DNA from: Halobium salinum | Lineage (GTDB): Archaea > Halobacteriota > Halobacteria > Halobacteriales > Haloferacaceae | Direction: 5' to 3' | Assembly: GCF_026586625.1 (NCBI RefSeq) | Contig: NZ_JAODIW010000010.1 | Location: forward strand, 520,755 to 584,754 | Length of the DNA: 64,000 nucleotides | In this document: positions 1 to 64,000 of the stretch, one piece after another | Numbering within the stretch: the stretch's first letter is position 1 | How the letters are laid out: every line of letters begins with the position of its first letter | Program-made: the position numbers and the translations under genes | The notes under the pieces: generated by a model | What the model was told of the DNA's origin: nothing | Databases searched by the model: none | What the model saw: the letters and a program-made list of their open reading frames with translations, nothing else

Positions 1-555
1 GTACATGTAGTTCCCGTCCTCCGCCGGCTGTTTCTCGAAGCCGATGCCGAAGTTCCCGTTTATCTTCTCCTCCGCCGCGGCGACGCTCTCGGGGCGGAGG
101 AACCGCCAGTCGCCGGCGTCGAGGGAGACGTTCATCTTCTCGGCGTACGCGCGGAACCGCTCGCCGTCGTCGCGCTCGGGGTCGAAGGTGACGGGGAGGA
201 AGCGCACCGCGTCGGCGTACCCCTCGTTGACGGCGTCGGTCTGGACGTTCCGGAGGGCGCCGATGAGGCCCGGACAGACCGTCATGCAGTTCGTGAAGAA
301 GAACGTCACGAACGTCGGTCGGCCGGTGTCCGCGAGGCTCACCGCCTCGCCCGCGAGCGGGTTCTGGAAGCGCACGTCCGGCATCTCCTCACCCCACGTC
401 GGGTACGGGTAGTCGCCGTCGGCGCCGGGACCCGAGGGTTTCCCGAGCGTCGTGTTCGGGTTCCCGCCGAAGGTGCCGACACAGCCCGCGAGGCCGGCGA
501 GGCCGCCCGCCGCGCCCGTCGCGCCGACCGACCGGAGGAAGCGTCGTCGTCTCAT
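1..555 (-). CDS. SCO1/SenC family lipoprotein (partial, C-terminus beyond window)
   Basis: Reads from ATG at 555 down to base 1, so 185 codons are visible and the C-terminus is missing. The N-terminus has RRRRFL followed by an A-G-C lipobox near residue 25, a Tat lipoprotein signal, so the protein should sit on the outer face of the membrane. The thioredoxin-like core carries the SCO copper motif CMTVCP near residue 90, preceded by an FVTFFFTN strand. SCO proteins deliver or reduce copper for the CuA site of cytochrome oxidase. The conserved distal His lies outside the visible part. A TATA-like CTTTCACC lies about 27 bp upstream, suggesting a leaderless gene with its own promoter. Confidence 0.9.
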   Translation of the reverse strand, partial: MRRRRFLRSVGATGAAGGLAGLAGCVGTFGGNPNTTLGKPSGPGADGDYPYPTWGEEMPDVRFQNPLAGEAVSLADTGRPTFVTFFFTNCMTVCPGLIGALRNVQTDAVNEGYADAVRFLPVTFDPERDDGERFRAYAEKMNVSLDAGDWRFLRPESVAAAEEKINGNFGIGFEKQPAEDGNYMY

Positions 556-732
556 TGGCGGTACTTGGCAGTCGTCGGTGAAAGGGGGATTGGTTCGGTT
601 CCCGAACGACGGGGGCCGGTCGTCGCCGGGGGAGCGGGACGCATCGCTGGAGCCGTCGGCTGCGACGGAGAAAACTTCCCCGCGGTCGTGCGGTCGGGAC
701 GCCTGCTCGGCGCTGTCGGGGAGTCCGCCCGG

Positions 733-1383
733 CTACAGTGCGTTCTCGATGGCCTCTTCGATGGGCGGGTAGAACGACTGCGCGCCGGAGAAGTCCACCT
801 GTTCGCCGTCGACGAAGATGGCGGGGGTCCCCTGCACGCCGCGGTTCACGCCGCGCTGGCGGTCCTGCTCCAGCACCGGCCGGTAGGTGTCGTACTGGGC
901 GTCGCCGACGATGGCACAGCGGTCGGCGCCGACCTGCTCTGCGAGGTCGCCGACAAGTTTCATCGTGTACTTGTCCTGATTCTCGAACAGCAGCGTGGAC
1001 ATCTCGAAGAACGCCTCGTCGTCCATCGAATCCTGCACTCCGCGGGCGGCGCTGGCGGCCCCCCACGACCACTTCTCGCTCACCGGGATGGGGAAGTCGT
1101 GGTGCTCGTAGGTCACGTCGCCGGAGGCGACGTAGTTCTCCTCGATTTTCGGGAGCGCCTCGACCGTGAACGTCCGACAGTGCGGACAGGCGTAGTCGGA
1201 CCACACCTTCACCATCACGTCGCCGTCGCCCATCGCCGGGACGGGCAACGAGTTCACCGGGGGCTCTTCCTGCGGGTCGCAGTTCCCGGCACCGCCGCCG
1301 CCGAGAGAACCGAGACAGCCCGCGAGACCGATGGTGGAGGCACCGCCGACCGTCGCGAGGAGACTCCGTCGGGTCGTGTCCAT
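733..1383 (-). CDS. DsbA-like thioredoxin-domain lipoprotein
   Basis: A 216-aa protein with a Tat/lipobox N-terminus (TTRRSLL, then GLAGC with Cys23). The redox motif CPHC is at Cys66-Cys69 after a VKVWSDYA strand, and a TPAIFV segment near the C-terminus fits the cis-Pro loop. This is the DsbA/TlpA-like DSBA fold; the likely role is disulphide exchange on exported proteins, possibly including the neighbouring SCO1 protein. ATG at 1383 was chosen over upstream codons because it gives the lipoprotein signal and lies 25 bp from a TATA box shared with the divergent ferredoxin gene. Confidence 0.9.
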   Translation of the reverse strand: MDTTRRSLLATVGGASTIGLAGCLGSLGGGGAGNCDPQEEPPVNSLPVPAMGDGDVMVKVWSDYACPHCRTFTVEALPKIEENYVASGDVTYEHHDFPIPVSEKWSWGAASAARGVQDSMDDEAFFEMSTLLFENQDKYTMKLVGDLAEQVGADRCAIVGDAQYDTYRPVLEQDRQRGVNRGVQGTPAIFVDGEQVDFSGAQSFYPPIEEAIENAL

Positions 1384-1403
1384 GTCAGGTGGGTAGGCGC
1401 GAC

Positions 1404-1412
1404 CGTATTTAG
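1404..1412. promoter_or_regulatory. Shared divergent TATA element
   Basis: The sequence CGTATTTAG reads as CTAAATACG on the other strand, so it resembles a TATA box in both directions. Its centre is about 25 bp from the ATG at 1383 (minus) and about 28 bp from the ATG at 1436 (plus). Both distances suit leaderless archaeal transcripts. Only one TATA-like element is visible in the 52-bp gap. Confidence 0.5.
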
Positions 1413-1435
1413 GTCCACGGAACGGAGTGTGAACT

Positions 1436-1843
1436 ATGCCAACAGTGACCTTCCGGGGCCGAGACGTAGCGTGTCCCGACGGCGCAGTCCTGCGCGACGC
1501 CCTCCTCGACGCCGGCCTCTCGCCACACAACGGCCGCGCCGCCGCCCTGAACTGCCGGGGGCACGGCACCTGTGGCACCTGTGCCGTCGCGCTCTCGACC
1601 CCCGACGGAGACGACCCCGTCGACGCCGGTGCGGTTGACGACCCGAGCGCTCGGGAGCGCGCCCGACTCTCCTTCCCGCCGCACTCGCCCGAGTCCGGAC
1701 TCCGCCTCTCCTGTCAGGTACGGGTCCGCGGCGACCTCGTCGTCCGGAAGTACGGCGGGTTCTGGGGCCAGGACGTGCCCGAGGGTGGGGCCGACCGCGG
1801 CGCGTCCGAGGACGGAGCGAGGAGCGACGCCGACGGGGACTGA
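1436..1843 (+). CDS. 2Fe-2S ferredoxin-type protein
   Basis: 135 aa with a plant-type [2Fe-2S] cluster loop: Cys40, Cys46 and Cys49 in CRGHGTCGTC, and a fourth Cys in LRLSCQ near residue 94. It is a soluble one-electron carrier; the redox partner cannot be told from the sequence. The acidic C-terminal tail is typical of halophiles. It starts 28 bp from the shared TATA element and is transcribed away from the DsbA-like gene. Confidence 0.88.
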   Translation: MPTVTFRGRDVACPDGAVLRDALLDAGLSPHNGRAAALNCRGHGTCGTCAVALSTPDGDDPVDAGAVDDPSARERARLSFPPHSPESGLRLSCQVRVRGDLVVRKYGGFWGQDVPEGGADRGASEDGARSDADGD

Positions 1844-1893
1844 GCGCACCGCGAACCACCGGCCTTTTATCCGGAGAGAGCGGAGCGGGAGCC

Positions 1894-2106
1894 ATGAGCT
1901 TCGAGAAAGACGACAAGGTCGTCCTCTCCGACAAGCACAGCGAGTACGACGGCGAGACGGGCACCATCACGCAGGTGATGGAGACGATGTTCGGCGACCC
2001 CACGTACACGGTGAGTTTCGAGGACGGCCAGGAGACGGGCATCCCCGAGGACCAACTCGAGGCCGCCGAGGGCGACGCCGACGCGGACGAGAGCGACGAG
2101 GAGTAG
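1894..2106 (+). CDS. Small acidic KOW/SH3-like protein, function unknown
   Basis: 70 aa. The first 50 residues (KDDKVVLSD...YDGETGTI...YTVSFEDG...GIPEDQL) have the spacing of a small KOW/SH3-like beta barrel; the rest is an Asp/Glu tail. No catalytic residues are evident. A TATA-like CTTTTATCC is centred about 27 bp before the ATG. Compact proteins of this kind are common in haloarchaea, but I cannot name a function. Confidence 0.7.
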   Translation: MSFEKDDKVVLSDKHSEYDGETGTITQVMETMFGDPTYTVSFEDGQETGIPEDQLEAAEGDADADESDEE

Positions 2107-2157
2107 CTCCGCCGGCACAACGCAGGGATTTTTCGCCCCCGCGTCGTAGCGCCGAAC

Positions 2158-2625
2158 ATGGCGAGCGTCCCGTTTCACTACATCGACCTGCGGACCTTCT
2201 GTTACGCGACCGAGGACGAGAAGCGCGTCGAGGAGGCCATCCGAGCGTTCCTCCCCGAGGAGTTCGAGGTGGAGCGCTCCACGACCGAGGGGTATCACGG
2301 CGACCGCATCGTCGTCCTCTCGGCGCGCGTCGAGAAGGCCGACGACGTGCGACACGTGCTCGCGCGCCTCTCCGAACTCGACGACATCGACCGGGTGATG
2401 GACGAACTCGACGACCGCGTCGACGACAACTGCTCCTTTTTCCTTCGCCTCGACAAACAGGCCGCCTTCCGGGGGGAGGTGCGCCGCGGCGAGGGGCTCA
2501 CCCTCCGCGCGAAGGTCGAAGCCTACCCCGCGAAGCGTGAAGCCGCGGTCGAGAACGCCCGCGGCGCACTGGAGGACGTCCGAGCGGCCGAACACGGGTC
2601 GGACGAGGGCGAGGCCGGCGCCTGA
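2158..2625 (+). CDS. Exosome-type RNA-binding protein (COG1325-like)
   Basis: 155 aa starting with SVPFHYIDLRTFCYATED, followed by the FFLRLDKQ and LRAKVEAYPAKRE segments typical of the archaeal COG1325 RNA-binding family linked to the exosome. The role is probably in RNA processing or binding in the cytoplasm. The C-terminus is Ala/Glu-rich. A T-rich box (GATTTTTCG) about 29 bp before the ATG suggests its own promoter. Confidence 0.8.
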   Translation: MASVPFHYIDLRTFCYATEDEKRVEEAIRAFLPEEFEVERSTTEGYHGDRIVVLSARVEKADDVRHVLARLSELDDIDRVMDELDDRVDDNCSFFLRLDKQAAFRGEVRRGEGLTLRAKVEAYPAKREAAVENARGALEDVRAAEHGSDEGEAGA

Positions 2626-2651
2626 GTACGACGCCGGCGTGACCCGACGGT

Positions 2652-2683
2652 CGGTCCGTTCGACGGCCGGTCCGTTCGACGGC
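2652..2683. repeat. Two tandem 16-bp repeats upstream of the P19-like gene
   Basis: Two exact head-to-tail copies of CGGTCCGTTCGACGGC, ending about 10 bp before the putative TATA box (CCCTTAGGC, 2694-2702) of the next gene. The position fits an operator or activator site, but simple duplication is equally possible. Confidence 0.5.
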
Positions 2684-2725
2684 CGAACCAGAGCCCTTAG
2701 GCGCCCCACGCGACTAGCCCGAGTG

Positions 2726-3802
2726 ATGAACCGACGGGACCTCCTCCGCGCCGCCGGCGCGGCCGGCGCCGTCTCCCTCGCCGGCTGTGCGGGGCTGTTC
2801 GGAACGACCACGACGAACAGCCGCGAGCCGCCGCTGGTCGAGAACCGCCCGGACGCCGTCTACGTCCCCACCCACCGCGAGGGGATGAAGCCTATCGGGA
2901 TGGCCAGGGCGGGCGACCTGATGGTCGCGACCTCCTACAGCTACGCCCACCGGTTCTGGCCGGTCGAGAACGAGGGCGGCGAGTACGTCGCGAAGCGCCA
3001 GGACGTCGAGCGCGACGACGCCGTCCACCTGATGACGCGGGTCTGGGAGCCGGAGACGGGCGTCGTGATTCCGGACGCGGGCGTCACTGTCGCCCTCGCG
3101 AGGGACGGCGAGTCCGTCTTCGAGGAGGTCGTCTATCCGATGCTCTCCCAGCGGATGGGCGTCCACTACGGCGACAACGCCCCCGTCGGCGGCGACGGGA
3201 CCCACCAGCTGTCGGTCACCGTCGGCGGCCTCGACGACCTCGCGCGCTTCGGCGCGTTCGAGGGGACGTTCGGCTCCGCCGCGACCGCGAACTTCGAGTG
3301 GACGTACAGCGAGGCCGAGCGCAACAAGATTCCCTTCGAGCTTCTCGAGGAGAAACAGGGCACCCGCGGCGCCCTCGACACCATGGAGATGTCGATGGGC
3401 GACGGGATGTCGATGCCGATGGGGTCGGCCCCGACTCCGGACTCCCTCCCGGGTGCGGCCCTCGGCGAGGCGACGGCCGGCGACCTCCGGTTCGTCGGGC
3501 GGGTCGCCGAGGCCGACCGCTTCGGCGACGACCCGTACCTCCTCGTCTCCCCGCGGACGCGCTACCACGCCTACGTGCTCGGCGCGATGGGACTCTCCGC
3601 GACCGTCTCGGACGGGAAGTTCGACGGGACCCTCCAGCCGGGGCTCGACCCGGAGGCCGGCTACCACTACGGGGCGTCGGTCCCGGGCCTCGCCGCGGAC
3701 GACACGGTGGAACTCGGCGTCGACACCCCGCCCGTGGTCGCCCGCCACGAGGGGTACGAGACGGCGTTCTTCGACGTGGGGCCGGTGACGCTGAGCGGCT
3801 GA
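2726..3802 (+). CDS. P19/Tp34-like metal-transport lipoprotein with a Met-rich loop
   Basis: 358 aa. The N-terminus MNRRDLLRAAG...SLAGC is a Tat lipoprotein signal. The middle (residues about 130-205) contains the YPMLSQRMGVHYGDN and FEWTYSEAERNKIPFE segments that recall the iron/copper-binding P19/Tp34 periplasmic family. Residues 220-232 hold six Met in an alternating pattern (MEMSMGDGMSMPM), a soft-metal ligand arrangement that suits Cu(I). The second half (about 255-355) looks like an added beta domain. ATG 2726 is chosen because it yields the signal peptide. It probably binds extracellular iron or copper; no partner FTR1-type permease is adjacent. Confidence 0.75.
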   Translation: MNRRDLLRAAGAAGAVSLAGCAGLFGTTTTNSREPPLVENRPDAVYVPTHREGMKPIGMARAGDLMVATSYSYAHRFWPVENEGGEYVAKRQDVERDDAVHLMTRVWEPETGVVIPDAGVTVALARDGESVFEEVVYPMLSQRMGVHYGDNAPVGGDGTHQLSVTVGGLDDLARFGAFEGTFGSAATANFEWTYSEAERNKIPFELLEEKQGTRGALDTMEMSMGDGMSMPMGSAPTPDSLPGAALGEATAGDLRFVGRVAEADRFGDDPYLLVSPRTRYHAYVLGAMGLSATVSDGKFDGTLQPGLDPEAGYHYGASVPGLAADDTVELGVDTPPVVARHEGYETAFFDVGPVTLSG

Positions 3803-3855
3803 CCGCGGCGCCGACCGCGGACAGACTTTTATCAGCTCGAGCGAACGTACGGCTG

Positions 3856-4029
3856 ATGAGCGACTTCGACGAACTGCGGCTGGTACGGGTGCGCGGCGGA
3901 CGGACGAGTGGTCGGGGTGGACGCTGGGGGCCCACTCTCGACTGGGCCGACGAGAGCGGGGAGAACTACAACGAGGTGGCGTGGTCGTCGGTCGAAGACG
4001 CGGACGAGGCGCTCGTCGACCTGTTGTAA
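3856..4029 (+). CDS. Small hypothetical protein
   Basis: 57 aa starting MSDFDELRLVRVRGG with a W-rich acidic second half (WGPTLDWADESGENYNEVAW). A TATA-like CTTTTATC lies about 28 bp upstream of the ATG, supporting a real leaderless gene. No family is recognised. It could be a small regulatory or structural protein. Confidence 0.55.
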   Translation: MSDFDELRLVRVRGGRTSGRGGRWGPTLDWADESGENYNEVAWSSVEDADEALVDLL

Positions 4030-4062
4030 CGTCCGGCGCCACGGGACCGGCGCGCCGCCCAG

Positions 4063-4887
4063 TCAGCGGCGCCCGAGGAGGCGAGCGAGCCGCGACCCCC
4101 CCGACGAGGTCGTCTCGGGCAGCGTCGTCGCCGTCGGCCGGCCGTCGACCTCGTAGACGGTGTAGGATTCACCCTCGTACTCGTACGAGACCGTCGTCAC
4201 CGGGACGGCGTACCTCTCCGTCTCGCGTTTGAGTTCGTCGTCCGCGGGCTCGCGAGGGACGACTTCGACACGCTGGCCCGTCGCACCGTGGAAGATGCGA
4301 GTGGGTTTCCCGCCGCTGTCGAGGGACTGAGCGGTCTTCCCGGTGAACCGCCGCCGGACGAGCCCGAGCGTGAAGCTCTCCCCGTCACCGCCGCAGGTTC
4401 GACAGGTCCTGTTTCCCGACCCCTCACAGCGACTGCAGACCGCTCCTCTGGTGAGTCGCTTCCCGTTGCAGCCCGGGCACGTGGTGACCTGTCGACCGTG
4501 ACACGCACCGCAGGTCGACAGACGGACCTCGTCGGTCCGGAGAAACGTCGCGAACCCGCCGGCATACCCCTCCGGAATGAAGCGGTCACGCTCGGCCGCC
4601 GCGAACGGCATGAGCTCCCGCCCGACGTTCAACCGCGCCACCTTCTCGCGCGACAGTTCCCGTTCGTGGAGCGTGTCGCTGACGGTCAGCCGACGGTCGA
4701 CGACGCGCTCGACCGTCTCGGTCTCGACGGCCGTGACGACGCTCTCGTCGGTCAACCGGTCGGGAGCGGCGTCGGCGGCGTCGGCGAGCGCCGCGAGGAC
4801 GCACTCCCCGAGCCTCGTGTCGTCGGTCGCCCCGGGCGACTCGCCGATCGCCCTCGTGTCTCTCGGTGGAGCGACGTACATCCTCAC
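4063..4887 (-). CDS. DnaJ-type cysteine-rich zinc-finger protein without J domain
   Basis: 274 aa. Residues about 125-170 hold four CxxC units (CGACHG, CPGCNG, CSRCEGSG, CRTCGGDG), like the double zinc centre of DnaJ, but there is no J domain or HPD motif. The N-terminal third is acidic and alpha-rich, and the C-terminal part looks like beta strands. A role in protein folding or as a zinc scaffold is an inference. The start is GTG 4887 (27 bp from AAATAATC) or ATG 4881, two codons later. It is transcribed away from the MFS gene. Confidence 0.7.
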   Translation of the reverse strand: MRMYVAPPRDTRAIGESPGATDDTRLGECVLAALADAADAAPDRLTDESVVTAVETETVERVVDRRLTVSDTLHERELSREKVARLNVGRELMPFAAAERDRFIPEGYAGGFATFLRTDEVRLSTCGACHGRQVTTCPGCNGKRLTRGAVCSRCEGSGNRTCRTCGGDGESFTLGLVRRRFTGKTAQSLDSGGKPTRIFHGATGQRVEVVPREPADDELKRETERYAVPVTTVSYEYEGESYTVYEVDGRPTATTLPETTSSGGSRLARLLGRR

Positions 4888-4920
4888 CGACTCGAGGAGG
4901 ACCCCACAAGATTATTTCCA

Positions 4921-4949
4921 CCGAGATATCGGTTTTGATAATCTCTCGG
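4921..4949. repeat. Imperfect inverted repeat between divergent genes
   Basis: CCGAGATATC (4921-4930) faces GATAATCTCTCGG (4937-4949): a six-base outer arm and a four-base inner arm with a three-base bulge and a six-base loop. It lies between the zinc-finger gene (minus) and the MFS gene (plus), next to both presumed promoters, so it could be an operator. Confidence 0.4.
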
Positions 4950-4997
4950 CGCGACTCCCTTCGCAACCTGTATTTCCCGCCGGAGCCAACCGCCCGT

Positions 4998-6287
4998 GTG
5001 AACCGGACCCGCCGCGACCGAGCCACGCTCGCCGCCATCGTCTGGGCGGTGCTCGTCTCGCAGGTCCTCCTCTACCCCGGCGTCGAGGACCTCGTCGCCG
5101 TCCTCGGCGCCGGCGCGGACGCCGGCATCGACGCCGGGATGTGGTTCCTCGTCGCCGAGTTCGCGGCGTTCGTCGTCTGTGCCGGCCTCTGGGGCGCCGC
5201 CAGCGACGCGCTCGGCCGGCGCGTCCCGCTCGTCGTCGCCGGCGCACTCGGCGGCGCGGTCGGCTACCTCGCGCTCGTCGGGGTCGCGCTCGCCGACCTC
5301 CCGTTCTGGGTCGCGCTTCTCGTCCGCGTCCTCGGCGGCGCCATGACCATCGGCGCGTTCTCGCTCGGCATCACGATGCTGATGGACCTCACCGGCGGCC
5401 ACGGACGGAACATGGGCGCCGCGGGGCTGGCCATCGGCCTCGGTGCCGCACTGGGTTCCGTCGTCGGCGGCCGACTGACGACGCTCGACCCGCTCGCGCC
5501 GGTCGTCGGTGCCGCCGTGCTCCTGTTCGTCGTCGCGCTCGCGGCCGCGACTGTGCGGGAGGGAGCGGTCGAGTCCGCCGCGTCCGACCCTGCGGACGAC
5601 CCCGTGTCCGAGTCCGTCGACGGCTCCGTCGGCGACGACGCCGCCGAACCCGGGATGGGCGACGTGCTCTCGGGGCTGGGCGACCGACCCGAACTGCTCG
5701 TCCCCTACGCGTTCGGCTTCATCGACCGCCTGACGGCCGGCTTCTTCGCGCTCGTCGGCGTCTACTACTTCCGGGACGTCTTCGGACTGAGCGCGGCGGG
5801 CGCGGGCGGCGTCCTGGCGCTCTTCTTCGTCCCCTTCGCGGTGCTCCAGTACCCGTTCGGGACGCTCTCGGACCGCGTGGGCCGGTTCGCGCCGGTCGTC
5901 GTCGGCTCGGTCCTCTACGGGTTCGCCATCGTCGGCGTCGGAATCGCGCCCTCGCTCGTCCCCGCCGCGGCGATGATGGTCGTCGTCGGCGTGTTCGGCG
6001 CGCTCGTCGCCCCGGCGACGATGGCGCTCGTCACCGACGTGGCCGCACCCGAGGAGCGCGGCGCCGCGATGGGCGGGTTCAACGTCTTCGGCAGTCTGGG
6101 CTTCCTGACGGGCTTTCTCGTCGGCGGCACCGCCGCGAGCACGCTCGGGTACCTCGAGGCGTTCCTCGTCGTCGGCGCGATGGAAGTCGGCATCGCCCTC
6201 CTCGCGCTCAGAGCCGTCCGTCGGCTCGCCCCCGGCGGAATCGCACGTACCTCGGAGACCGCGGCGGAACCGACGGAGGGCTCCTGA
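4998..6287 (+). CDS. MFS transporter
   Basis: 429 aa with about 12 hydrophobic segments in two halves separated by a central acidic loop (residues about 195-225). GRRVPLVVAG after TM2 and its counterpart SDRVGRFAP in the second half match the MFS loop 2-3 motif (G-x3-D-R/K-x-G-R-R/K). It is a drug- or metabolite-type secondary carrier; substrate unknown. GTG 4998 is preferred over the GTG at 4866 because the extra residues are not membrane-like and a TATA box (TGTATTTCC, 4969-4977) lies 25 bp before 4998. Confidence 0.85.
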   Translation: MNRTRRDRATLAAIVWAVLVSQVLLYPGVEDLVAVLGAGADAGIDAGMWFLVAEFAAFVVCAGLWGAASDALGRRVPLVVAGALGGAVGYLALVGVALADLPFWVALLVRVLGGAMTIGAFSLGITMLMDLTGGHGRNMGAAGLAIGLGAALGSVVGGRLTTLDPLAPVVGAAVLLFVVALAAATVREGAVESAASDPADDPVSESVDGSVGDDAAEPGMGDVLSGLGDRPELLVPYAFGFIDRLTAGFFALVGVYYFRDVFGLSAAGAGGVLALFFVPFAVLQYPFGTLSDRVGRFAPVVVGSVLYGFAIVGVGIAPSLVPAAAMMVVVGVFGALVAPATMALVTDVAAPEERGAAMGGFNVFGSLGFLTGFLVGGTAASTLGYLEAFLVVGAMEVGIALLALRAVRRLAPGGIARTSETAAEPTEGS

Positions 6288-6399
6288 CGGGGCGGCGTCA
6301 CCCGATGCCGCCCGACGCCGCTCGGCCCCGGCCGACCCGCTCGAACGTGTCGTGCGCCGGTCACTCCTGTGGTCGTGGCCGTGCCAACCCGCGACACGG

Positions 6400-6410
6400 A
6401 TTTATATACT
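6400..6410 (+). promoter_or_regulatory. TATA box upstream of the HtrA-like gene
   Basis: GATTTATATAC is the clearest TATA element in the first 10 kb. It lies about 70 bp before the ATG at 6474, so unlike many neighbours this gene would carry a 5' leader of roughly 40-45 nt. Confidence 0.5.
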
Positions 6411-6473
6411 CGACGCTTACCCGAGGTTAGTGCGGTCGTCCCGGTGGGGCCACCGGTCGGCCGCCCACATCGC

Positions 6474-7595
6474 ATGAGATCAGACATCGACTACGAACGC
6501 CTGTACGAGGACGTCATCCCCTCGGTCGTCTCGCTGTACGTCGGCCGCGAGGCGCCGGGGACGGGGTCCGGGTCGGGGTTCGTCTACGACGACGGACACG
6601 TCGTCACCAACGCACACGTCGTCGGGCGCTCGCTCGACGTAGAACTCCGGTTCAGCGACGGCTCGTGGCGCACCGGCGAGGTCGTCGGCACCGACCACTA
6701 CACCGACCTCGCGGTCGTCGCGGTCGAAGACCTCCCCAACTTCGCGAAGCCGCTCCCGGTCGCCGAGTCCAACCCGCACCCGGGCCGCCCGGTCGCCGCG
6801 CTCGGCAACCCCCTCGGACTCGACGGCTCCATCACCGCCGGCATCGTCAGCGGCGCGAACCGGTCGATGGGGACGCCGGGCGGCTTCGCCATCCCGGACG
6901 TCGTCCAGACGGACGCGCCCATCAACCCCGGCAACAGCGGCGGGCCGCTCGTGGCGGTCGTGAACGGCGCCGACAGCGGGGGCCACGCCCCCGACCACCC
7001 CCGCTACGAGGTCGTCGGCGTCAACCGCGCCAAGCAAGGGGACAACATCGGCTTCGCGGTGTCGCCCGAAATCGTCAACCGAGTGGTTCCCGACCTGCTC
7101 GACGGCGGCCGGTTCCGACACTCCTACCTCCGCACGCGCACGCTCGACGTGACCCCCTCGGTCGCCGAGGCCAACGAACTCGACGAGCCGCGGGGGGTGC
7201 TCGTCGTCGACGTGAACGTCGGCCCGACGACGGGCGACTCGCTCCGGGGTTCCGACTACACCCGGACGGTCGGCGGTCGGGAGATTCCCGTCGGCGGCGA
7301 CGTCATCGTCGGGATGAACGGTACCGAACTCCGCTCCCACGAGGAACTGATGCGCTACCTCATCACCCGCACTCGGCCGGGTGAGCCGGTCGAACTCGAC
7401 GTCGTCCGCGACGGCGCCGAGGTCCGACTCTCCATCGTCCTCGACGAGCGGCCGGACCCGGAGAGTCGGTTCCGCGGCCGGAGCGGTCGCGGTGGTCGGC
7501 AACGTCGGGGGCCTGGCCGCGGCGGACGAGGTCGGGGAGACGACGACACCGGTCCCGATGGGGACGACGGCGGGAGTCGCATCCCCATCCGCTGA
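6474..7595 (+). CDS. HtrA/Deg-type serine protease with PDZ domain
   Basis: 373 aa. The trypsin-fold triad is visible: His48 in TNAHVVG, Asp78 in YTDLAVV and Ser155 in PGNSGGPL. A PDZ domain follows at about residues 225-325 (VGPTTGDSL...VIVGMNGTEL). The last 45 residues are Arg/Gly-rich (RGRSGRGGRQRRGPGRGG). There is no signal peptide or membrane anchor from ATG 6474, unusual for HtrA, which mostly acts outside the cytoplasm. The likely role is protein quality control. Confidence 0.9.
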   Translation: MRSDIDYERLYEDVIPSVVSLYVGREAPGTGSGSGFVYDDGHVVTNAHVVGRSLDVELRFSDGSWRTGEVVGTDHYTDLAVVAVEDLPNFAKPLPVAESNPHPGRPVAALGNPLGLDGSITAGIVSGANRSMGTPGGFAIPDVVQTDAPINPGNSGGPLVAVVNGADSGGHAPDHPRYEVVGVNRAKQGDNIGFAVSPEIVNRVVPDLLDGGRFRHSYLRTRTLDVTPSVAEANELDEPRGVLVVDVNVGPTTGDSLRGSDYTRTVGGREIPVGGDVIVGMNGTELRSHEELMRYLITRTRPGEPVELDVVRDGAEVRLSIVLDERPDPESRFRGRSGRGGRQRRGPGRGGRGRGDDDTGPDGDDGGSRIPIR

Positions 7596-7668
7596 CGGCC
7601 GACCTTCCTTCCGTTCTCCCGACCGCCCGACACGAGCCTTTTTGACCGAAGACGGGACCACCGGAGCT

Positions 7669-7887
7669 ATGCTCACCAGCGCACTCGGTTCGGTCTCCGT
7701 CTCGATGCTCGTTCCACTCGCCGCGTTCGTCCTCGTCGCCGCTCTCACGCGGGCCTGTGACCGTGTGCGATTCGTTCGGGACTCACCCTCCAGTGGCGGC
7801 ACCACCGACGTCGACGGCGCTGACGACACCGACAGCGGCGTTAGCGTCCTCGTCAGGCGTGCCCGGAATCGGCTCCGATTCGGGTGA
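7669..7887 (+). CDS. Small single-span membrane protein
   Basis: 72 aa: one hydrophobic segment at about residues 8-28 (VSMLVPLAAFVLVAALT), then an acidic Ser/Asp linker and a basic end (VRRARNRLRF). A T-rich box (CCTTTTTG) lies about 30 bp before the ATG. No family is recognised. It is convergent with the ABC permease gene. Confidence 0.5.
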   Translation: MLTSALGSVSVSMLVPLAAFVLVAALTRACDRVRFVRDSPSSGGTTDVDGADDTDSGVSVLVRRARNRLRFG

Positions 7888-7931
7888 CCGACGAGAACGT
7901 GGGAGGAGCGACGTTTCGGACTCCCTCGAGT

Positions 7932-8717
7932 TCAGTCCGTCCGTGGGACCAGCGCCGCTCCGACCGCGAAGAGAACCGCGGAGAGCACGGCGAGCACGAG
8001 CAGGTAGCCGACCGCCGGTGCGACCCCGAGGTCGACCGGGAGGGGCGTTGTCTCGCCGTAGGTGATGGCCCGGACGCCGCGCGCGAAGTAGGTGAGCGGC
8101 GAGGCGAGCACGAGCGGCCGGAACCACTCGGGCAGCAGGTCGAGCGTGACGAACGTGTCCGAGAGGAAGAGCAGGGGGAGCGCCACCGCGTTGCTGGCGG
8201 CGATGACGCCGTCCTGTGAGTCCGCGAGGCTCCCGATGACGGCTCCCAGGCCACAGAACAGGGCGACGCCGAGGGCGACGTACGGGACGAGCAGCAGCGT
8301 CTCGGCCGCGAGAGGAATCCCGGCGCCGGTCACCAGAATCGAGAGCCCGAGGATGAGCAGTCCCGCGAGGCCGATGACCGCGACGTTCACCAGCGTCCCG
8401 CCGAGGAGCCACTCCCACCGCTTCAAGGGCGTCGTCGCCAGCTTCTCGAAGCGGTTGCCGTCGCGGTGGCGGGCTATCTCGCTCCCGACTCGGGAGAGCG
8501 GGGTGAAGAGGACGACGACGGCGAGGTACCCCGGCAGGTAGTAGCCCGCCGGCTCGGAGAACAGCCCGCCGCCGGTGGGCTGGGTCTGGACCAGCGCGCC
8601 GAAGATGACGACGAGCAGGACGGGGAAGAAGAACGTGAAGAACACGGCCGTCCGCCGGCGGAGGAAGGAGCGCCACGCGGCGCGGAACTCGCTGCCGACG
8701 CGTTTCGTCGCGCTCAT
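7932..8717 (-). CDS. ABC-2 type transporter permease
   Basis: 261 aa with six hydrophobic segments and the ABC-2 layout: cytoplasmic N-terminus, FFTFFFPVLLVVIFGAL as TM1, and a long middle stretch with FEKLATTPLKRWEW. It is the membrane part of an exporter for drugs or lipids. Its ATG overlaps the TGA of the upstream ATPase gene by four bases (8714-8717), so the two are translationally coupled. Confidence 0.9.
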   Translation of the reverse strand: MSATKRVGSEFRAAWRSFLRRRTAVFFTFFFPVLLVVIFGALVQTQPTGGGLFSEPAGYYLPGYLAVVVLFTPLSRVGSEIARHRDGNRFEKLATTPLKRWEWLLGGTLVNVAVIGLAGLLILGLSILVTGAGIPLAAETLLLVPYVALGVALFCGLGAVIGSLADSQDGVIAASNAVALPLLFLSDTFVTLDLLPEWFRPLVLASPLTYFARGVRAITYGETTPLPVDLGVAPAVGYLLVLAVLSAVLFAVGAALVPRTD

Positions 8718-9772
8718 CGGGAGTCACCTCCGGCGTCGCCAGCGGTTCCCTCGCCGCCGGTCGCGCTCGCGGCGGCCGGAACCGACTCGCCGGTGCCGCC
8801 GAGTCCGTCTCCCTTCCCGCCCGGCCGGTCGTAGCGTTCACCGGCGAGGGTGAGGTACACCTCCTCCAGCGACGGCTGTTTCCAGGCGAGTGCGCCGTAG
8901 TCGACGCCGGCAGCGTCGAGCGCGGCGACGACCTGGCCGATGTCGACGGGGTCGACGCCGTGGAAGACGAGTGTCTCGGCGGTCGCCTCCACCGGGTAGC
9001 CCACGTCGCCCACCTCGTTGCTCCCGGCGGCGGTGTCGACGACCAGTCGGGGCGCGCCGCCGTGTTCGGCAATCAGGTCCGCGGGCGCGCCGGTCGCGAC
9101 GAGCCGACCCCCGTTCAGCAGCCCGACGCGGTCGGCGAGGCGTTCGACCTCGTCCATCGCGTGGCTCGTCAGGAAGACGGTAGTGCCGCCCGCGGCCAAC
9201 CCCTCGATGAGCTCCCAGAGCGCCCGCCGCCCGGCCGGGTCGATGCCGGTCGTCGGCTCGTCCAAGAAGAGCACGTCGGGGTCGTTGACGAGCGCGGTGG
9301 CGACACAGACTCGGCGTTGCTGACCGCCGGAGAGCTTCTCGTACCACGTGTCGCTCGCGTCGGCGAGACCGACGTCGTCGAGCACCGCGTCGGGGTCGCG
9401 CGCCTCGTCGTACAGCCCGGCGTAGTAGGCGACGAGTTCGCGGGCGGTGAGCCGCTCGGGCGGCGAGAACGACTGCGGGAGCAGGCCGATTCGCTGGGGG
9501 TCCACGTCGGTCGGGGGGCTCCCGAGCACCTGCACCTCACCCGTCGCCTTCGTCGTCCCCGTCAACGCGCGGACGAGGGTGGTCTTGCCGGCGCCGTTCG
9601 GGCCGATGAGGCCGAACACCTCCCCCCGGCTGACCGAGAGCGAGACGCCGTCGAGCGCGACCGTGTCGCCGTACGACCGGTGCACGTCGGCGGCGGCGAT
9701 AGCGGGAGGCCCGCTGTCGGCGGCGAGCTCGGAGCCCCCGCTCCCGGCGCTCGCGTCCGTTGGTCCGTCCAT
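8714..9772 (-). CDS. ABC transporter ATP-binding protein (ABC-2 exporter type)
   Basis: 352 aa. The ATPase core shows Walker A GPNGAGKT (about residue 57), signature LSGGQQRR, Walker B VLFLDEPTTG and the H-loop TSHAMDE. The C-terminal region (about 255-330) is the accessory domain common in drug/antibiotic ABC-2 ATPases, and the last 30 residues are Gly/Ala/Ser-rich. ATG 9772 is chosen; a TATA-like CCCTTACGG lies 28 bp upstream. It energises the permease encoded immediately downstream. Confidence 0.92.
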   Translation of the reverse strand: MDGPTDASAGSGGSELAADSGPPAIAAADVHRSYGDTVALDGVSLSVSRGEVFGLIGPNGAGKTTLVRALTGTTKATGEVQVLGSPPTDVDPQRIGLLPQSFSPPERLTARELVAYYAGLYDEARDPDAVLDDVGLADASDTWYEKLSGGQQRRVCVATALVNDPDVLFLDEPTTGIDPAGRRALWELIEGLAAGGTTVFLTSHAMDEVERLADRVGLLNGGRLVATGAPADLIAEHGGAPRLVVDTAAGSNEVGDVGYPVEATAETLVFHGVDPVDIGQVVAALDAAGVDYGALAWKQPSLEEVYLTLAGERYDRPGGKGDGLGGTGESVPAAASATGGEGTAGDAGGDSR

Positions 9773-9855
9773 AGCCGAACTCGGGCCGACCCGGCCGTAA
9801 GGGTTCCCTTTCGCCGGTGCGCCGACGACGGGGGCGCCTCCGGGAACGGGCTCCG

Positions 9856-10860
9856 CTACCGGTCCAGCAGCCGCGCCACGTCGACGGTTCGGCCCGTCTC
9901 CGCAGCCTCGTAGGCCGCCTCGGTCAGCGCCGTCACCTTCAGCGCGTCGGTGGCGGGGATGTCGAGGTCGGCCTCGTCGCGGATCGCCTCGACGAAGTTC
10001 CGCAGTTTGCGCTCCGTCACCTCCTCGAAGCTCGGCTCCTGGGGACTGGCCTCGTAGGTGACGCCGTTCTCGACGACCTCGACGGTCTCGCCGTCGAAGG
10101 TGATGGCGCCCTCGGTGCCGAGCAGGCGAAGCGACTCGCCCGGCGCCGGGGTGCTGGTGCCGTCGCCCGAGACGCCGATGGAGGCGGTGATGGTGCTCTC
10201 GCCGCGGTCGAGGACGGCGGCGAGCGCGCTGTTGACGTCCACGTCCTCCCCCCGGTCGTCGACGGCGGCGGCGACGCTGACGGGCGTGCTCCGGGTCGTC
10301 CAGAGGAGCGCGTCGAGCAGATGTGATCCCGAGTCGTACAGCTGGCCGCCGCCGGAGAGGTCCGGATTCCCGCGCCACTGGTGGCGGGTCCACTTTATCC
10401 ACACCTGCTCGAGGTGGCAGTGGGCGGCGTGTAGCTCGCCGATGCGGCCCTCGTCGACCAGCCGTCGAATCTCGCGGAAACGCGGGTCGACGTGACGCTG
10501 GTAGCCGACGGCGAGGGTGAGTCCGCGCTCCTCGGCGGCGTCGACGAGGTCGTGGGCGTGAGCCACGTCAGTGACCATCGGCTTCTCGAGGTGGACGTGC
10601 ACGTCCCGTTCGAGGCAGTCGAGCGCCTGTTCGTAGTGGAGCGTGTGCGGCGAGACGATGACCGCGGCGTCCGGGTCCGTCTCGTCGAGCATCTCGACGT
10701 GGTCCGCAAAGGCGGGCGCGTCGTGTTCGTGGGCGAACGCCTCGCGGGCGTCGGGGTTCGGGTCGGCACCGGCCACCACGTCCACGTCGTCGACGGCGGC
10801 GACGAGGTCGAGTTCCAGTCGACCCAGGTCGCCAACGCCGATTCCTGCGACGGTGAGCAT
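9856..10860 (-). CDS. Gfo/Idh/MocA family oxidoreductase
   Basis: 334 aa. The N-terminal Rossmann fold begins VAGIGVGDLGRLE, and HLEKPM near residue 90 is the family's conserved E-K-P motif. The C-terminal alpha/beta domain has YDSGSHLLDALLW with the conserved acidic/His residues. NAD(P)-dependent dehydrogenase of a sugar or cyclitol; substrate unknown. ATG 10860 is preferred to an upstream start because the Rossmann motif follows at once and a TATA-like TTATCAC is 27 bp away. Confidence 0.88.
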   Translation of the reverse strand: MLTVAGIGVGDLGRLELDLVAAVDDVDVVAGADPNPDAREAFAHEHDAPAFADHVEMLDETDPDAAVIVSPHTLHYEQALDCLERDVHVHLEKPMVTDVAHAHDLVDAAEERGLTLAVGYQRHVDPRFREIRRLVDEGRIGELHAAHCHLEQVWIKWTRHQWRGNPDLSGGGQLYDSGSHLLDALLWTTRSTPVSVAAAVDDRGEDVDVNSALAAVLDRGESTITASIGVSGDGTSTPAPGESLRLLGTEGAITFDGETVEVVENGVTYEASPQEPSFEEVTERKLRNFVEAIRDEADLDIPATDALKVTALTEAAYEAAETGRTVDVARLLDR

Positions 10861-10989
10861 CGTGCTGTCCGGTGGTGTGACGAGTGATAAGCGTGGCGTA
10901 TCGGGCACCGGACGGCCGATTCCGTGACCGACCCGCCCGAGGTTCGTCGGACGTGGTGCTTATCCTTCGAGGGCCGTAGGTACACTCGA

Positions 10990-12627
10990 ATGTCGACAGC
11001 CGACGGCCGGAGCCCCTGGCGACCGACGAGCCCCGAAATCGCCGTGTTCGTCTCGGGCGTGGCGAGCATGGGCCTCGAGATTCTCGCGGGGCGGCTCGTC
11101 GCGCCGCAGTTCGGGAGCAGTATCTACACGTGGGGGAGCATCATCGGCGTCTTCCTGGCCGCGCTGAGTCTCGGCTACCACCAGGGCGGGAAGCGGGCGG
11201 CGACGCGGGCCTCCGAACGGCGACTGAGCCTCATCCTCATCGCGACGGCGGCGTACGTCGCGCTGCTGGTGCTCGCGGGCGACCTCCTGCTTCGGTCCGC
11301 AGCCGGGATTCCCCTCCCCAGTCGCTTCGCGTCGCTACCGGCGGTGACGCTCCTCTTCGGGCCGCCGACGTACCTGCTCGGGTTCATCAGCCCGTACGCC
11401 GCCGAACTCTCGGCCTCCGAAGAGGTCGGTAGGGCGTCGGGACACGTCTACATGGTCGGCACCGTCGGGAGCATCGTCGGCGCGTTCGGGACGACGTTCC
11501 TGCTCGTCCCGACGCTCTCGGTCGACGCCATCAGCCTCGTCTTCGGGGCGCTCCTCGTCGGCACGGTCGTCGCCATCTCCTTCCCCGAGCGGCCCCAGGA
11601 CACCGGCGTCGTCGTCCTCGTCTCGCTCCTCCTCGTCGGCGCGTTCGCCGCGGGGTCGCTCGGCTACTCGGTCGAGGGACAGGTGGTGTACGAGACACAG
11701 ACCGCCTACCAGGAGCTCCGGGTGGTCGACAGCGGCGACACGCGCACCCTGTACCTCGACGGCCAGCGCCACAGCGCGATGGACCTCGACGACCCGAACC
11801 GCCACGTGTTCGAGTACACGCGCTACTTCCACATCCCCTACCTGTTGGCCGACGACCCCGACGAGATAGATCGGGTGCTGTTCGTCGGCGGCGGCGGGTT
11901 CACTGGGCCGAAGCGCTTCGTTCACGAGTACGACGCCACCGTGGACGTGGTGGAGATAGACCCGGAAGTCGTCGACGTGGCGAAGGAGCACTTCCGCGTC
12001 GAGGAGTCGGACCGGCTCCGAATCCACACCGCGGACGGCCGGGAGTTCCTTCGGGAGACGGACCACACGTACGACCTCATCGTGCTCGACGCCTACAAGA
12101 AGGACAAGGTCCCCTTCCAGCTGACGACGGTGGAGTTCATGGAGCTCGCGAAGAGCCGCCTCAGCGCCGACGGGATGCTCTTTGCGAACATCATCTCGGC
12201 GCCCGAGGGGCCGGGTTCGGAGTTCTACCGGGCGGAGTACGCGACCATCGACCGGGCGTTCCCGACGGTGTACAGCTTCCGCACCTCGGCGTCGAACGCC
12301 GTCCAGAACGTCGAAATCGTCGCCACCCGCGACGACCGGCGGCTCACCGAGGCCGAGTTGCTGGCGCGGAACGAGCGCCGCGACGTGGGAATCGGCCTCG
12401 CGAACGAGGTGCGGAGCCTCATGGAACCGCCGCGAACCGACGACGTGCCGGTGCTCAGAGACGACCGGGCGCCCGTCGACAGCCTGCTGGACTCGATGGC
12501 CGGCCAACGGTACGTCGTGGAGGAGTCGGCCGACGAGAACAGCAGTAACACGTCCGGGTCGTCGACGACCGCGGACCCGGCGACCGGGTCCGCCTCGACC
12601 GAGGTTCGTGCTCGGGTAGTCGGGTAA
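10990..12627 (+). CDS. Spermidine synthase-like protein with N-terminal membrane domain
   Basis: 545 aa. Residues about 15-235 contain seven or so hydrophobic segments. Residues about 245-480 are a spermidine synthase/methyltransferase fold: a LYLDGQRHSAMDLDD strand pair, the nucleotide-binding loop VLFVGGGGFTGPK near residue 297, VDVVEIDPEVVDVAK, and DLIVLDAYKKD. It belongs to the fused membrane class of spermidine synthase-like proteins; whether it makes polyamines is unknown. The last 40 residues are a Ser/Thr/Asp tail. A TATA-like CTTATCC lies 28 bp before the ATG. Confidence 0.85.
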   Translation: MSTADGRSPWRPTSPEIAVFVSGVASMGLEILAGRLVAPQFGSSIYTWGSIIGVFLAALSLGYHQGGKRAATRASERRLSLILIATAAYVALLVLAGDLLLRSAAGIPLPSRFASLPAVTLLFGPPTYLLGFISPYAAELSASEEVGRASGHVYMVGTVGSIVGAFGTTFLLVPTLSVDAISLVFGALLVGTVVAISFPERPQDTGVVVLVSLLLVGAFAAGSLGYSVEGQVVYETQTAYQELRVVDSGDTRTLYLDGQRHSAMDLDDPNRHVFEYTRYFHIPYLLADDPDEIDRVLFVGGGGFTGPKRFVHEYDATVDVVEIDPEVVDVAKEHFRVEESDRLRIHTADGREFLRETDHTYDLIVLDAYKKDKVPFQLTTVEFMELAKSRLSADGMLFANIISAPEGPGSEFYRAEYATIDRAFPTVYSFRTSASNAVQNVEIVATRDDRRLTEAELLARNERRDVGIGLANEVRSLMEPPRTDDVPVLRDDRAPVDSLLDSMAGQRYVVEESADENSSNTSGSSTTADPATGSASTEVRARVVG

Positions 12628-12936
12628 TCGACCGCTCGGACGACCGCCCTCTCTCGATACTCCCCGTCGTCGGTGGGTCGGCGCGCGCCGAGCGGCCTCC
12701 GGGCCGCGAGGGTCGTGCGAGGGACCGTGGCCGCCCCTGTGGCGGCCATACGGAGGCTGGGGAGGGCTGAGGTCGGTGCTGTGCGGTGCTGACCTGGCGG
12801 ACTTGTGAAGGGCGAGAGCGCGATGGTTTCACCGGACAACCGGCACGAAAACCGCGCTGGAATACCGATTTGGGAACAGCCGATTTCCGCGACTCCCACC
12901 TTTTTCCGCGCCCGCCGCGACTCCCGAACCGTTACC
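12628..12936. other. Intergenic region with one hairpin
   Basis: No gene is supported here. A perfect 8-bp stem with a 5-base loop (TGGCCGCC...GGCGGCCA, 12728-12748) lies downstream of the spermidine synthase-like gene. A pyrimidine/T-rich box (CACCTTTTTCC, about 12897-12907) about 30 bp before ATG 12937 is the likely promoter of the next gene. Confidence 0.5.
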
Positions 12937-13977
12937 ATGCCCCTCGACACCGACGCCGAGATGGACTACCGACGACTCGGCTCCACCGGCACGAAAGTCT
13001 CCGAACTCTGCTTCGGCACCTGGCGCTTCGGTCGCGAGACCGACGGCACACCCGAGACGACCCGCGACGAGGCCCACGACCTGCTCGACGCCTTCGCCGA
13101 GCGCGGCGGGAACTTCATCGACACTGCGAACGTCTACGGCGACCCCAACGGCACCAGCGAGGAGTGGATCGGCGACTGGCTCGCCGGCGAGGACCGCTCG
13201 GACTACGTCGTCGCCTCGAAGGTGTACTTCGGCTTCGACGACGAGAACCCGAACGGCTCGGGGCTCTCGCGGACGCACATCCGCCGACAGGTCGAGGGGA
13301 CCCTCGAACGCCTCGGCACCGACTACCTCGACCTCTACTACATCCACCGCTGGGACGACGAGACCCCCATCGAGGAGACCCTCCGCACCCTGAACGGGCT
13401 GGTCGAGAAGGGGAAGGTGAACTACCTCGGCGCCTCCACCATGGCCGCCTGGCAGCTGACGAAGGCGCTCTGGGAGTCCGACCGCCACGACTGGTCGCGC
13501 TTCGACGTGACCCAGCCGCTGCACCACGCCGCCTACTACGAGGACGTGGCGGAGTACCTCGACGTGTGTGCCGACCAGGACATCGCCGTCTGTCCGTACT
13601 CGCCGCTCGCCGGCGGGTTCCTGACCGGGAAGTACGAGCGCGCTGACGAGGACGACCCGCAGGCCGTCGAAGCGCCCGACGGCTCCCGGGGCTCCTTCGA
13701 CGGGATGTTCGGCGACTACTACGTCTCCGAGCGCGGCTGGGCCGTCCTCGACGCGGTTCGTGAGGTGGCCGACGAGGTCGACGCCACACCCGCGCAGGTC
13801 GCCCTGCGCTGGCTGATGGACCACGATGCCTTCACCTGCGTCCCCATCGTCGGCGCGCGGACCGTCGACCAGCTCGACGAGAACGTCGGGGCCTGCTCGG
13901 TCTCCCTCTCCGACGACCAGTGGGACCGCATCTTCGACGCGCGCTACGACGAGGACGGCGGGCTCGTCGGGCACTGA
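12937..13977 (+). CDS. Aldo/keto reductase
   Basis: 346 aa, (beta/alpha)8 fold. The catalytic tetrad is visible: Asp and Tyr in FIDTANVYG, Lys in VVASKVYFG and His in YYIHRWDD. NADPH-dependent reduction of carbonyls is the family reaction; the length and the GGFLTGKY segment match the Kv-beta/YajO-like branch. ATG 12937 is used because of the promoter spacing; ATG 12961 (MDYRRLG) is equally possible. A paralogue lies at 35967-36941. Confidence 0.92.
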   Translation: MPLDTDAEMDYRRLGSTGTKVSELCFGTWRFGRETDGTPETTRDEAHDLLDAFAERGGNFIDTANVYGDPNGTSEEWIGDWLAGEDRSDYVVASKVYFGFDDENPNGSGLSRTHIRRQVEGTLERLGTDYLDLYYIHRWDDETPIEETLRTLNGLVEKGKVNYLGASTMAAWQLTKALWESDRHDWSRFDVTQPLHHAAYYEDVAEYLDVCADQDIAVCPYSPLAGGFLTGKYERADEDDPQAVEAPDGSRGSFDGMFGDYYVSERGWAVLDAVREVADEVDATPAQVALRWLMDHDAFTCVPIVGARTVDQLDENVGACSVSLSDDQWDRIFDARYDEDGGLVGH

Positions 13978-14065
13978 GCCGGCCGGCCGGTCTCGCGTCG
14001 TCTACGGCTCACGAACGCGTCCCGCCGCCGTGAGATTGAAACGCGCCGACCGACTATGGTACACG

Positions 14066-14308
14066 ATGTCACACTCGACCCCCAACGACGAGGCCTGCCC
14101 CGTCTGCGGCGAGCCGTTCGAGCGCCGGTTGCTCGTCGAACGCGGCGACGACTGGGGCGACCTCTACCCGGGTTCGCCGCTCGAGTTCTTCCGGAAGTTC
14201 GACCGACGCTGCTCCGCGGACTCCGACGTGGCGGGTGAGTACGAGGTGGGGAGCGACGCGCTCGTCCTGTACTTCCACGGGAGTCGGACGCGTCTCAGCC
14301 TGTTCTGA
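14066..14308 (+). CDS. Small zinc-ribbon-like protein
   Basis: 80 aa. A CPVCGEPF motif at residues 11-18 and a later RRCSAD give three Cys. The rest is mixed beta with LVLYFHGSRTRLSLF at the end. Only one full CxxC pair is present, so zinc binding would need another ligand or a dimer. TATA-like GATTGAAAC lies 27 bp before the ATG. Function unknown. Confidence 0.6.
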   Translation: MSHSTPNDEACPVCGEPFERRLLVERGDDWGDLYPGSPLEFFRKFDRRCSADSDVAGEYEVGSDALVLYFHGSRTRLSLF

Positions 14309-14567
14309 CCGATGGCTCGGCCGTCGGCATCGGCGCTCGGAGCGTTCGGGGCCCCGAGTCGCGGCCCCGGCAGTCGGCCCGTGAGTGGGACACACGTCCG
14401 AGTGTCGGCCGTCTGCAATCCGTAGTTGGGGGCGGCCGTCCCGGTCGACGCGGGTCGATGCGGTCGCGTTCGCGGTAGCGACAAGCGGAAACTCGACGTT
14501 TCGGGGGAGTCGTCGTCCTCCCGGTCGTCTTCGTCGCCTTCGTCCTCGTCCCCCTCCCTGCGCCGAG

Positions 14568-16463
14568 TCAGCGACTCCGACGAGGGCCGACGACCGAGCG
14601 CACGAGGAGGAGCGCGACCAGCGCCCCCAGCGCGGCCGTCGGTCCGAAACCGGGCGCCGAGTTCGAGGTGGGCGTACCACGCTCCGTCGAGTCGGTGGTG
14701 GTCGTCCCCGTCTTCGGGTCAGGGGTCGCGGTCCCCTCTCGTTCGTCGGTGACGGTCGCCGCGTCCCCGGACGAGGCAGTCGTCGTCCCGTCCGTCGTTC
14801 GGTCGGTCGTCACGGAGCTAGTCGTCGCGAGCGGCGTCCCGGTCGCGGATGCAGGGGCGCCTCGGGCGTCCCGCACGGGACGCCCGTCGACGCGGTAGGG
14901 AACGTCCGCGTCGGTGAGGTTGCCGCTCGCGTCGACGTCGTGGTAGAGGACGGCGACGAGCGTGGCGTTTTCGCCGACGGGCTCGGCCAGGTCGACGAAC
15001 CCGCTCGCGTTCCCGGCGGGTACCCGGAGCTGACCCAAAAGCGGGCCGCGCGAGTTGTTCGACCTGCGGTATAGCCCGACGACGGCGTCGTGGGCGGCGC
15101 TCGCCCGAACCCGGGCGGTCCCGGGGTCGAGGGTCCCGTTCGCGAGTTCGACGCTCCCGGCGCGCGGCCGGACACGGACCACGGTGCCGGCGGTGGTGGG
15201 GGAGACTCGCTCGGTCGGCGCGTCCGGCCGGGCGAACGCGACCTCGAAGTCCGTCCGGCGCTCGACCCCGGAGAGGTCGAACGTCGCGACGAACGAGGAG
15301 CCGTTCCCGGCGGCGGCGACGGCGGTCCGGTCGCGGTACGCCGTTCCGTCGGGGCCGGTGAGGAACACGTCGAGTGCCGTCCCCGGCGCGAGCGTCGTGC
15401 GTCCCCGGAGCTGTACCCCGGCCTCGGGGACGAGTTCGACCGTTCGGTCGCCCGCCCCGGCGACGGTCGCCCGCGCGTCGACGACGGCGACGCGCTCGAA
15501 CGCGAGCCGCGGGTTCCCGGCGGCCGCGCCGGGATCGGCGCTCTCGGCGCCGTCGACGCCGAGAGAGACCCCGACGAGGAGATCGGTACGACCGCCCTCG
15601 TCCCGGTCACCCCGCTCCCCGCCGCTCCCGAGGGCGGTCGTGTCGAGGACGAGGTAGTAGACGCCGCGCTCCGGGGCGGCCACAACCGACTCGGCGGCTC
15701 CGACGAGGTCGGAGACGACGGGGTCGCTCGCGTTGTCGGAGGCGGCGTCGGCCGACCGGACGGTCACCCGCCCGTTCGCGGCGTCGAGGGCGTCTCCGAG
15801 CCGCCCCCGGCTCGTCTCCGCCCGGCTCAGTTCGTACGCTCCGCCGAGCCCGGCCGCGTCGACTTCCACGACGACCGTCTCCCCGGGGACGACCTGCTCT
15901 GCCGGCGTCAACGCCCCGTCGTCGACCGCGTCGCGTATCGTCCGGTCGGAGTTTAGGTCGGTCGCGACGGTCGACCCGCCGCGCCACAGTCGGACGCCGC
16001 CGACCCGAGGGCCGGTGAGCGTGAGGTTCGCCTCGCCGGTCGACCGGCGTGCGCTCGCGTCGACGGGTCCGTCCCCGTCGACGGCGGCAGCGGTGTAGGC
16101 GCCGGGTTCGAACGGCCCGCTCGCGTTGACCGTGTCGGCGGCGCCCTCGACGTGGTACGCCCGGCGGCCGTGCAGATGCGTGTTCACGCGGACGACCGCC
16201 CGGCCGTCGGCGTCGACGTCGTCCAGTCTGAGCACGGCGTCGTGGCCGGCGCCGGAGAGCGAGAGCGTCGCGTCCCGCGTGTCGCCGAAGCGGACGACCA
16301 ACTCGACCACGTCGCCGACGGCGGCGCTCGGTTCTCGCACCGTCACCGTCGCGCCGTCGCTCCGGTGCTCGCCGGCTCCATCGCTCCCGACCGCCACGGG
16401 GGCGACGAGCCCGGAGCAGAGGAGCGCCACGAGTCCGAGGGCGACGAGCCGAGCTGGAGTCAC
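14568..16463 (-). CDS. Secreted surface protein with PGF-CTERM anchor
   Basis: About 631 aa from GTG 16463, which places a clean Sec signal (VALGLVALLCSGLVAPVA) at the N-terminus; an upstream TTG (16493) is less likely. The body is beta-rich, acidic and rich in N-x-S/T sites, resembling haloarchaeal surface glycoproteins (DUF7827/BGTF-type, by general resemblance). A Ser/Thr-rich spacer precedes a PGFGPTAALGALVALLLV segment and a basic end, the PGF-CTERM signal processed by archaeosortase A and lipid-anchored. The likely role is cell envelope or extracellular binding; ligand unknown. Confidence 0.82.
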   Translation of the reverse strand: MTPARLVALGLVALLCSGLVAPVAVGSDGAGEHRSDGATVTVREPSAAVGDVVELVVRFGDTRDATLSLSGAGHDAVLRLDDVDADGRAVVRVNTHLHGRRAYHVEGAADTVNASGPFEPGAYTAAAVDGDGPVDASARRSTGEANLTLTGPRVGGVRLWRGGSTVATDLNSDRTIRDAVDDGALTPAEQVVPGETVVVEVDAAGLGGAYELSRAETSRGRLGDALDAANGRVTVRSADAASDNASDPVVSDLVGAAESVVAAPERGVYYLVLDTTALGSGGERGDRDEGGRTDLLVGVSLGVDGAESADPGAAAGNPRLAFERVAVVDARATVAGAGDRTVELVPEAGVQLRGRTTLAPGTALDVFLTGPDGTAYRDRTAVAAAGNGSSFVATFDLSGVERRTDFEVAFARPDAPTERVSPTTAGTVVRVRPRAGSVELANGTLDPGTARVRASAAHDAVVGLYRRSNNSRGPLLGQLRVPAGNASGFVDLAEPVGENATLVAVLYHDVDASGNLTDADVPYRVDGRPVRDARGAPASATGTPLATTSSVTTDRTTDGTTTASSGDAATVTDEREGTATPDPKTGTTTTDSTERGTPTSNSAPGFGPTAALGALVALLLVRSVVGPRRSR

Positions 16464-16571
16464 GATATATTCGAATGCGTGAGTTTCCGACAAAAGTGTA
16501 CTGTTCGCTCGGGTGGCACAGGGGTCGTGGAATCGCGTGGAACGTCGGGACGCCGGCGGACCCGGCGCCGG

Positions 16572-17264
16572 TCAGGACCGGCCGAACGACGGGCGGTAGG
16601 AGAGCAGCGCGACCGTCACGAGAAACACGGCCGTCGAGAGGTCGTAGGAGAGCGCCATCGTCGCCGAGGCGAGCGCGCCCGAACTCCCGAACAGCGTCGT
16701 CGCGACTCCGGCGAGCACCGGCCACGAACAGGAGACACAGGAGAGCAGTCCGACGACGCCCGAGACGGCCGCGCCGGCGGCGTCGACGACGGTGGCGTAC
16801 ACGAGGTACGCGAGCGCGAGGTAGCCGACGACGCGGGCGGGCATCAGGACGAGGTTGACGACGTCGGTCGTGAAGACGGGCGCCGGCCCCCACCCCGGCG
16901 GGAGAATCGCGACGCGGAACCCCGGAACCGACCCCGGACCCGGGAGCACCACCAGTCCGCCCGCGACCGCGAGCACGGCGAAGTAGCCGACGGCGACGGC
17001 GGCCGCCCGACGTTTCGTCCGCGTCGAGGCGTCGGGTACCTCCACCCGCGAGACGGCCCAGACGCTCGCCCCGAGCCACAGCAGGCCGTAGAGGCTGAAT
17101 CGGTACGGTTCGAGGACGCCCACGCCGACGAGCGCGGCGTAGCCGAGCGCGAAGATGAGCAGGCTGTTGACGAGCAGGCCGGCGACGAGGAGGGTGTCGC
17201 GCTCGACGCGCCGGCCGGCGAGTTTCAGGGTCGATGCGTCGGATGAGTCGGTGTCGGTAGCCAT
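16572..17264 (-). CDS. Polytopic membrane protein next to heme synthase (DUF7546-like)
   Basis: 230 aa with about six membrane segments. A short C-S-C (VGLLSCVSCSWPV) lies in a late segment and could bind a metal or heme intermediate. It ends where the surface-protein promoter begins and starts 30 bp downstream of the CtaA-CtaB fusion on the same strand, so co-transcription is likely. This position suggests a role in oxidase biogenesis, which is inference only. Confidence 0.72.
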   Translation of the reverse strand: MATDTDSSDASTLKLAGRRVERDTLLVAGLLVNSLLIFALGYAALVGVGVLEPYRFSLYGLLWLGASVWAVSRVEVPDASTRTKRRAAAVAVGYFAVLAVAGGLVVLPGPGSVPGFRVAILPPGWGPAPVFTTDVVNLVLMPARVVGYLALAYLVYATVVDAAGAAVSGVVGLLSCVSCSWPVLAGVATTLFGSSGALASATMALSYDLSTAVFLVTVALLSYRPSFGRS

Positions 17265-17294
17265 GGTCGGGGAGTGGGAGCGTCCGTGTCGCCT

Positions 17295-18725
17295 TCAGAC
17301 CGCCAGGGCGTCGACGACGATGGCGAGCAGGAGCGCGCCGAGGTACGCGTTCGAGGCGTGGAACGAACGGAAGGCCGCCGACTCGCTCTTCTCGTAGTGC
17401 AGGCGGACGACCGCCCAGAGGAAGGCGGCGCCGAGGGCGACGCCCGTGAGCACGTACAGCGTGCCGAGTTTGTCCGCCGTGGCGAGCGCCCCCGCCGCGA
17501 GCAGCGTCGCGCCGAGGTAGTAGAGGATGTGTCGCCGGGTGGCGGTCTCGCCGCGGACGACGGGCATCATCGGGAAGCCGCCGCGCTCGTAGTCGTCCTT
17601 GTACGCGAGCGCGAGGTTGTAGAAGTGCGCCGGCGTCCAGAGGAAGATGACGCCGGCGAGCGCGAGGCCGACGAGGCCGATTTCGCCGGTCACGGCGACC
17701 CACCCGATGAGCGCCGGGAGCGCGCCGGCGGCGCCGCCGAGGACCGTGTTCTGGACGGTGTTCGGCTTCAACAGGAGGGTGTAGACGACGCTGTAGAAGA
17801 GGATGGCCGCGAGTCCGAGCGCGGCCGCGAGGAGGTTCACCGAGGCGAACAGCGCGAGCGAGGCCGCGGCGAGGACGACCCCGAACGCGACCGCGTTGCG
17901 GACGGGGACGAGGTCGAGCGCGAGCGGGCGGTCGCTGGTGCGGTTCATCTTCCGGTCGACGTCGCGTTCGAGCACGTGGTTGAACGTGCCGGAGGCGCCG
18001 ATGGAGAGGGCGCCGCCGCCGAGGGTCGCCGCGACGGTTTCGAGGGTCAGCCCGGGACCGCCGGCGAGCGCCATCGCCGCGCCGGCGACGAGACAGAGCA
18101 GCCACATCAGGCGGGGCTTCGTCAGCCGGAAGTACGCCCACGCGGTCGCCTTGACCCGGGCGAGCCCGGTCGGGACGGCGGGTCGCTCCGCCGGCGACGA
18201 CGGCTCCGTGAGGTCTTCGTTCGTCGAATCGGCAGACGCCCGGGTGGGTTCGCTCGTCGGCGCGTCGTCGGGGTCGCCGGTCTCGGATTCGAGGTTCCAC
18301 GCCAGCGCGAGCACGAGGCCGCCGAAGATGGCCATCGCGACCGCGAGGTGGACGGTGGAGAGCGTCGGGTCGGCGCCGGAGGTGGCGACGAAGGCGCCCA
18401 GGCCGGCCTGAACCGGGTAGAGCGCTAGCGAGGCGAGGAGGGCGAGACGGACCCGACGGTCGGCACCGGCACCCGTACGCCAGCCGACGACGGTCGTCGT
18501 GAGGAGGAGGAGTCCGACGACGACGGCGACGAGGCGGTGGCCGACCGCGACCCAGCCGTCGAGGACCGACGGGAGGGTCCAGCCGCCGCCACAGAGGGGC
18601 CACGCCCCACACGCGGCTGTCGCCTCGGTGAGCGCCGTCGTCGCGCCGACGGCGAGCAGGAGGTAGACGCCCATGGCGGTCGCGGCGAGGAGCGCGGAGA
18701 ACCGTGAGGACTCGGTCGTTACCAC
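17295..18725 (-). CDS. Heme A synthase (half-size CtaA) - heme O synthase (CtaB) fusion
   Basis: 476 aa. Residues 1-150 are a four-helix CtaA unit: the CGAWPLC Cys pair in the first loop, GHRLVAVVVG and STVHLAVAMA supplying the two heme-ligand His. After an acidic Ser/Thr linker (about 155-190), residues 195-476 are a UbiA-type prenyltransferase with KPRLMWLLC, NHVLERDVDRKMNRTSDRPL (Mg2+/pyrophosphate Asp motif) and eight or so helices. Together they would farnesylate heme B to heme O and oxidise it to heme A for the oxidase. The start is GTG 18725. It diverges from coxB. Confidence 0.92.
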   Translation of the reverse strand: MVTTESSRFSALLAATAMGVYLLLAVGATTALTEATAACGAWPLCGGGWTLPSVLDGWVAVGHRLVAVVVGLLLLTTTVVGWRTGAGADRRVRLALLASLALYPVQAGLGAFVATSGADPTLSTVHLAVAMAIFGGLVLALAWNLESETGDPDDAPTSEPTRASADSTNEDLTEPSSPAERPAVPTGLARVKATAWAYFRLTKPRLMWLLCLVAGAAMALAGGPGLTLETVAATLGGGALSIGASGTFNHVLERDVDRKMNRTSDRPLALDLVPVRNAVAFGVVLAAASLALFASVNLLAAALGLAAILFYSVVYTLLLKPNTVQNTVLGGAAGALPALIGWVAVTGEIGLVGLALAGVIFLWTPAHFYNLALAYKDDYERGGFPMMPVVRGETATRRHILYYLGATLLAAGALATADKLGTLYVLTGVALGAAFLWAVVRLHYEKSESAAFRSFHASNAYLGALLLAIVVDALAV

Positions 18726-18932
18726 GTGTAGGTCACTTATCGGGAGTTGGGAGCGGCGGTACTTAGTCGCCGCGTTTCGGAGCGCCGATCCGACAGGTTG
18801 GTTCTCGACCGGTACTCGGCTCGAGGGGGGTCCGACGCCGAGCGTGAGCGTCCCGCGAACGGGTGACTCGGGCGGGCGAGCCGGCCGCTCTCGGAGAAGC
18901 CTCTTTCACCCCGTCGCGACGCCGAAATCACC

Positions 18933-18960
18933 GGACTCCGGCGCTCTCCTCGCGGAGTCC
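18933..18960. repeat. Inverted repeat upstream of coxB
   Basis: GGACTCCG and CGGAGTCC face each other across about 12 bases, just upstream of the coxB TATA-like box GGTATTTACG (18969-18978). Possible operator or a hairpin in the divergent ctaAB transcript region. Confidence 0.4.
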
Positions 18961-19002
18961 GAGTCAGTAGGTATTTACGCCGTCTCTCCTAAGCCCACTC
19001 CA

Positions 19003-19824
19003 ATGAGAGGCAAGCGCAGCGCACTGCTCGCGGGGGTCGCGGCTGCGGCTCTGGCGCTGGCCGTCGAGCCGGTCGCCGCCCAGTCCACGACCGCGAACCT
19101 CATCAACGAGCTGAACGCGAAACTGCTGTACGTCGCGATTCCGATCACGCTCGTCACCGAGGTCGTCCTGTTCTACACGGTCTACAAGTACCGCAAGAGC
19201 GACGCGCCGAAGCCCACCAAGGAGAACCGCCGCCTCGAGATTACCTGGACGGTCGCCACCGCCATCATCCTGCTGTTCGTCGGCGTCGCCTCCTACGGCG
19301 TGCTCGCCGACCCGGCGGTCACTTACACGCCGGACATGGGTGACCCGATGGACGACGAGGACGCCGTCGTCGTCGACGTCGAGGCGTACCAGTGGGGCTG
19401 GACCTTCGGATACCCCCAGGCCGAGGGTAACGTGACCACCTCCACCGAAATCGCCGTCCCGAAGGACCGAGTGGTGTACTTCCGCATCACGTCCTCGGAC
19501 GTGTTACACGCCTTCGCAGTCCCCGAACTCGGCCTGAAGCAGGACGCCATCCCGGGCCAGACCAACACTATCCGGACGACACCCCTCGAGAACGGTCAGT
19601 ACCAGGGGTACTGCACGGAGTACTGTGGGGTCGCCCACTCCCAGATGTACTTCAACGTCACCGTGATGGACCAGGGCGACTACGAGACGTGGCTGCAGGA
19701 GCAGCAGTCGAGCGGCTCGTCGGGCGGTAACCAGTCGAGCGGCAACGCCTCCGCCGGAAACGCCTCTGCCGGCAACGCCTCGGCGGGTAACGCGAGCGCC
19801 CTCCTCGCCGCACAGTCCGCGTAG
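19003..19824 (+). CDS. coxB: Cytochrome c oxidase subunit II
   Basis: 273 aa. A signal peptide (LLAGVAAAALALAVEPVAAQ) is followed by two membrane helices (about 40-62 and 80-102) and a cupredoxin domain. The CuA ligands are present: the earlier His in DVLHAF, then CTEYCGVAHSQM with Cys, Cys, His and Met. EAYQWGWTF is the conserved aromatic electron-entry patch. It is a terminal oxidase subunit at the outer membrane face. The C-terminus has four N-A-S repeats. Subunit I is not in the window. The SCO1-like protein and CtaA-CtaB encoded nearby are expected assembly partners. Confidence 0.93.
   Translation: MRGKRSALLAGVAAAALALAVEPVAAQSTTANLINELNAKLLYVAIPITLVTEVVLFYTVYKYRKSDAPKPTKENRRLEITWTVATAIILLFVGVASYGVLADPAVTYTPDMGDPMDDEDAVVVDVEAYQWGWTFGYPQAEGNVTTSTEIAVPKDRVVYFRITSSDVLHAFAVPELGLKQDAIPGQTNTIRTTPLENGQYQGYCTEYCGVAHSQMYFNVTVMDQGDYETWLQEQQSSGSSGGNQSSGNASAGNASAGNASAGNASALLAAQSA
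19735..19800 (+). repeat. GNASA codon repeat in the CoxB tail
   Basis: Four near-identical 15-bp units (GGCAACGCCTC[C/G]GC[C/G]-like) encode GNASA x4 after a Ser/Gly/Gln linker. Codons vary between units, which argues against very recent slippage and for selection on the peptide. Each unit holds an N-x-S glycosylation sequon. Confidence 0.7.
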
Positions 19825-20133
19825 CGCCGTCTCCCGGTAGCTTCGTTCCGTCGGCACATCGCTTTTCAGCCGCTTCGTCGTCTCGTCGCTCAGTCGCTCA
19901 GCCGTTTCGCGACCGCTCCAGCTCCGCTCTCTCCGTCCCCTCAACTCTCCGGAAAGCGACCTACGAAGAAACGCTTGCCGAGAGCGGCAGCGGTGGTGGT
20001 CGAGCGACTCATCGGGTGAAAGCTGATGACGACCGGCCAACAGGCGCTCCCGGGAGGGGCTTCCGTACTCGACGACTTCAGCCCCGGACCGCCGATTTCT
20101 GCCTCACTAATACACCGAGAGCGACTCCCGGAG
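19825..20133. other. Convergent intergenic region, no gene seen
   Basis: It lies between the convergent coxB and FNR-like genes. It contains low-complexity TCGCTCAG-type direct repeats (about 19886-19905) and a T-run near the coxB end (GCTTTTCAG, about 19861) that might end transcription. I found no convincing ORF. Confidence 0.5.
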
Positions 20134-20862
20134 CTACTCGTCGGCCGCGTCCGACTCCCACCCCTCGGTGTAGACGTGGTCCTCGTCGGCGCCCGCCTCG
20201 ACGAGGAGTTCCTCGGTCTCGACGACCATCTCGGGGACCCCACAGACGTAGCAGTCCGTCTCCGCGAGGTCGACGCCGTCGAGCGCCTCGGGGAGGTGGT
20301 CCTGGACGTGGCCGGTCTTTCCGTCCCACTCGCGGTCCCCGTCGGCGTCCGAGAGGACGTAGTCGACCTCGACGTTCGCGTTCTCGGCGCGGAGCTGGTC
20401 CAGGCTCTCGCGGAAGATGAGGTGCTCCTGGTCGCGCTCCCCGAAGACGAGGTGGGTCGTTCCCTCGCCCTCGCGGGCGTACTGCTTCAGCATGGGGTAC
20501 AGCGGCGTGATGCCCGTCCCCGTGGCGAGGAAGACGGCGTCGCGGTCGAGGTCGCGGACGCGGAGGTTGCCGTCGACCTCCTCGATTTCGATTTCGTCGC
20601 CCGGCGTGCGCTCGTGCATCCACACGGAGGCGTTTCCGTCGTCGTAGCGCTTGATGGCGAGGAGTATCTGGTCAGTGCCGTCGGGTCCGGGGAGGTTGGC
20701 GGCCGTGTACGGCCGGGCCTCCTCCTCGCCGTCGTTCTCGAAGTGGACCATCGTGTGCTGGCCCGGGTCGTACTGGAAGCTGTGGTCGTCGGCGACGAGT
20801 CGGAACTGCTTCACGTCGGGGGTCATCCGGTGGACGTCGGCGACGGTGACTGGGATGGTCAT
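20134..20862 (-). CDS. Ferredoxin-NADP reductase-like FAD oxidoreductase
   Basis: 242 aa. FAD domain with RPYTAAN (the RxYS/T flavin motif) near residue 50, then an NAD(P) domain with ATGTGITPLYPM near residue 110 and YVCGVPEMV at the end. There is no 2Fe-2S domain, so it needs an external electron partner; the ferredoxin-like protein at 1436 is one candidate by inference. ATG 20862 is preceded by TTTTCGC-poor sequence with no clear TATA box. Confidence 0.88.
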   Translation of the reverse strand: MTIPVTVADVHRMTPDVKQFRLVADDHSFQYDPGQHTMVHFENDGEEEARPYTAANLPGPDGTDQILLAIKRYDDGNASVWMHERTPGDEIEIEEVDGNLRVRDLDRDAVFLATGTGITPLYPMLKQYAREGEGTTHLVFGERDQEHLIFRESLDQLRAENANVEVDYVLSDADGDREWDGKTGHVQDHLPEALDGVDLAETDCYVCGVPEMVVETEELLVEAGADEDHVYTEGWESDAADE

Positions 20863-21081
20863 GCGGACTCGGCTTAGGACAGGTGTCCAATAGGCGTGTG
20901 GGCCGGCCTGTTCGGTGTGCTCGGGTGATTGCTTTCGCGGAATCCGTGTGGTGTCGGTGACCTCCGGAAGCCCCACTCATCGGCGGCCGTTCGACCGAAC
21001 GCCGTCCTCCCCCGCTCGGTGAGTCGCTCCGCAGGACGACCCGGCGGCAACGACTATCCTGCCGTCGTCCTAACCCCACGT

Positions 21082-22668
21082 ATGACCCTCTGGCTGCTCG
21101 GGGACCAACTGAACCCCGACATCGCGCACCTCGCCGACGCCGACCGCGTGCTCCTCGTCGAGGCCCACGCCTTCGCCGACCGCCACCCGTACCATCCGGC
21201 GAAGCTCACGCTGCTGTTCTCGGCGATGCGCCACGTCCGCGACGAACTTCGCGACGACGGCCACGAGGTCCACTACGTCGAATCCGAGACGTTCGGGGAG
21301 GGGCTGGACGAGCACTTCGAGGAGTACCCCGAGGACGAGCTCACGCTGATGCGCTCGGCGAGTCGGGGGTCCGCGGAGCGCTTCGAGGAACTGGTGACGG
21401 AACGCGACGGGAGCCTCGACGTCGTCGACAACGACCTCTGGCACTGCTCGAGCGACGAGTTCGACGCGTGGGCCGACGAGCGGTCGGGTCGGAGTCGGGC
21501 AGGCGCCGAGGAGGGGGGCGAGGGGGATGCCGAGAAACCCCGCGCCTACCAGCACGAGAACTTCTACCGGCATCGACGCCGAGAGACGGGCGTCCTGATG
21601 GACGGCGACGACCCCGAGGGTGGCGAGTGGAACTACGACGACGAGAACCAGGAGTTCCCGCCCGAGGACTGGGAGCCGCCGGAGGTACCGAGGTTCGACC
21701 CCGACGAGGCGACTCGGGAGGTCCACGAGTGGGTCACGGAGCGCTTCGACACGTGGGGGAACCCCGACCTCGACGCTGTCGTCTGGCCGGTCACTCGCGA
21801 CGAGGCGCTCGCGGCCCTCGACGACTTCGTCGAGAACAGGCTGGGGGAGTTCGGCCCGTATCAGGACGCGATGCTCGACGACGAGTGGGCGCTGTGTCAC
21901 TCGCTGCTCTCCACCTCGCTCAACCTCGGCCTGCTCCGCGCGGCGGAAGTCGTCGACCGCGCGGTCGGCGCCTACGAAGCCGGCGACGCACCGCTCAACA
22001 GCGTCGAAGGGTTCGTCCGCCAACTCGTCGGGTGGCGGGAGTTCGTGCGTCACGTCTACCGCCGCGAGCCACAGGCGTTCGAGGGTGACCTGCTCGACCG
22101 CGACCGCGACCTCCCGGCGGCGTACTACGACGGCGACACCGAGATGCGCTGTCTCCGAAAGGCCGTCGAGAACGTGTGGGAGCGCGGCTACGCCCACCAC
22201 ATCGAGCGGCTGATGGTCCTCTCGAACTTCGCGACGGTGTACGGCGCCGACCCCCACGAACTCGACCACTGGTTCCACTTCGGGTTCGTCGACGCCTTCA
22301 GTTGGGTGACGACGCCGAACGTCGTCGGGATGGGGACGTGGGCGACGGACGTGCTCTCCTCGAAGCCGTACGTCTCCTCGGCGAACTACGTGAATCGGAT
22401 GAGCGACCACTGCGCCAACTGTCGGTACGACCCCGACGAGACGACGGGCGAGGACGCCTGTCCGTTCAACGCCCTGTACTGGTCGTTTCTTCGGGAGAAC
22501 GAGGAGACCCTTCGCGGGACGGGCCGGATGGGGCTGGTCTATCACCACGTCGACAACAAGGACGACGACGAGTGGGACGCCATCGGGGAGCGGGTCGAGC
22601 ACCTCTACGAGCGGTTCGGGGACGACCGCGACTTCGACTCGCCGGCGGACGTGTCGTTCTCGGCGTAA
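21082..22668 (+). CDS. Fe-S bacterial-type cryptochrome/photolyase (PhrB-like)
   Basis: 528 aa. It starts LWLLGDQLNPD, typical of the FeS-BCP (prokaryotic 6-4 photolyase) group rather than class I or II. The four iron-sulphur Cys are present: one in EMRCLRKAV and three in CANC...DACPF with C-x2-C-x12-C spacing. FAD-domain residues include the conserved LSTSLNLGLL and NFATVYGADPHELDHWFH segments. It is expected to repair (6-4) photoproducts with light. An acidic Gly-rich insert at about 145-160 is a halophile-type loop. Confidence 0.9.
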   Translation: MTLWLLGDQLNPDIAHLADADRVLLVEAHAFADRHPYHPAKLTLLFSAMRHVRDELRDDGHEVHYVESETFGEGLDEHFEEYPEDELTLMRSASRGSAERFEELVTERDGSLDVVDNDLWHCSSDEFDAWADERSGRSRAGAEEGGEGDAEKPRAYQHENFYRHRRRETGVLMDGDDPEGGEWNYDDENQEFPPEDWEPPEVPRFDPDEATREVHEWVTERFDTWGNPDLDAVVWPVTRDEALAALDDFVENRLGEFGPYQDAMLDDEWALCHSLLSTSLNLGLLRAAEVVDRAVGAYEAGDAPLNSVEGFVRQLVGWREFVRHVYRREPQAFEGDLLDRDRDLPAAYYDGDTEMRCLRKAVENVWERGYAHHIERLMVLSNFATVYGADPHELDHWFHFGFVDAFSWVTTPNVVGMGTWATDVLSSKPYVSSANYVNRMSDHCANCRYDPDETTGEDACPFNALYWSFLRENEETLRGTGRMGLVYHHVDNKDDDEWDAIGERVEHLYERFGDDRDFDSPADVSFSA

Positions 22669-22747
22669 CCGACCCGACAGCGAGTGTCGGACGAGGTAGC
22701 CACTCGGCGGTCGGCGTCGACGAGAGAACCGCGGTGTCCTCGCCGGC

Positions 22748-22942
22748 TTACAGCCGCTGGAGGTTCTTCGCGCGGGGGCCTTTGTCGGCCTGTTCGATGT
22801 CGAACTCCACTTCCTGTCCCTCTTCGAGGTCCGGACCGCCGACGTCCTCCATGTGGAAGAACACGTCCTCGTCCGCGTCGTCGCTCTCGATGAAACCGTA
22901 ACCGCCCGTGTCGTTGAAGAAGGCGACCTTACCTTTCGCCAT
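22748..22942 (-). CDS. cspA: Cold-shock domain protein
   Basis: 64 aa, a single CSD: RNP1 as GGYGFIES and RNP2 as DVFFHMEDV, with the GPRAKNL end typical of haloarchaeal Csp. It binds single-stranded nucleic acid as a chaperone or anti-terminator. ATG 22942 is preferred over the GTG four codons earlier, since TTAAATC is centred 26 bp upstream. Confidence 0.94.
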   Translation of the reverse strand: MAKGKVAFFNDTGGYGFIESDDADEDVFFHMEDVGGPDLEEGQEVEFDIEQADKGPRAKNLQRL

Positions 22943-22943
22943 A

Positions 22944-22962
22944 CCTCCGCTCACGGCGGAGG
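22944..22962. promoter_or_regulatory. Perfect palindrome between TATA box and cspA start
   Basis: CCTCCGC-TCACG-GCGGAGG forms a 7-bp stem with a 5-base loop. It lies exactly between the cspA TATA box (22965-22971) and its ATG. It is either an operator in DNA or, if transcription starts further upstream, a start-proximal RNA hairpin. Confidence 0.5.
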
Positions 22963-23002
22963 GGGATTTAACGGTTGTGGGCCGCGGCGGCGGATGGACC
23001 GA

Positions 23003-25606
23003 CTACCGGCGCAGTCGCCCGAGCAGGCGGTAACGCTCCTCGGGGTCGTAGCGCCGGAAGAGGACGCTGTTCGTCAGCACGCTCACGCTGGAGAACGCCA
23101 TCGCGGCGGCGGCGAACGCCGGCTGGAGCAGGCCGAGCGAGGCGAGCGGAATCATGGCCGCGTTGTAGCCGAGCGCCCAGAAGAGGTTCTGTCGAATCTT
23201 CGCGAGCGTCCCCTGGGAGACGTTCATCGCGCGGACCACGTCGAGCGGGTCGTCCCGCAGAAGCGTCACGTCGGCGGCCTCGATGGCCACGTCGGTGCCG
23301 GAGCCGATGGCGACGCCGACGAACGCGGCCGCGAGCGCCGGGGCGTCGTTGACGCCGTCGCCGACCATCATCGCCCGCCGACCGTCCTGCTGAATGGCCT
23401 CCACGGCGTCGGACTTCTCCTCCGGGAGGACGCCGGCGCGGACGTGCTCGGGGTCGATGCCGACCCCTTCGGCGACGGCGCGGGCGGTGCGCTCGTTGTC
23501 GCCGGTGAGGAGGTGAACCGCGACGCCCCGGTCGCGGAGCGCCGAGACGGCCTCCTTCGCCGTGGGTTTCACCTCGTCGGCGACGGCGAGGACGCCCAGC
23601 AGGCGGTCGTCGAGCGCCACACACATCGCCGTCTTCCCCTCGCGTTCGAGGTCGGCCATGACGTCCTCGGCGGGCGACGGGTCCACGTCGTACTCGGCGA
23701 GCAGTTCGGGCTTGCCGACGACCACGTCGCCGCGGTCGGTCCGGGCGCGGACGCCCTTCCCGGAGACGCTCTGGAGGGCGGCCGGGTCGGTCACGTCGAT
23801 ACCGCGCTCACGCGCGCCGGCGACGACCGCCTCGGCGATGGGGTGTTCGCTCCCGGCCTCGGCCGTGGCCGCGACCGAGAGGAGGAGTTCCTCGGTGACG
23901 TCTTCGGGGCTCTCCGCCGACTCCAACTCCGCCCCGTCTGCCATCGGCGACACCACCCGTACGTCGGTCAGCGTCATCTCGCCCTTCGTCAGCGTCCCCG
24001 TCTTGTCGAAGACGACGGCGTCCACGTCGCGGACGCGTTCGAGCACGTCGCCGCCCTCGAAGAGGACGCCGTGGTTCGCACCGATGGCGGTGCCGACCAT
24101 CGTCGCCGCCGGCGTCGCGAGTCCCAGCGCGCAGGGGCAGGCGATGAGGACGGCGCTGGCGAAGACGACGACGGCGAACTCGAAGGCGCCCACAGCCGCG
24201 GGACCGCCCCCGACCAGCCCCCAGACGGGGAGACCGGTCACGACCCCGGCGAGCGTCTCGGGAAAGAGAACCCAGAGGGCGCCCCAGAACAGGGCGTTGG
24301 CGACGACCGCGGGGACGAAGTACGCCGAGATGCGGTCGGCGAGGCGCTGGATGTCGGGCTGGCGGGACTGGGCCTCGCGGACGGTCTCGACGATGCGCTG
24401 GAGGGCCGTCTCCTCGCCGACCTTCGTCGCCCGGACGTAGAGCAGGCCGTTCTCGTTGACCGTGCCGCCGACGACCTCGTCGCCCGGCTCTTTCTCCACC
24501 GGGACGGACTCGCCGGTGACCATCGACTCGTCGACCGCGGACTCCCCCTCGACGACGACCGCGTCGGTCGGCACCGTCTCCCCGGGTCGGACCTTCAGCA
24601 CGTCGCCGACTTCAACCTCGCGGAGGTCGACCTCGCGTTCGTCGCGGAACTCCGTCCCCTCGTCTCCGGAACCGTCGACCTCGTCGACGACGGTGGCGGT
24701 GTCCGCTTCGAGTTCGAGCAGTTCCCGAATCGCCGCGCCGGCGCGGCCCTTCGAGCGGGCTTCGAGGTAGTTGCCGAGCGTGATGAACGTCAGGATGAGC
24801 GCGGCGCTCTCGAAGTACAGCCCGCCGGGGAAGCCGAGGAGGACGGCGACCGAGTAGACGAACGCCGTCGTCGACCCGAGCGCGATGAGCACGTCCATGT
24901 TCGCCGTCCGGTTCTTCACGAGGGCTTTGTAGGAGTTCTCGTAGAACTCCCGTCCGAGGAGGACCTGCACGGGCGTCGCGAGCGCCAGCGCGAGCCACCC
25001 TTTCGGCACGCCGAAGAGGGAGTCGGGCGTCGGGAGCCCGACGAGGCCGCCCATCAGCAGCAGCGAGAGGGGGACGGAGAGGGCGGCACCGAACAGGACG
25101 AGCCGGAGTTGGCGGCGCTCCTCCCCTCGGCGAGCGGCCTCGCGGCGGTCGGCGGCGGAGTCGTCGCTATCGTCTTCGCCCGACCCCTCCCGGACCGGCG
25201 AGTAGCCGGCGCCCTCGATGGCGTCGTAGACGGCGTCGAGGTCGGTCGCCTCGGGGTTGTACCGGACGCGCGCCTCGTCGGTGGCGTAGTTGGCGTCGAC
25301 GTGCACGACGCCCGGGAGGCCGCCGACGGCCTCCTCGACCGTCGCCGAGCAGTTCGCGCAGGTCATGTCGGTGATGGCGACGGTGACCGTCTCCGACACC
25401 GGGTCGTAGCCGGCGTCCTCGATGGCCTCGTAGACGGCCGCGAGCGACACCTGTTCGGGGTCGTACTCGACCGTCCCCTCGTCGGTGGCGTAGTTGACGT
25501 TCACTTCGCCGACGCCGTCGAGGTCGGTCAGTGCGTCGGTCACCGTGGACGAGCAGTTCGTGCAGCTCATCCCCCGGATGCCGACGCGGATGCGGTGCGT
25601 GGTCAC
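23003..25606 (-). CDS. copA: Copper-exporting P-type ATPase (P1B) with two HMA domains
   Basis: 867 aa. Two N-terminal metal-binding domains carry MSCTNC (Cys15/Cys18) and MTCANC (about 80). The membrane core has the CPC triad (ACPCALGLATP). The cytoplasmic part has VVTGESVPVEK, phosphorylated Asp in DKTGTLTKGE, SEHPIAEAV (the P1B His-Pro) and MVGDGVNDAPAL. These features identify a Cu+-exporting ATPase. The start is GTG 25606. It lies downstream of a copper-type regulator on the same strand (gap about 100 bp with its own TATA-like element near 25630) and near a CopZ-like chaperone. Confidence 0.95.
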   Translation of the reverse strand: MTTHRIRVGIRGMSCTNCSSTVTDALTDLDGVGEVNVNYATDEGTVEYDPEQVSLAAVYEAIEDAGYDPVSETVTVAITDMTCANCSATVEEAVGGLPGVVHVDANYATDEARVRYNPEATDLDAVYDAIEGAGYSPVREGSGEDDSDDSAADRREAARRGEERRQLRLVLFGAALSVPLSLLLMGGLVGLPTPDSLFGVPKGWLALALATPVQVLLGREFYENSYKALVKNRTANMDVLIALGSTTAFVYSVAVLLGFPGGLYFESAALILTFITLGNYLEARSKGRAGAAIRELLELEADTATVVDEVDGSGDEGTEFRDEREVDLREVEVGDVLKVRPGETVPTDAVVVEGESAVDESMVTGESVPVEKEPGDEVVGGTVNENGLLYVRATKVGEETALQRIVETVREAQSRQPDIQRLADRISAYFVPAVVANALFWGALWVLFPETLAGVVTGLPVWGLVGGGPAAVGAFEFAVVVFASAVLIACPCALGLATPAATMVGTAIGANHGVLFEGGDVLERVRDVDAVVFDKTGTLTKGEMTLTDVRVVSPMADGAELESAESPEDVTEELLLSVAATAEAGSEHPIAEAVVAGARERGIDVTDPAALQSVSGKGVRARTDRGDVVVGKPELLAEYDVDPSPAEDVMADLEREGKTAMCVALDDRLLGVLAVADEVKPTAKEAVSALRDRGVAVHLLTGDNERTARAVAEGVGIDPEHVRAGVLPEEKSDAVEAIQQDGRRAMMVGDGVNDAPALAAAFVGVAIGSGTDVAIEAADVTLLRDDPLDVVRAMNVSQGTLAKIRQNLFWALGYNAAMIPLASLGLLQPAFAAAAMAFSSVSVLTNSVLFRRYDPEERYRLLGRLRR

Positions 25607-25713
25607 TTACGGAACCCTACGGTCGCCTACTTGATGCCCGTTTTCCCTTCGCGATGGGTGTTCGAGCGGACGAGTTCTTCGGTAACGAAAGTGGTTGCCC
25701 GTCGGGCCTTCGA

Positions 25714-26304
25714 TTATGCGCCCTCCGACAGCCGCTCGTACCGCTCCTCGAACGAGGCCAGACAGTTCTCACAGCAGAAGTGATACAGCGTCCCGTCGAA
25801 GCGGGCGGACTCCCCTTCGCCGGTGACGGTGTTCTCACACTCCACGCAGTCGAGGGCGAGGCCCACGTCCCCCACCGTCGGGGACCAGTCGCTTCCGGCG
25901 AGTAGGTGGACCGAGAGCTCGCGGACCTCGTCGAGGTCGACGGCCGAAGCGAGGAGCCCGCGCACGTCGCCGTCGGGAACGACGGCCTGCAGGAGCACCT
26001 GTCCGTCGGCCGTCTCGAAGGTGTGCTCGACGGCGTCGAGCTCCGAGACGGCCTCCCGGACCACGCTCGCCCGGGTCGGTGAGAGGTCGAGCGTGACGAG
26101 GACGGGGAGGCCGCCTCGAAGCGTCGAGCGGTCGAGGTCGAGGGTGAACCCCCGAATCACGCCGAGTTCCTCCAGTCGGTCGACGCGGTCGGAGACCGCC
26201 GGCGCGGAGAGTCCGACGTGCTCTGCGATGTCGCTGAACGGTCTGCGGGCGTCCGCGAGCAGCAGCCGGAGGATGTCGCGGTCGGTGTCGTCGAGGTCGC
26301 GCAT
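25714..26304 (-). CDS. Lrp/AsnC family regulator with TRASH metal-sensing domain
   Basis: 196 aa. An AsnC-type winged HTH (residues about 3-50, LDDTDRDILRLLL...LSAPAVSDRVDRLEELGVI) is followed by a RAM-like beta domain. The C-terminal TRASH domain has CVEC near residue 155 and FCCENC near 175, a Cys cluster for soft metals. This is the architecture of the Halobacterium copper-responsive regulator VNG1179C, so control of copA/copZ is likely. ATG 26304; a TTCGAA site overlaps its presumed TATA region, compatible with autoregulation. Confidence 0.9.
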   Translation of the reverse strand: MRDLDDTDRDILRLLLADARRPFSDIAEHVGLSAPAVSDRVDRLEELGVIRGFTLDLDRSTLRGGLPVLVTLDLSPTRASVVREAVSELDAVEHTFETADGQVLLQAVVPDGDVRGLLASAVDLDEVRELSVHLLAGSDWSPTVGDVGLALDCVECENTVTGEGESARFDGTLYHFCCENCLASFEERYERLSEGA

Positions 26305-26322
26305 GGTCCTCCTAGAGCGTGG

Positions 26323-26359
26323 TTCGAAAAGTGCGTTGCGTTTCTGCTTTGGATTCGAA
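26323..26359. promoter_or_regulatory. Pair of TTCGAA sites, candidate copper operator
   Basis: TTCGAA occurs at 26323-26328 and 26354-26359, 31 bp apart (about three helical turns), within the gap between the divergent Lrp-TRASH and CopZ-like genes. The first overlaps a CTTTTCG box about 25 bp from the regulator's ATG. Confidence 0.4.
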
Positions 26360-26429
26360 GGTGAATGAGCGGTTTCGACCGCCGGTCGCGAGAGGAAACG
26401 GGCAAAGGTGGGGCGCCCGTACGTCGAGT

Positions 26430-26627
26430 GTGAGTACGACACTGACTGTCGACGAGATGCACTGCGAGAACTGTGAGGCGGCCGTGACGGAGGCACTCGA
26501 AGGGGTCGAGGGTGTCGAGTCGGCGAGCGCCGACCACGAGGCGGGTGAGGCGACTGTCGAGGGCGACGCCGACGAGTTAGACCTCGTCGTCGCGGTGCAG
26601 GACGCCGGGTACGAGGCCGAGGGGTAG
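26430..26627 (+). CDS. copZ: CopZ-like heavy-metal-associated (HMA) chaperone
   Basis: 65 aa from GTG 26430 (VSTTLTVDEM), the whole length of one HMA domain. Metal ligands Cys12 and Cys15 in MHCENC, with the expected QDAGYEAEG end. It probably carries Cu(I) to CopA. ATG codons further upstream would add a non-homologous basic leader, so GTG is chosen. It is divergent from the TRASH regulator. Confidence 0.88.
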   Translation: MSTTLTVDEMHCENCEAAVTEALEGVEGVESASADHEAGEATVEGDADELDLVVAVQDAGYEAEG

Positions 26628-26660
26628 CTCGGACCCGGGTCCGGTTTCTCGGCGCTTTTT

Positions 26661-26735
26661 CTACTCGGCGGTGTCGTCGGATTCACTGGTGTCGTCGGGT
26701 TCGCTGGTATCGACCGACCGACGACTCCTGCCGTT
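26661..26735 (-). pseudogene. Possible C-terminal relic: acidic repeat tail with stop
   Basis: On the minus strand 25 codons end in DTSEPDDTSESDDTAE and a TAG, bounded upstream by an in-frame TGA. It looks like the acidic tail of a haloarchaeal protein whose body is gone. The underlying 18-bp DNA duplication (GTGTCGTCGG[A/G]TTC[A/G]CTG) could also mimic this by chance. Confidence 0.25.
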
Positions 26736-26772
26736 CTCTCAGTGCGTCGAGCGACACACGAGCCGCAGGTAC

Positions 26773-27070
26773 GCCACACCCTCCCCAGCCGATTCACTCG
26801 GTCGCTGGCTCGCGGCTCCACCGCTCGCCTTTCCGAGGCGTTCCCTTCGGTCACGCCTCGCTCCGCTCCCTCGTTCGTCCCTCGCACGACGCACTCGCCG
26901 ACGAAACGGCTCGTGGCGCGCGCCGCCGCGTCCCCTGTGTCGTTCCCGTGAGCGGAGCGAGCGGGAGCCAACGAGAGCTTCGCTCTCGCGGCGTGGCGCA
27001 TCGTGCGAGGGATGACTGAGCGACCGAACGAAGTGAGGGAGCGAAGGAATCGGTCGGGGAGGCCGTGGCG
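26773..27070. repeat. Long imperfect inverted repeat (about 300 bp)
   Basis: The outer arms CGCCACACCCTCCCCAGCC (26773 onward, to GATTC at 26796) and the complement of GAATCGGTCGGGGAGGCCG (27047-27070) pair with few mismatches. Inner arms pair around TCGTCCCTCGCACGA (left, about 26876-26890) and TCGTGCGAGGGATGA (right, 27001-27015). Gene-free and rich in GAGCG/CGCTC motifs, it looks like a dispersed haloarchaeal intergenic repeat or a non-autonomous mobile remnant. Confidence 0.6.
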
Positions 27071-27162
27071 TCTCGTCGTGGCTCGGCTCTCGCGTTCTTC
27101 CCGACTGCTGGCTCTCGGTATCCTCCGGTACGCCTCGACGAGCGACGAACCGAACGCCCGAA

Positions 27163-27768
27163 CTACCGCCCCATCGTGTGGAACTCGTCGTTCGGCCGCC
27201 AGTCCGCGAACGTCGCCATCCGGTTGGAGAGGTTGAAGAAGGCCACGACGCTCCCGATGTCCCACACCTGCTCCTCCGTGTAGCCCGCGTCGTACAGCCG
27301 GTCGAGGTCCGCGCCGGTCACCGTGTCCGGCGCCTCGGTGAGCTTCACCGCCACGTCGAGCATCGCCATCCGCTTCTCGCTCACGTCGGCCTGTCGGTAG
27401 TTCGCCACCAGTTGGTCCGCGAGATGGGGGTCCTTCCCGTAGATTCGCAAGAGGGCGCCGTGAGCGACGTTGCAGTAGTAACAGTGGTTGCGTCCGGACA
27501 CCGCGACGACGAGCATCTCGACCTCCGCGCGGTCGAGGGCGGTGTCGTCGACGAGCGCGTCGTGGTAGTCGACGAACGCCCGGAAGTGCGAGGGTTTGTA
27601 CGCGAGCGCGGCGAACACGTTCGGGGTGAAGCCGGCGCGCTCCGCCTCCTCGGCGATGCGCTCGCGCAGGTCCTCGGGAAGCGCCTCGAAGTCGGGGACC
27701 GGGAAGCGCCGCTGGGCGTCGTCGTCGAGTTCGGGCTCGGTCGCCGCGTCCGGTGAGTCGTCGGCCAT
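27163..27768 (-). CDS. AhpD-like / carboxymuconolactone decarboxylase family protein
   Basis: 201 aa, all-alpha. The redox site is HCYYCNVAHG (Cys-x2-Cys-x3-His) near residue 95, as in the peroxidase-related AhpD-like subfamily. The DWRPNDEFHTMGR end is typical of the longer members. A role in peroxide or thiol chemistry is likely; no partner peroxidase is adjacent. Confidence 0.85.
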   Translation of the reverse strand: MADDSPDAATEPELDDDAQRRFPVPDFEALPEDLRERIAEEAERAGFTPNVFAALAYKPSHFRAFVDYHDALVDDTALDRAEVEMLVVAVSGRNHCYYCNVAHGALLRIYGKDPHLADQLVANYRQADVSEKRMAMLDVAVKLTEAPDTVTGADLDRLYDAGYTEEQVWDIGSVVAFFNLSNRMATFADWRPNDEFHTMGR

Positions 27769-27838
27769 GCCCGCGATAGCGCCGGGGTCGGCTTAAGCGT
27801 GGGTGCGCCGCAGAAGCGACGGGCCCGGGAGCGTCGGG

Positions 27839-28369
27839 TTACACGCCGACGCCGACGACCGACACGGCGACGACGGCGCTCACGGCGAACACGCCGACGA
27901 CGAACAGGCCGTAGTTCCAGACGACGTTGTCGGCGCGGGCGAGGTCCAGCGAGTAGCGCCGACCCGAGAGGGGCCAGAGAAGCGGCGCACCGGCGGGGGT
28001 GATGACGTCCGCGAGGAGGTGGGCCACGACGGCGACGGCACCGACGATGAAGCCGAAGGCACCGAGGCCGATGCCGGCGACGGTTTCGAAGCCCATCGCC
28101 GAGCCGAGGAGGAGGCCGACGCCGGCGAAGGCGCCGCCCACGAGCCCCGCGAAGCCGAGCGAGTGCGTCGGGCCGCGGTGGGAGACGAGCGGGAGGCGGT
28201 GGTCCACGTCGGGCAACATCGCGAGCCACAGCATCCCGCCGCCGGCGACCACCGCCAGCGCCGGCTCCCCGATGGACAGCAGGAGGTACGCGACGGGCGC
28301 GAACGCGAGGAGCGCGGCGCCGTAGTGGCCGGTGCGGTACACGGGCGGTCTTTGCGCGACCCCCACCAT
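27839..28369 (-). CDS. Membrane-bound metal-dependent hydrolase (YdjM/LexA-binding type)
   Basis: 176 aa with four to five hydrophobic segments. The His/Asp pattern LPDVDHRLPLVSHRGPTHS and AHLLADVITPAG match the DUF457/YdjM family of inner-membrane proteins with a phosphatase-like metal site. Substrate unknown. The ATG at 28369 faces a divergent small gene at 28485. Confidence 0.82.
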   Translation of the reverse strand: MVGVAQRPPVYRTGHYGAALLAFAPVAYLLLSIGEPALAVVAGGGMLWLAMLPDVDHRLPLVSHRGPTHSLGFAGLVGGAFAGVGLLLGSAMGFETVAGIGLGAFGFIVGAVAVVAHLLADVITPAGAPLLWPLSGRRYSLDLARADNVVWNYGLFVVGVFAVSAVVAVSVVGVGV

Positions 28370-28484
28370 AAACCTGCGGAGTCGTGAACTTCAGTCGAGC
28401 CTGGCTGTCGAGTCACACGACTGGTGCGCTCCGTCCGCGTCCGCGGCGAGAGGGTTTACGCGCCGGCCGCCCCTAGGTCGACTC

Positions 28485-28628
28485 GTGACCGGACCCATCC
28501 CGCTCCAGGGCGGCCCCCTAGAGGCCATCCTCTCGACGTTCGGACCGTTCGCTATCGCGGCGGCCATCTTCGTCCTCGGCGCCGTCGGCTACTTCTCGCT
28601 GCTCGCGCTCCGACGGCTCTGGGAGTGA
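28485..28628 (+). CDS. Small single-pass membrane protein
   Basis: 47 aa from GTG 28485, with one strong hydrophobic helix (FAIAAAIFVLGAVGYFSLLAL) and a short basic end. A TATA-like GGGTTTACG lies about 30 bp upstream. It resembles the tiny hydrophobic proteins seen throughout haloarchaeal genomes; function unknown. Confidence 0.5.
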   Translation: MTGPIPLQGGPLEAILSTFGPFAIAAAIFVLGAVGYFSLLALRRLWE

Positions 28629-28722
28629 GCGACGCCGACCAAGAACCTGCTGTCGTGACCGGCCGCCGAAGCGGCGGACTCGGGAGGTGGCTTTATGCCG
28701 GCGAGCGTGTGAACTGGGAGCC

Positions 28723-30192
28723 ATGACGGTGACAACGGGGTCCGACGGGCTCGACGACCTCTTGGGTGGGGGTCTCCCCGACGGCCGGACGGTGCTCGTC
28801 ACCGGCGGCCCGGGGACGGGGAAGAGCACGCTGGCGATGGGGTTCCTGCAGGCCGGACTCGACGCCGGCGAGCGGTGTCTGCTCGTCAGCACCGAGCAGA
28901 CCGCGGCGGAGCTCCGGGACTCCTTCGCCGGGTTCGACTTCGACCTCGACCACGAACGCCTCGACCTGGTCACGCTCCAGGCGGTCCCGGGAGACCCGGT
29001 GACACACGACGAGTCGATGCTCGTCTTCGAGCCGGACGACGACCCCGACGACCACCCGCTCGACTTCACCGACGGGTCGTCGCTCTCGTACCTGCGGGGG
29101 GAACTCGAACCGTACGCGCCGGTCGACCGGGTGGTCGTCGACAGCGTCTCCGCGCTGTCCGGGTTCGCCGTCGACCGGGACCGGTTTCGGCGCGACGTAC
29201 TCGAACTCGTCCGCTTCGTCGCGAACCGCTTCGACGCCACGAGCCTGTTCACCAGCGAACGCGGGACGGTACGGGCCGCCCACTCCGAAGGCGGTGGTCC
29301 ACTCGACGCGCTCAAGTACATCACACACGGCGTCGTCGACCTGCAACGGGTGGACGTCGAGGGGAGCGCCCGCCGGCGACTCCGCGTCGAGAAGCTCCGC
29401 GGCCGCGAACACGACTCGCGGCCCCACGAGTACGAACTCACGCCCGAGGGGGTTCGGGTTCTCGGACGCCGGCCCGTCCGCCGAACCACCGACGAGACCG
29501 CGGTTCCGACCCGCGTCGACGGTCTCGACGAACTCCTCGGTGGCGGCGTCGTTCGGGGCGGGACCGGGCTGTTGGAACACGACGGTCGGGCGAACCTGAC
29601 CGAACTCGTCGCGCGAGTCGTGGAGGCGGCCATCGAGGAGGGGTTCGTCGTCCCGTTCGTCCCCTCGGTGAACATGACGCCCGAGGGGCTCGAGCGCTAC
29701 CTCTCGCCGGCGGTCGGCACCGTCGACGAACTGCTCGCGACCGACCGGCTGTTCGTGTTCGACGCCGCCGGCGTCCGCGACGCCGACGAACGCAACGTGT
29801 TCCACGTCGCCGACGGCCCCGAGGACGTTCAGCGCGCCGCCGAGCGCATCGACGAGCGCCGCGGTGACGACCCGCTGTACTACGTCGCCAACACCGAGGC
29901 GTTCCTCCACGCGGTGACGCCCGACGAACTCCGCGAGCTCCGGTACTGGGCGCGACTCGCCTACCTCACCCCCGAGGACACGGCGCTGTTCATGCACTAC
30001 CCCGAGATGATCGACGACGAGCTGGCGGAGTTCTTCGTCGACGACGCGAACCAGGTGCTCCGGACGTGGCTCGACGACTCGGGACTGCAGTACGTCAAAC
30101 TGGAGAAGTCGCCGACGGGACACGTCGGCAGCAGCGGGTACGTCGAGTTCGAGGCCGAGTACCCCTACGTCGACGTGCGACTGCCGCGCTGA
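28723..30192 (+). CDS. KaiC/RadA-like ATPase with degenerate second domain
   Basis: 489 aa. The first RecA-type domain (about 1-240) has Walker A GGPGTGKST (28-36) and Walker B RVVVDSVSAL. A second copy begins near residue 262 with GLDELLGGGVVRGG, the KaiC start signature, but its P-loop position reads LLEHDGRANLT with no GK[ST], so it cannot bind ATP normally. Related haloarchaeal proteins are annotated as HTR-like or RAD55-family and often linked to signalling. No kinase or clock gene is adjacent. CTTTATGCC lies about 30 bp before the ATG. Confidence 0.85.
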   Translation: MTVTTGSDGLDDLLGGGLPDGRTVLVTGGPGTGKSTLAMGFLQAGLDAGERCLLVSTEQTAAELRDSFAGFDFDLDHERLDLVTLQAVPGDPVTHDESMLVFEPDDDPDDHPLDFTDGSSLSYLRGELEPYAPVDRVVVDSVSALSGFAVDRDRFRRDVLELVRFVANRFDATSLFTSERGTVRAAHSEGGGPLDALKYITHGVVDLQRVDVEGSARRRLRVEKLRGREHDSRPHEYELTPEGVRVLGRRPVRRTTDETAVPTRVDGLDELLGGGVVRGGTGLLEHDGRANLTELVARVVEAAIEEGFVVPFVPSVNMTPEGLERYLSPAVGTVDELLATDRLFVFDAAGVRDADERNVFHVADGPEDVQRAAERIDERRGDDPLYYVANTEAFLHAVTPDELRELRYWARLAYLTPEDTALFMHYPEMIDDELAEFFVDDANQVLRTWLDDSGLQYVKLEKSPTGHVGSSGYVEFEAEYPYVDVRLPR

Positions 30193-30209
30193 ACGCGCCG
30201 ACGCCCGCC

Positions 30210-31835
30210 TCAGGCGCCGAACTGCTGTTCCTCGCGCTTCCGAAGCTCGATGCGACGAATCTTCCCGCTGGAGGTTTTGGGCAGTTCGTCGACGAACTCC
30301 ACCCGCCGCGGGTACTTGTACGGCGCCGTCTCCTCCTTCATGAACTGCTGAATCTCCTCGACGAGCTCGTCGCTCGGCTCGTACCCCTCCGCGAGGATGA
30401 CGTACGCCTTCACCACGTCGCCGCGCTCGTCGTGCGGTGAGGCGACGGCGGCGGCCTCCGTCACGGCCTCGTGGCTGACGAGCGCGTCCTCGACCTCGAA
30501 CGGCCCGATGCGGTAGCCCGCGGAGATGATGATGTCGTCGGCGCGACCCTCGAAGAAGAAGTAGCCGTCCTCGTCGCGGGAGGCGAGGTCGCCCGTGCGG
30601 TAGTACTCCCCGCCGAAGGTCCGCTCGTCCAACTCGGGCTTCTCGTAGTAGCCGTCGAAGATGCCGGGGTTGCCGACGGGGACGGCGATTTCGCCGATGT
30701 CACCGTCGTCGACCTCGTTCTCGTCGTCGTCGACGATGGTCGTGTTCAGCCCCGGCGTCGGCTTGCCCATACTGCCGGGCTTCACGTCGATGCCGGGGTA
30801 GTTGGTGACGAGCGCGACCGTCTCGGTCTGGCCGTAGCCGTCGCGCGGGGTGACGCCGAAGGCGTCCTCGATGCGCTCGATGGGCTCCCGGTTGAGGGGT
30901 TCGCCTGCCGAGAGGGCGGCGCGGAGATTCACGTCGTACTGCGAGAGGTCCGTCTGGAGGAACATCCGGTACTGCGTCGGGACGGCACAGAGTCGGGTGA
31001 CGCCCTCCTCACCCATGATTTCGAGGAACGTGTCGGGGTCGAAGTCGCCGTCGTACAGCAGTTGAGTCGCCCCCGTCGTCAGGCCGACGCCGACGGGGCT
31101 CCAGAACCACTTCGCCCAACCGGTTCCCGTGGTGGCCCACAGGAGTTCGTCGCTCAAATCGTCCTCCGCCGTCACGCCCCACCAGTACGGCGCGTTCACC
31201 AGTTCGAACGCGCGCATCCAGCGGTGCTTGTGCCGGACGGGTTTGGGCTGGCCGGTGGTGCCGGAGGTGTAGTTGATGGACATCCCGTCCTCGGCGGCGA
31301 CCTCGGGGCCGTCGTGTTCGGCGGCCTGCCCCTCCAAGAGCGAGTCGAAGTCCTCCCAGCCGTCGGGCGTCTCGTCGCCCCCGTCGAGGCAGACCAGCGT
31401 CGACAGCGGCGTGTCGTCCGCGACCGGGTCGACCATGTCGGTGAGGTCCGCGTGGGCGACGATGGTGGTCGCCTCGCAGTCGTTCGAGCGGAAGGCGATG
31501 TCCTTCGGTTTGAGCATCGCCGAGCAGGGGACGAGGAGGGCGCCGCGTTTCAGCGCCCCGAGCTGGATGGCGAACGTGTCGGGGTGTCGGGGGACGAGGT
31601 GCATCACTCGGTCGCCCTTCCCGACACCGTTCGACTCGAGGGCGTTCGCGAAGCGGTTCATGTCCCGCCGGAGGTCCTCGTAGGTGCGCCGGTCCTCCTC
31701 GCCCGCGTCGCTCCGGAAGTGGAGTGCGACCCGGTCGCCGAACTCGTCCGCGTGGGACTCGATGGTCGCCGGGAGGTTGTACTCGGCCGGGATGTCCCAC
31801 TCGAACGCCGCCGTCGCGTCCTCGTACGTTGCCAT
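30210..31835 (-). CDS. Acyl-CoA synthetase (AMP-forming)
   Basis: 541 aa of the ANL superfamily. The P-loop-like motif is YTSGTTGQPKPV; GYGQTE, YYRTGDLAS and GYRIGPFEVEDAL follow, with the catalytic Lys in KTSSGKIRR near the end. It activates a carboxylic acid to its CoA ester through an acyl-AMP. The sequence best suits the acetyl/medium-chain type; substrate not set. ATG 31835 (MATYEDATAAFEWD) is chosen; upstream codons add unrelated sequence. Confidence 0.92.
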   Translation of the reverse strand: MATYEDATAAFEWDIPAEYNLPATIESHADEFGDRVALHFRSDAGEEDRRTYEDLRRDMNRFANALESNGVGKGDRVMHLVPRHPDTFAIQLGALKRGALLVPCSAMLKPKDIAFRSNDCEATTIVAHADLTDMVDPVADDTPLSTLVCLDGGDETPDGWEDFDSLLEGQAAEHDGPEVAAEDGMSINYTSGTTGQPKPVRHKHRWMRAFELVNAPYWWGVTAEDDLSDELLWATTGTGWAKWFWSPVGVGLTTGATQLLYDGDFDPDTFLEIMGEEGVTRLCAVPTQYRMFLQTDLSQYDVNLRAALSAGEPLNREPIERIEDAFGVTPRDGYGQTETVALVTNYPGIDVKPGSMGKPTPGLNTTIVDDDENEVDDGDIGEIAVPVGNPGIFDGYYEKPELDERTFGGEYYRTGDLASRDEDGYFFFEGRADDIIISAGYRIGPFEVEDALVSHEAVTEAAAVASPHDERGDVVKAYVILAEGYEPSDELVEEIQQFMKEETAPYKYPRRVEFVDELPKTSSGKIRRIELRKREEQQFGA

Positions 31836-31981
31836 GCACGACCCGTCGCAACTGTCCGGGATAATCATTTGGGTGGCGACGGGTCGCCGTCGTGTGCGGG
31901 TTCCGACGTTCGACGCATCCCGGCCGGCCACGCGTCGATGACTGCGAACCGTTATGTCACCGGGACGTGAATTTCGACCGA

Positions 31982-33478
31982 ATGGGTGACCTGTCGCTGC
32001 GGCTGTTCGGGGCGATACACATCGACCGGGTCGGGAAGGTCGAAACCGAGTTGGCCGAACTCGCCGCCGGCGACGACGCGGGGTCGGATACCGTCGGCGC
32101 GCTCGCTGCGGACGACGCCGCACCCGACGACGCTCCTGACGACCCCAACGACGCCCCAACCGCACCCGACGACGCTCCTGTCGACCCCAACGACGCCCCA
32201 GCCGCACCCGACGATGCTCCTGCCGACTCCGACGACACCGGCCCGGTCGACGCGGTGTTCGTCGAGTATCCGAACGGCGAGTTCGACCTCCGCGGGTACC
32301 TCCGGTTCGTCCTGCGAGTCCCGGCCGTCGCGGTCGGCTGGGGTGTCGTCACCGTGGTCCACGTGGCGTTCTACCTCCTCTTCCAGCGGGACGTGGTGCC
32401 CGCCGAGGTCGTCGCGGCGACGCGCTACGCCAGAGAACACGACCGGCCGCTCCACGCCGTCGACGACCACCCGGTCCACACGCTCGCGGCGGCGGGGCCG
32501 GCGTGGGTCGTCGCCAGTTGGCTCGCACTCGCCGGACTCCTGTGGGTCACCCGGCTCGACGGCGCCGTCACCGCCGCGGCGCTCGCCGCCGCGCCGGCAC
32601 CCCTGTTCGCCGTCCGCGACCGGGGCCGGACGGCTCGCGTCGGTGCCGGTCTGACGGTCGTGCTCGGCGCCGCGGCCGCCGCCGTCCTCCTCGGTCTCTC
32701 GACCGTCGTCGCCGCCGCCGGCGTGCTCGCCGTCCTCGCGATGTTGCTGCTCACGCTCGGCCCGCGGAACCGGACGATGCTGGAGCGCTGTCGGGACATC
32801 GCCGCCCGCGAGGGGTACGAGCGGGCGGTGCTCACGACCGGGAAGGCCCACGTGAACGGGATGCTCGCGGTCGCAGACGAAGTCGGCGTGCGAATCGACG
32901 CGGTCCACCGCTCGAAGTGGCTCCGTCACCGCTCCGAAGTCGGCGCCGACCCGACCGTCCACCGCCGCGAGCGGGCGGCCGGTGGCGGGACCGGACGCGG
33001 GACGGGCGGGGCGGACGAACCCGACGGGACGGCAGAGAGCCCCGACCTCGGAGTCGGCACGGAGACCGACGTCACCGGCGCGCGGGTCGCGGCCGCGGTC
33101 GTCGACGCGCTCGTCCTCGTCGTGTTCTCGCCCGCGTTCGGGGTCGGACTGGGCGTCCTGACGCTCGGGGTCGGAGGTGGGAACCTCGCGGTCGGCGTCG
33201 TCGCCGTCGTCGGGACGCTCCTGGGCCCCGTGGTGTACGGGACGCTGCTGGAACTCCGCTATGGGAAGACGGTCGGCAAGAAGCTGTTCGGGCTGGCGGT
33301 CGTCGACGAGGACGGGACGGCGCTCGGCCGGCGGGGCGTCCTCGCCCGCAACGTCGGTCGACTCGCGGACGGAATCGGTTTCTACCTCGTCGGCCTGGCC
33401 GTGATGCTGCTGACGAATCGGCGCCAGCGGCTGGGCGACCTGCTGGGTAGCTCCGTCGTCGTCCGGTCGGAGTTCTGA
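31982..33478 (+). CDS. TraB-like domain fused to RDD membrane domain
   Basis: 498 aa. The N-terminal part has pieces of the TraB/PrgY fold: FGAIHIDRVGKVE (14-residue start), VDAVFVEYPNGE near 95, HDRPLHAVDDHP, and a late ERCRDIAAREGYERAVL with TTGKAHVNGM near 300. Membrane segments (about 110-135 and 175-260) interrupt it. Residues 370-498 are an RDD domain (GARVAAAVVDALVL, YGKTVGKKLFGLAVVDEDG, NRRQRLGDLLG). An acidic Pro repeat lies at residues about 47-87. A membrane regulator or peptidase-like role is inference. Confidence 0.7.
   Translation: MGDLSLRLFGAIHIDRVGKVETELAELAAGDDAGSDTVGALAADDAAPDDAPDDPNDAPTAPDDAPVDPNDAPAAPDDAPADSDDTGPVDAVFVEYPNGEFDLRGYLRFVLRVPAVAVGWGVVTVVHVAFYLLFQRDVVPAEVVAATRYAREHDRPLHAVDDHPVHTLAAAGPAWVVASWLALAGLLWVTRLDGAVTAAALAAAPAPLFAVRDRGRTARVGAGLTVVLGAAAAAVLLGLSTVVAAAGVLAVLAMLLLTLGPRNRTMLERCRDIAAREGYERAVLTTGKAHVNGMLAVADEVGVRIDAVHRSKWLRHRSEVGADPTVHRRERAAGGGTGRGTGGADEPDGTAESPDLGVGTETDVTGARVAAAVVDALVLVVFSPAFGVGLGVLTLGVGGGNLAVGVVAVVGTLLGPVVYGTLLELRYGKTVGKKLFGLAVVDEDGTALGRRGVLARNVGRLADGIGFYLVGLAVMLLTNRRQRLGDLLGSSVVVRSEF
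32122..32240 (+). repeat. In-frame 42-bp tandem repeat
   Basis: Two full copies (32122-32163 and 32164-32205) and a diverged partial third copy starting ACCCGACGACGCTCCTG. 42 bp equals 14 codons, so copy-number change keeps the frame. It encodes an Asp/Pro/Ala linker (PDDAPDDPNDAPTA-type). Confidence 0.85.
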
Positions 33479-33512
33479 ACCCACTGGGTCGAAAAACCGA
33501 AATCTCCTCGGC

Positions 33513-34643
33513 TCAGGCCGCCGGCCGGCCGAACGACTCCTCGCCGGCGCCGGCCGAGCGGTCGCCGTGCTCCCGGCGCTCGTCGCGGAGGGCGAGCACG
33601 AGCGCGCCGAGGCCGAGCAGGGAGACGACCGCGGTCGTCACCCCGCCGACGTAGGGGAGCGCCCCGACGAGGGCGACCAGCACGACGCCGACGGCGAGGG
33701 CGAGCCAGCGGCCGCGACGCCCGGCCCGGTCGACGAGCCACGTCCCCACGGCCAACGCGCCGTACACGTTCCCGACCCAGAGGGCCAGCAGGAAGACCAC
33801 GAGGCCGGCGAGCGACAGCGGGATGCCGACGACCGTGAACACCAGCGCGAGCAGGGCGACCGGGACGGCGACGACCGTCAGGAGGCCGAATCCGCCGCTC
33901 CTGAGCGCCTGGCCGGTGCCGAGGTCGACGACGTGCCGGCTGAAGCCGGGCACCGCGAGGAGCAGGACGGCGCCGAGCAGGAGGTTGACGACGAGGCCGT
34001 ACACGGTGCCGACCCACGCGGGAAGCAGGGTGTCGTCGACGCCGACCCAGGGGCCGGTGGTGAACGCGAGGTCGTCGGTCTGCGTCACGGCTCCGCCGAC
34101 GGTCGCGGCGGGGTCGCGCACGAACGTCTCGGCGTCGTACTCGACGCTCCCGCCGACGACGGCGCTCGGGCCGAGGGTGACCTCCTCGGCGCCGATTCGG
34201 GCGTCGCCGTCGACGGCGCCGTGGAGTTCGACCGCGCCGGCCGCGGCTTCGAGGTCGCCGCCGACGCGGGCGCCCTCGCGGACGACGACGCTCCCGCCGA
34301 ACGCGCCCGCGTCGCCCTCGACGGTCCCTTCGAGGGTGACCGCGCCGCCGACGGCTTCGAGACTGCCGGTGACGACCCCGGTGGGGGCGACGACGACCGT
34401 GCCGCCGACCGCGCTCAGGTCGCCGTCGACCGTGCCGGCGACGAGGACGGTTCCGCCGACGAGGTCGAGGTTACCCTCGTGGGTTTCACCCCCGGCGACG
34501 GTGACGACGCCGCCGGTCCGGGCGTCGCCGTCGGTGCCGGCATCGCCGGACTGGGCCAGTGCGAGCCCCGGACCGGTTCCGAGGAGGACGGCGAACACGA
34601 CCAGGACGGTCGCGAGCCGCGTGATTGAACTGCTGAATGACAT
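33513..34643 (-). CDS. Bactofilin-like polymer-forming protein with membrane domain
   Basis: 376 aa. A signal peptide (LATVLVVFAVLLGTGPGLALAQ) is followed by about 140 residues of short beta repeats (GGTVLVAGTVDGDLSAVGG, VEGDAGAFGG and similar), the right-handed beta-helix of bactofilins. Residues about 205-345 contain four to five membrane helices. It probably forms a polymeric or scaffolding assembly on the outer side of the membrane. The C-terminus is a charged tail. Confidence 0.85.
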   Translation of the reverse strand: MSFSSSITRLATVLVVFAVLLGTGPGLALAQSGDAGTDGDARTGGVVTVAGGETHEGNLDLVGGTVLVAGTVDGDLSAVGGTVVVAPTGVVTGSLEAVGGAVTLEGTVEGDAGAFGGSVVVREGARVGGDLEAAAGAVELHGAVDGDARIGAEEVTLGPSAVVGGSVEYDAETFVRDPAATVGGAVTQTDDLAFTTGPWVGVDDTLLPAWVGTVYGLVVNLLLGAVLLLAVPGFSRHVVDLGTGQALRSGGFGLLTVVAVPVALLALVFTVVGIPLSLAGLVVFLLALWVGNVYGALAVGTWLVDRAGRRGRWLALAVGVVLVALVGALPYVGGVTTAVVSLLGLGALVLALRDERREHGDRSAGAGEESFGRPAA

Positions 34644-34857
34644 GGTTGCCTCCGCGAGAGCGGCGCTCTCGCTCGGGTGAAGGGACGTCGGCGAGGGAGA
34701 TAAGCCGGCGTCGCGGTTCTCACCGGGTGGGAAGCGGTCGGCGACTGGCCGCCGGGCGTCGGTCGCTTCTCACGGACGACCTCGAACGGTCTGGGGCATC
34801 GACCCGCCGAACCGGGCGGTACCACTATTGTCGCTCCGTCGGTCGTACCGACCGAAA

Positions 34858-35835
34858 ATGGTCCAGGGAGGCCCGGCGGTTCAGGTGGGAGTCATCGTGC
34901 TGACCGTCCTCGGCCTGTGGGTCGGGGCGCGATTTCTCGTCGATGCGGTCGTGCGGCTGGCTCGACGGTTCGGTCTCTCCGACCTCACCATCGGGCTGAC
35001 CATCGTGGCGATGGGCACCTCGACGCCGGAGCTCTCCGTCTCGGTCGACGCCGCGCTCAAGGGGCTGGGCGATATCGCGGCCGCCAACGTTCTCGGGTCG
35101 AACATCTACAACTTGGCGTTCATCCTCGGGGTCATCTCGCTGCTCCGGGTGATTCCGGTCTCGGAGTCACTGATCAGGCGGGACGGGGTCGTCCTCCTCG
35201 CGAGCACGGCGGCCGGCGTCCTCGTTCTGCTCGACCTCGCCGTGAGCCGGCTCGAAGGCGCCGCGTTGGTGGGCCTGTTCGTCCTCTACACCGCCTATCT
35301 CCTCCGGAGCGAACAGGGACCGTCGGACGGGGAGTCTCCTAGAGGGGCGGAAACTACGACGGTCACGGCGGAGAAACCGACCTTCCGCGGCCGGGATGTC
35401 GGGCTCCTGGTCGGCGGGTTGGCGCTCGTCCTCGTGAGCGGCGACTACATGGTGCTCGCCGCCTCGGAACTGGCCCGCGGGGTAGGTATCTCCGAGTGGG
35501 TCATCGGCGGGACCATCGTCGCGGCCGGCACGTCGACGCCCGAGTTCGCCGTCTCGCTCGTGGCCATCCGCCGGGGGAGCCTCGGCGTCTCCGTCGGCAA
35601 CGTCGTCGGGAGCAACATCTACAACGTCATGGGTATTCTGGGCCTCGCGGCGCTCATCGGACCGCTCACGGTGAGCGCGGCGGCCCTGGAGACGCTCGCG
35701 TGGCTGGTTGGCGTCACGGTCCTCATGGTCGCGGCTCTCTGGACGGGGCGCGAACTGACCCGTCCGGAAGGGGCGTTGTTCGCGGGCTCGGAAGCCGTCC
35801 GCTGGGTGCTCGGCGTCCTCGGTCTGTTGGGCTGA
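34858..35835 (+). CDS. Na+/Ca2+ exchanger (CaCA family)
   Basis: 325 aa with ten or so helices in two inverted halves. Both alpha-repeats are clear: VAMGTSTPELSVS and VAAGTSTPEFAVS, each followed by GSNIYN. The acidic residues in the two GTSTPE motifs bind Ca2+. A YrbG-like exchanger, important for calcium efflux at high salt. ATG 34858 is used rather than a TTG ten codons earlier; the central loop (about 150-185) is acidic. Confidence 0.93.
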   Translation: MVQGGPAVQVGVIVLTVLGLWVGARFLVDAVVRLARRFGLSDLTIGLTIVAMGTSTPELSVSVDAALKGLGDIAAANVLGSNIYNLAFILGVISLLRVIPVSESLIRRDGVVLLASTAAGVLVLLDLAVSRLEGAALVGLFVLYTAYLLRSEQGPSDGESPRGAETTTVTAEKPTFRGRDVGLLVGGLALVLVSGDYMVLAASELARGVGISEWVIGGTIVAAGTSTPEFAVSLVAIRRGSLGVSVGNVVGSNIYNVMGILGLAALIGPLTVSAAALETLAWLVGVTVLMVAALWTGRELTRPEGALFAGSEAVRWVLGVLGLLG

Positions 35836-35966
35836 ATCGCCCGCGCGGAGCCGGCAGCGGAGTCGTTTCTCGGAGGCTCGCCGCCGACCCGAACGGACCC
35901 CCTCTTCGAACGCACCTACCTCACCGTCACGCCCACTCTTTTGGCCCCCGGCCACGAGGCACGCGC

Positions 35967-36941
35967 ATGGAGTACACGACACTCGGCGACACCGGGATGG
36001 AGGTCTCCCGAATCTGCCTCGGCTGCATGAGTTTCGGGACGAGCGACTGGCGCGACTGGGTGCTCGACGAGGAGGAGGGGAAGGCGCTGGTCGACCGCGC
36101 CATCGACCTCGGAATCAACTTCTTCGACACCGCGAACATGTACTCGAACGGCGAGTCGGAGCGCGTGCTCGGGGAGGCGCTGGAGGGCCGGCGCGAGGAG
36201 CAGGTCGTCGCGACGAAGGTGTACCACCCGATGGACGAGGACGACCCCAACTCCGGCGGGCTCTCGCGGAAGACGGTCGAGCAGGAACTGGAGAACTCCC
36301 TCGACCGGCTCGGGATGGACACCGTCGACCTCTACCAGATTCACCGCTGGGACGACGACACCCCCATCGAGACGACGATGGCCGCCCTCGACGACGCCGT
36401 CCGGCGCGGAAAGGTGCGCTACCTCGGCGCGTCCTCGATGTGGGCCCACCAGTTCGCCGACGCGCTCGCGACCTCCGACCTGCTCGGTCTCGACCGGTTC
36501 GTCACGATGCAGAACCACTACAACCTCCTCTACCGGGAGGAGGAGCGCGAGATGCTTCCCCTGTGCCGCAAGGAGGGGGTCGGCGTCATCCCGTGGTCGC
36601 CGTTGGCCCGAGGGTGGCTCGCCCGGCCACACGAGGAGGCCCGTTCGACCGCCCGCGGGGCGTCCGACGAGCACGCCCACGGCCATCCCTATCTGGAGGG
36701 CGGCGGCCGCGAGGTGAACGAGCGTGTCCAGGAGCTCGCGGCGGAGAAGGGCGTGAAGATGGCGCAAATCGGCCTCGCGTGGCTGCTGGACAAAGACGGC
36801 GTCGACGCCCCCATCGTCGGGACGACGAGCATCGAACACCTCGAAGACGCGGTGGAGGCGCTGGACGTGAAGCTCTCCGCGAGCGACGTGGAGTACCTCG
36901 AGGAGCCGTACGAGCCGGTTCGGGTATCCGGACACGAGTAG
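35967..36941 (+). CDS. Aldo/keto reductase
   Basis: 324 aa. Catalytic tetrad from FFDTANMYS (Asp, Tyr), VVATKVYHP (Lys) and YQIHRWDDD (His). It is clearly related to the reductase at 12937-13977 (shared HRWDD[E/D]TPIE and KV[N/R]YLGAS segments), but with a different C-terminal third (ARPHEEARSTARG). Reduces carbonyl compounds with NADPH; substrate unknown. Confidence 0.93.
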   Translation: MEYTTLGDTGMEVSRICLGCMSFGTSDWRDWVLDEEEGKALVDRAIDLGINFFDTANMYSNGESERVLGEALEGRREEQVVATKVYHPMDEDDPNSGGLSRKTVEQELENSLDRLGMDTVDLYQIHRWDDDTPIETTMAALDDAVRRGKVRYLGASSMWAHQFADALATSDLLGLDRFVTMQNHYNLLYREEEREMLPLCRKEGVGVIPWSPLARGWLARPHEEARSTARGASDEHAHGHPYLEGGGREVNERVQELAAEKGVKMAQIGLAWLLDKDGVDAPIVGTTSIEHLEDAVEALDVKLSASDVEYLEEPYEPVRVSGHE

Positions 36942-37093
36942 GAACCTCGGGACTGCGACCCCGTTCTGTGGCTCCGTCAGGCAGTAGTTATTTCCGCCGA
37001 CCGGGCGACGTGTCGGTACGTCGACTCCTGCGGAAACCACCACCGTCGGCGAGCGACGCCGCTGTGACGGCCGAGTCGGCGACCAACTACTGT

Positions 37094-38365
37094 ATGTCGG
37101 ACACGATATTCGGCACGAGAGAACAGCTCCGGGACACGGCGAGCGGCTTCTTCCAGCAATACGGACTCGCGTTCGTGATGGTGGCGAGCGTGGTCGGAGC
37201 CGGCTCGATATTCGTCGCCAGCTCCGTCGGGATTCAGTACGGCTACACCCTCATCTGGGGATTCGTCGCCGCGGCGCTCATCGGCGTCATGGCCCAAGAT
37301 ATGAGCGCCCGGCTGGGCATCTTCGGCGAGCCGCTCGGGACGTTCATGCGCCGGAAGTTCGGCGAGCGCGTCTCGCTCGCGCTCGGGGCAGTGCTGTCGG
37401 TGGGGGCCATCCTCTGGACCATCGAACTGACCGCCGCGACGGCGAAAGGCGTCTCCGTGTTGCTCGGCGGCGCGGTCGGCTGGCAGCCGCTGGCTGTCGC
37501 CGTCACCGTCCTCGCCGTGCTGACGGGCGTGCTGAACTACGAGGGACTGGAGCGGGTGATGACTGCCATGCTGTTCGTTCTACTGGCGGCGTACCTGCTC
37601 GTCGCCGGGACGAGTTCACCGTCGGCCCTCGGCATCGCGGGCGGGTTCGTCCCGTCGCTCCCCGGCGGGTCGCTGACGCTCGTGGCCTCCGTCGTCGGCT
37701 CGACCGCTATCTGGTCGAACTTCTTCCTCGAGTCGAACCTCGTCGCGGAGAAGGGGTGGACGAGCGCCGAGGACGTGCCGACGATGCGCAAGGACCTCGC
37801 CATGGGGTACGGCATCGCGGTCGTGCTCATCCTCTCCGTGCTCGTCGTCTCGGCGGCCGTCCTCCGACCGGCCGGCTACGAGGAACTCAGGAGTTTCATC
37901 ACCCCAGGACGGGCCCTCGGGAGCACGATGGGGCAGTGGGCGACGGTGCTGTTCCTGTTCGGAGCGTCCGCGGCCGCGTTCAACAGCATCATGCCGGTGA
38001 TGTGGGCGGTCGTCTACCTGTTCCAGAACGCGCGCGGCGTCGCGGTCGACAGCGCGAACCGCTCGTTCAAGCTCATCTACGCCGTCGGGACGGCCTCGGG
38101 ACTCCTCGCGCCGCTCGTCAACGTCGTCTTCGGACTGAGCGTCGTCGAGATGGTCGTGCTGTTCGCCGCCTACAGCGGCATCGTCAGTCTCCCGATCACC
38201 GCGGTGTTGCTGTTCTGGGCGGTGAACGACGAGGAGGTGATGGGCGACCGGACGAACGGTCTGGGGCTGAACGCGCTCAACGCGGTGCTCGTGGTGCTGG
38301 CGTTCGTGCTCGCGGCCATCTCGCTGCCGGGGTTCCTGCAGTCCTTCGGCGAGATTCTGCTCTGA
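37094..38365 (+). CDS. NRAMP-fold transporter with altered metal motifs
   Basis: 423 aa, about 11 helices. Helix 1 and the following IQYGYTLIWGF align well with NRAMP transporters (usual GxxFGYxLLW). The signature DPGN of TM1 is replaced by GAGS (residues 35-38), and the MPH of TM6 by IWS (in STAIWSNFFLES). Both motifs normally hold the divalent metal, so the substrate is likely different. The start is uncertain: a GTG at 37010 in the same frame would add 28 residues. No metal regulator box is visible upstream. Confidence 0.78.
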   Translation: MSDTIFGTREQLRDTASGFFQQYGLAFVMVASVVGAGSIFVASSVGIQYGYTLIWGFVAAALIGVMAQDMSARLGIFGEPLGTFMRRKFGERVSLALGAVLSVGAILWTIELTAATAKGVSVLLGGAVGWQPLAVAVTVLAVLTGVLNYEGLERVMTAMLFVLLAAYLLVAGTSSPSALGIAGGFVPSLPGGSLTLVASVVGSTAIWSNFFLESNLVAEKGWTSAEDVPTMRKDLAMGYGIAVVLILSVLVVSAAVLRPAGYEELRSFITPGRALGSTMGQWATVLFLFGASAAAFNSIMPVMWAVVYLFQNARGVAVDSANRSFKLIYAVGTASGLLAPLVNVVFGLSVVEMVVLFAAYSGIVSLPITAVLLFWAVNDEEVMGDRTNGLGLNALNAVLVVLAFVLAAISLPGFLQSFGEILL

Positions 38366-38471
38366 TTGGCCAGCCCGGACCGGCGTCAGGTCGTCCACCC
38401 GGACGCAATCCCCAATTCTGATGCCGACGCCGCCCGGTCGGCTTTTCCCCCTGCCGCGTGTCGGTCGAAAT

Positions 38472-38681
38472 ATGCCAGACGCCGGTGCCCCCCTCGGGTT
38501 CGACGTGGCGACGACGCTCGTCGGCTCCGGGCTGACGCTCCTCCTGACCGCGGGTGTGATTCGATACGGTGACCAGGTGACGACGCTCCCCCGGGAGGTC
38601 ATCTACGCCGGCGGCGGCGGCGCGTTGCTCGTCCTCGGTGTCCTGCTCGGGACGGTGTTGGTGGCGATGGGGCACCGCTGA
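38472..38681 (+). CDS. Small two-helix membrane protein
   Basis: 69 aa with two hydrophobic helices (VATTLVGSGLTLLLTAGVI and GGGGALLVLGVLLGTVLVAM) joined by a short loop. A CTTTTCC box lies about 30 bp before ATG 38472. No family recognised. An upstream in-frame ATG (38421) would add a basic leader. Confidence 0.5.
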   Translation: MPDAGAPLGFDVATTLVGSGLTLLLTAGVIRYGDQVTTLPREVIYAGGGGALLVLGVLLGTVLVAMGHR

Positions 38682-38710
38682 CCGCCCACCTCCAGCCGGG
38701 GCGGCGTCGG

Positions 38711-39331
38711 TTACTGCGGGACCGTCCCCGAAGCCGCCCGTCCCGCTCGGCGCGACCAGAGGGCACGGCAGACGACCACCCACGCGAGTCCGAAGAGCAC
38801 CAACGGACCGTTCCACGGCGTGTCGCCCTGCCCCAGGACGTACGTCGTGAACGCGACGGAGGCCGGGAGTCCGACGGGTAGCGCCGCGACGAAGAGCCAC
38901 GCGCCGAGACGGGGGACCGTCAGGCCGTCGCTGCGGAGCATCAGGACGCCGAGGGCGAACGCGCCGAGCATCGCCACGAGCCAGCCGACCAGGAACGTCA
39001 GCCCGGCCAGGTCGACGCCGGCCGCCAACAGCGCGAGCGACGCGGCCGTGACGACCCACCCGACGGCGAGAGTGCCGAAGGCGACCCTCGCGAGCGTCCC
39101 GAACCAGTGGCGCTCGGCCAGGTACAGGGCGGGGAGGCCGGCCACGACGAGCAGCATCGCGACTGCCCCGACCCAGTTGATGACCGCGAACTGGGCGTCG
39201 GTCACCACGACGTGGATGAGGGCCGCGACCGCCGTCAGTAACGCGCCGCCGACCAGTCCGGCGACAGCGCTCGCCCGCATCCGTCGCCACTCGCTCGCCT
39301 CGACCGCCCGCATCCGTCCGTACTGCGCCAT
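38711..39331 (-). CDS. Polytopic membrane protein, function unknown
   Basis: 206 aa with about six hydrophobic segments. A charged N-terminus (YGRMRAVEASEWRRMR) precedes the first helix. No catalytic motif is visible. It ends 30 bp from the convergent small membrane gene. Confidence 0.65.
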   Translation of the reverse strand: MAQYGRMRAVEASEWRRMRASAVAGLVGGALLTAVAALIHVVVTDAQFAVINWVGAVAMLLVVAGLPALYLAERHWFGTLARVAFGTLAVGWVVTAASLALLAAGVDLAGLTFLVGWLVAMLGAFALGVLMLRSDGLTVPRLGAWLFVAALPVGLPASVAFTTYVLGQGDTPWNGPLVLFGLAWVVVCRALWSRRAGRAASGTVPQ

Positions 39332-39554
39332 TTTCGTTCACTCCACTCGCCCGTTCGACGGGTCCGTGTTGAGTCACAGAACAATCGCTCGGTGCGGGCA
39401 TAACCATGGTGGGATACTAGTCAGCACGGGGAGCGACCTCGATGGAGCGAGTTCACCCGACGACGGTCGCTGTCCCGAGCCACCGATACGTTCCCCGCCC
39501 GCCGACCAGGGGTTCCGCCCCCTCCCACCGTTCCGGCATCGCGCCGCTCCGGGC

Positions 39555-41162
39555 TTACCGCCGCCAGTACTCCGGCGTGAACAGTACGAGCACCGGAATG
39601 ATCTCCAGCCGGCCGAACCACATCAGCGCGACCATGAACAGCTTCGAGAGGTCCGAGAGGCTGGTGTACCCACCCATCGGCCCGGCGAAGCCGAACGCCG
39701 GCCCGACGTTACCGATGGAGGTTGCCGCGATGCTCATCGCCTCGAGTACGGATAGCGACTGCTCGACCCGCAGGGAGTCGAAGAACAGCAGCGCTGCGGC
39801 GACGAAGAAGATGACGATGTAGAGGACGGTGAACGCGTAGATGCCGCGGATGGCGCGCTCGTCGACCGGGCGGCCGGCGAGCCGGACCGGGCGGACGGCG
39901 TCGGGGTGAGACGTGGTGAACAGCTCCCGGCGGATGGACTTCAGGATGACGTACCAGCGGACGATTTTGATGCCCCCACCGGTCGAGCCGGCGGAGCCGC
40001 CGATGAACATCGCAAAGAGCAGGACGTACTGTGCGAGCGGACTCCAGGCGTTGAAGTCGGTGCTCGCGTACCCCGTCGTCGTCACGATGGAGACGACCTG
40101 GAAGGCGGCGTGACGGAGCGCGGGTTCGACGTGGCCGATAGCGGCGTCGCGCACCTGCTCCAGGTACGTCAGGTCGTACGTCGAGCCGCCGGGGGGTACC
40201 CCCGTCGCGAACCCCGGTCCGGCGAACAGCACGGCGGCGAGGACGGCCGTCAGCGTCGCGAGGATGCCGACGTAGAACTTGAACTCGGAGTCCCGCAGCA
40301 GGCGCTTCGGTTCGCCGGTGAGCACGTGCCAGAACAGCGCGAAGTTCGTCCCGGCGGCGACCATGAACGGGATGATTACCCACTGCACCGCGGCGGAGAA
40401 CGCCTCGATACTGCGGGCCTCGGGGGAGAACCCGCCGGTCGGCATCGTCGTCAGCGCGTGGGCGACGGCGTTGTAGGCGGTCATGTTCGGCGCCATCCCG
40501 ACGACGTTCAGCCCGTACAGGAGGAGCGCCTGGAGGACGGTGAAGCCGAGGTAGGCGCCCCAGAGCGCCCGGGCCGTCTCGGCGATGCGCGGGGTGAGCT
40601 TCTCGATGCCGGGGCCGGGCGCCTCGGCGTCCATCAACTGGGCCCCCCCGACCGAGAGTTCGGGGAGGATGGCGACGGCGAGGACGACGATGCCCATCCC
40701 GCCGAGCCACTGGGTGAGTTGGCGCCACATCATCACGCCGCGGGTGTGGGTGTCGAAGCTGATGTCGCCGACGACGGTCGCCCCGGTGGTCGTGAAGCCG
40801 GACATGGACTCGAAGAGCGCGTTCGCCGGGCTCCCGAGCGTCGAGGCGGGTGCGACGGGTGCGAGCAGTCCGGGGACCCCGTGGGCCTCGACGAGGTACG
40901 GAATGGCCCCGACGAGGGCGACGGCGAACCAGGTCAGGGCGACCATCAGGAACCCCTCGCGGGCGCGGAGGTCGGGGTCGGCGTCGAGCCGTTCGAGGCC
41001 GACGCCGAGCAGGAAGGTGACGGTCATCGTGACGAGGAAGGGAGCGACTGTCTCGCCGTAGGCGAGGGCGATGCCGAGCGGGAAGAGCAGCGGGACGGCG
41101 AGGTACTTCAGCACGCTCCCGACGAGGCTCAGACTCGCCCGGTAGTCCACGCGGATTCTCAT
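39555..41162 (-). CDS. trkH: Potassium uptake channel subunit (TrkH family)
   Basis: 535 aa. Four M1-P-M2 repeats are visible, with pore loops such as ESMSGFTTTGATV, HALTTMPTGGFSPE, FQVVSIVTTTGYAST and AMSIAATSIGNVGP. The gate-region GGSAGSTGGGIKIVRW is conserved in TrkH/KtrB. It imports K+, the main compatible solute of haloarchaea. It is transcribed after trkA (gap 135 bp), so the two probably form a complex. Confidence 0.95.
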   Translation of the reverse strand: MRIRVDYRASLSLVGSVLKYLAVPLLFPLGIALAYGETVAPFLVTMTVTFLLGVGLERLDADPDLRAREGFLMVALTWFAVALVGAIPYLVEAHGVPGLLAPVAPASTLGSPANALFESMSGFTTTGATVVGDISFDTHTRGVMMWRQLTQWLGGMGIVVLAVAILPELSVGGAQLMDAEAPGPGIEKLTPRIAETARALWGAYLGFTVLQALLLYGLNVVGMAPNMTAYNAVAHALTTMPTGGFSPEARSIEAFSAAVQWVIIPFMVAAGTNFALFWHVLTGEPKRLLRDSEFKFYVGILATLTAVLAAVLFAGPGFATGVPPGGSTYDLTYLEQVRDAAIGHVEPALRHAAFQVVSIVTTTGYASTDFNAWSPLAQYVLLFAMFIGGSAGSTGGGIKIVRWYVILKSIRRELFTTSHPDAVRPVRLAGRPVDERAIRGIYAFTVLYIVIFFVAAALLFFDSLRVEQSLSVLEAMSIAATSIGNVGPAFGFAGPMGGYTSLSDLSKLFMVALMWFGRLEIIPVLVLFTPEYWRR

Positions 41163-41297
41163 ACGACACGCTCCCGGCGGTTCACGTTCGTGGGTCCGGT
41201 GTCACCGGCTTGAATGTATTGAAACCCGACAGCCCGCCGCTGACGGCTCGACGGTCGACGGCGTGGCGGGACGGAGCGTGGCGACGCGCGCCGTCGT

Positions 41298-42635
41298 TCA
41301 GAGCAGGAGGCCGACGTCCTCGGCGACGGACGCGTCGACGAAGACGACGACGTGGTCGCCGGCTTCGATGACCGTGTCCCCGCGGGGAGTGATGAGTTCG
41401 CGGCCGCGCGTGATGGCGCCGATGACGACCCCCTGCGGGAGTTCGCCGACGGACTCCTGGATGGGTTTCCCGGCCAGCGCCGAGGCGTCGTCGATCTCTA
41501 TCTCCAACACCTCGGCCTTGTCCGACTCGATGAGCGCGACGTTCTCGGCGCCGCCCTCCCGGGTGAATCGGGTAATCTCCTCGGCGACGACCTCGCGGGG
41601 GGAGACGCCCACGTCGACGCCGACGGTCTCGAACAGTTCGACGTAGGCGGTGTTGTCGATGACGGCGACGGTGCGCTCGACGCCCAGTCGCCGGGCGAGC
41701 AGACAGACGAGCAGGTTCTTCTCGTCGGAGTCGAGCGCCGAGACGACCATGTCGGCCTCGCCGACGTGCTCGCGTTCGAGGAAGGCCATGTCCGTGGCGT
41801 CCGACTCCATGACGACCGTCCCGGGGAGTTCCTCGGCGCACTCCCGAGCGCGGTCGGGGTCCTGTTCGATGAGCCGCGGGCGGAACCCTCGGTCCTCGAG
41901 CAGTCGGGCGACGTGGTAACCGATTTCGCTCCCGCCGACGACGACGACTTCCTCCGCCGTTCCGGGGGACTCCTTCGGGGCCACGTCGCGGGCGAACCCC
42001 TGGACGGACTTCGGCGAGCCGATGACGACGACGCGGTCGCCGGGGTTGATGACCGTCTCCCCGCGGGGAATCTCGACGGAGCCGTTCCGGAGGATGGCCG
42101 CGAAGGTGAGCGAGTCGTAGCGGTCCGCCTCCCGTATCGTCTGGTTTGCGACCGGGGAGCTCTCGCCGACCTCGAACTCGGCCATCTGGACTCGGCCGCC
42201 GGCGAAGGGGTCCACGTCGCGCGCGGCCGGGAGGCCGACGACGCGGACGATAGACTCGGCCGACAGGAGGTTCGTACACACCATGAAGTCGATGCCGAAC
42301 GCCTTCTCGGAGCGCTCCCACGTCCGGAGGTACTCGGTGTTCTTGATGCGGGCGATGGTGAACGCGTCGCTGATGGCCTTCGCCGTCGAGCAGACGACGA
42401 TGTTGGTCTCGTCGTTGTCGGTGGAGGCAATTACCATGTCCGCCTGGCCGATGCCGGCGTCCTCGAGCGTCGAGACGGCCGTGCCGTCGCCTTGGATGGC
42501 GAGCACGTCGAGCGAGTACGTCAGCTCGTCGGCGCGCGCCTGGTCCTGTTCGATGACGACGACCTCGTGGGTGTCGTCCAGGTCTGCGGCGATGCTCGAG
42601 CCGACCTGTCCGGCCCCGACGATTATCACGCGCAC
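41298..42635 (-). CDS. trkA: Trk potassium uptake regulatory subunit (RCK/TrkA)
   Basis: 445 aa built from two RCK units. The Rossmann motifs are IIVGAGQVGSSIAADL (residues 3-18) and VVVGGSEIGYHVARLL near 230; each is followed by a TrkA_C domain (PRGETVINPGDRVVVIG and PRGDTVIEAGDHVVVFV). It binds nucleotides and gates TrkH. The start is GTG 42635. Confidence 0.95.
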   Translation of the reverse strand: MRVIIVGAGQVGSSIAADLDDTHEVVVIEQDQARADELTYSLDVLAIQGDGTAVSTLEDAGIGQADMVIASTDNDETNIVVCSTAKAISDAFTIARIKNTEYLRTWERSEKAFGIDFMVCTNLLSAESIVRVVGLPAARDVDPFAGGRVQMAEFEVGESSPVANQTIREADRYDSLTFAAILRNGSVEIPRGETVINPGDRVVVIGSPKSVQGFARDVAPKESPGTAEEVVVVGGSEIGYHVARLLEDRGFRPRLIEQDPDRARECAEELPGTVVMESDATDMAFLEREHVGEADMVVSALDSDEKNLLVCLLARRLGVERTVAVIDNTAYVELFETVGVDVGVSPREVVAEEITRFTREGGAENVALIESDKAEVLEIEIDDASALAGKPIQESVGELPQGVVIGAITRGRELITPRGDTVIEAGDHVVVFVDASVAEDVGLLL

Positions 42636-42734
42636 GGGAGACGACCCCCGGAAATCATGTCGCGCTCTTCAGGTGGCGCAGGTATCACGCTTTCCCTTCG
42701 GCCACGACGTCGCAGAACGCGTCCTCCAGGCCCT

Positions 42735-43274
42735 TCAGACCGAATCCGGCTCCTCGCGCAGTTCGAGGTGGACCTCGCGGTCCCGCCCCTCGAGGTCCCT
42801 GACGATGCGTCGGACGACGCGTTCGGCCTCCTTGACGACCACGGGCTTCACCTTCTTCAACACCCAGTCGAAGGAGACGAACCGCGGGAGGTCGAGCGCT
42901 CCCTCGTCCGCCGAGTGCGGGTCGAAGACGACCTCCAGGAAGACGCGCGAGCCCGTCTCGGCGTCGTCGGGGGCGTCCGCGGGGAGCTGGTCGAGTTCGG
43001 CGACCCGCCACCGGCCGTGGGCGTCGATGTCCTTGACGATGCGCCAGTCGATGCGGGTCGGCGGCTCCACCTCCGTCACCCGGGAGCGGGCGGTGTAGGT
43101 GAGCTTCCACCACGCGAGGTGGAGCCCGTACTCCGTGCCGGGGGTCCCGTCGCCGTCCTGCGTGACCTCCGTGAGGTGCTTCGAGTACTTCGCGTATCGC
43201 GGGAAGTCTATCAGGAACTCGTACACCTCGTCGGGCGGCAGGTAGACGACGGTGCTGACGACGATTTCGTCCAC
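42735..43274 (-). CDS. SRPBCC/START-like (polyketide cyclase type) protein
   Basis: 179 aa from GTG 43274. A helix-grip pattern: VVSTVVYLPPDEVYEFLIDFPRYAKY at the start, a long beta sheet, and a C-terminal helix (EAERVVRRIVRDLEG). Binds a hydrophobic ligand; which one is unknown. It lies upstream of trkA on the same strand, gap 99 bp. Confidence 0.85.
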   Translation of the reverse strand: MDEIVVSTVVYLPPDEVYEFLIDFPRYAKYSKHLTEVTQDGDGTPGTEYGLHLAWWKLTYTARSRVTEVEPPTRIDWRIVKDIDAHGRWRVAELDQLPADAPDDAETGSRVFLEVVFDPHSADEGALDLPRFVSFDWVLKKVKPVVVKEAERVVRRIVRDLEGRDREVHLELREEPDSV

Positions 43275-43338
43275 GAGAGCGCTTCGGATGGGGGCACCAA
43301 AGCTGTGTGGGCGTCGAACTGGGGCCGGGGCATATGGA

Positions 43339-43354
43339 TTTCGGCCGGCCTAAA
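43339..43354. promoter_or_regulatory. Iron-box-like palindrome A1
   Basis: TTTCGGCCGGCCTAAA is palindromic except for one base pair. It lies upstream of the TATA-like CCTATTAG (43363-43370) of the first siderophore-binding gene, 35 bp before box A2. Confidence 0.55.
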
Positions 43355-43373
43355 AACCGGTGCCTATTAGTGA

Positions 43374-43389
43374 TTTAGGTGAGCCGAAA
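43374..43389. promoter_or_regulatory. Iron-box-like palindrome A2
   Basis: TTTAGGTGAGCCGAAA lies between the TATA-like box and ATG 43394, so a bound repressor would cover the transcription start. It matches the DtxR/IdeR-type pattern TTAGGTNAGCCTAA with one change. Confidence 0.6.
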
Positions 43390-43393
43390 TCGT

Positions 43394-44605
43394 ATGGACA
43401 GACGAAAGTTCCTGGCCGGGGCGGGGACGTTCGCCGCGGCACTGGCTGGCTGTACCGGCGACTCGGGTAGCGGCGCAAACGAGACTGGCGGGTCGAACGC
43501 GACGGCGGAGTCGACTACGACCGCCGAGACAACCGCGTCGACGACGGAGTCGACCGCGACTTCGGACGGGGAGGAGACGACGGCGTCCGGCGGCTCCTAC
43601 ACCGTCTCGATGGCGCCGGTCGGCGACGTGACGTTCGAGTCGGTCCCGGAGACGTGGTCGACGTACTTCCCCGGTTACGCCGACATGGGTGTGGCACTCG
43701 GGATGGCCGACAGCCTACAGGCGGTCGGCAACGTCGGGCGGTACTACACCAGCTACTACGACGAACTCGACGGCGTCTCCCTCGACAAGGAGCGCCTGAC
43801 CGAGCAGGTCGGCGACAGCGGCATCGACAAAGAGATTTACTACGAACTCGACAGCGACGTCCACCTGACGGACCCACGCTGGCTGTCGAACAACTCCTTC
43901 TTCGGGCTGGAAGCGGCGGACGTCGACGCCATCGCGGAGGAGGTCGGTCCCTTCGTCGGCAACACCATCTTCCGGCGGACCGACGAGTGGCACGACTACC
44001 GCTACTACACCATGTACGAGGCCTTCGAGAAGGTCGCACAGGTGTTCCAGCGGACCGACCGCTACGAGGCGTTCTCCGCCGTCCACGACTCGATGCTCTC
44101 CAACGTCCAGGGGAAGCTCCCGACCGCCGAGGAGCGCCCGGCCGGCCTGCTGGTGTTCGCCGCGAGCGACGAACCCGAGACGTTCTCGCCGTACCGCATC
44201 GCGGACCGGGGGACGAACAAGAAACACTTCCACGACCTCGGCGTGAGCGACGCGCTCGACGGCACCGGCGTCGAGGGGCTGTCGACGACCGAGCGCGGGA
44301 AGATAGATTACGAGACCATGCTCCAGGTCGACCCCGAGGTGCTGTTCGTTCGCGGCCACGAGACGAAGAGCCGCGCGGAGTTCCAGGACACCGTCGTCGC
44401 GTTCATGGAGAACCACGACGTCGCCAGCGAGCTGACCGCGGTGCAGAACGGCGGCGTGTACCGGGGCGGTCCCATCTACCAGGGCCCCATTCAGAACCTC
44501 TTCATCACCGAGCGGTTCGCGAAGCGGCTGTACCCCGACGCGTTCGGTGAGGGCGAGCTGTTCGACCGCGCCGAAGTGGCGGCGGCTATCAACGGCGAGG
44601 CCTGA
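43394..44605 (+). CDS. Siderophore-binding lipoprotein, first copy
   Basis: 403 aa. MDRRKFLAGAGTF...LAGC is a Tat lipoprotein signal. A Ser/Thr/Glu linker (about 25-60) precedes a two-lobed periplasmic-binding fold of the Fe3+-siderophore class (PF01497-like), with GYADMGVALGMADSL, YYTMYEAFEKVAQVFQRTDRYEAF and QVDPEVLFVRGHE. It captures iron chelates outside the membrane for the FecCD/FecE importer. ATG 43394 follows the GTG at 43379; ATG keeps the Tat motif first. Iron boxes A1 and A2 flank its TATA box. Confidence 0.9.
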   Translation: MDRRKFLAGAGTFAAALAGCTGDSGSGANETGGSNATAESTTTAETTASTTESTATSDGEETTASGGSYTVSMAPVGDVTFESVPETWSTYFPGYADMGVALGMADSLQAVGNVGRYYTSYYDELDGVSLDKERLTEQVGDSGIDKEIYYELDSDVHLTDPRWLSNNSFFGLEAADVDAIAEEVGPFVGNTIFRRTDEWHDYRYYTMYEAFEKVAQVFQRTDRYEAFSAVHDSMLSNVQGKLPTAEERPAGLLVFAASDEPETFSPYRIADRGTNKKHFHDLGVSDALDGTGVEGLSTTERGKIDYETMLQVDPEVLFVRGHETKSRAEFQDTVVAFMENHDVASELTAVQNGGVYRGGPIYQGPIQNLFITERFAKRLYPDAFGEGELFDRAEVAAAINGEA

Positions 44606-44626
44606 ACCCGCCGGCCGAAGGTCACG

Positions 44627-44646
44627 ATTTTAGGCTAGCCTAAAAT
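44627..44646. promoter_or_regulatory. Iron-box-like palindrome B1 (perfect)
   Basis: ATTTTAGGCTAGCCTAAAAT is a perfect 20-bp palindrome. It lies just upstream of the TATA box TTTTATAC (44656-44663) of the second siderophore-binding gene and is the best copy of the repeated box. Confidence 0.8.
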
Positions 44647-44664
44647 GCGGCGCATTTTTATACA

Positions 44665-44680
44665 TTTAGGTAGGCCTAAA
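44665..44680. promoter_or_regulatory. Iron-box-like palindrome B2
   Basis: TTTAGGTAGGCCTAAA, 36 bp from box B1, between the TATA box and ATG 44685. It would block initiation when occupied. Confidence 0.75.
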
Positions 44681-44684
44681 ACAC

Positions 44685-45926
44685 ATGACGGACGACAGCG
44701 GTCGGACGAGACGGCGGTTTCTGACGGCGAGCGGTGCCATCGTGGGCGCCGGACTCGCCGGTTGTACCGGCTCGACGACCGACTCCCCCGCGGCGGCGAA
44801 CGGGACGGCGGCGACCGGCACCACGTCGGCAACGACGGGAGACGAATCGACGGAGGGCACGACGACCGACGAAGGGTCGGCGGACGACGGCTCCTACTCG
44901 GTGTCGATGGCGCCGACGGGGACCGTCGAGTTCGACGCGGTCCCGGAGGAGTGGGTCACGTACAAGACCGGCTACGGTGACATGGGCATCGCGCTCGGGA
45001 TGGCGGACGGACTCGTCGGTCTCGACCGGCCCGAGGAGTCGCTCGCGCTGTTGGAGGAGCGCTTCTACAGCCAGCTTCCGGGGTTCGAACTCGACACGGA
45101 CGGCATCACGAGCATCCGGAGCGACGACGCCATCGACAAGGAGGTGTTCTACGAACTGGGCGCGGACCTCCACCTGATGGACCCGAACCTCCCGCTCGTC
45201 TACTTCGAGTGGGACGAGGCCGACGTCGAGGAGGTTTCGGAGACCGTCGCTCCGTTCTTCGGCAACTTCATCCGTCGACCGCGTGACGACGCGTGGGGCG
45301 AGGAGTACGCGTTCTACACGCTCTACGAGGCGTTCGAGAAGGTCTCGAAGGTGTTCCGACGAGGAGACCGCTACGAGGCGTTCGCCGAGGTGCACGACGG
45401 GATGCACACTCGCATCGCCGACGCGTTGTCCCCGGAAAGCGAGCGTCCCTCGGTGGGCCTCCTCAACGGCGGCTCCGACCCCTCGAAGGGGAAGTTCTAC
45501 GCGATGGACCCGACGGCGAAGGGGTACGAGATGAAGCAGTACCGCGACCTCGGTATCCGGAACGCCTTCGAGGGCGTCGAGACCGGCGAGTACGGGCTGG
45601 TCGACTGGGAGACGCTGCTCGAGGTCGACCCCGAAATCCTGATTTTCCACTGGGGCGTGACGTACCCGACCGACGAGTTCCGGTCGCAGTTCGTCGACCC
45701 GATGCGAAACGACGACATCGGCCAGCGGCTCACGGCGGTGCAGGAGGGGAACCTCTACCCCGGCGGCACCGCCGAGCAGGGGCCCATCATCAACCTCTTC
45801 CAGACGGAGATGCTGGCGCGCCAGCAGTACCCCGACGAGTTCGGCGAGTTCACCGGCTTCGGGACGCCCGAGGACCCGCTGTTCGACCGGAAGCGCGTCG
45901 CCGACATCGTCGCCGGGGACCTCTGA
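44685..45926 (+). CDS. Siderophore-binding lipoprotein, second copy
   Basis: 413 aa. Tat lipoprotein signal TRRRFLTASGAIVG...LAGC, then a linker rich in Thr/Ser/Asp and the same binding fold as the gene before it; for example FYTLYEAFEKVSKVFRRGDRYEAF differs in few positions from the first copy. TATA TTTTATAC is 25 bp from the ATG, so it is leaderless. Boxes B1 and B2 flank it. A tandem duplication: the two may bind different chelates or be dosage copies. Confidence 0.9.
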   Translation: MTDDSGRTRRRFLTASGAIVGAGLAGCTGSTTDSPAAANGTAATGTTSATTGDESTEGTTTDEGSADDGSYSVSMAPTGTVEFDAVPEEWVTYKTGYGDMGIALGMADGLVGLDRPEESLALLEERFYSQLPGFELDTDGITSIRSDDAIDKEVFYELGADLHLMDPNLPLVYFEWDEADVEEVSETVAPFFGNFIRRPRDDAWGEEYAFYTLYEAFEKVSKVFRRGDRYEAFAEVHDGMHTRIADALSPESERPSVGLLNGGSDPSKGKFYAMDPTAKGYEMKQYRDLGIRNAFEGVETGEYGLVDWETLLEVDPEILIFHWGVTYPTDEFRSQFVDPMRNDDIGQRLTAVQEGNLYPGGTAEQGPIINLFQTEMLARQQYPDEFGEFTGFGTPEDPLFDRKRVADIVAGDL

Positions 45927-45932
45927 ATAGCG

Positions 45933-46895
45933 ATGACGACGAAGCCGACGGAGACTGCCGCGAACCACCCCGAGTCGCCCGTCGACCGCGACGTCGTCGT
46001 GGTCGGCGGCGGCGCGGGCGGGCTCTCGGCGGCGGTGTTCACCGCACGCTACGGTCTCGACACGCTGGTGGTCGCTCGCGGCCGGTCGGCCATCCACCAG
46101 TGTGCACATCTCGAGAACTACCTGGGGTTCCCGGGCGGCGTCACCCCCGAGCGGTTCGTCGCGCTCGGCCGCACGCAGGTCGAAGGCGAGGGCGGAGAGG
46201 TGGTCGAGGACCGCGTCGTCCGCGTCGCTCCGGCGAGCGCGGCGGGGGACGGTGCGTCCGACCCGGTCGACGCGGCCGGCGGCGCCGAACCTGCTCGATT
46301 CCGTGTCGAGACCGAAGACGGCCTGACGCTGGGGGCGACGTACGTCGTCGCCGCCTCGGCGTACGACGGCGAGTTCCTCGACGCGTTCGCGGACGACCTC
46401 GACCGCGACGAGGAGACGGGGTTCCTCGCGACCGAAGCGGGTCGGACGCCGGTCGACGGCCTGTACGGCGTCGGCTGGTTGACCGACGAGACGGTCCACC
46501 AGGCGGTCGTCAACGCCGGTCACGGGGGACGGGTGGGAGTCGCACTCGCCCGTGACGACCTCCGCGAGCGGTACTGGGACGCCGTCGCCGACCGGTACGT
46601 CGACTGGGTCGTCGAGGAGGGTCGGTACGGCGGCGACGGCTGGGAGGAACACGTCGACGAGTGGTTCGAGTCGGAGATGCTCGACGGTGTCGACGTGGAC
46701 CCCGAGACCGCCCGACGTGCCCGGGACGACCTCGCCGCGGAGTTCCTCGACCGACAGCTCTCGTCCGACGAGAAGCGCCGGCGGGACCGACTCGGACAGC
46801 GACGCCTGCTCGAAGCGCTCGACGACGAGGTCGTCCGGAACTACGCGGCCGAACTCGACGGCGAGGACGGTACCGTTTCCGTGAACGAGGGCTGA
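45933..46895 (+). CDS. FAD-dependent oxidoreductase (TrxR-like), iron cluster
   Basis: 320 aa. FAD Rossmann VVVVGGGAGGLSAAVFTARYG (residues about 20-40), the ENYLGFPGG segment, and VDGLYGVGWLTDETVHQAVVNAGHG binding FAD. It resembles thioredoxin reductase but lacks the CxxC pair and the second GGGDSA motif, and has a C-terminal helical extension of about 100 aa. It starts 6 bp after the second binding protein, an operon. Reduction of ferric siderophores is a plausible but unproven job. Confidence 0.82.
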   Translation: MTTKPTETAANHPESPVDRDVVVVGGGAGGLSAAVFTARYGLDTLVVARGRSAIHQCAHLENYLGFPGGVTPERFVALGRTQVEGEGGEVVEDRVVRVAPASAAGDGASDPVDAAGGAEPARFRVETEDGLTLGATYVVAASAYDGEFLDAFADDLDRDEETGFLATEAGRTPVDGLYGVGWLTDETVHQAVVNAGHGGRVGVALARDDLRERYWDAVADRYVDWVVEEGRYGGDGWEEHVDEWFESEMLDGVDVDPETARRARDDLAAEFLDRQLSSDEKRRRDRLGQRRLLEALDDEVVRNYAAELDGEDGTVSVNEG

Positions 46896-47241
46896 CGGGC
46901 CTTCTCCGACGCCCGTTCGTACCGCTTCCGGTCGGCTCTGTCGCCGACTCCGAGAACCGAAGGGTCACGTCCTCTCACGGGACAACCCCTCTCACAGGAC
47001 GAACCGGTGGCAGAGTCGACGGGAGTGGGTTGTTTCTGTCCGGGCTGAAATCACGCGCCGAACGGCGGTGACCGAACGCGTGACCGGCCGCAGAGCGCGG
47101 CCGGAACCGCACCCGCGCTCGGCCCCGCCGGGCGTACCGGGACCGAAAACGGGGTCGGAGCGACGGCGAGCGGAGGCACCGGACTCCACGCCGTTCGACC
47201 GCCGCCGGCGAAGGCGGTCGCTATCACAGTGCTTTTCAACT
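46896..47241. other. Intergenic region, no gene seen
   Basis: Gene-free stretch before the permease promoter. It has a repeated CCTCTCAC-type segment near 46971-46995 (GTCCTCTCACGGGACAACC and CCTCTCACAGGACGAACC) but no convincing ORF or RNA. GCTTTTCAAC (47231-47240) is the likely TATA box of the permease unit. Confidence 0.5.
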
Positions 47242-47257
47242 CTTAGGTTGGCCTAAA
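47242..47257. promoter_or_regulatory. Iron-box-like palindrome C
   Basis: CTTAGGTTGGCCTAAA lies between the TATA-like GCTTTTCAAC and the ATG of the short upstream ORF at 47262. Unlike the A and B promoters there is only one box here. Confidence 0.7.
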
Positions 47258-47261
47258 ACGT

Positions 47262-47312
47262 ATGTACGAGAGGAGACGTCGGACCCCGCTTCGGCGACGG
47301 AGGGGACGCTGA
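47262..47312 (+). CDS. Arg-rich 16-aa upstream ORF
   Basis: MYERRRRTPLRRRRGR followed by TGA. Nine of 16 residues are Arg, and three codons are AGG/AGA, rare in high-GC haloarchaea. The ATG is about 26 bp from the TATA-like box, so it would be the leaderless first codon of the transcript. The TGA overlaps the permease ATG (TGATG), and a GGAGG (47299-47303) sits inside it, 8 bases before that ATG. It may act as a leader peptide for coupled translation. Confidence 0.45.
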   Translation: MYERRRRTPLRRRRGR

Positions 47313-48460
47313 TGGCGGGCGACGTCGGGACCACGCAGTCGCGCGAGAAGCGCCGACCGGCCTGGCTCGACGGCTCGCTCGGGCTCGTCGCGGTCGGGAG
47401 CCTCGCGGTCGTCGTCGCCGCCGGGCTCGTCCAGGTGAGCTTCGGGGCGTTCACCATGCCCGTCTCGCAGGCGTGGCTGGCCGTCGTCGACCCACAGGTG
47501 TGGACCAACCCGCAGTTCCTGCTGCGGCTGTTCCTCGGCGACGGACTCGGGACGACGGTCGCCGGCGCGCTCGGCCTGTCGACGGCCGAAGTGGACTTAG
47601 CGAAGGAGACGCTCGTCGTCTGGCGCATCCGGATGCCGCGCGTGCTCGTCGCCGTCCTCGTCGGCGTGAACCTCGCGATTTCGGGGGCCATCTTCCAGGC
47701 CGTCACCCGTAACGAACTGGCGAGCCCGTACATCCTCGGGGTCTCTTCGGGCGCCGGCCTCGCAGTCCTCCTCACGCTCGTCGTCTTCTCCGGGTTCGCG
47801 ACGCTCCTGCCCCTGACGGCCGCCCTCGGCGGCGCGCTCGCGTTCGTCCTCGTCTACGCCATCGCGTGGCAGAACGGCACCAGCCCGGTCCGACTGGTGC
47901 TCGCGGGGGTCATCGTCTCGATGGTGTTCCAGTCGCTCCAGACCGCCCTCTACCTGCTCGCCTCGGACCTCGCGGTGGTCCAGAGCGCCATCGCGTGGAC
48001 GACCGGCTCGCTCACCGGCGTCGACTGGGAGCAGGTGCGGCTCGTCCTCCCGGGGACGGTCGTCTCGTTCGTCCTCGCTCTCGCCGGGGCGCGACAGCTG
48101 AACGTGCTCCTGCTCGGCGAGGACACCGCACAGTCGCTGGGCATGTCCGTCGAGCGCGTCCGGTTCGCGCTCTCGGCCGTGGCCATCCTCGCGGCGAGTT
48201 CGGCCATCGCCGTCGCCGGCATCGTCGGTTTCGTGGGACTCATCGTCCCGCACGTCGCGCGCATCCTCGTGGGGAGCGACTACAAGCGGCTGATGTTGGC
48301 CTGTGCCTTCGCCGGCCCGGCCCTGATGGTCGCGGCCGACGTGGGCGCACGTCTCGCGCTCAACCCCACGCAGCTCCCGGTGGGCATCGTCACGGGACTC
48401 ATCGGCGGCCCGTACTTCCTCTATCTGATGCGCCGGCGGTCGAACCTGGGTGACCTCTGA
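47312..48460 (+). CDS. Iron-siderophore ABC permease (FecCD/BtuC family)
   Basis: 382 aa with about ten helices. The family signatures RIPRVLVA-like RMPRVLVAVLVGVNLAISG, GAIFQ, NELASPYILGVSSGAG and the GFVGLIVPHVARIL coupling helix are present. It forms the membrane pore for Fe-chelate uptake with the next gene's ATPase; the two coding regions overlap by one base (TGATG). ATG 47312 has a strong SD (GGAGG). The first 25 residues are hydrophilic. Confidence 0.93.
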   Translation: MAGDVGTTQSREKRRPAWLDGSLGLVAVGSLAVVVAAGLVQVSFGAFTMPVSQAWLAVVDPQVWTNPQFLLRLFLGDGLGTTVAGALGLSTAEVDLAKETLVVWRIRMPRVLVAVLVGVNLAISGAIFQAVTRNELASPYILGVSSGAGLAVLLTLVVFSGFATLLPLTAALGGALAFVLVYAIAWQNGTSPVRLVLAGVIVSMVFQSLQTALYLLASDLAVVQSAIAWTTGSLTGVDWEQVRLVLPGTVVSFVLALAGARQLNVLLLGEDTAQSLGMSVERVRFALSAVAILAASSAIAVAGIVGFVGLIVPHVARILVGSDYKRLMLACAFAGPALMVAADVGARLALNPTQLPVGIVTGLIGGPYFLYLMRRRSNLGDL

Positions 48461-49362
48461 TGTCGGACGCGACTCCCACCACGGACGGAGAAGAGACGGC
48501 GAGCACCGGGGACGCCGGGAGCAACGACACCGACCGCCCGGCCGACGGCGAGTCGGCCGCACCGGAACTCGTCGGCGAGGCTCTGGCGGTCGGCTACCCC
48601 GGCACCGAGGAGCCAGTCGTCGAGTGCGAGACGCTCGTCCTCCCCCGGGGGGAGGTGACGGCGCTCGTCGGCCCGAACGGATCCGGGAAGTCGACGCTGT
48701 TGAAGGCGCTCTCGAACCGGCTCGACCCCGAGACCGGGAGCGTCGTTCTCGACGGCACCGAGGTTCAGTCGTTCGGCTCGAAGGAGCTCGCCCGCAAACT
48801 CGGCCTGCTCTCCCAGGAGAACGAGTCGCCCGGGAGCCTCACCGTCGAGGAGCTGGTCCACCACGGCCGCTACCCCCATCGCGGCTTCTTCGACTCGGTG
48901 GACGAGACGGACCGCCGGGCGGTCGAACGCGCGCTCGAACTGGCCGGCGTCGAAGACCTCCGCGACCGGCCGATGGACGGGTTGAGCGGCGGCCAGAAAC
49001 AGCTCGCGTGGATCGCGATGGCGCTGGCACAGGACACCGACGTGCTCCTGCTGGACGAGCCGACGACGTACCTCGACCTCCACCACCAACTCCGGGTGAT
49101 GGAGGTGCTGCGGACGCTCGTCGACGTGCGCGAGGTGACCATCGGCGTCGTCCTCCACGACATCGGCCAGGCCGCCCGCTTCGCGGACAACCTCGTCGCG
49201 ATGAAGGACGGCGAGCCGTACGACTGGGGGCCACCCCGAAAGGTCGTCGACGAGGCGCTCCTCCGGGACGTGTTTCGGGTCGAGGCCGACGTGGACGTCG
49301 ACCACCCGACCGGCCCACACGTGTCGCCACACCGCGCGCTGGACGAAACCGAGGGACGGTAA
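48460..49362 (+). CDS. Iron-siderophore ABC ATP-binding protein (FecE/FhuC)
   Basis: 300 aa. After a 25-residue acidic leader the ATPase shows Walker A GPNGSGKST near 75, signature LSGGQKQLAWIAMAL, Walker B VLLLDEPTTYLDL and H-loop VLHDIGQA. The PTTYLD form is typical of FecE/FhuC importers. Its ATG overlaps the permease stop. It powers uptake with the FecCD permease. Confidence 0.94.
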   Translation: MSDATPTTDGEETASTGDAGSNDTDRPADGESAAPELVGEALAVGYPGTEEPVVECETLVLPRGEVTALVGPNGSGKSTLLKALSNRLDPETGSVVLDGTEVQSFGSKELARKLGLLSQENESPGSLTVEELVHHGRYPHRGFFDSVDETDRRAVERALELAGVEDLRDRPMDGLSGGQKQLAWIAMALAQDTDVLLLDEPTTYLDLHHQLRVMEVLRTLVDVREVTIGVVLHDIGQAARFADNLVAMKDGEPYDWGPPRKVVDEALLRDVFRVEADVDVDHPTGPHVSPHRALDETEGR

Positions 49363-49469
49363 ACCCCGACTCGGTCGGCGGCCGTCGCGCTCGGCTTTCC
49401 GACCTCCCCCACCTCCCTCTCCGGAGCCGTCGGCTACTTGACCTTCGCGTGGGTCGGAGTGGACAGTAC

Positions 49470-51437
49470 GTGAGTTCTTCCGACGAGTCGAGCGCGTTCG
49501 ACGCCTACCGCGAGCGGGTGGACCGACCCATCTACCGCCTGTTCGTCGAGTACGGCCTCCCGCGCAAGCGGTGGTTCGTCGCCGGGATGACCGCGAACGT
49601 GCTCGCCCGGGGAGCGAGCCTCCTCCCGCCGCTCGTGCTCGGTGTCGCCATCGACGCGGTGTTCTCCGGCGACAACCCCTACGACCTCCCGCTCGTCCCC
49701 GCCTCGTGGCTGCCGACGACCGACGCGGCCGAGTTCCGCCTCTCGGTCGCGCTCATCGTCGGCTCCTTCCTCGCGACGGCGCTGTTCACGTGGGTGTACG
49801 GCGTGACGGCGAACAACTTCGCCCACCGAGTGATGCACGCCGTCCGCACGGACTGTTTCGCGAAGATGCAGCGCCTCGACATGCCCTTCTTCGACGACAA
49901 GCAGACCGGGGAGGTGATGGCGATTCTGAACAACGACGCCACGAACCTGGAGCGGTTCCTCGACGACGCGCTCCACGACTCGGCGCGCCTGCTGGTGATG
50001 GTCGGCGGCATCGCCGCCATCCTGTTCTGGGAGAACGCCCAACTCGCGGCGCTGACGCTCGTGGCCGTCCCCCTCATGGCGGTGTTCACGCGCTGGTTCA
50101 TGCGGGCCGCCGAGCCGCGGTACGCCGCCCAGCGCGAGAGCGTCGGCGCGCTCAACACGCGCCTGGAGAACAGCCTCTCGGGAATCGGGCTGGTGAAGAC
50201 GAGCGGCACCGAGGAGTACGAGACCGACCGCGTCGCCGACGCCTCCTACGACTACTTCCAGAAGACCCTCGCCATGCTCCGGCTCTCGTACGTCTACCGG
50301 CCGGGGATGGAGTTGCTCGCCGGGCTCTCGTTCGCGGTCACGTTCGCCGTCGGCGGCTGGTGGCTGGTGAACGGCCCGCCGTGGTTCTTCACCACCCCGC
50401 TCTCCCCCGGCGCGTTCGTCACGTTCCTCTTTCTCTCCCAGCGTTTCGTCACGCCCCTCGCCGAGGTGAGCAACATCGTCGACCAGTACGAGAACGCGAA
50501 GGCCTCCAGCGAGCGCGTCTTCGGGCTGATGTCGATTCCGGTGACCATCGAGGACGGTCCCGACGCGGTCGACCTCGGGACCGTCGAGGGGCGCGTCGAG
50601 TACGACGACGTCGGGTTCGGCTACGGGGACCACGTCGCGCTCGCGGACAGTCCTGCCGGAGGGGGCGCCGACGACGAGGATGACGACCGGTACGAGCGCG
50701 TCCTCGACGGCGTCTCCTTCGTCGCCGAACCGGGTGAGACGGTCGCGCTGGTCGGGCCGACCGGGGCCGGCAAGTCGACGCTCCTCAAGCTCCTCCTGCG
50801 ACTGTACGACGTGGACGAGGGCGCCGTTCGGGTCGACGGCCACGACGTGCGCGACGTGACGCTGTCGAGTCTCCGCGAGTCGGTGGGGTACGTCAGTCAG
50901 GACACGTTCCTCTTCGACGGCACCGTCGCCGAGAACCTCCGGTACGGCGAGTTCGACGCCACGGAGGAGGCGGTCGTCGCCGCCGCCGAGGCCGCCGAGG
51001 CCCGCGAGTTCATCGAGGCGCTTCCGGACGGGTACGACACCCGCGTCGGCGAACGCGGGGTGAAGCTCTCCGGCGGTCAGCGCCAGCGCCTCTCCATCGC
51101 CCGCGCGATGCTGCAGGACCCCGAGGTTCTCGTCCTCGACGAGGCCACCTCCGACGTGGACACCGGGACCGAGCGGCGCATCCAGGAGAGCCTCGACCGG
51201 CTCACCGAGAACCGCACCACCCTCGTCATCGCTCACCGACTGTCGACCGTCCGCGAGGCGGACGAGATTCTCGTCGTCGAGGACGGCCGAATCGTCGAGC
51301 GTGGCACCCACGAGGCCCTGCTCGCCCGGGAGGGCCGATACGCCGACCTCTGGAACGTCCAGGCGGGGACGCTGGACGCGGCGCGGTCGCGGACCGACGG
51401 CGGGAGGCTCGACGACGGCGCCACCGACGACGTGTGA
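49470..51437 (+). CDS. ABC exporter: fused membrane and ATPase domains
   Basis: 655 aa from GTG 49470, 27 or so bp after TACTTGACC. A six-helix exporter membrane domain (residues about 25-345) precedes an ATPase with Walker A GPTGAGKST, signature LSGGQRQRLSIARAM and Walker B VLVLDEATSDVDT. An acidic insertion (GGGADDEDDDR) splits the first strands of the ATPase. Family members export lipids, drugs or siderophores. Its place behind the iron importer fits siderophore export or recycling, an inference. The substrate is unknown. Confidence 0.92.
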   Translation: MSSSDESSAFDAYRERVDRPIYRLFVEYGLPRKRWFVAGMTANVLARGASLLPPLVLGVAIDAVFSGDNPYDLPLVPASWLPTTDAAEFRLSVALIVGSFLATALFTWVYGVTANNFAHRVMHAVRTDCFAKMQRLDMPFFDDKQTGEVMAILNNDATNLERFLDDALHDSARLLVMVGGIAAILFWENAQLAALTLVAVPLMAVFTRWFMRAAEPRYAAQRESVGALNTRLENSLSGIGLVKTSGTEEYETDRVADASYDYFQKTLAMLRLSYVYRPGMELLAGLSFAVTFAVGGWWLVNGPPWFFTTPLSPGAFVTFLFLSQRFVTPLAEVSNIVDQYENAKASSERVFGLMSIPVTIEDGPDAVDLGTVEGRVEYDDVGFGYGDHVALADSPAGGGADDEDDDRYERVLDGVSFVAEPGETVALVGPTGAGKSTLLKLLLRLYDVDEGAVRVDGHDVRDVTLSSLRESVGYVSQDTFLFDGTVAENLRYGEFDATEEAVVAAAEAAEAREFIEALPDGYDTRVGERGVKLSGGQRQRLSIARAMLQDPEVLVLDEATSDVDTGTERRIQESLDRLTENRTTLVIAHRLSTVREADEILVVEDGRIVERGTHEALLAREGRYADLWNVQAGTLDAARSRTDGGRLDDGATDDV

Positions 51438-51575
51438 CCGACACGACCGAGGCTCCGCGAGGCTCCGCGCCGACGGTGGGTGTCGAGCGCCGCCGACGGA
51501 GAAACCGAGCGTCGCTCATAAGCGACCGGATATAGACGGCGGAACGACCTCCCACCACCCGTCCGAGAACCGCAC

Positions 51576-52241
51576 ATGAGCTCGTCGAGAGGCACGGCGC
51601 AGACCGGAGACGGGAGCGGCGGGGCCGACGCCGCCGCCGATTCGGGGAGCCGGGAGCCGACGGGGAGTCGTCGCCACGACACTCGGTGGGCGGGCCGGGA
51701 GCGGCCACGTCGGGAAGGAGCCGACGCCGAGCCGGTCGAGGAGTCGGAGGCCTTTCGACTGCTCGGGAACGACCGTCGGCGGGCTGTGCTCCGGCAGGTG
51801 GCCGACGACGGAGGGTCGACCCTCTCGGAGGTGGCGACCCACGTCGCGGCGACGGAGACGGCCGAGACGGCGGACGACGACGCGGCGGCTGGCGGGGTCG
51901 ACAAGAGCCTGTACAAGAGCGTCTACGTCTCGCTCCAGCAGACCCACCTGCCGAAACTCGACGACGCCGGCGTCGTCGACTACGACACCGAGACGAACGA
52001 GATTCGGCCCGGACCGCGGCTGGACGACGTGCGAGCGTACCTCCACCCGTCGCCGCGGCTCCCGTCCCGCCCGTCGGTACGGGCGGTCCTCGCGGCGAGC
52101 CTGCTCGGACTTCTCTCGGTCGTCGCGTCGGGGCTGGGGGTGCCCGCCATCTCGGCGGTGAGTGCCGGGGTCTGGAGCGTGTTGAGTCTCACCGTCGTCA
52201 CGCTCGGACTGGCGCTGACGGTCACCGGCGTGGTCGACTGA
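51576..52241 (+). CDS. HTH membrane protein (DUF7344-like)
   Basis: 221 aa. A low-complexity leader (1-50) precedes a winged-helix region (FRLLGNDRRRAVLRQVADDGG...LSEVATHVAA...YVSLQQTHLPKLDDAGVVDYD), then two C-terminal membrane helices. This is the haloarchaeal DUF7344 layout, a membrane-tethered DNA-binding protein. Its location suggests control of the nearby exporter or redox gene. Confidence 0.78.
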   Translation: MSSSRGTAQTGDGSGGADAAADSGSREPTGSRRHDTRWAGRERPRREGADAEPVEESEAFRLLGNDRRRAVLRQVADDGGSTLSEVATHVAATETAETADDDAAAGGVDKSLYKSVYVSLQQTHLPKLDDAGVVDYDTETNEIRPGPRLDDVRAYLHPSPRLPSRPSVRAVLAASLLGLLSVVASGLGVPAISAVSAGVWSVLSLTVVTLGLALTVTGVVD

Positions 52242-52355
52242 GCGCCGGCCGAGGAACGGACTCCCTCGACGGGGGAACGGACTCCCTCGACCGAGAAGCA
52301 CCGACTCGGGCGCGAGCGGACAGAGTGATGTACTTTGGTGCCCCCAGTGGCGACT

Positions 52356-53219
52356 ATGAGTGGCCGTTCGGAGTCCGACATCGAGTGGAACGGAGCATCG
52401 ACGACCGGTGTCCGAGAGGTCCTCGTCGTCGGCGGGGGCGTCGCCGGACTGACGGCCGCGCTGTTCACCGCCCGCGCGGGCCTGGACACGCTCGTCGTCA
52501 ACCACGGGGAGTCGATTCTGCGACGTAACGCCCACTTGGAGAACTTCCCCGGCTTCCCCGCCGGCGTCAACCCGCGGCTGTTCGCGGACATGCTCGAAGC
52601 GCAGACGACCCGCAACGGCGTCGACCATCGGACGGGCCGGGTCGCCGGACTGGAGCACTTCGAGTCCGCGGACGGGGAGGGAGACGGCGCGTCCGGCGAC
52701 GACGCGAGCGGGCCGGGGTTCGTCGCGACCGTCGGGAGCGCCGAGGGCGACGACACCCACGAGGTCGCCGCCGAGCGCGTCGTCGTCGCCTCGTGGTCGG
52801 ACGTCGACTACCTCGACGGCCTCGACGTCGACCTGCGCGAGGCGGGGAGCAAGACGTACGTCGACGAGGACGGCTTCGGCCGCACGTCGGTCGCGGGGCT
52901 GTACGTCGCCGGCCGGAGCGCCGAGCGGTACCACCAGGCAATCGTCTCGGCGGGCCACGGGGCGGAGGTGGGAATCACGCTCGTCCACGACTCCGAGACG
53001 CCGTTCTACCACGACTGGGTCACGCCGGAGGGGTACTTCACCGACCGGGGACGGGAGGTGCCCCCGGGCTGTGAGGAGGTGAGCGAGACGGAGCGCCGGG
53101 CCCGAGAGCGCGAGTCGATGGCGGCGATGCGGGAGTACTTCTCCGAACTGCACGCGGAACGACAGCGGACACACCCGAGTCTGGTCGAGGACGAGGTGGG
53201 GCGCGTAGAGGAGGAGTGA
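52356..53219 (+). CDS. FAD-dependent oxidoreductase, second copy
   Basis: 287 aa. VLVVGGGVAGLTAALFTARAG, HLENFPGFPAG and SVAGLYVAGRSAERYHQAIVSAGHG match the oxidoreductase at 45933-46895, so the two are paralogues about 6 kb apart. As there, CxxC and a second dinucleotide motif are missing. ATG 52356 lies about 22 bp after TGTACTTTGG. It could reduce ferric chelates or act on a thiol donor; neither is proven. Confidence 0.82.
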   Translation: MSGRSESDIEWNGASTTGVREVLVVGGGVAGLTAALFTARAGLDTLVVNHGESILRRNAHLENFPGFPAGVNPRLFADMLEAQTTRNGVDHRTGRVAGLEHFESADGEGDGASGDDASGPGFVATVGSAEGDDTHEVAAERVVVASWSDVDYLDGLDVDLREAGSKTYVDEDGFGRTSVAGLYVAGRSAERYHQAIVSAGHGAEVGITLVHDSETPFYHDWVTPEGYFTDRGREVPPGCEEVSETERRARERESMAAMREYFSELHAERQRTHPSLVEDEVGRVEEE

Positions 53220-53313
53220 GTTCGAACGGGGTGACAGAAGACTCGGTCGAGAAGCACACGACCGAACTCCGAAACCCGTTACCCTTTACTCCCCGAGAAT
53301 CGAACCCCTCCCA

Positions 53314-54804
53314 ATGACCGCGCAGACGCTCGAACAGCGGGACCTCGCCGCCGTCATCGGCCTCGAGGTTCACGTCCAGTTGGAGACGGACACCAAGATA
53401 TTCTGCGGGTGTTCGACCGAAGCGACGGAGGACGAGGAGCCCAACACCCGGACCTGTCCCACCTGCCTCGGCCTGCCGGGTGCGCTCCCGGTGCTGAACG
53501 AGGGTGCCGTCGAGGCGGCCGTCAAGATAGGGAAGGCGCTCGACGCCGACATCCCCGAGGAGACCAGCTTCCACCGGAAGAACTACTACTACCCCGACCT
53601 CCCCAAGAACTTCCAGATAACGCAGTACGACGCTCCCATCTGTCGGGACGGACGCATCGAGGTCGAAATCGAGGACGAGCGCCGGGAGATTTCGATTCGG
53701 CGCGCCCACCTCGAAGAGGACCCCGGAAGCCTCCAGCACGCCGGCGGGAGCATCGACACCGCGGACTACACGTTGGTGAACTACAACCGCGCGGGGACGC
53801 CGCTGATGGAGGTCGTCACCAGGCCGGACTTCCGCTCGCCGAAGGAGACCCGCCGCTTCCTCGCGAAGATGGAGGAGGTACTCGAGTACCTCGGCGTGTT
53901 CGACGCGACCCGCGACGGCTCCCTGCGCGTGGACGCCAACATCTCGATGGTGCCCGCCGACGAGGTGGCCGAGGACGGCTCCATCGCCGAGGAGACCCTC
54001 GAGTCGGCCAACCGGACCGAGGTGAAGAACATCTCCAGTCACAAGGGCGCGGAGAAGGCGCTCGCCTACGAGGTCACCCGCCAGAAGAACGCCATCAAGC
54101 GCGGCCGCGCCGTCGAGCAGGAGACGCGACACTGGGACGAGTCCCGCGGTGTCACCGTCTCGATGCGCTCGAAGGAGGAGGAGAAAGATTACCGCTACTT
54201 CCGCGAAGCCGACCTCCCGCCCCTCCGGGTGTCGGGCTGGAAGGAGGAGATTCCCATCCCCGAACTCCCGGACGCCCGGCGCGACCGCTTCCGCGAGGAG
54301 TACGGTCTCGACGAGGAGTCCGCCGACAAGCTCACCTCGACCAAGGAGGTCGCGGACTTCTACGAGGAGGTCGCGGAGCGTTTCGACCCCGACCTCGCGG
54401 CGACGTGGGTCGCCGACAACCTGCTCGGCGAACTCAACTACCGCGACATGCGGATTACGGACGTGACGGACCGCCTCGACGAGTTCGCGCGCCTGGTCGA
54501 ACTCGTCGACGAGGGGGAAATCACGACGAAGAACGCCGAGGAGGTCGTCCTCCGACGGATGCTCGACGAGGGGGAGGACCCCGACGCCGTCATCGAGGCC
54601 GAGGGACTCGGGACGGCGGACGACGACGAGGTCGCCGTGGCGGTCTCCGAGGCCATCGACGAGAACCCCGACGCGGTCGAAGACTACCACGCCGGCGAGG
54701 GCGGCGCGCTCAACTTCCTCGTCGGCCAGGTGATGGGAAAGACGGGCGGCAGTGCGGACCCCGGCGACGTGAACCGACTCCTCCGCGAGCGACTGGAGGA
54801 CTGA
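53314..54804 (+). CDS. gatB: Asp/Glu-tRNA(Asn/Gln) amidotransferase subunit B
   Basis: 496 aa. GLEVHVQLETDTKIFCGC, CPTCLGLPGALP, VNYNRAGTPLMEVVT and FRSPKE are the GatB signatures, and the YqeY-type C-terminal domain ends the protein. It activates the side-chain carboxyl of mischarged tRNA in GatCAB. GatA and GatC are not in this window. A TATA-like CCTTTACT lies 27 bp before the ATG. Confidence 0.97.
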   Translation: MTAQTLEQRDLAAVIGLEVHVQLETDTKIFCGCSTEATEDEEPNTRTCPTCLGLPGALPVLNEGAVEAAVKIGKALDADIPEETSFHRKNYYYPDLPKNFQITQYDAPICRDGRIEVEIEDERREISIRRAHLEEDPGSLQHAGGSIDTADYTLVNYNRAGTPLMEVVTRPDFRSPKETRRFLAKMEEVLEYLGVFDATRDGSLRVDANISMVPADEVAEDGSIAEETLESANRTEVKNISSHKGAEKALAYEVTRQKNAIKRGRAVEQETRHWDESRGVTVSMRSKEEEKDYRYFREADLPPLRVSGWKEEIPIPELPDARRDRFREEYGLDEESADKLTSTKEVADFYEEVAERFDPDLAATWVADNLLGELNYRDMRITDVTDRLDEFARLVELVDEGEITTKNAEEVVLRRMLDEGEDPDAVIEAEGLGTADDDEVAVAVSEAIDENPDAVEDYHAGEGGALNFLVGQVMGKTGGSADPGDVNRLLRERLED

Positions 54805-54872
54805 CCCGCCCGAGCCCCGGCCGTACGGCCCCCGGAGTACCTCACGGTCCTCCCCCCTACGCCGACACCGGC

Positions 54873-54888
54873 GTATCAGTACTGATAC
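54873..54888. promoter_or_regulatory. Perfect 16-bp palindrome, candidate operator
   Basis: GTATCAGTACTGATAC is a perfect palindrome ending about 12 bp before the TATA-like ATTTAAGAT (54901-54909), followed by the half-copy GGGATAC (54894-54900). It is placed where a repressor or activator for the next gene would bind. Confidence 0.6.
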
Positions 54889-54931
54889 CACCTGGGATAC
54901 ATTTAAGATAGTGAGACTGTTCTACCAGGTG

Positions 54932-55735
54932 ATGACCGTCGGTCCCGTCGCGGTGGTCGGGGCCGAGGGCGAGACCACGGCCCGCTCGAGGGTCGACGGA
55001 GGACACATGGCACTACAGGGACTCAGACGATTGCTCGAACCGCGGTCGGCCGACACGGACGAACGTTCATCGGCGTCGAAATCACCGGCGTCGGCCGGAG
55101 AGCCGGTCGGCCGGCGCGGACCGGCGGAGGCGACGCCCGACGAGTCGCTCGACGACGTCGCCCGGCGGATGGCCGAGGGGGTCTGTGCGGGGTTCAAGTA
55201 CCACGACCAACGCCGGCACGAGGAGGCCGTCGAGGCGTTCTACGTCGTGGACATCAACCAGTTCCCGGGAGTCGAAGACGAGGTCGCCTACAACGCCGCG
55301 GAGGCGTACGTCGACGCCCTCTGGGAGAAGGACGCGGTCGAAGAGCGCCACCTCGTCGACGGCGAAATCGACCCCGGGTCCATGGCCGACGCGGACTACA
55401 CGAGCGTCTACGACCCGCTCGCACGCCGGGCGAACCTGCTCGGCGTCGACGAACTGTACGCCAGCCGGACCGCCGAGGCGTGGCACCTCCACAAGACCGG
55501 CGACGACTACTGGACCCCGTTTCTCGAAGCACAGGACCTGGAGCTTCAGGTCGCGATGGGCGAGGCGTACCCCGATAAACCTCGCGGCGGACAGGGCGGG
55601 TACGGCCCGCTCGCGACCCGCTACCTCGTCGGCGTCGAACTCCACGACATGCACGAGCCGGAGTGTTGGGAGCGAGCGGTCGACGTGATGGCCCCGTACT
55701 ACCGGCAGATTCTCGACGCCCACGAACGACGCTGA
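54932..55735 (+). CDS. Conserved-looking acidic protein of unknown function
   Basis: 267 aa from ATG 54932, 27 bp from the TATA box. A GTG at 54911 is too close to the TATA box, and ATG 55007 has a GGAGG but needs a long leader. After a low-complexity start the body (residues about 75-267) is alpha-rich: CAGFKYHDQRRHEEAVEAFY, DEVAYNAAEAYVDALW, AEAWHLHKTGDDYWTPF. No motif I know is present. The palindrome upstream suggests specific regulation. Confidence 0.65.
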   Translation: MTVGPVAVVGAEGETTARSRVDGGHMALQGLRRLLEPRSADTDERSSASKSPASAGEPVGRRGPAEATPDESLDDVARRMAEGVCAGFKYHDQRRHEEAVEAFYVVDINQFPGVEDEVAYNAAEAYVDALWEKDAVEERHLVDGEIDPGSMADADYTSVYDPLARRANLLGVDELYASRTAEAWHLHKTGDDYWTPFLEAQDLELQVAMGEAYPDKPRGGQGGYGPLATRYLVGVELHDMHEPECWERAVDVMAPYYRQILDAHERR

Positions 55736-55843
55736 GTTCCGTCCGTCGGACCGCCGACCCGCCGCACTCGGTGTCGAGCCTCGTCTGACAGCGTTTTCGA
55801 CGCCGACCACCCACCTTTTGTCCTCGGCGACGGAACTCCGGGC

Positions 55844-57280
55844 ATGAACCCTTCGAGCGAGGCGACCGCCGCCGTCGACGCCCTCTGTCGCGACGTGGTC
55901 GGCTCCGAACGCGTACCCGGGCTGAGCGTGACCGTCGCCGACGCCGACGGGACGGTCTACGCGTCGGGGTACGGCTCGCGCGACCTCGCGGGCAACCGCC
56001 CCGCCACCGCCGACACCCTCTACGGCGTCGGTTCGGTGACGAAGTCGATGACCGCCCTCGCCGTCGCCCAACTCGCCGAGGCGGGGATGCTCGCCGTCGA
56101 CGACCCCGCCGCCGACCACCTCGACGCCGACCTCGACGGCGCGCTCGACCACGACGGCGAGCCGGTTCGCCTGCGTCATCTCCTCTCACACACGTCCGGT
56201 CTCCCCTCGCTCGGAACGAGCGAGACGCTCATCGGTCGTCGCCTGCGCCGGAGCGTCGACACCCTCCCGATGGGCGACCGCGAGGACTTCTACGCCCACC
56301 TCCGGGGTGCCGTCGACGAACGGACCGGGCCGCCCGGCGAGCGCTTCGCCTACAGCAACGCGGGGTACGTCCTGCTCGGCCACGTCGTCGAGGAGGCGAC
56401 GGGCCGGCCGTTCGCCGAGTACGTCGAGGAACACCTGTTCGACCCGCTCGGGATGGAGCGGGCCACGTTCGACGACTTCGCGTTCTCGACCGACGACGAC
56501 CACGCGACGCCCTATCTCTTGGAAGAGGGCGAACCGACGGCCGCGAGCCTCCCGGTCAGGGAGCTGAGCCACCCCGCCGGCGGCGCGCTCGCCTCGACAG
56601 CCGACCTCGCGCGCTACCTCCGACTCTACCTCGGCGACGGTGACCTCGGGGGACAGCGCCACGTCGACTCCGCCACCGTCGGCGACCTGCTGGAGCCGCG
56701 GGTCGAGACGCCGTACGGCCCCTACGGCTTCGGCTGGTGGCGCGAGTCGGTCGCCGGTCACACGCTGAACGGCCACGCCGGCGACGTGGCGGTGTCGAGC
56801 GCCTACGCCGGCTTCTGTCCGGAGGAGGGGGTCGCCGTCGCGGTCGGGGCCAACACCGCCCCGCCGTTCCCGCTCAGTCGGGTCGGTCACGGCGTCTTCG
56901 CCGCGGTCCTCGGCGAGAACCCCTACGAGGCGGTGCCGTACTTCCGGCGGCGGGCGCTGTTCGGCGACGTGACCGGCGAGTACGCCGTCTACCGCGGCGT
57001 GAAGCGCGCGGTCGTCCGCCGTGACGGCGGGACGGTGCGGGTCGACTTCGACGGCCCGCTCGGCGGGGAGTCGACGCCGCTGGTCCCGGCCGACGACGCC
57101 GGTCGGACGTGGGTCGAGGACGGCGAGGCGGACTTCGAGGCGGTCGACGACGGCGGCGAGCGTCGGCCGGCGCGGTTCGTCGACGGCGAGGACGGCCCCG
57201 AGCTGCTGTTCGACCGCTGGCGACTCCACCGGGTGAGCGGGCACGTGCCGAGAGAGTCTCGTGCAGAGAGAGGGAGATAA
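55844..57280 (+). CDS. Class C beta-lactamase-like serine hydrolase
   Basis: 478 aa. Ser64-V-T-Lys67 is the catalytic SxxK (GVGSVTKSM), YSNAGY near 167 is the Tyr-x-Asn motif, and HTLNGHAGD fits the third box (HxG). The N-terminal 350 residues form the beta-lactamase/transpeptidase fold; the rest (about 360-478) is a beta-rich lipocalin-like tail common in this group. No signal peptide. Esterase or peptidase activity is likely; substrate unknown. The TAA stop lies inside the first 23-bp tandem repeat. Confidence 0.88.
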   Translation: MNPSSEATAAVDALCRDVVGSERVPGLSVTVADADGTVYASGYGSRDLAGNRPATADTLYGVGSVTKSMTALAVAQLAEAGMLAVDDPAADHLDADLDGALDHDGEPVRLRHLLSHTSGLPSLGTSETLIGRRLRRSVDTLPMGDREDFYAHLRGAVDERTGPPGERFAYSNAGYVLLGHVVEEATGRPFAEYVEEHLFDPLGMERATFDDFAFSTDDDHATPYLLEEGEPTAASLPVRELSHPAGGALASTADLARYLRLYLGDGDLGGQRHVDSATVGDLLEPRVETPYGPYGFGWWRESVAGHTLNGHAGDVAVSSAYAGFCPEEGVAVAVGANTAPPFPLSRVGHGVFAAVLGENPYEAVPYFRRRALFGDVTGEYAVYRGVKRAVVRRDGGTVRVDFDGPLGGESTPLVPADDAGRTWVEDGEADFEAVDDGGERRPARFVDGEDGPELLFDRWRLHRVSGHVPRESRAERGR

Positions 57281-57334
57281 GGTGGAAAGAGAGAGGGAGG
57301 TAAGGTGGAAAGAGAGAGGGAGGTAAGGTGGAGG
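57266..57334. repeat. Three 23-bp tandem repeats over the hydrolase stop codon
   Basis: Units at 57266-57288, 57289-57311 and 57312-57334, core GAGAGAGGGAGGTAAGGTGG. The first holds the stop TAA of the upstream hydrolase. Purine-rich on the plus strand throughout. Confidence 0.85.
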
Positions 57335-57554
57335 GGGAGGTAGGTCGAAGTCGACGAGTCGCGTTCGGACGAGCACGGAGTGCAGGGTCCGCACCCCGTC
57401 CCGCACGGCATTGGGTCCTCGCGCACGCGCGGCTCGCGGGCCCGCTGCGTCGCGAACGTGTACGGGCGAGAGACGCACGCAGGGGGCCGAATTCGGGCGA
57501 TGAGTGGGTAGAGTTGCGAAAGGTTTAGGCCCCCCGTCGGCTTAGGGCGGAGCA

Positions 57555-60059
57555 ATGAGTCGTGGGCCCTCGTTGATAATCACGGAGAAGGACAACGCCG
57601 CCCGCCGCATCGCGGACATCCTCAGCGGGGAGTCCGCCGAGAGCGAGCGAATCAACGGCGTGAACGTGTACAAGTGGGGTGGAAAGCGCGTCATCGGGCT
57701 GTCGGGTCACGTCGTCGGCGTCGACTTCCCGCCGGAGTACAACGACTGGCGGGACGTCGAGCCCGTCGAGCTCATCGACGCGCCCATCGCCAAACATCCG
57801 ACCCAGGAGAACATCGTCAGCGCCCTCCGACGGTTGGCGCGAAAGGCGGGCAAGGTCACCATCGCGACCGACTACGACCGCGAGGGGGAACTCATCGGGA
57901 AGGAGGCGTACGAACTGGTACGCGAGGTCAACGACGACGTCCCCGTCGACCGCGTGCGCTTCTCCTCCATCACGGAGAACGAGGTGAAGAACGCGTTCGA
58001 CAATCCGGACCAGATAGACTTCGACCTCGCCGCCGCCGGCGAGGCCCGGCAGGTCATCGACCTCGTGTGGGGCGCCGCCCTCACCCGGTATCTCTCCCTG
58101 TCGGCGCGCCAACTCGGCGACGACTTCATCTCGGTCGGCCGGGTGCAGGGACCGACGATGAAGCTCATCGTCGACCGCGAGCGCGAAATCGACGCGTTCG
58201 ACCCCGAGGACTACTGGGAGCTGTTCGCGGACCTCCAGAAGCAGGCCGACGACCCGGCGAACTTCGAGTCGCAGTACTTCTACCTCGACGAGGACGACAA
58301 CGAGGCCGAGCGGGTGTGGGACGGCGACGAGGCCGAGCGCGTCTACGAGACGCTGTCGGGCGCCACCGCGGCGGAGGTGACGGACGTAAACCGGCGCAGT
58401 CGGACCGACACGCCGCCGGCGCCGTTCAACACCACGCAGTTCATTCGCGCGGCCGGCTCCATCGGTTACTCCGCCCAGCGCGCCATGAGCATCGCGGAGG
58501 ACCTCTACACCGCCGGCTACATCACCTACCCGCGGACGGACAACACGGTGTACCCCGAGGACCTCGACGAGCGCGAACTTCTCGAAGCCTTCGACAACAC
58601 GCAGTTCGAGGACGACGCCGACCTCCTGCTCGAACAGGAGGAAATCGAAGCCACGGAGGGCGAGAAGGAGACGACCGACCACCCGCCCATCCACCCGACC
58701 GGCGAGTATCCGGGCGCCTCCGACCTCGACGAGGACGAGTGGGACGTGTACGAGCTCGTCGTCCGGCGCTTCTTCGCCACGGTCGCGGAGGCCGCCGAGT
58801 GGGAGCACCTGCGCGTCGTCGCAGATGTAGAGGGCCTCTCACTGAAGGCCAACGGCAAACGCCTCGTCAAAGAGGGGTACCACGCCGTCTACCCGTACTT
58901 CAACAACACCGAGAGCTTCGTCCCCGACGTGGACGTGGGCGAGGCGCTCGACGTGACCGACACCCGCCTCGAAGCCAAGCAGACCCAACCGCCGCGTCGC
59001 TACGGTCAGTCCCGGCTCATCGAGACGATGGAAGACATGGGTATCGGGACGAAGGCCACCCGCCACGACGTGATTCAGAAGCTGTACGACCGCGGGTACA
59101 TCGAGTCCGACCCGCCTCGTCCCACGCGGCTGGCGCGCTCGGTCGTCGAGGCCGCCGAGGAGTTCGCCGAACTCATCGTGAGCGAGGAGATGACCGCCCA
59201 ACTCGAATCGGACATGGCTGCCATCGCCGAGGGCGAGAAGAACTTCGACGAGGTGACCGACGAGTCCCGCGAGCTACTGGAGGAGGTGTTCGACGCCCTG
59301 ATGGAATCCGGCGACGAACTCGGCGACCACCTCCAGAAGTCACTCAAGGCCGACAAGACCCTCGGCCCCTGCCCGGAGTGTGGCGAGGACCTCCTCGTCC
59401 GGAAGAGCCGCCACGGCTCGTACTTCGTCGGCTGTGACGGCTACCCCGACTGCCGGTACACCCTCCCGCTCCCGTCGACGGGGAAGCCGCTCATCCTCGA
59501 CGAGACCTGCGAGGAACACGAGTTGAACGAGGTGAAGATGCTCGCCGGGCGCAAGACGTTCACCCACGGCTGTCCGCAGTGTAAGGCCGACGAGGCCGAC
59601 GAGGCCGACGACGAGGTCATCGGTGTGTGTCCGGAGTGCGGCGAGGAGCACGGCGGCGAGTTGGCCATCAAACAGCTTCGCTCCGGCTCCCGGCTCGTGG
59701 GCTGTACGCGCTACCCCGACTGTGACTACTCGCTGCCGCTGCCCCGGCGCGGCGAAATCGAGGTGACCGACGAGATGTGCGAGGAGCACGACCTCCCCGA
59801 ACTCGTCGTCCACAGCGGCGACGAGCCGTGGGAGCTCGGCTGTCCCATCTGCAACTACCGCGAGTTCCAGGCCCGACAGGTCGACGCCTCCGAACTGGAG
59901 AGCATCGAGGGAATCGGCGAGAAGACCGCCGAGAAGCTGAAGGCCGCCGGTATCGAGGACGTGCCCAAGCTGAAGGAGTCGGACCCCGATGATTTGGCGG
60001 CGAACGTGGAGGGTGTGAGTCCCGACCGGGTTCGGGACTGGCAGGCGAGCGCGGACTGA
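57555..60059 (+). CDS. topA: DNA topoisomerase I
   Basis: 834 aa. TOPRIM at the start (SLIITEKDNAA...TIATDYDREGELIG), the catalytic Tyr in YITYPRTDNTVY, and a C-terminal half with zinc-ribbon Cys sets (CPECGEDLL...CDGYPDC, CPQC, CPECGEEHG...CTRYPDC, CPIC). It ends with a helix-hairpin-helix (IEGIGEKTAEKLKAAG). Relaxes negative supercoils through a 5'-phosphotyrosine. TATA-like GTTTAGG is about 29 bp before the ATG. Confidence 0.97.
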   Translation: MSRGPSLIITEKDNAARRIADILSGESAESERINGVNVYKWGGKRVIGLSGHVVGVDFPPEYNDWRDVEPVELIDAPIAKHPTQENIVSALRRLARKAGKVTIATDYDREGELIGKEAYELVREVNDDVPVDRVRFSSITENEVKNAFDNPDQIDFDLAAAGEARQVIDLVWGAALTRYLSLSARQLGDDFISVGRVQGPTMKLIVDREREIDAFDPEDYWELFADLQKQADDPANFESQYFYLDEDDNEAERVWDGDEAERVYETLSGATAAEVTDVNRRSRTDTPPAPFNTTQFIRAAGSIGYSAQRAMSIAEDLYTAGYITYPRTDNTVYPEDLDERELLEAFDNTQFEDDADLLLEQEEIEATEGEKETTDHPPIHPTGEYPGASDLDEDEWDVYELVVRRFFATVAEAAEWEHLRVVADVEGLSLKANGKRLVKEGYHAVYPYFNNTESFVPDVDVGEALDVTDTRLEAKQTQPPRRYGQSRLIETMEDMGIGTKATRHDVIQKLYDRGYIESDPPRPTRLARSVVEAAEEFAELIVSEEMTAQLESDMAAIAEGEKNFDEVTDESRELLEEVFDALMESGDELGDHLQKSLKADKTLGPCPECGEDLLVRKSRHGSYFVGCDGYPDCRYTLPLPSTGKPLILDETCEEHELNEVKMLAGRKTFTHGCPQCKADEADEADDEVIGVCPECGEEHGGELAIKQLRSGSRLVGCTRYPDCDYSLPLPRRGEIEVTDEMCEEHDLPELVVHSGDEPWELGCPICNYREFQARQVDASELESIEGIGEKTAEKLKAAGIEDVPKLKESDPDDLAANVEGVSPDRVRDWQASAD

Positions 60060-60113
60060 ACCTTCCTCGCGCTTTCGGGATTCCGGACCGTCCCTGCGAC
60101 GTAACACCGAAGT

Positions 60114-60127
60114 ATACGTAGACGTAT
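60114..60127. promoter_or_regulatory. Inverted repeat over the vapB start, candidate self-operator
   Basis: ATACGT-AG-ACGTAT is a perfect inverted repeat whose right arm overlaps the vapB start codon. Ribbon-helix-helix antitoxins usually repress their own promoter by binding such sites. Confidence 0.55.
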
Positions 60128-60377
60128 GAGTTCGACGACCATCCGCGTCTCCGAGCGGACCCGCGACTTCCTCGAACGACACAAACGGGAGGGCGAGTCG
60201 TTCGACGACGTAATCAACCGGCTGTTGGCGGACGACACCGACCCGATGTCGGGGTTCGGCGCGTGGGCGGACTCGGGCCTCGCCGACGCTGTCGAGGAAG
60301 TTCGCGAGGAGATGGACGAGGAGTTCGAACGCGGCGGCGAAGCGGCCTTCGGCGGCCAGGAGCACCCCGACACGTGA
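60126..60377 (+). CDS. vapB: VapB-type antitoxin
   Basis: 83 aa. The N-terminal STTIRVSERTRDFLERHKR pattern is a ribbon-helix-helix DNA-binding start, followed by FDDVINRLL and an acidic Gly-rich end that would wrap the toxin. Its TGA overlaps the toxin's GTG by three bases (GTGA, 60374-60377), so the pair is coupled. Confidence 0.9.
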   Translation: MSSTTIRVSERTRDFLERHKREGESFDDVINRLLADDTDPMSGFGAWADSGLADAVEEVREEMDEEFERGGEAAFGGQEHPDT

Positions 60378-60766
60378 AACTTCTCGATACGAGCTTTCTC
60401 GTCGACTACCTCCGGGGCCACCCCAGCGCAGGCGAGTACGTGACCGACCACGACGGCGAGGCGTTCGTCGGCTCCGCCGTCGCGTTCTACGAACTGTACC
60501 ACGGCGCGGTGAAGGTCGGTCGTCCGGTCGAGGACGTCGACCGTGACCTCCAGTGGGTCGACCGCGAACCGTTCGGTTTCAAACACGGACAGGAGGCCGC
60601 GCGAATCCGCGAGGAACTCGAATCCTCGGGTGAACGCATCGAGCACTCCGACATGGTGCTCGCAGGCGTCGCCCGGTCCCTCGGCGCGCCGGTCGTGACG
60701 GCGAACGCCGAGCACTTCGAGCGGGTTTCCGGAATCGTCGTCGAGAACCACCGAGAGCTGTACTAG
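60374..60766 (+). CDS. vapC: VapC-type PIN-domain toxin (RNase)
   Basis: 130 aa from GTG 60374. PIN acidic residues are visible: Asp5 in LLDTSFLVDYL, Glu in VAFYELYHG and Asp in EHSDMVLAGVA, with VVTANAEHFER near the end. It is an RNase toxin held by VapB. The key residues look intact, so it may be active. Confidence 0.92.
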   Translation: MKLLDTSFLVDYLRGHPSAGEYVTDHDGEAFVGSAVAFYELYHGAVKVGRPVEDVDRDLQWVDREPFGFKHGQEAARIREELESSGERIEHSDMVLAGVARSLGAPVVTANAEHFERVSGIVVENHRELY

Positions 60767-60835
60767 CGGGGTGGTTCGAGAGGTGGGCTGATACGGCGCA
60801 AGCTTGCAGTGACGACTGGCTTACTCCCGCGACCG

Positions 60836-60964
60836 CTACTCTCCCGCCGCCTCCTCCACGATCTCGATCTCCTCGTCGGTCAGGCCGTACAGTTCGCACA
60901 CGATGTCGTTGACGAGGTCGTTCCCACACGGAGCTAAGAAGACGCGTGGACCATCGTACCCCAT
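60836..60964 (-). pseudogene. 42-aa fragment like the tail of a DNA methylase
   Basis: Reading from ATG 60964 the ORF gives MGYDGPRVFLAPCG, then NDIVCELYGLTDEEIEIVEE and stop TAG. LYGLTDEEIEIVE closely resembles the C-terminal end of Eco57I/PglX-type DNA methylases and restriction enzymes. No methylase body precedes it. It is either a relic of a restriction-modification gene or a small protein using the same ending. Confidence 0.5.
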
Positions 60965-61006
60965 TCGGCAACATCGTCCGGCCCGCACGTCAAGTAGCTA
61001 TCCAGT

Positions 61007-61207
61007 CTACACCGCCACCAACCCGAACTCCTCGGGGTACTCGTAGTAGTACGCCAACGCATCCTCGACCTGCTCGACGGTGAGGCCGTACTTGTGGGCG
61101 ATGTCCTCTGGACCGAACTTCAGGAACTCGTAGGCGCGGACTACGTCGACGACGCGAACGTCGGTGTCGTCGACGGTCGGAACGGGAGTGTGAACGATGC
61201 GGTTCAT
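61007..61207 (-). CDS. DUF433-family antitoxin-like protein, unpaired
   Basis: 66 aa from ATG 61207: RVVDVVRAYEFLKFGPEDIAHKYGLTVEQVEDALAYYYEYPEEFG, a helix-turn-helix-like DUF433 core. Members are usually followed by a DUF5615 (PIN-like) toxin gene; here the next frame downstream is the methylase-tail fragment, so the partner is missing. Confidence 0.75.
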   Translation of the reverse strand: MNRIVHTPVPTVDDTDVRVVDVVRAYEFLKFGPEDIAHKYGLTVEQVEDALAYYYEYPEEFGLVAV

Positions 61208-61245
61208 GCTAGACACTCCGCGCTCTCGGTCGATAACCACCCACC

Positions 61246-61270
61246 GCGGTTCCCGGGTGGTGGGAACCGC
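61246..61270. repeat. Perfect inverted repeat in divergent gap
   Basis: GCGGTTCCC and GGGAACCGC around a 7-base loop (GGGTGGT), between the DUF433-like gene (minus) and the GGGP synthase (plus). Possibly an operator shared by both genes. Confidence 0.5.
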
Positions 61271-61326
61271 CCCACCACCGGGTCGTTCCGCGCCCTTTTT
61301 ACCCCCACACGGAGGTAGCTCTGCCA

Positions 61327-62058
61327 ATGAGCGCACCGTGGAGCGAGTGGGACCACGTCACGAAGGTGGACCCCGACAAGTCGCTGGCCGACGGCGAGAC
61401 GTTCGAGGACGTCTGCGAGACCGGGACCGACGCGCTGGAGATCGGCGGGACGATGGACATCACTCAGGAGAAAATGAACCGGGTCGTCGAGGCCTGCTCG
61501 AAGTACGACGTGCCGCTGTATCAGGAGCCGTCGAACCCGGGCGTCGTCGTCGAGTCGGACGCGCTGGACGGCTACCTCATCCCGACCGTCTTCAACGCGG
61601 AGGACTCCTTCTGGATAACGGGCGCCCACAAGGAGTGGGTCCGCATCGAGGACGGGATGGACTGGGCGCGCACCCACACCGAGGCGTACATCGTCCTGAA
61701 CCCGGACGCCTCCGTCGCCGAGCTGACGAACGCCGACACCGACCAGTCCGCCGACGACGTGGCCTCCTTCGCCCGCGTCGCCGAGAAGATGTTCGGCCAG
61801 GAGATCGTCTACGTCGAGTACTCGGGCACCTACGGCGACACCGAAATCGTCGGCGCCGCCCACGACGCACTGGACGAGGCCACGCTGTTCTACGGCGGCG
61901 GCGTCCGCGACTACGACGCCGCCTACGAGATGGGGGGCGTGTCGGACGTGGTCGTCGTCGGCGACCTGCTCCACGACGAGGGCGTCGACGCGGTCCGCGA
62001 GACGGTCGAGGGGGCGAAGGATGCCCACGCCGAGGTCGTCGACGCCACGGCGGAGTAG
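61327..62058 (+). CDS. Geranylgeranylglyceryl phosphate synthase
   Basis: 243 aa, TIM-barrel prenyltransferase. [32 protein letters not shown] and [11 protein letters not shown] are the family signatures, with phosphate binding by the Gly-rich loops. It joins geranylgeranyl diphosphate to glycerol-1-phosphate, the first step of archaeal ether-lipid synthesis. A T-rich box (CCCTTTTTA) lies about 30 bp before the ATG. Confidence 0.96.
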
Positions 62059-62093
62059 AACTAGAACACGGGGAGCGTGCGCCGGGACCCCCG

Positions 62094-63182
62094 TCAGTAC
62101 TGCGAGTCCCGCAGGATGAACGGTCCGATGTCGAGGGTCCGTTTCGCGACGGTCGCGATGCGGGCCACGTAGGAGATGAGCAGGAGGAAGGGGAGCGACG
62201 TGGTCGCGAACGACCCGGAGACGACCCACACGAGGTTCGACACGCCGAGGGTCTCCCCCACGAGCGAGCTCCCGCCGAGGTAGGTCGTCACGAAGCCGGC
62301 GACGATGAGCGCCGGGACGGAGAGGTAGAGGATGTTCTGCGAGAGGCTGATGAGCTCCCACTGGAAGTACAGCGTCTTGACGTGCTCGCGCGCCGGGCCG
62401 AACATCGAGAGCACCGTCTTCAGTTCGCCGAGTACGTCGGCGGTCTCCGACGGGAGTACGTCCTGGTGGTCGTCGGCGATCCGCTCGACCTGGTAAATCT
62501 TCCAGCTGTAGTTGAAGTCGAGCGCCGCCGACAGCACGTCGTAGTCGCCGAACGAGCGCCCTTCGAGCTTCTCTGCCGCCGCGTCGGCGTTCCCGATGAG
62601 GCTCTCCGAGAACTCCGCGACCTCGCCGCGGAGCGCCTCGTCGTCGCTCTCGACGACCGTCTCGCGGAGCTGTCGGCCGTACTCCTTCGTCTCCAGGATG
62701 AGCGCCCGGAGGAACGCGGAGGGGTCGGCCGGCGTCGGACTCCCGATAATCTGCTCGGTGTACTCCCGAAAGTCCATCGTGTCGCTCATGCGCTGGTGCT
62801 GGTCGCCGAGCGGGCCGTTCTCCTGTGAGATGACGATCTGCGAGATAGTCAGGGTGAGCGTGACGCCGGTGATGATGGCGGCGATCATCGTCGAGAACAC
62901 CGTCTCGACGGTGTCGGCGGTCAGCGCGTCCGTGAGCAGGTACTGATAGAAGAACGTCCCGCCGAAGACGAAGGCGCCGAACACCAACAGACCGAGCAGG
63001 CCGGTGACGACCAGCCGGTTGCCCTCGAGGAAGAGCCACACCTTGAGCTTCGTCTCGCCGCTTCGCTCGCGCATGGTGTTGGCCGTGCCGACCTCGTCGA
63101 CGTCGGTCGCCTCCAAGTTGGGGTCCTCTTCCTTGGTGTCGATGCTGCTCGACGGGTCGTCGGTCGACGTGTCGTCGCTCAT
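62094..63182 (-). CDS. Membrane protein with coiled-coil-like middle, unknown
   Basis: 362 aa from ATG 63182. An acidic leader (1-45), two membrane helices (VVTGLLGLLVFGAFVFGGTFF and MIAAIITGVTLTLTISQIVI), a soluble alpha-helical middle (about 120-250), and two more helices near the end. No family is recognised; GTG 63194 is a possible longer start. It ends 35 bp from the convergent GGGP synthase. Confidence 0.7.
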   Translation of the reverse strand: MSDDTSTDDPSSSIDTKEEDPNLEATDVDEVGTANTMRERSGETKLKVWLFLEGNRLVVTGLLGLLVFGAFVFGGTFFYQYLLTDALTADTVETVFSTMIAAIITGVTLTLTISQIVISQENGPLGDQHQRMSDTMDFREYTEQIIGSPTPADPSAFLRALILETKEYGRQLRETVVESDDEALRGEVAEFSESLIGNADAAAEKLEGRSFGDYDVLSAALDFNYSWKIYQVERIADDHQDVLPSETADVLGELKTVLSMFGPAREHVKTLYFQWELISLSQNILYLSVPALIVAGFVTTYLGGSSLVGETLGVSNLVWVVSGSFATTSLPFLLLISYVARIATVAKRTLDIGPFILRDSQY

Positions 63183-63436
63183 CGGGGGCGACACCTCGGT
63201 TGCCGGCGGCCGTCCTCACCACGTCGCGTCGCTTCAGGTCGTCGGTGCTGCGGCCGTCCGCGACCGTGGCCGGCCACGGTCGGCCGCCGGTAGTGGCGGG
63301 TCATCCGTCGTCACGTGAGGACTGGCGACGACCACTTTACCGCTCGGGCCCCGCCGACAGTTTGCGGAGGGGTACGACTCGGGAGACCGACGCCGGGCCA
63401 GCGGAGTCATAAGCCGCCTCGCCGACCACTCGTGTG

Positions 63437-63835
63437 ATGGACTCGAGTTCGACGCACGGAGGTCGCGGAACCGTCTTCCTCTGTCTACTCCTCGTCCTCG
63501 GGAGCGGCTGTCTGACGGTCGGGCCGACCGTCGGCTCGGACGCCGCCGACTCGCCGGTGTTCGAGGGCGTCTCGACGACCGACGAGTGGGGGACGAACTC
63601 GGTGCAGGTGTCGCTGCGGCTGACGCCGACGGCGACGACCGACTCCGGGGTGACGAAGCTGTCGGTGGTCTCGCCGGACGGCGGGTCGTTCTACTCGACG
63701 ACGGTCGACGCCGGTCAACAGTCGGTGTCACTCCCGCTTCCCACCGGCGAGTCCCGCATATACGCGGTGAACACCGTCAACGGGACGGTGGTGGGGACGC
63801 TGAACGTGACCGTCGAGGGGTCGACGTACCCCTGA
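63437..63835 (+). CDS. Small exported lipoprotein
   Basis: 132 aa. A Sec-type signal with lipobox (VFLCLLLVLGSGC) and a beta-rich Ser/Thr body with several N-x-T sites. ATG 63437 (after GTG 63434). No enzyme motif; a carbohydrate-binding-like or structural role is possible. Confidence 0.65.
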   Translation: MDSSSTHGGRGTVFLCLLLVLGSGCLTVGPTVGSDAADSPVFEGVSTTDEWGTNSVQVSLRLTPTATTDSGVTKLSVVSPDGGSFYSTTVDAGQQSVSLPLPTGESRIYAVNTVNGTVVGTLNVTVEGSTYP

Positions 63836-63931
63836 GGACGGGTCGGCCAGTCCCGTCGAGCGGCGGGGAACTCCGGACAGCCGCGCCGACGGACCGAACG
63901 GCTCTTGTCTTCCAACGGACTGTCCTCCGGT

Positions 63932-64000
63932 ATGAGCGATTCCGACGCCGCCGACGAGACCGGCGGCGACGACACCGCGGGAGACACCTCGGAGTGGTCG
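63932..64000 (+). CDS. Partial gene, acidic N-terminus only
   Basis: Starts ATG 63932 with MSDSDAADETGGDDTAGD, and is cut off by the window edge after 23 codons. The acidic start is a common haloarchaeal leader and does not reveal the family. It is preceded by GCTCTTGTC about 28 bp upstream. Confidence 0.5.
   Translation, partial: MSDSDAADETGGDDTAGDTSEWS

Follow-up and report, generated by a model that had tools for sequence, protein, structure and literature searches.

An IWS-type paralogue in a haloarchaeal clade of G-motif Nramp-related carriers

In a rooted phylogeny of 36,700-97,939 sequences, paraphyletic Nramp-related proteins without DPGN and MPH, including the 'G-motif' groups, were placed outside the canonical Nramps, and parsimony indicated that the canonical Nramps gained the metal motif later (PMC12873925). 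This motif-less outgroup has been named 'orphan' by Cellier (PMC10606218, PMC9606685). Whether its members carry a metal or an organic substrate is disputed. YcsG (MntG) is MntR-regulated, raises cellular Mn2+ when overexpressed and was reported to be a Mn2+ importer (PMC10448178), whereas 5-oxoproline has been given as the substrate of the PxpT/YcsG type, a PxpT homologue being required by C. glutamicum for growth on this compound (PMC13274462). MumT, encoded in a urea-metabolism operon, was likewise reported to raise Mn2+; it has low similarity to known NRAMPs and is perhaps motif-less (PMC5050338). The NRMTs have an altered site and retain the TM1 Asp in a DxxG-TxxA/T signature (PMC8806188). 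No relevant literature on a haloarchaeal Nramp or an Nramp-TauE pair was found.

We analyzed a stretch of 64,000 nucleotides from Halobium salinum (hereafter, the window), in which an uninterrupted open reading frame on the plus strand (37094..38365; ATG at 37094, stop at 38365) encodes a protein of 423 amino acids. Its sole match in Pfam-A is PF01566 (Nramp; 162.1 bits, cut-off 29.8, residues 43-389), and all 15 members of its clade that were tested match the same family. A search of all PDB chains with the clade profile matched 21 distinct sequences, every one of them NRAMP-family, with EleNRMT (7qia, 97 bits) as the top match. Given that only NRAMP-family structures were matched and given the PF01566 score, it is safe to assign the protein to the Nramp family in the broad sense. 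This bears out the NRAMP fold proposed in an earlier sequence-only reading, and another LeuT-fold family as nearest relative was ruled out by Pfam, by the clade matches and by the profile search, which matched no other LeuT-fold family among the PDB chains. An AlphaFold2 model built from two sequences (P0001 and L001) had a pLDDT of 36.5, too low to use. The protein also scores above the cut-off of NCBIfam NF037982, 'Nramp family divalent metal transporter' (59.7 bits, cut-off 50), which is why its relatives are labelled as divalent metal transporters; for the window gene, this automatic label is probably wrong.

A multiple alignment with E. coli MntH showed how far the site differs from the canonical one (all features on the plus strand). 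The unwound region of TM1, DPGN in canonical members, is G35-A36-G37-S38 in the window protein (37196..37207; D34->G35, P35->A36, G36->G37 and N37->S38). The unwound region of TM6 is S203-T-A-I206-W207-S208 (37700..37717), compared with A206-T-V/I-M209-P-H211 in MntH (A206->S203, M209->I206, P210->W207 and H211->S208) and TTALWP in the GSGS clade introduced below. In TM3 (E111-L112, 37424..37429), the canonical Glu (E112 of MntH) is replaced by Leu, as in all GSGS and IWS sequences; the adjacent E111, the sole nearby carboxylate of the site, is conserved among the IWS copies, whereas about half of the GSGS sequences have Gly there. None of the metal-binding or adjacent side chains (D34, N37, A206, M209, H211 and E112 in E. 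coli numbering) is kept in the window protein. Profile-profile alignment with canonical MntH runs through the TM1 and TM6 motifs without a gap, so that the replacements first read from the sequence, DPGN by GAGS (35-38) and MPH by IWS (206-208), proved exact, and a shifted alignment restoring either motif was looked for and ruled out. The change is more than chance, because GxGS and the TM6 motif are nearly invariant across the clade and the IWS copies are under purifying selection (see below). With both motifs absent, the substrate is probably something other than Mn2+ or Fe2+, as the sequence-only reading had suggested. A haloarchaeal Na2-like site in TM8 (A294-x-x-N297-S298) was rejected as a sign of Na+ coupling, its Ser being equally present in canonical Nramps.

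Among the described groups, canonical MntH and DMT1 share the fold and the family with the window protein and align with it helix by helix from end to end, but every metal-site residue is replaced, and the canonical SLC11/NRAMP features, DxxN, A/CxxM with MPH, and the TM3 Glu (E134 of DraNramp), are all absent. EleNRMT shares the fold, the family and the fact of an altered site. NRMT had been put forward as the comparison to make, and the comparison confirmed an altered site but not one of the NRMT type, since the TM1 Asp is Gly and GxxS-SxxI replaces DxxG-TxxA/T. Nor is NRMT the nearest group: profile comparison of the window clade by hhalign favoured the G-motif groups, namely a second haloarchaeal clade, GAGS2 (E 1.5e-49), and the GPGT clade with a pxp-linked Nramp-like protein (1e-39), over NRMT (8e-22) and the canonical members (2e-20). 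The published description of the G-motif/orphan SLC11 outgroup matches the protein, which has PF01566, a GxG-type TM1 with Gly in place of the Asp, and no DPGN, MPH, or other canonical metal or proton-pathway residue. What sets the window clade apart within this outgroup is that it comprises a haloarchaeal GSGS/LWPNFF group with an IWS sub-branch, and that the parent clade has a TauE/SafE partner.

In an unrooted FastTree phylogeny of 118 sequences, the window clade grouped with GAGS2 (support 0.997), apart from the canonical, NRMT and GPGT groups, which is compatible with the published rooted placement of motif-less proteins outside the canonical Nramps (PMC12873925). The metal residues are present in no clade sequence examined. 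Based on that rooted phylogeny, our own unrooted tree and the order of the hhalign values, it is more likely that this lineage never had the metal motif than that it lost it, and the loss originally proposed is doubtful. A further haloarchaeal PF01566 group (L118, L119, L120 and L138), with GPAS in TM1 and HVT or HIT in TM6, forms a long branch.

A divalent cation, Mn2+ or Mg2+, could still be carried through a rebuilt site made of backbone carbonyls, S38, S203, S208 and E111; MntG is a proposed precedent, and NRMT, which takes a hydrated ion, a demonstrated one. The Mn2+ phenotype and MntR regulation of YcsG/MntG (PMC10448178) are in line with this, as is the EcoDMT variant N54G/A232T/M235A, NRMT-like with the Asp kept, which still moves Mn2+ (PMC8806188). 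The top structural match is a Mg2+ carrier, the IWS copies keep E111, and the window genome (G000, 99% complete) has three PF01566 genes, all of them G-motif and none with DPGN or MPH. However, the TM1 Asp shared by NRMT, NRAT and the canonical members is Gly here, about one parent-clade sequence in two has Gly at the E111 position, and no conserved metal-related gene was found adjoining the clade loci. We regard a rebuilt metal site as possible, at clearly less than even probability.

Scans of haloarchaeal genomes gathered at least 63 loci of the GSGS/LWPNFF clade (TM1 GSGS, TM6 LWPNFF). The IWS motif of TM6 occurs in six loci, those of the window, G060, G236 and G464-466 (three genomes of one genus), two of which (the window and G060) have GAGS in TM1 and four GSGS; all six genomes also hold a GSGS copy. 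The survey of GAGS/IWS proteins suggested at the outset thus showed that the window protein is not isolated, being one of six IWS copies within the larger GSGS/LWP family. Twelve fixed differences separate the IWS (n=6) from the GSGS (n=51) sequences, at positions 33, 34, 105, 116, 160, 203, 206, 208, 242, 246, 249 and 339; the first two (V33-V34, 37190..37195) are VV in all six IWS copies vs YF in the GSGS copies. Five of the twelve fall within 20 site positions (31-40 and 201-210; hypergeometric p 9e-5), a value that is indicative only, for related sequences and for positions that we chose around the two unwound segments of the known site. The IWS copy looks like a retuned duplicate that arose as a paralogue of the GSGS/LWPNFF carrier.

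Pairwise dN/dS among the six IWS copies ranges from 0.10 to 0.35, with synonymous sites partly saturated in the distant pairs, and the gene is accordingly maintained under purifying selection. This bears on the idea that the protein is a sensor, which had been raised in the sequence-only reading, or a degenerating copy that no longer transports. The absent motif and the isolation of the gene, which has no operon partner, would fit either, but a gene under such selection, with all helices kept, no extra domain, and changes that cluster in the site and are not scattered, makes both very improbable; nothing we found points to a sensor role.

The gene neighborhood differs between the clades. A TauE/SafE gene lies within two genes of 42 of the 63 GSGS genes, 7 of 25 GAGS2 genes, none of nine GPGT genes and none of the six IWS genes, including that of the window. 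The difference between IWS and GSGS genes has a Fisher p of 0.0025 with sequence kinship ignored, and the count for G236 is limited by a contig that stops 1.7 kb downstream of the IWS gene. Genes at the comparative loci were called with a simple codon-usage caller, checked at several loci against the annotation of plasmid records. TauE is mostly directly downstream of the GSGS gene on the same strand, with a gap of 3-18 bp, and is otherwise upstream or divergent. The partner TauEs form one subfamily, with a median identity of 53% whether GSGS partners are compared with one another or with those of GAGS2, and the two other TauE genes of the window genome are 28-32% identical to the partner TauE. 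That adjacency is kept while the position changes between genomes argues for the GSGS carrier and TauE being a functional unit. TauE/SafE is a broad family, and the name does not fix the substrate. The GAGS2 clade (L091-L095 and L155-L174; TM1 GAGS, TM6 VYYPNFF) is 26-30% identical to the window clade, and in a minority of its loci the same TauE subfamily adjoins, followed by a UspA gene.

Some neighbors of the unit hint at sulfur compounds, each in a restricted lineage. In G464-466, a GSGS carrier, an SsuA-family ABC transporter and then TauE are on the same strand, and in two of these clusters a TRAP transporter precedes the ABC genes; all three belong to one genus and so count as one evolutionary event. 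The binding protein is SsuA-like (TIGR01728 67 bits, below the cut-off of 163.5; PDB 3uif and 2x26). In one genus, the carrier-TauE unit sits between genes for AdoMet synthetase and ThiI. These two neighbors, as well as creatininase and O-methyltransferase, are lineage-restricted and were not counted as strong evidence, and we saw no enzyme of sulfonate degradation next to the clade genes. We found no informative neighbor of the window gene itself. Downstream on the same strand is a gene for a predicted membrane protein of 69 amino acids (38472-38681), which has no Pfam match and was not seen beside the other IWS copies. Farther along the window, TrkH and TrkA, for potassium uptake, are encoded together in a single run on the minus strand (39555-42635). 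Beyond them (43394-46895), two Peripla_BP_2 lipoproteins (PF01497), whose starts are TAT-like, are encoded in tandem ahead of a gene resembling FAD-dependent oxidoreductases; the lipoprotein pair probably binds siderophore or cobalamin.

The GPGT clade (TM1 GPGT, TM6 VVGYN) has different partners. In the haloarchaeal loci examined, HyuA and then HyuB (hydantoinase/oxoprolinase) directly follow the GPGT gene, including in the window genome (G000:C9:59781-60824; L044: 5971-10837), and a CopG-type gene often precedes it. On an L. plantarum plasmid (L209: 697-6971), a single run comprises pxpB/C together with biotin carboxylase-type genes, pxpA and, at its end, an Nramp-like gene; transposases flank this run, a mobile 5-oxoprolinase operon. 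The Nramp-like protein encoded there has GPGF in TM1, and its best match in our set is the GPGT clade at ~27% identity. An association that recurs with two unrelated enzyme systems for opening lactams favors an organic substrate for the GPGT clade and supports organic substrates among G-motif carriers; the HyuA/HyuB neighbors of the L044 gene suggest that it encodes a lactam/hydantoin importer, which is relevant to the MntG/PxpT dispute. At seven haloarchaeal 5-oxoprolinase (PxpA) loci examined, no adjacent Nramp gene was found. The window genome seems to be without a canonical Nramp manganese importer.

Import of 5-oxoproline, hydantoin or a similar lactam could also be considered for the window protein, which like PxpT/YcsG is an Nramp-related carrier without the canonical motif. 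Growth on 5-oxoproline depends on PxpT (PMC13274462), and the window genome holds both the HyuA/HyuB-linked GPGT gene and a PxpA/PxpB/PxpC-type locus. The two types differ, however, in TM1 (GPG vs GAG or GSG) and in TM6 (GPGT/VVGYN vs GAGS/IWSN for the two motifs), with one pxp-linked L. plantarum protein standing for the PxpT/YcsG type in the comparison. The PxpT/YcsG type adjoins 5-oxoprolinase genes, whereas no pxp, oxoprolinase or hydantoinase gene was found beside any GSGS or IWS locus, and the GPGT carrier of the window genome, by its position, already fills this role. We consider lactam import by the window protein unlikely.

In carriers of the LeuT fold, the substrate is bound between TM1 and TM6, where these helices are unwound. 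With the canonical divalent-metal site absent, an organic-solute site is the most likely alternative, and we give an even chance to the window protein being a LeuT-fold secondary carrier of a small organic solute, perhaps sulfur-containing, with shifted specificity. The organic nature of the substrate, judged from the residues of the site, has about the same standing; that it is a sulfur compound is a more tentative proposal. The protein, of the G-motif (outgroup) PF01566 branch, would be an alternating-access carrier. As in APC-type carriers, GAGS of TM1 and STAIWS of TM6 would most likely bind a small organic solute that may be anionic or contain sulfur; the site is rich in Gly, Ala and Ser on the TM1 side, has Ser, Ile, Trp and Ser on the TM6 side, and lacks Asp, Met and His. 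The parent GSGS carrier, usually in a two-gene unit with a TauE/SafE-type transporter, may form with it an uptake/efflux or a substrate/product pair. The IWS copy has left this partner and changed YF to VV and TxxLWP to SxxIWS, which may have made the pocket larger and more polar; loss of the partner together with changed site-lining residues points to a different, related substrate, and the concentration of changes in the site to a putative shift in specificity. By analogy, the reports that motif-less YcsG/MntG, and perhaps MumT, raise Mn2+ would speak against an organic substrate (PMC10448178, PMC5050338).

Haloarchaea hold several motif-less clades with distinct operon partners, GPGT with hydantoinase/oxoprolinase and both GSGS and GAGS2 with TauE/SafE. 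The name 'divalent metal cation transporter' given to such genes is unsupported by the binding site. The clade-specific partners give testable predictions, and some haloarchaea are genetically tractable; a genome with an IWS/GSGS pair offers a natural experiment in the retuning of a site. It is possible, though doubtful, that the two-gene Nramp-related/TauE unit of haloarchaea moves an organosulfur compound and that the IWS duplicate left the unit and took a new substrate. If this is true, the Nramp fold would include a branch for organic solutes, with the HyuAB-linked GPGT clade and PxpT as further cases.
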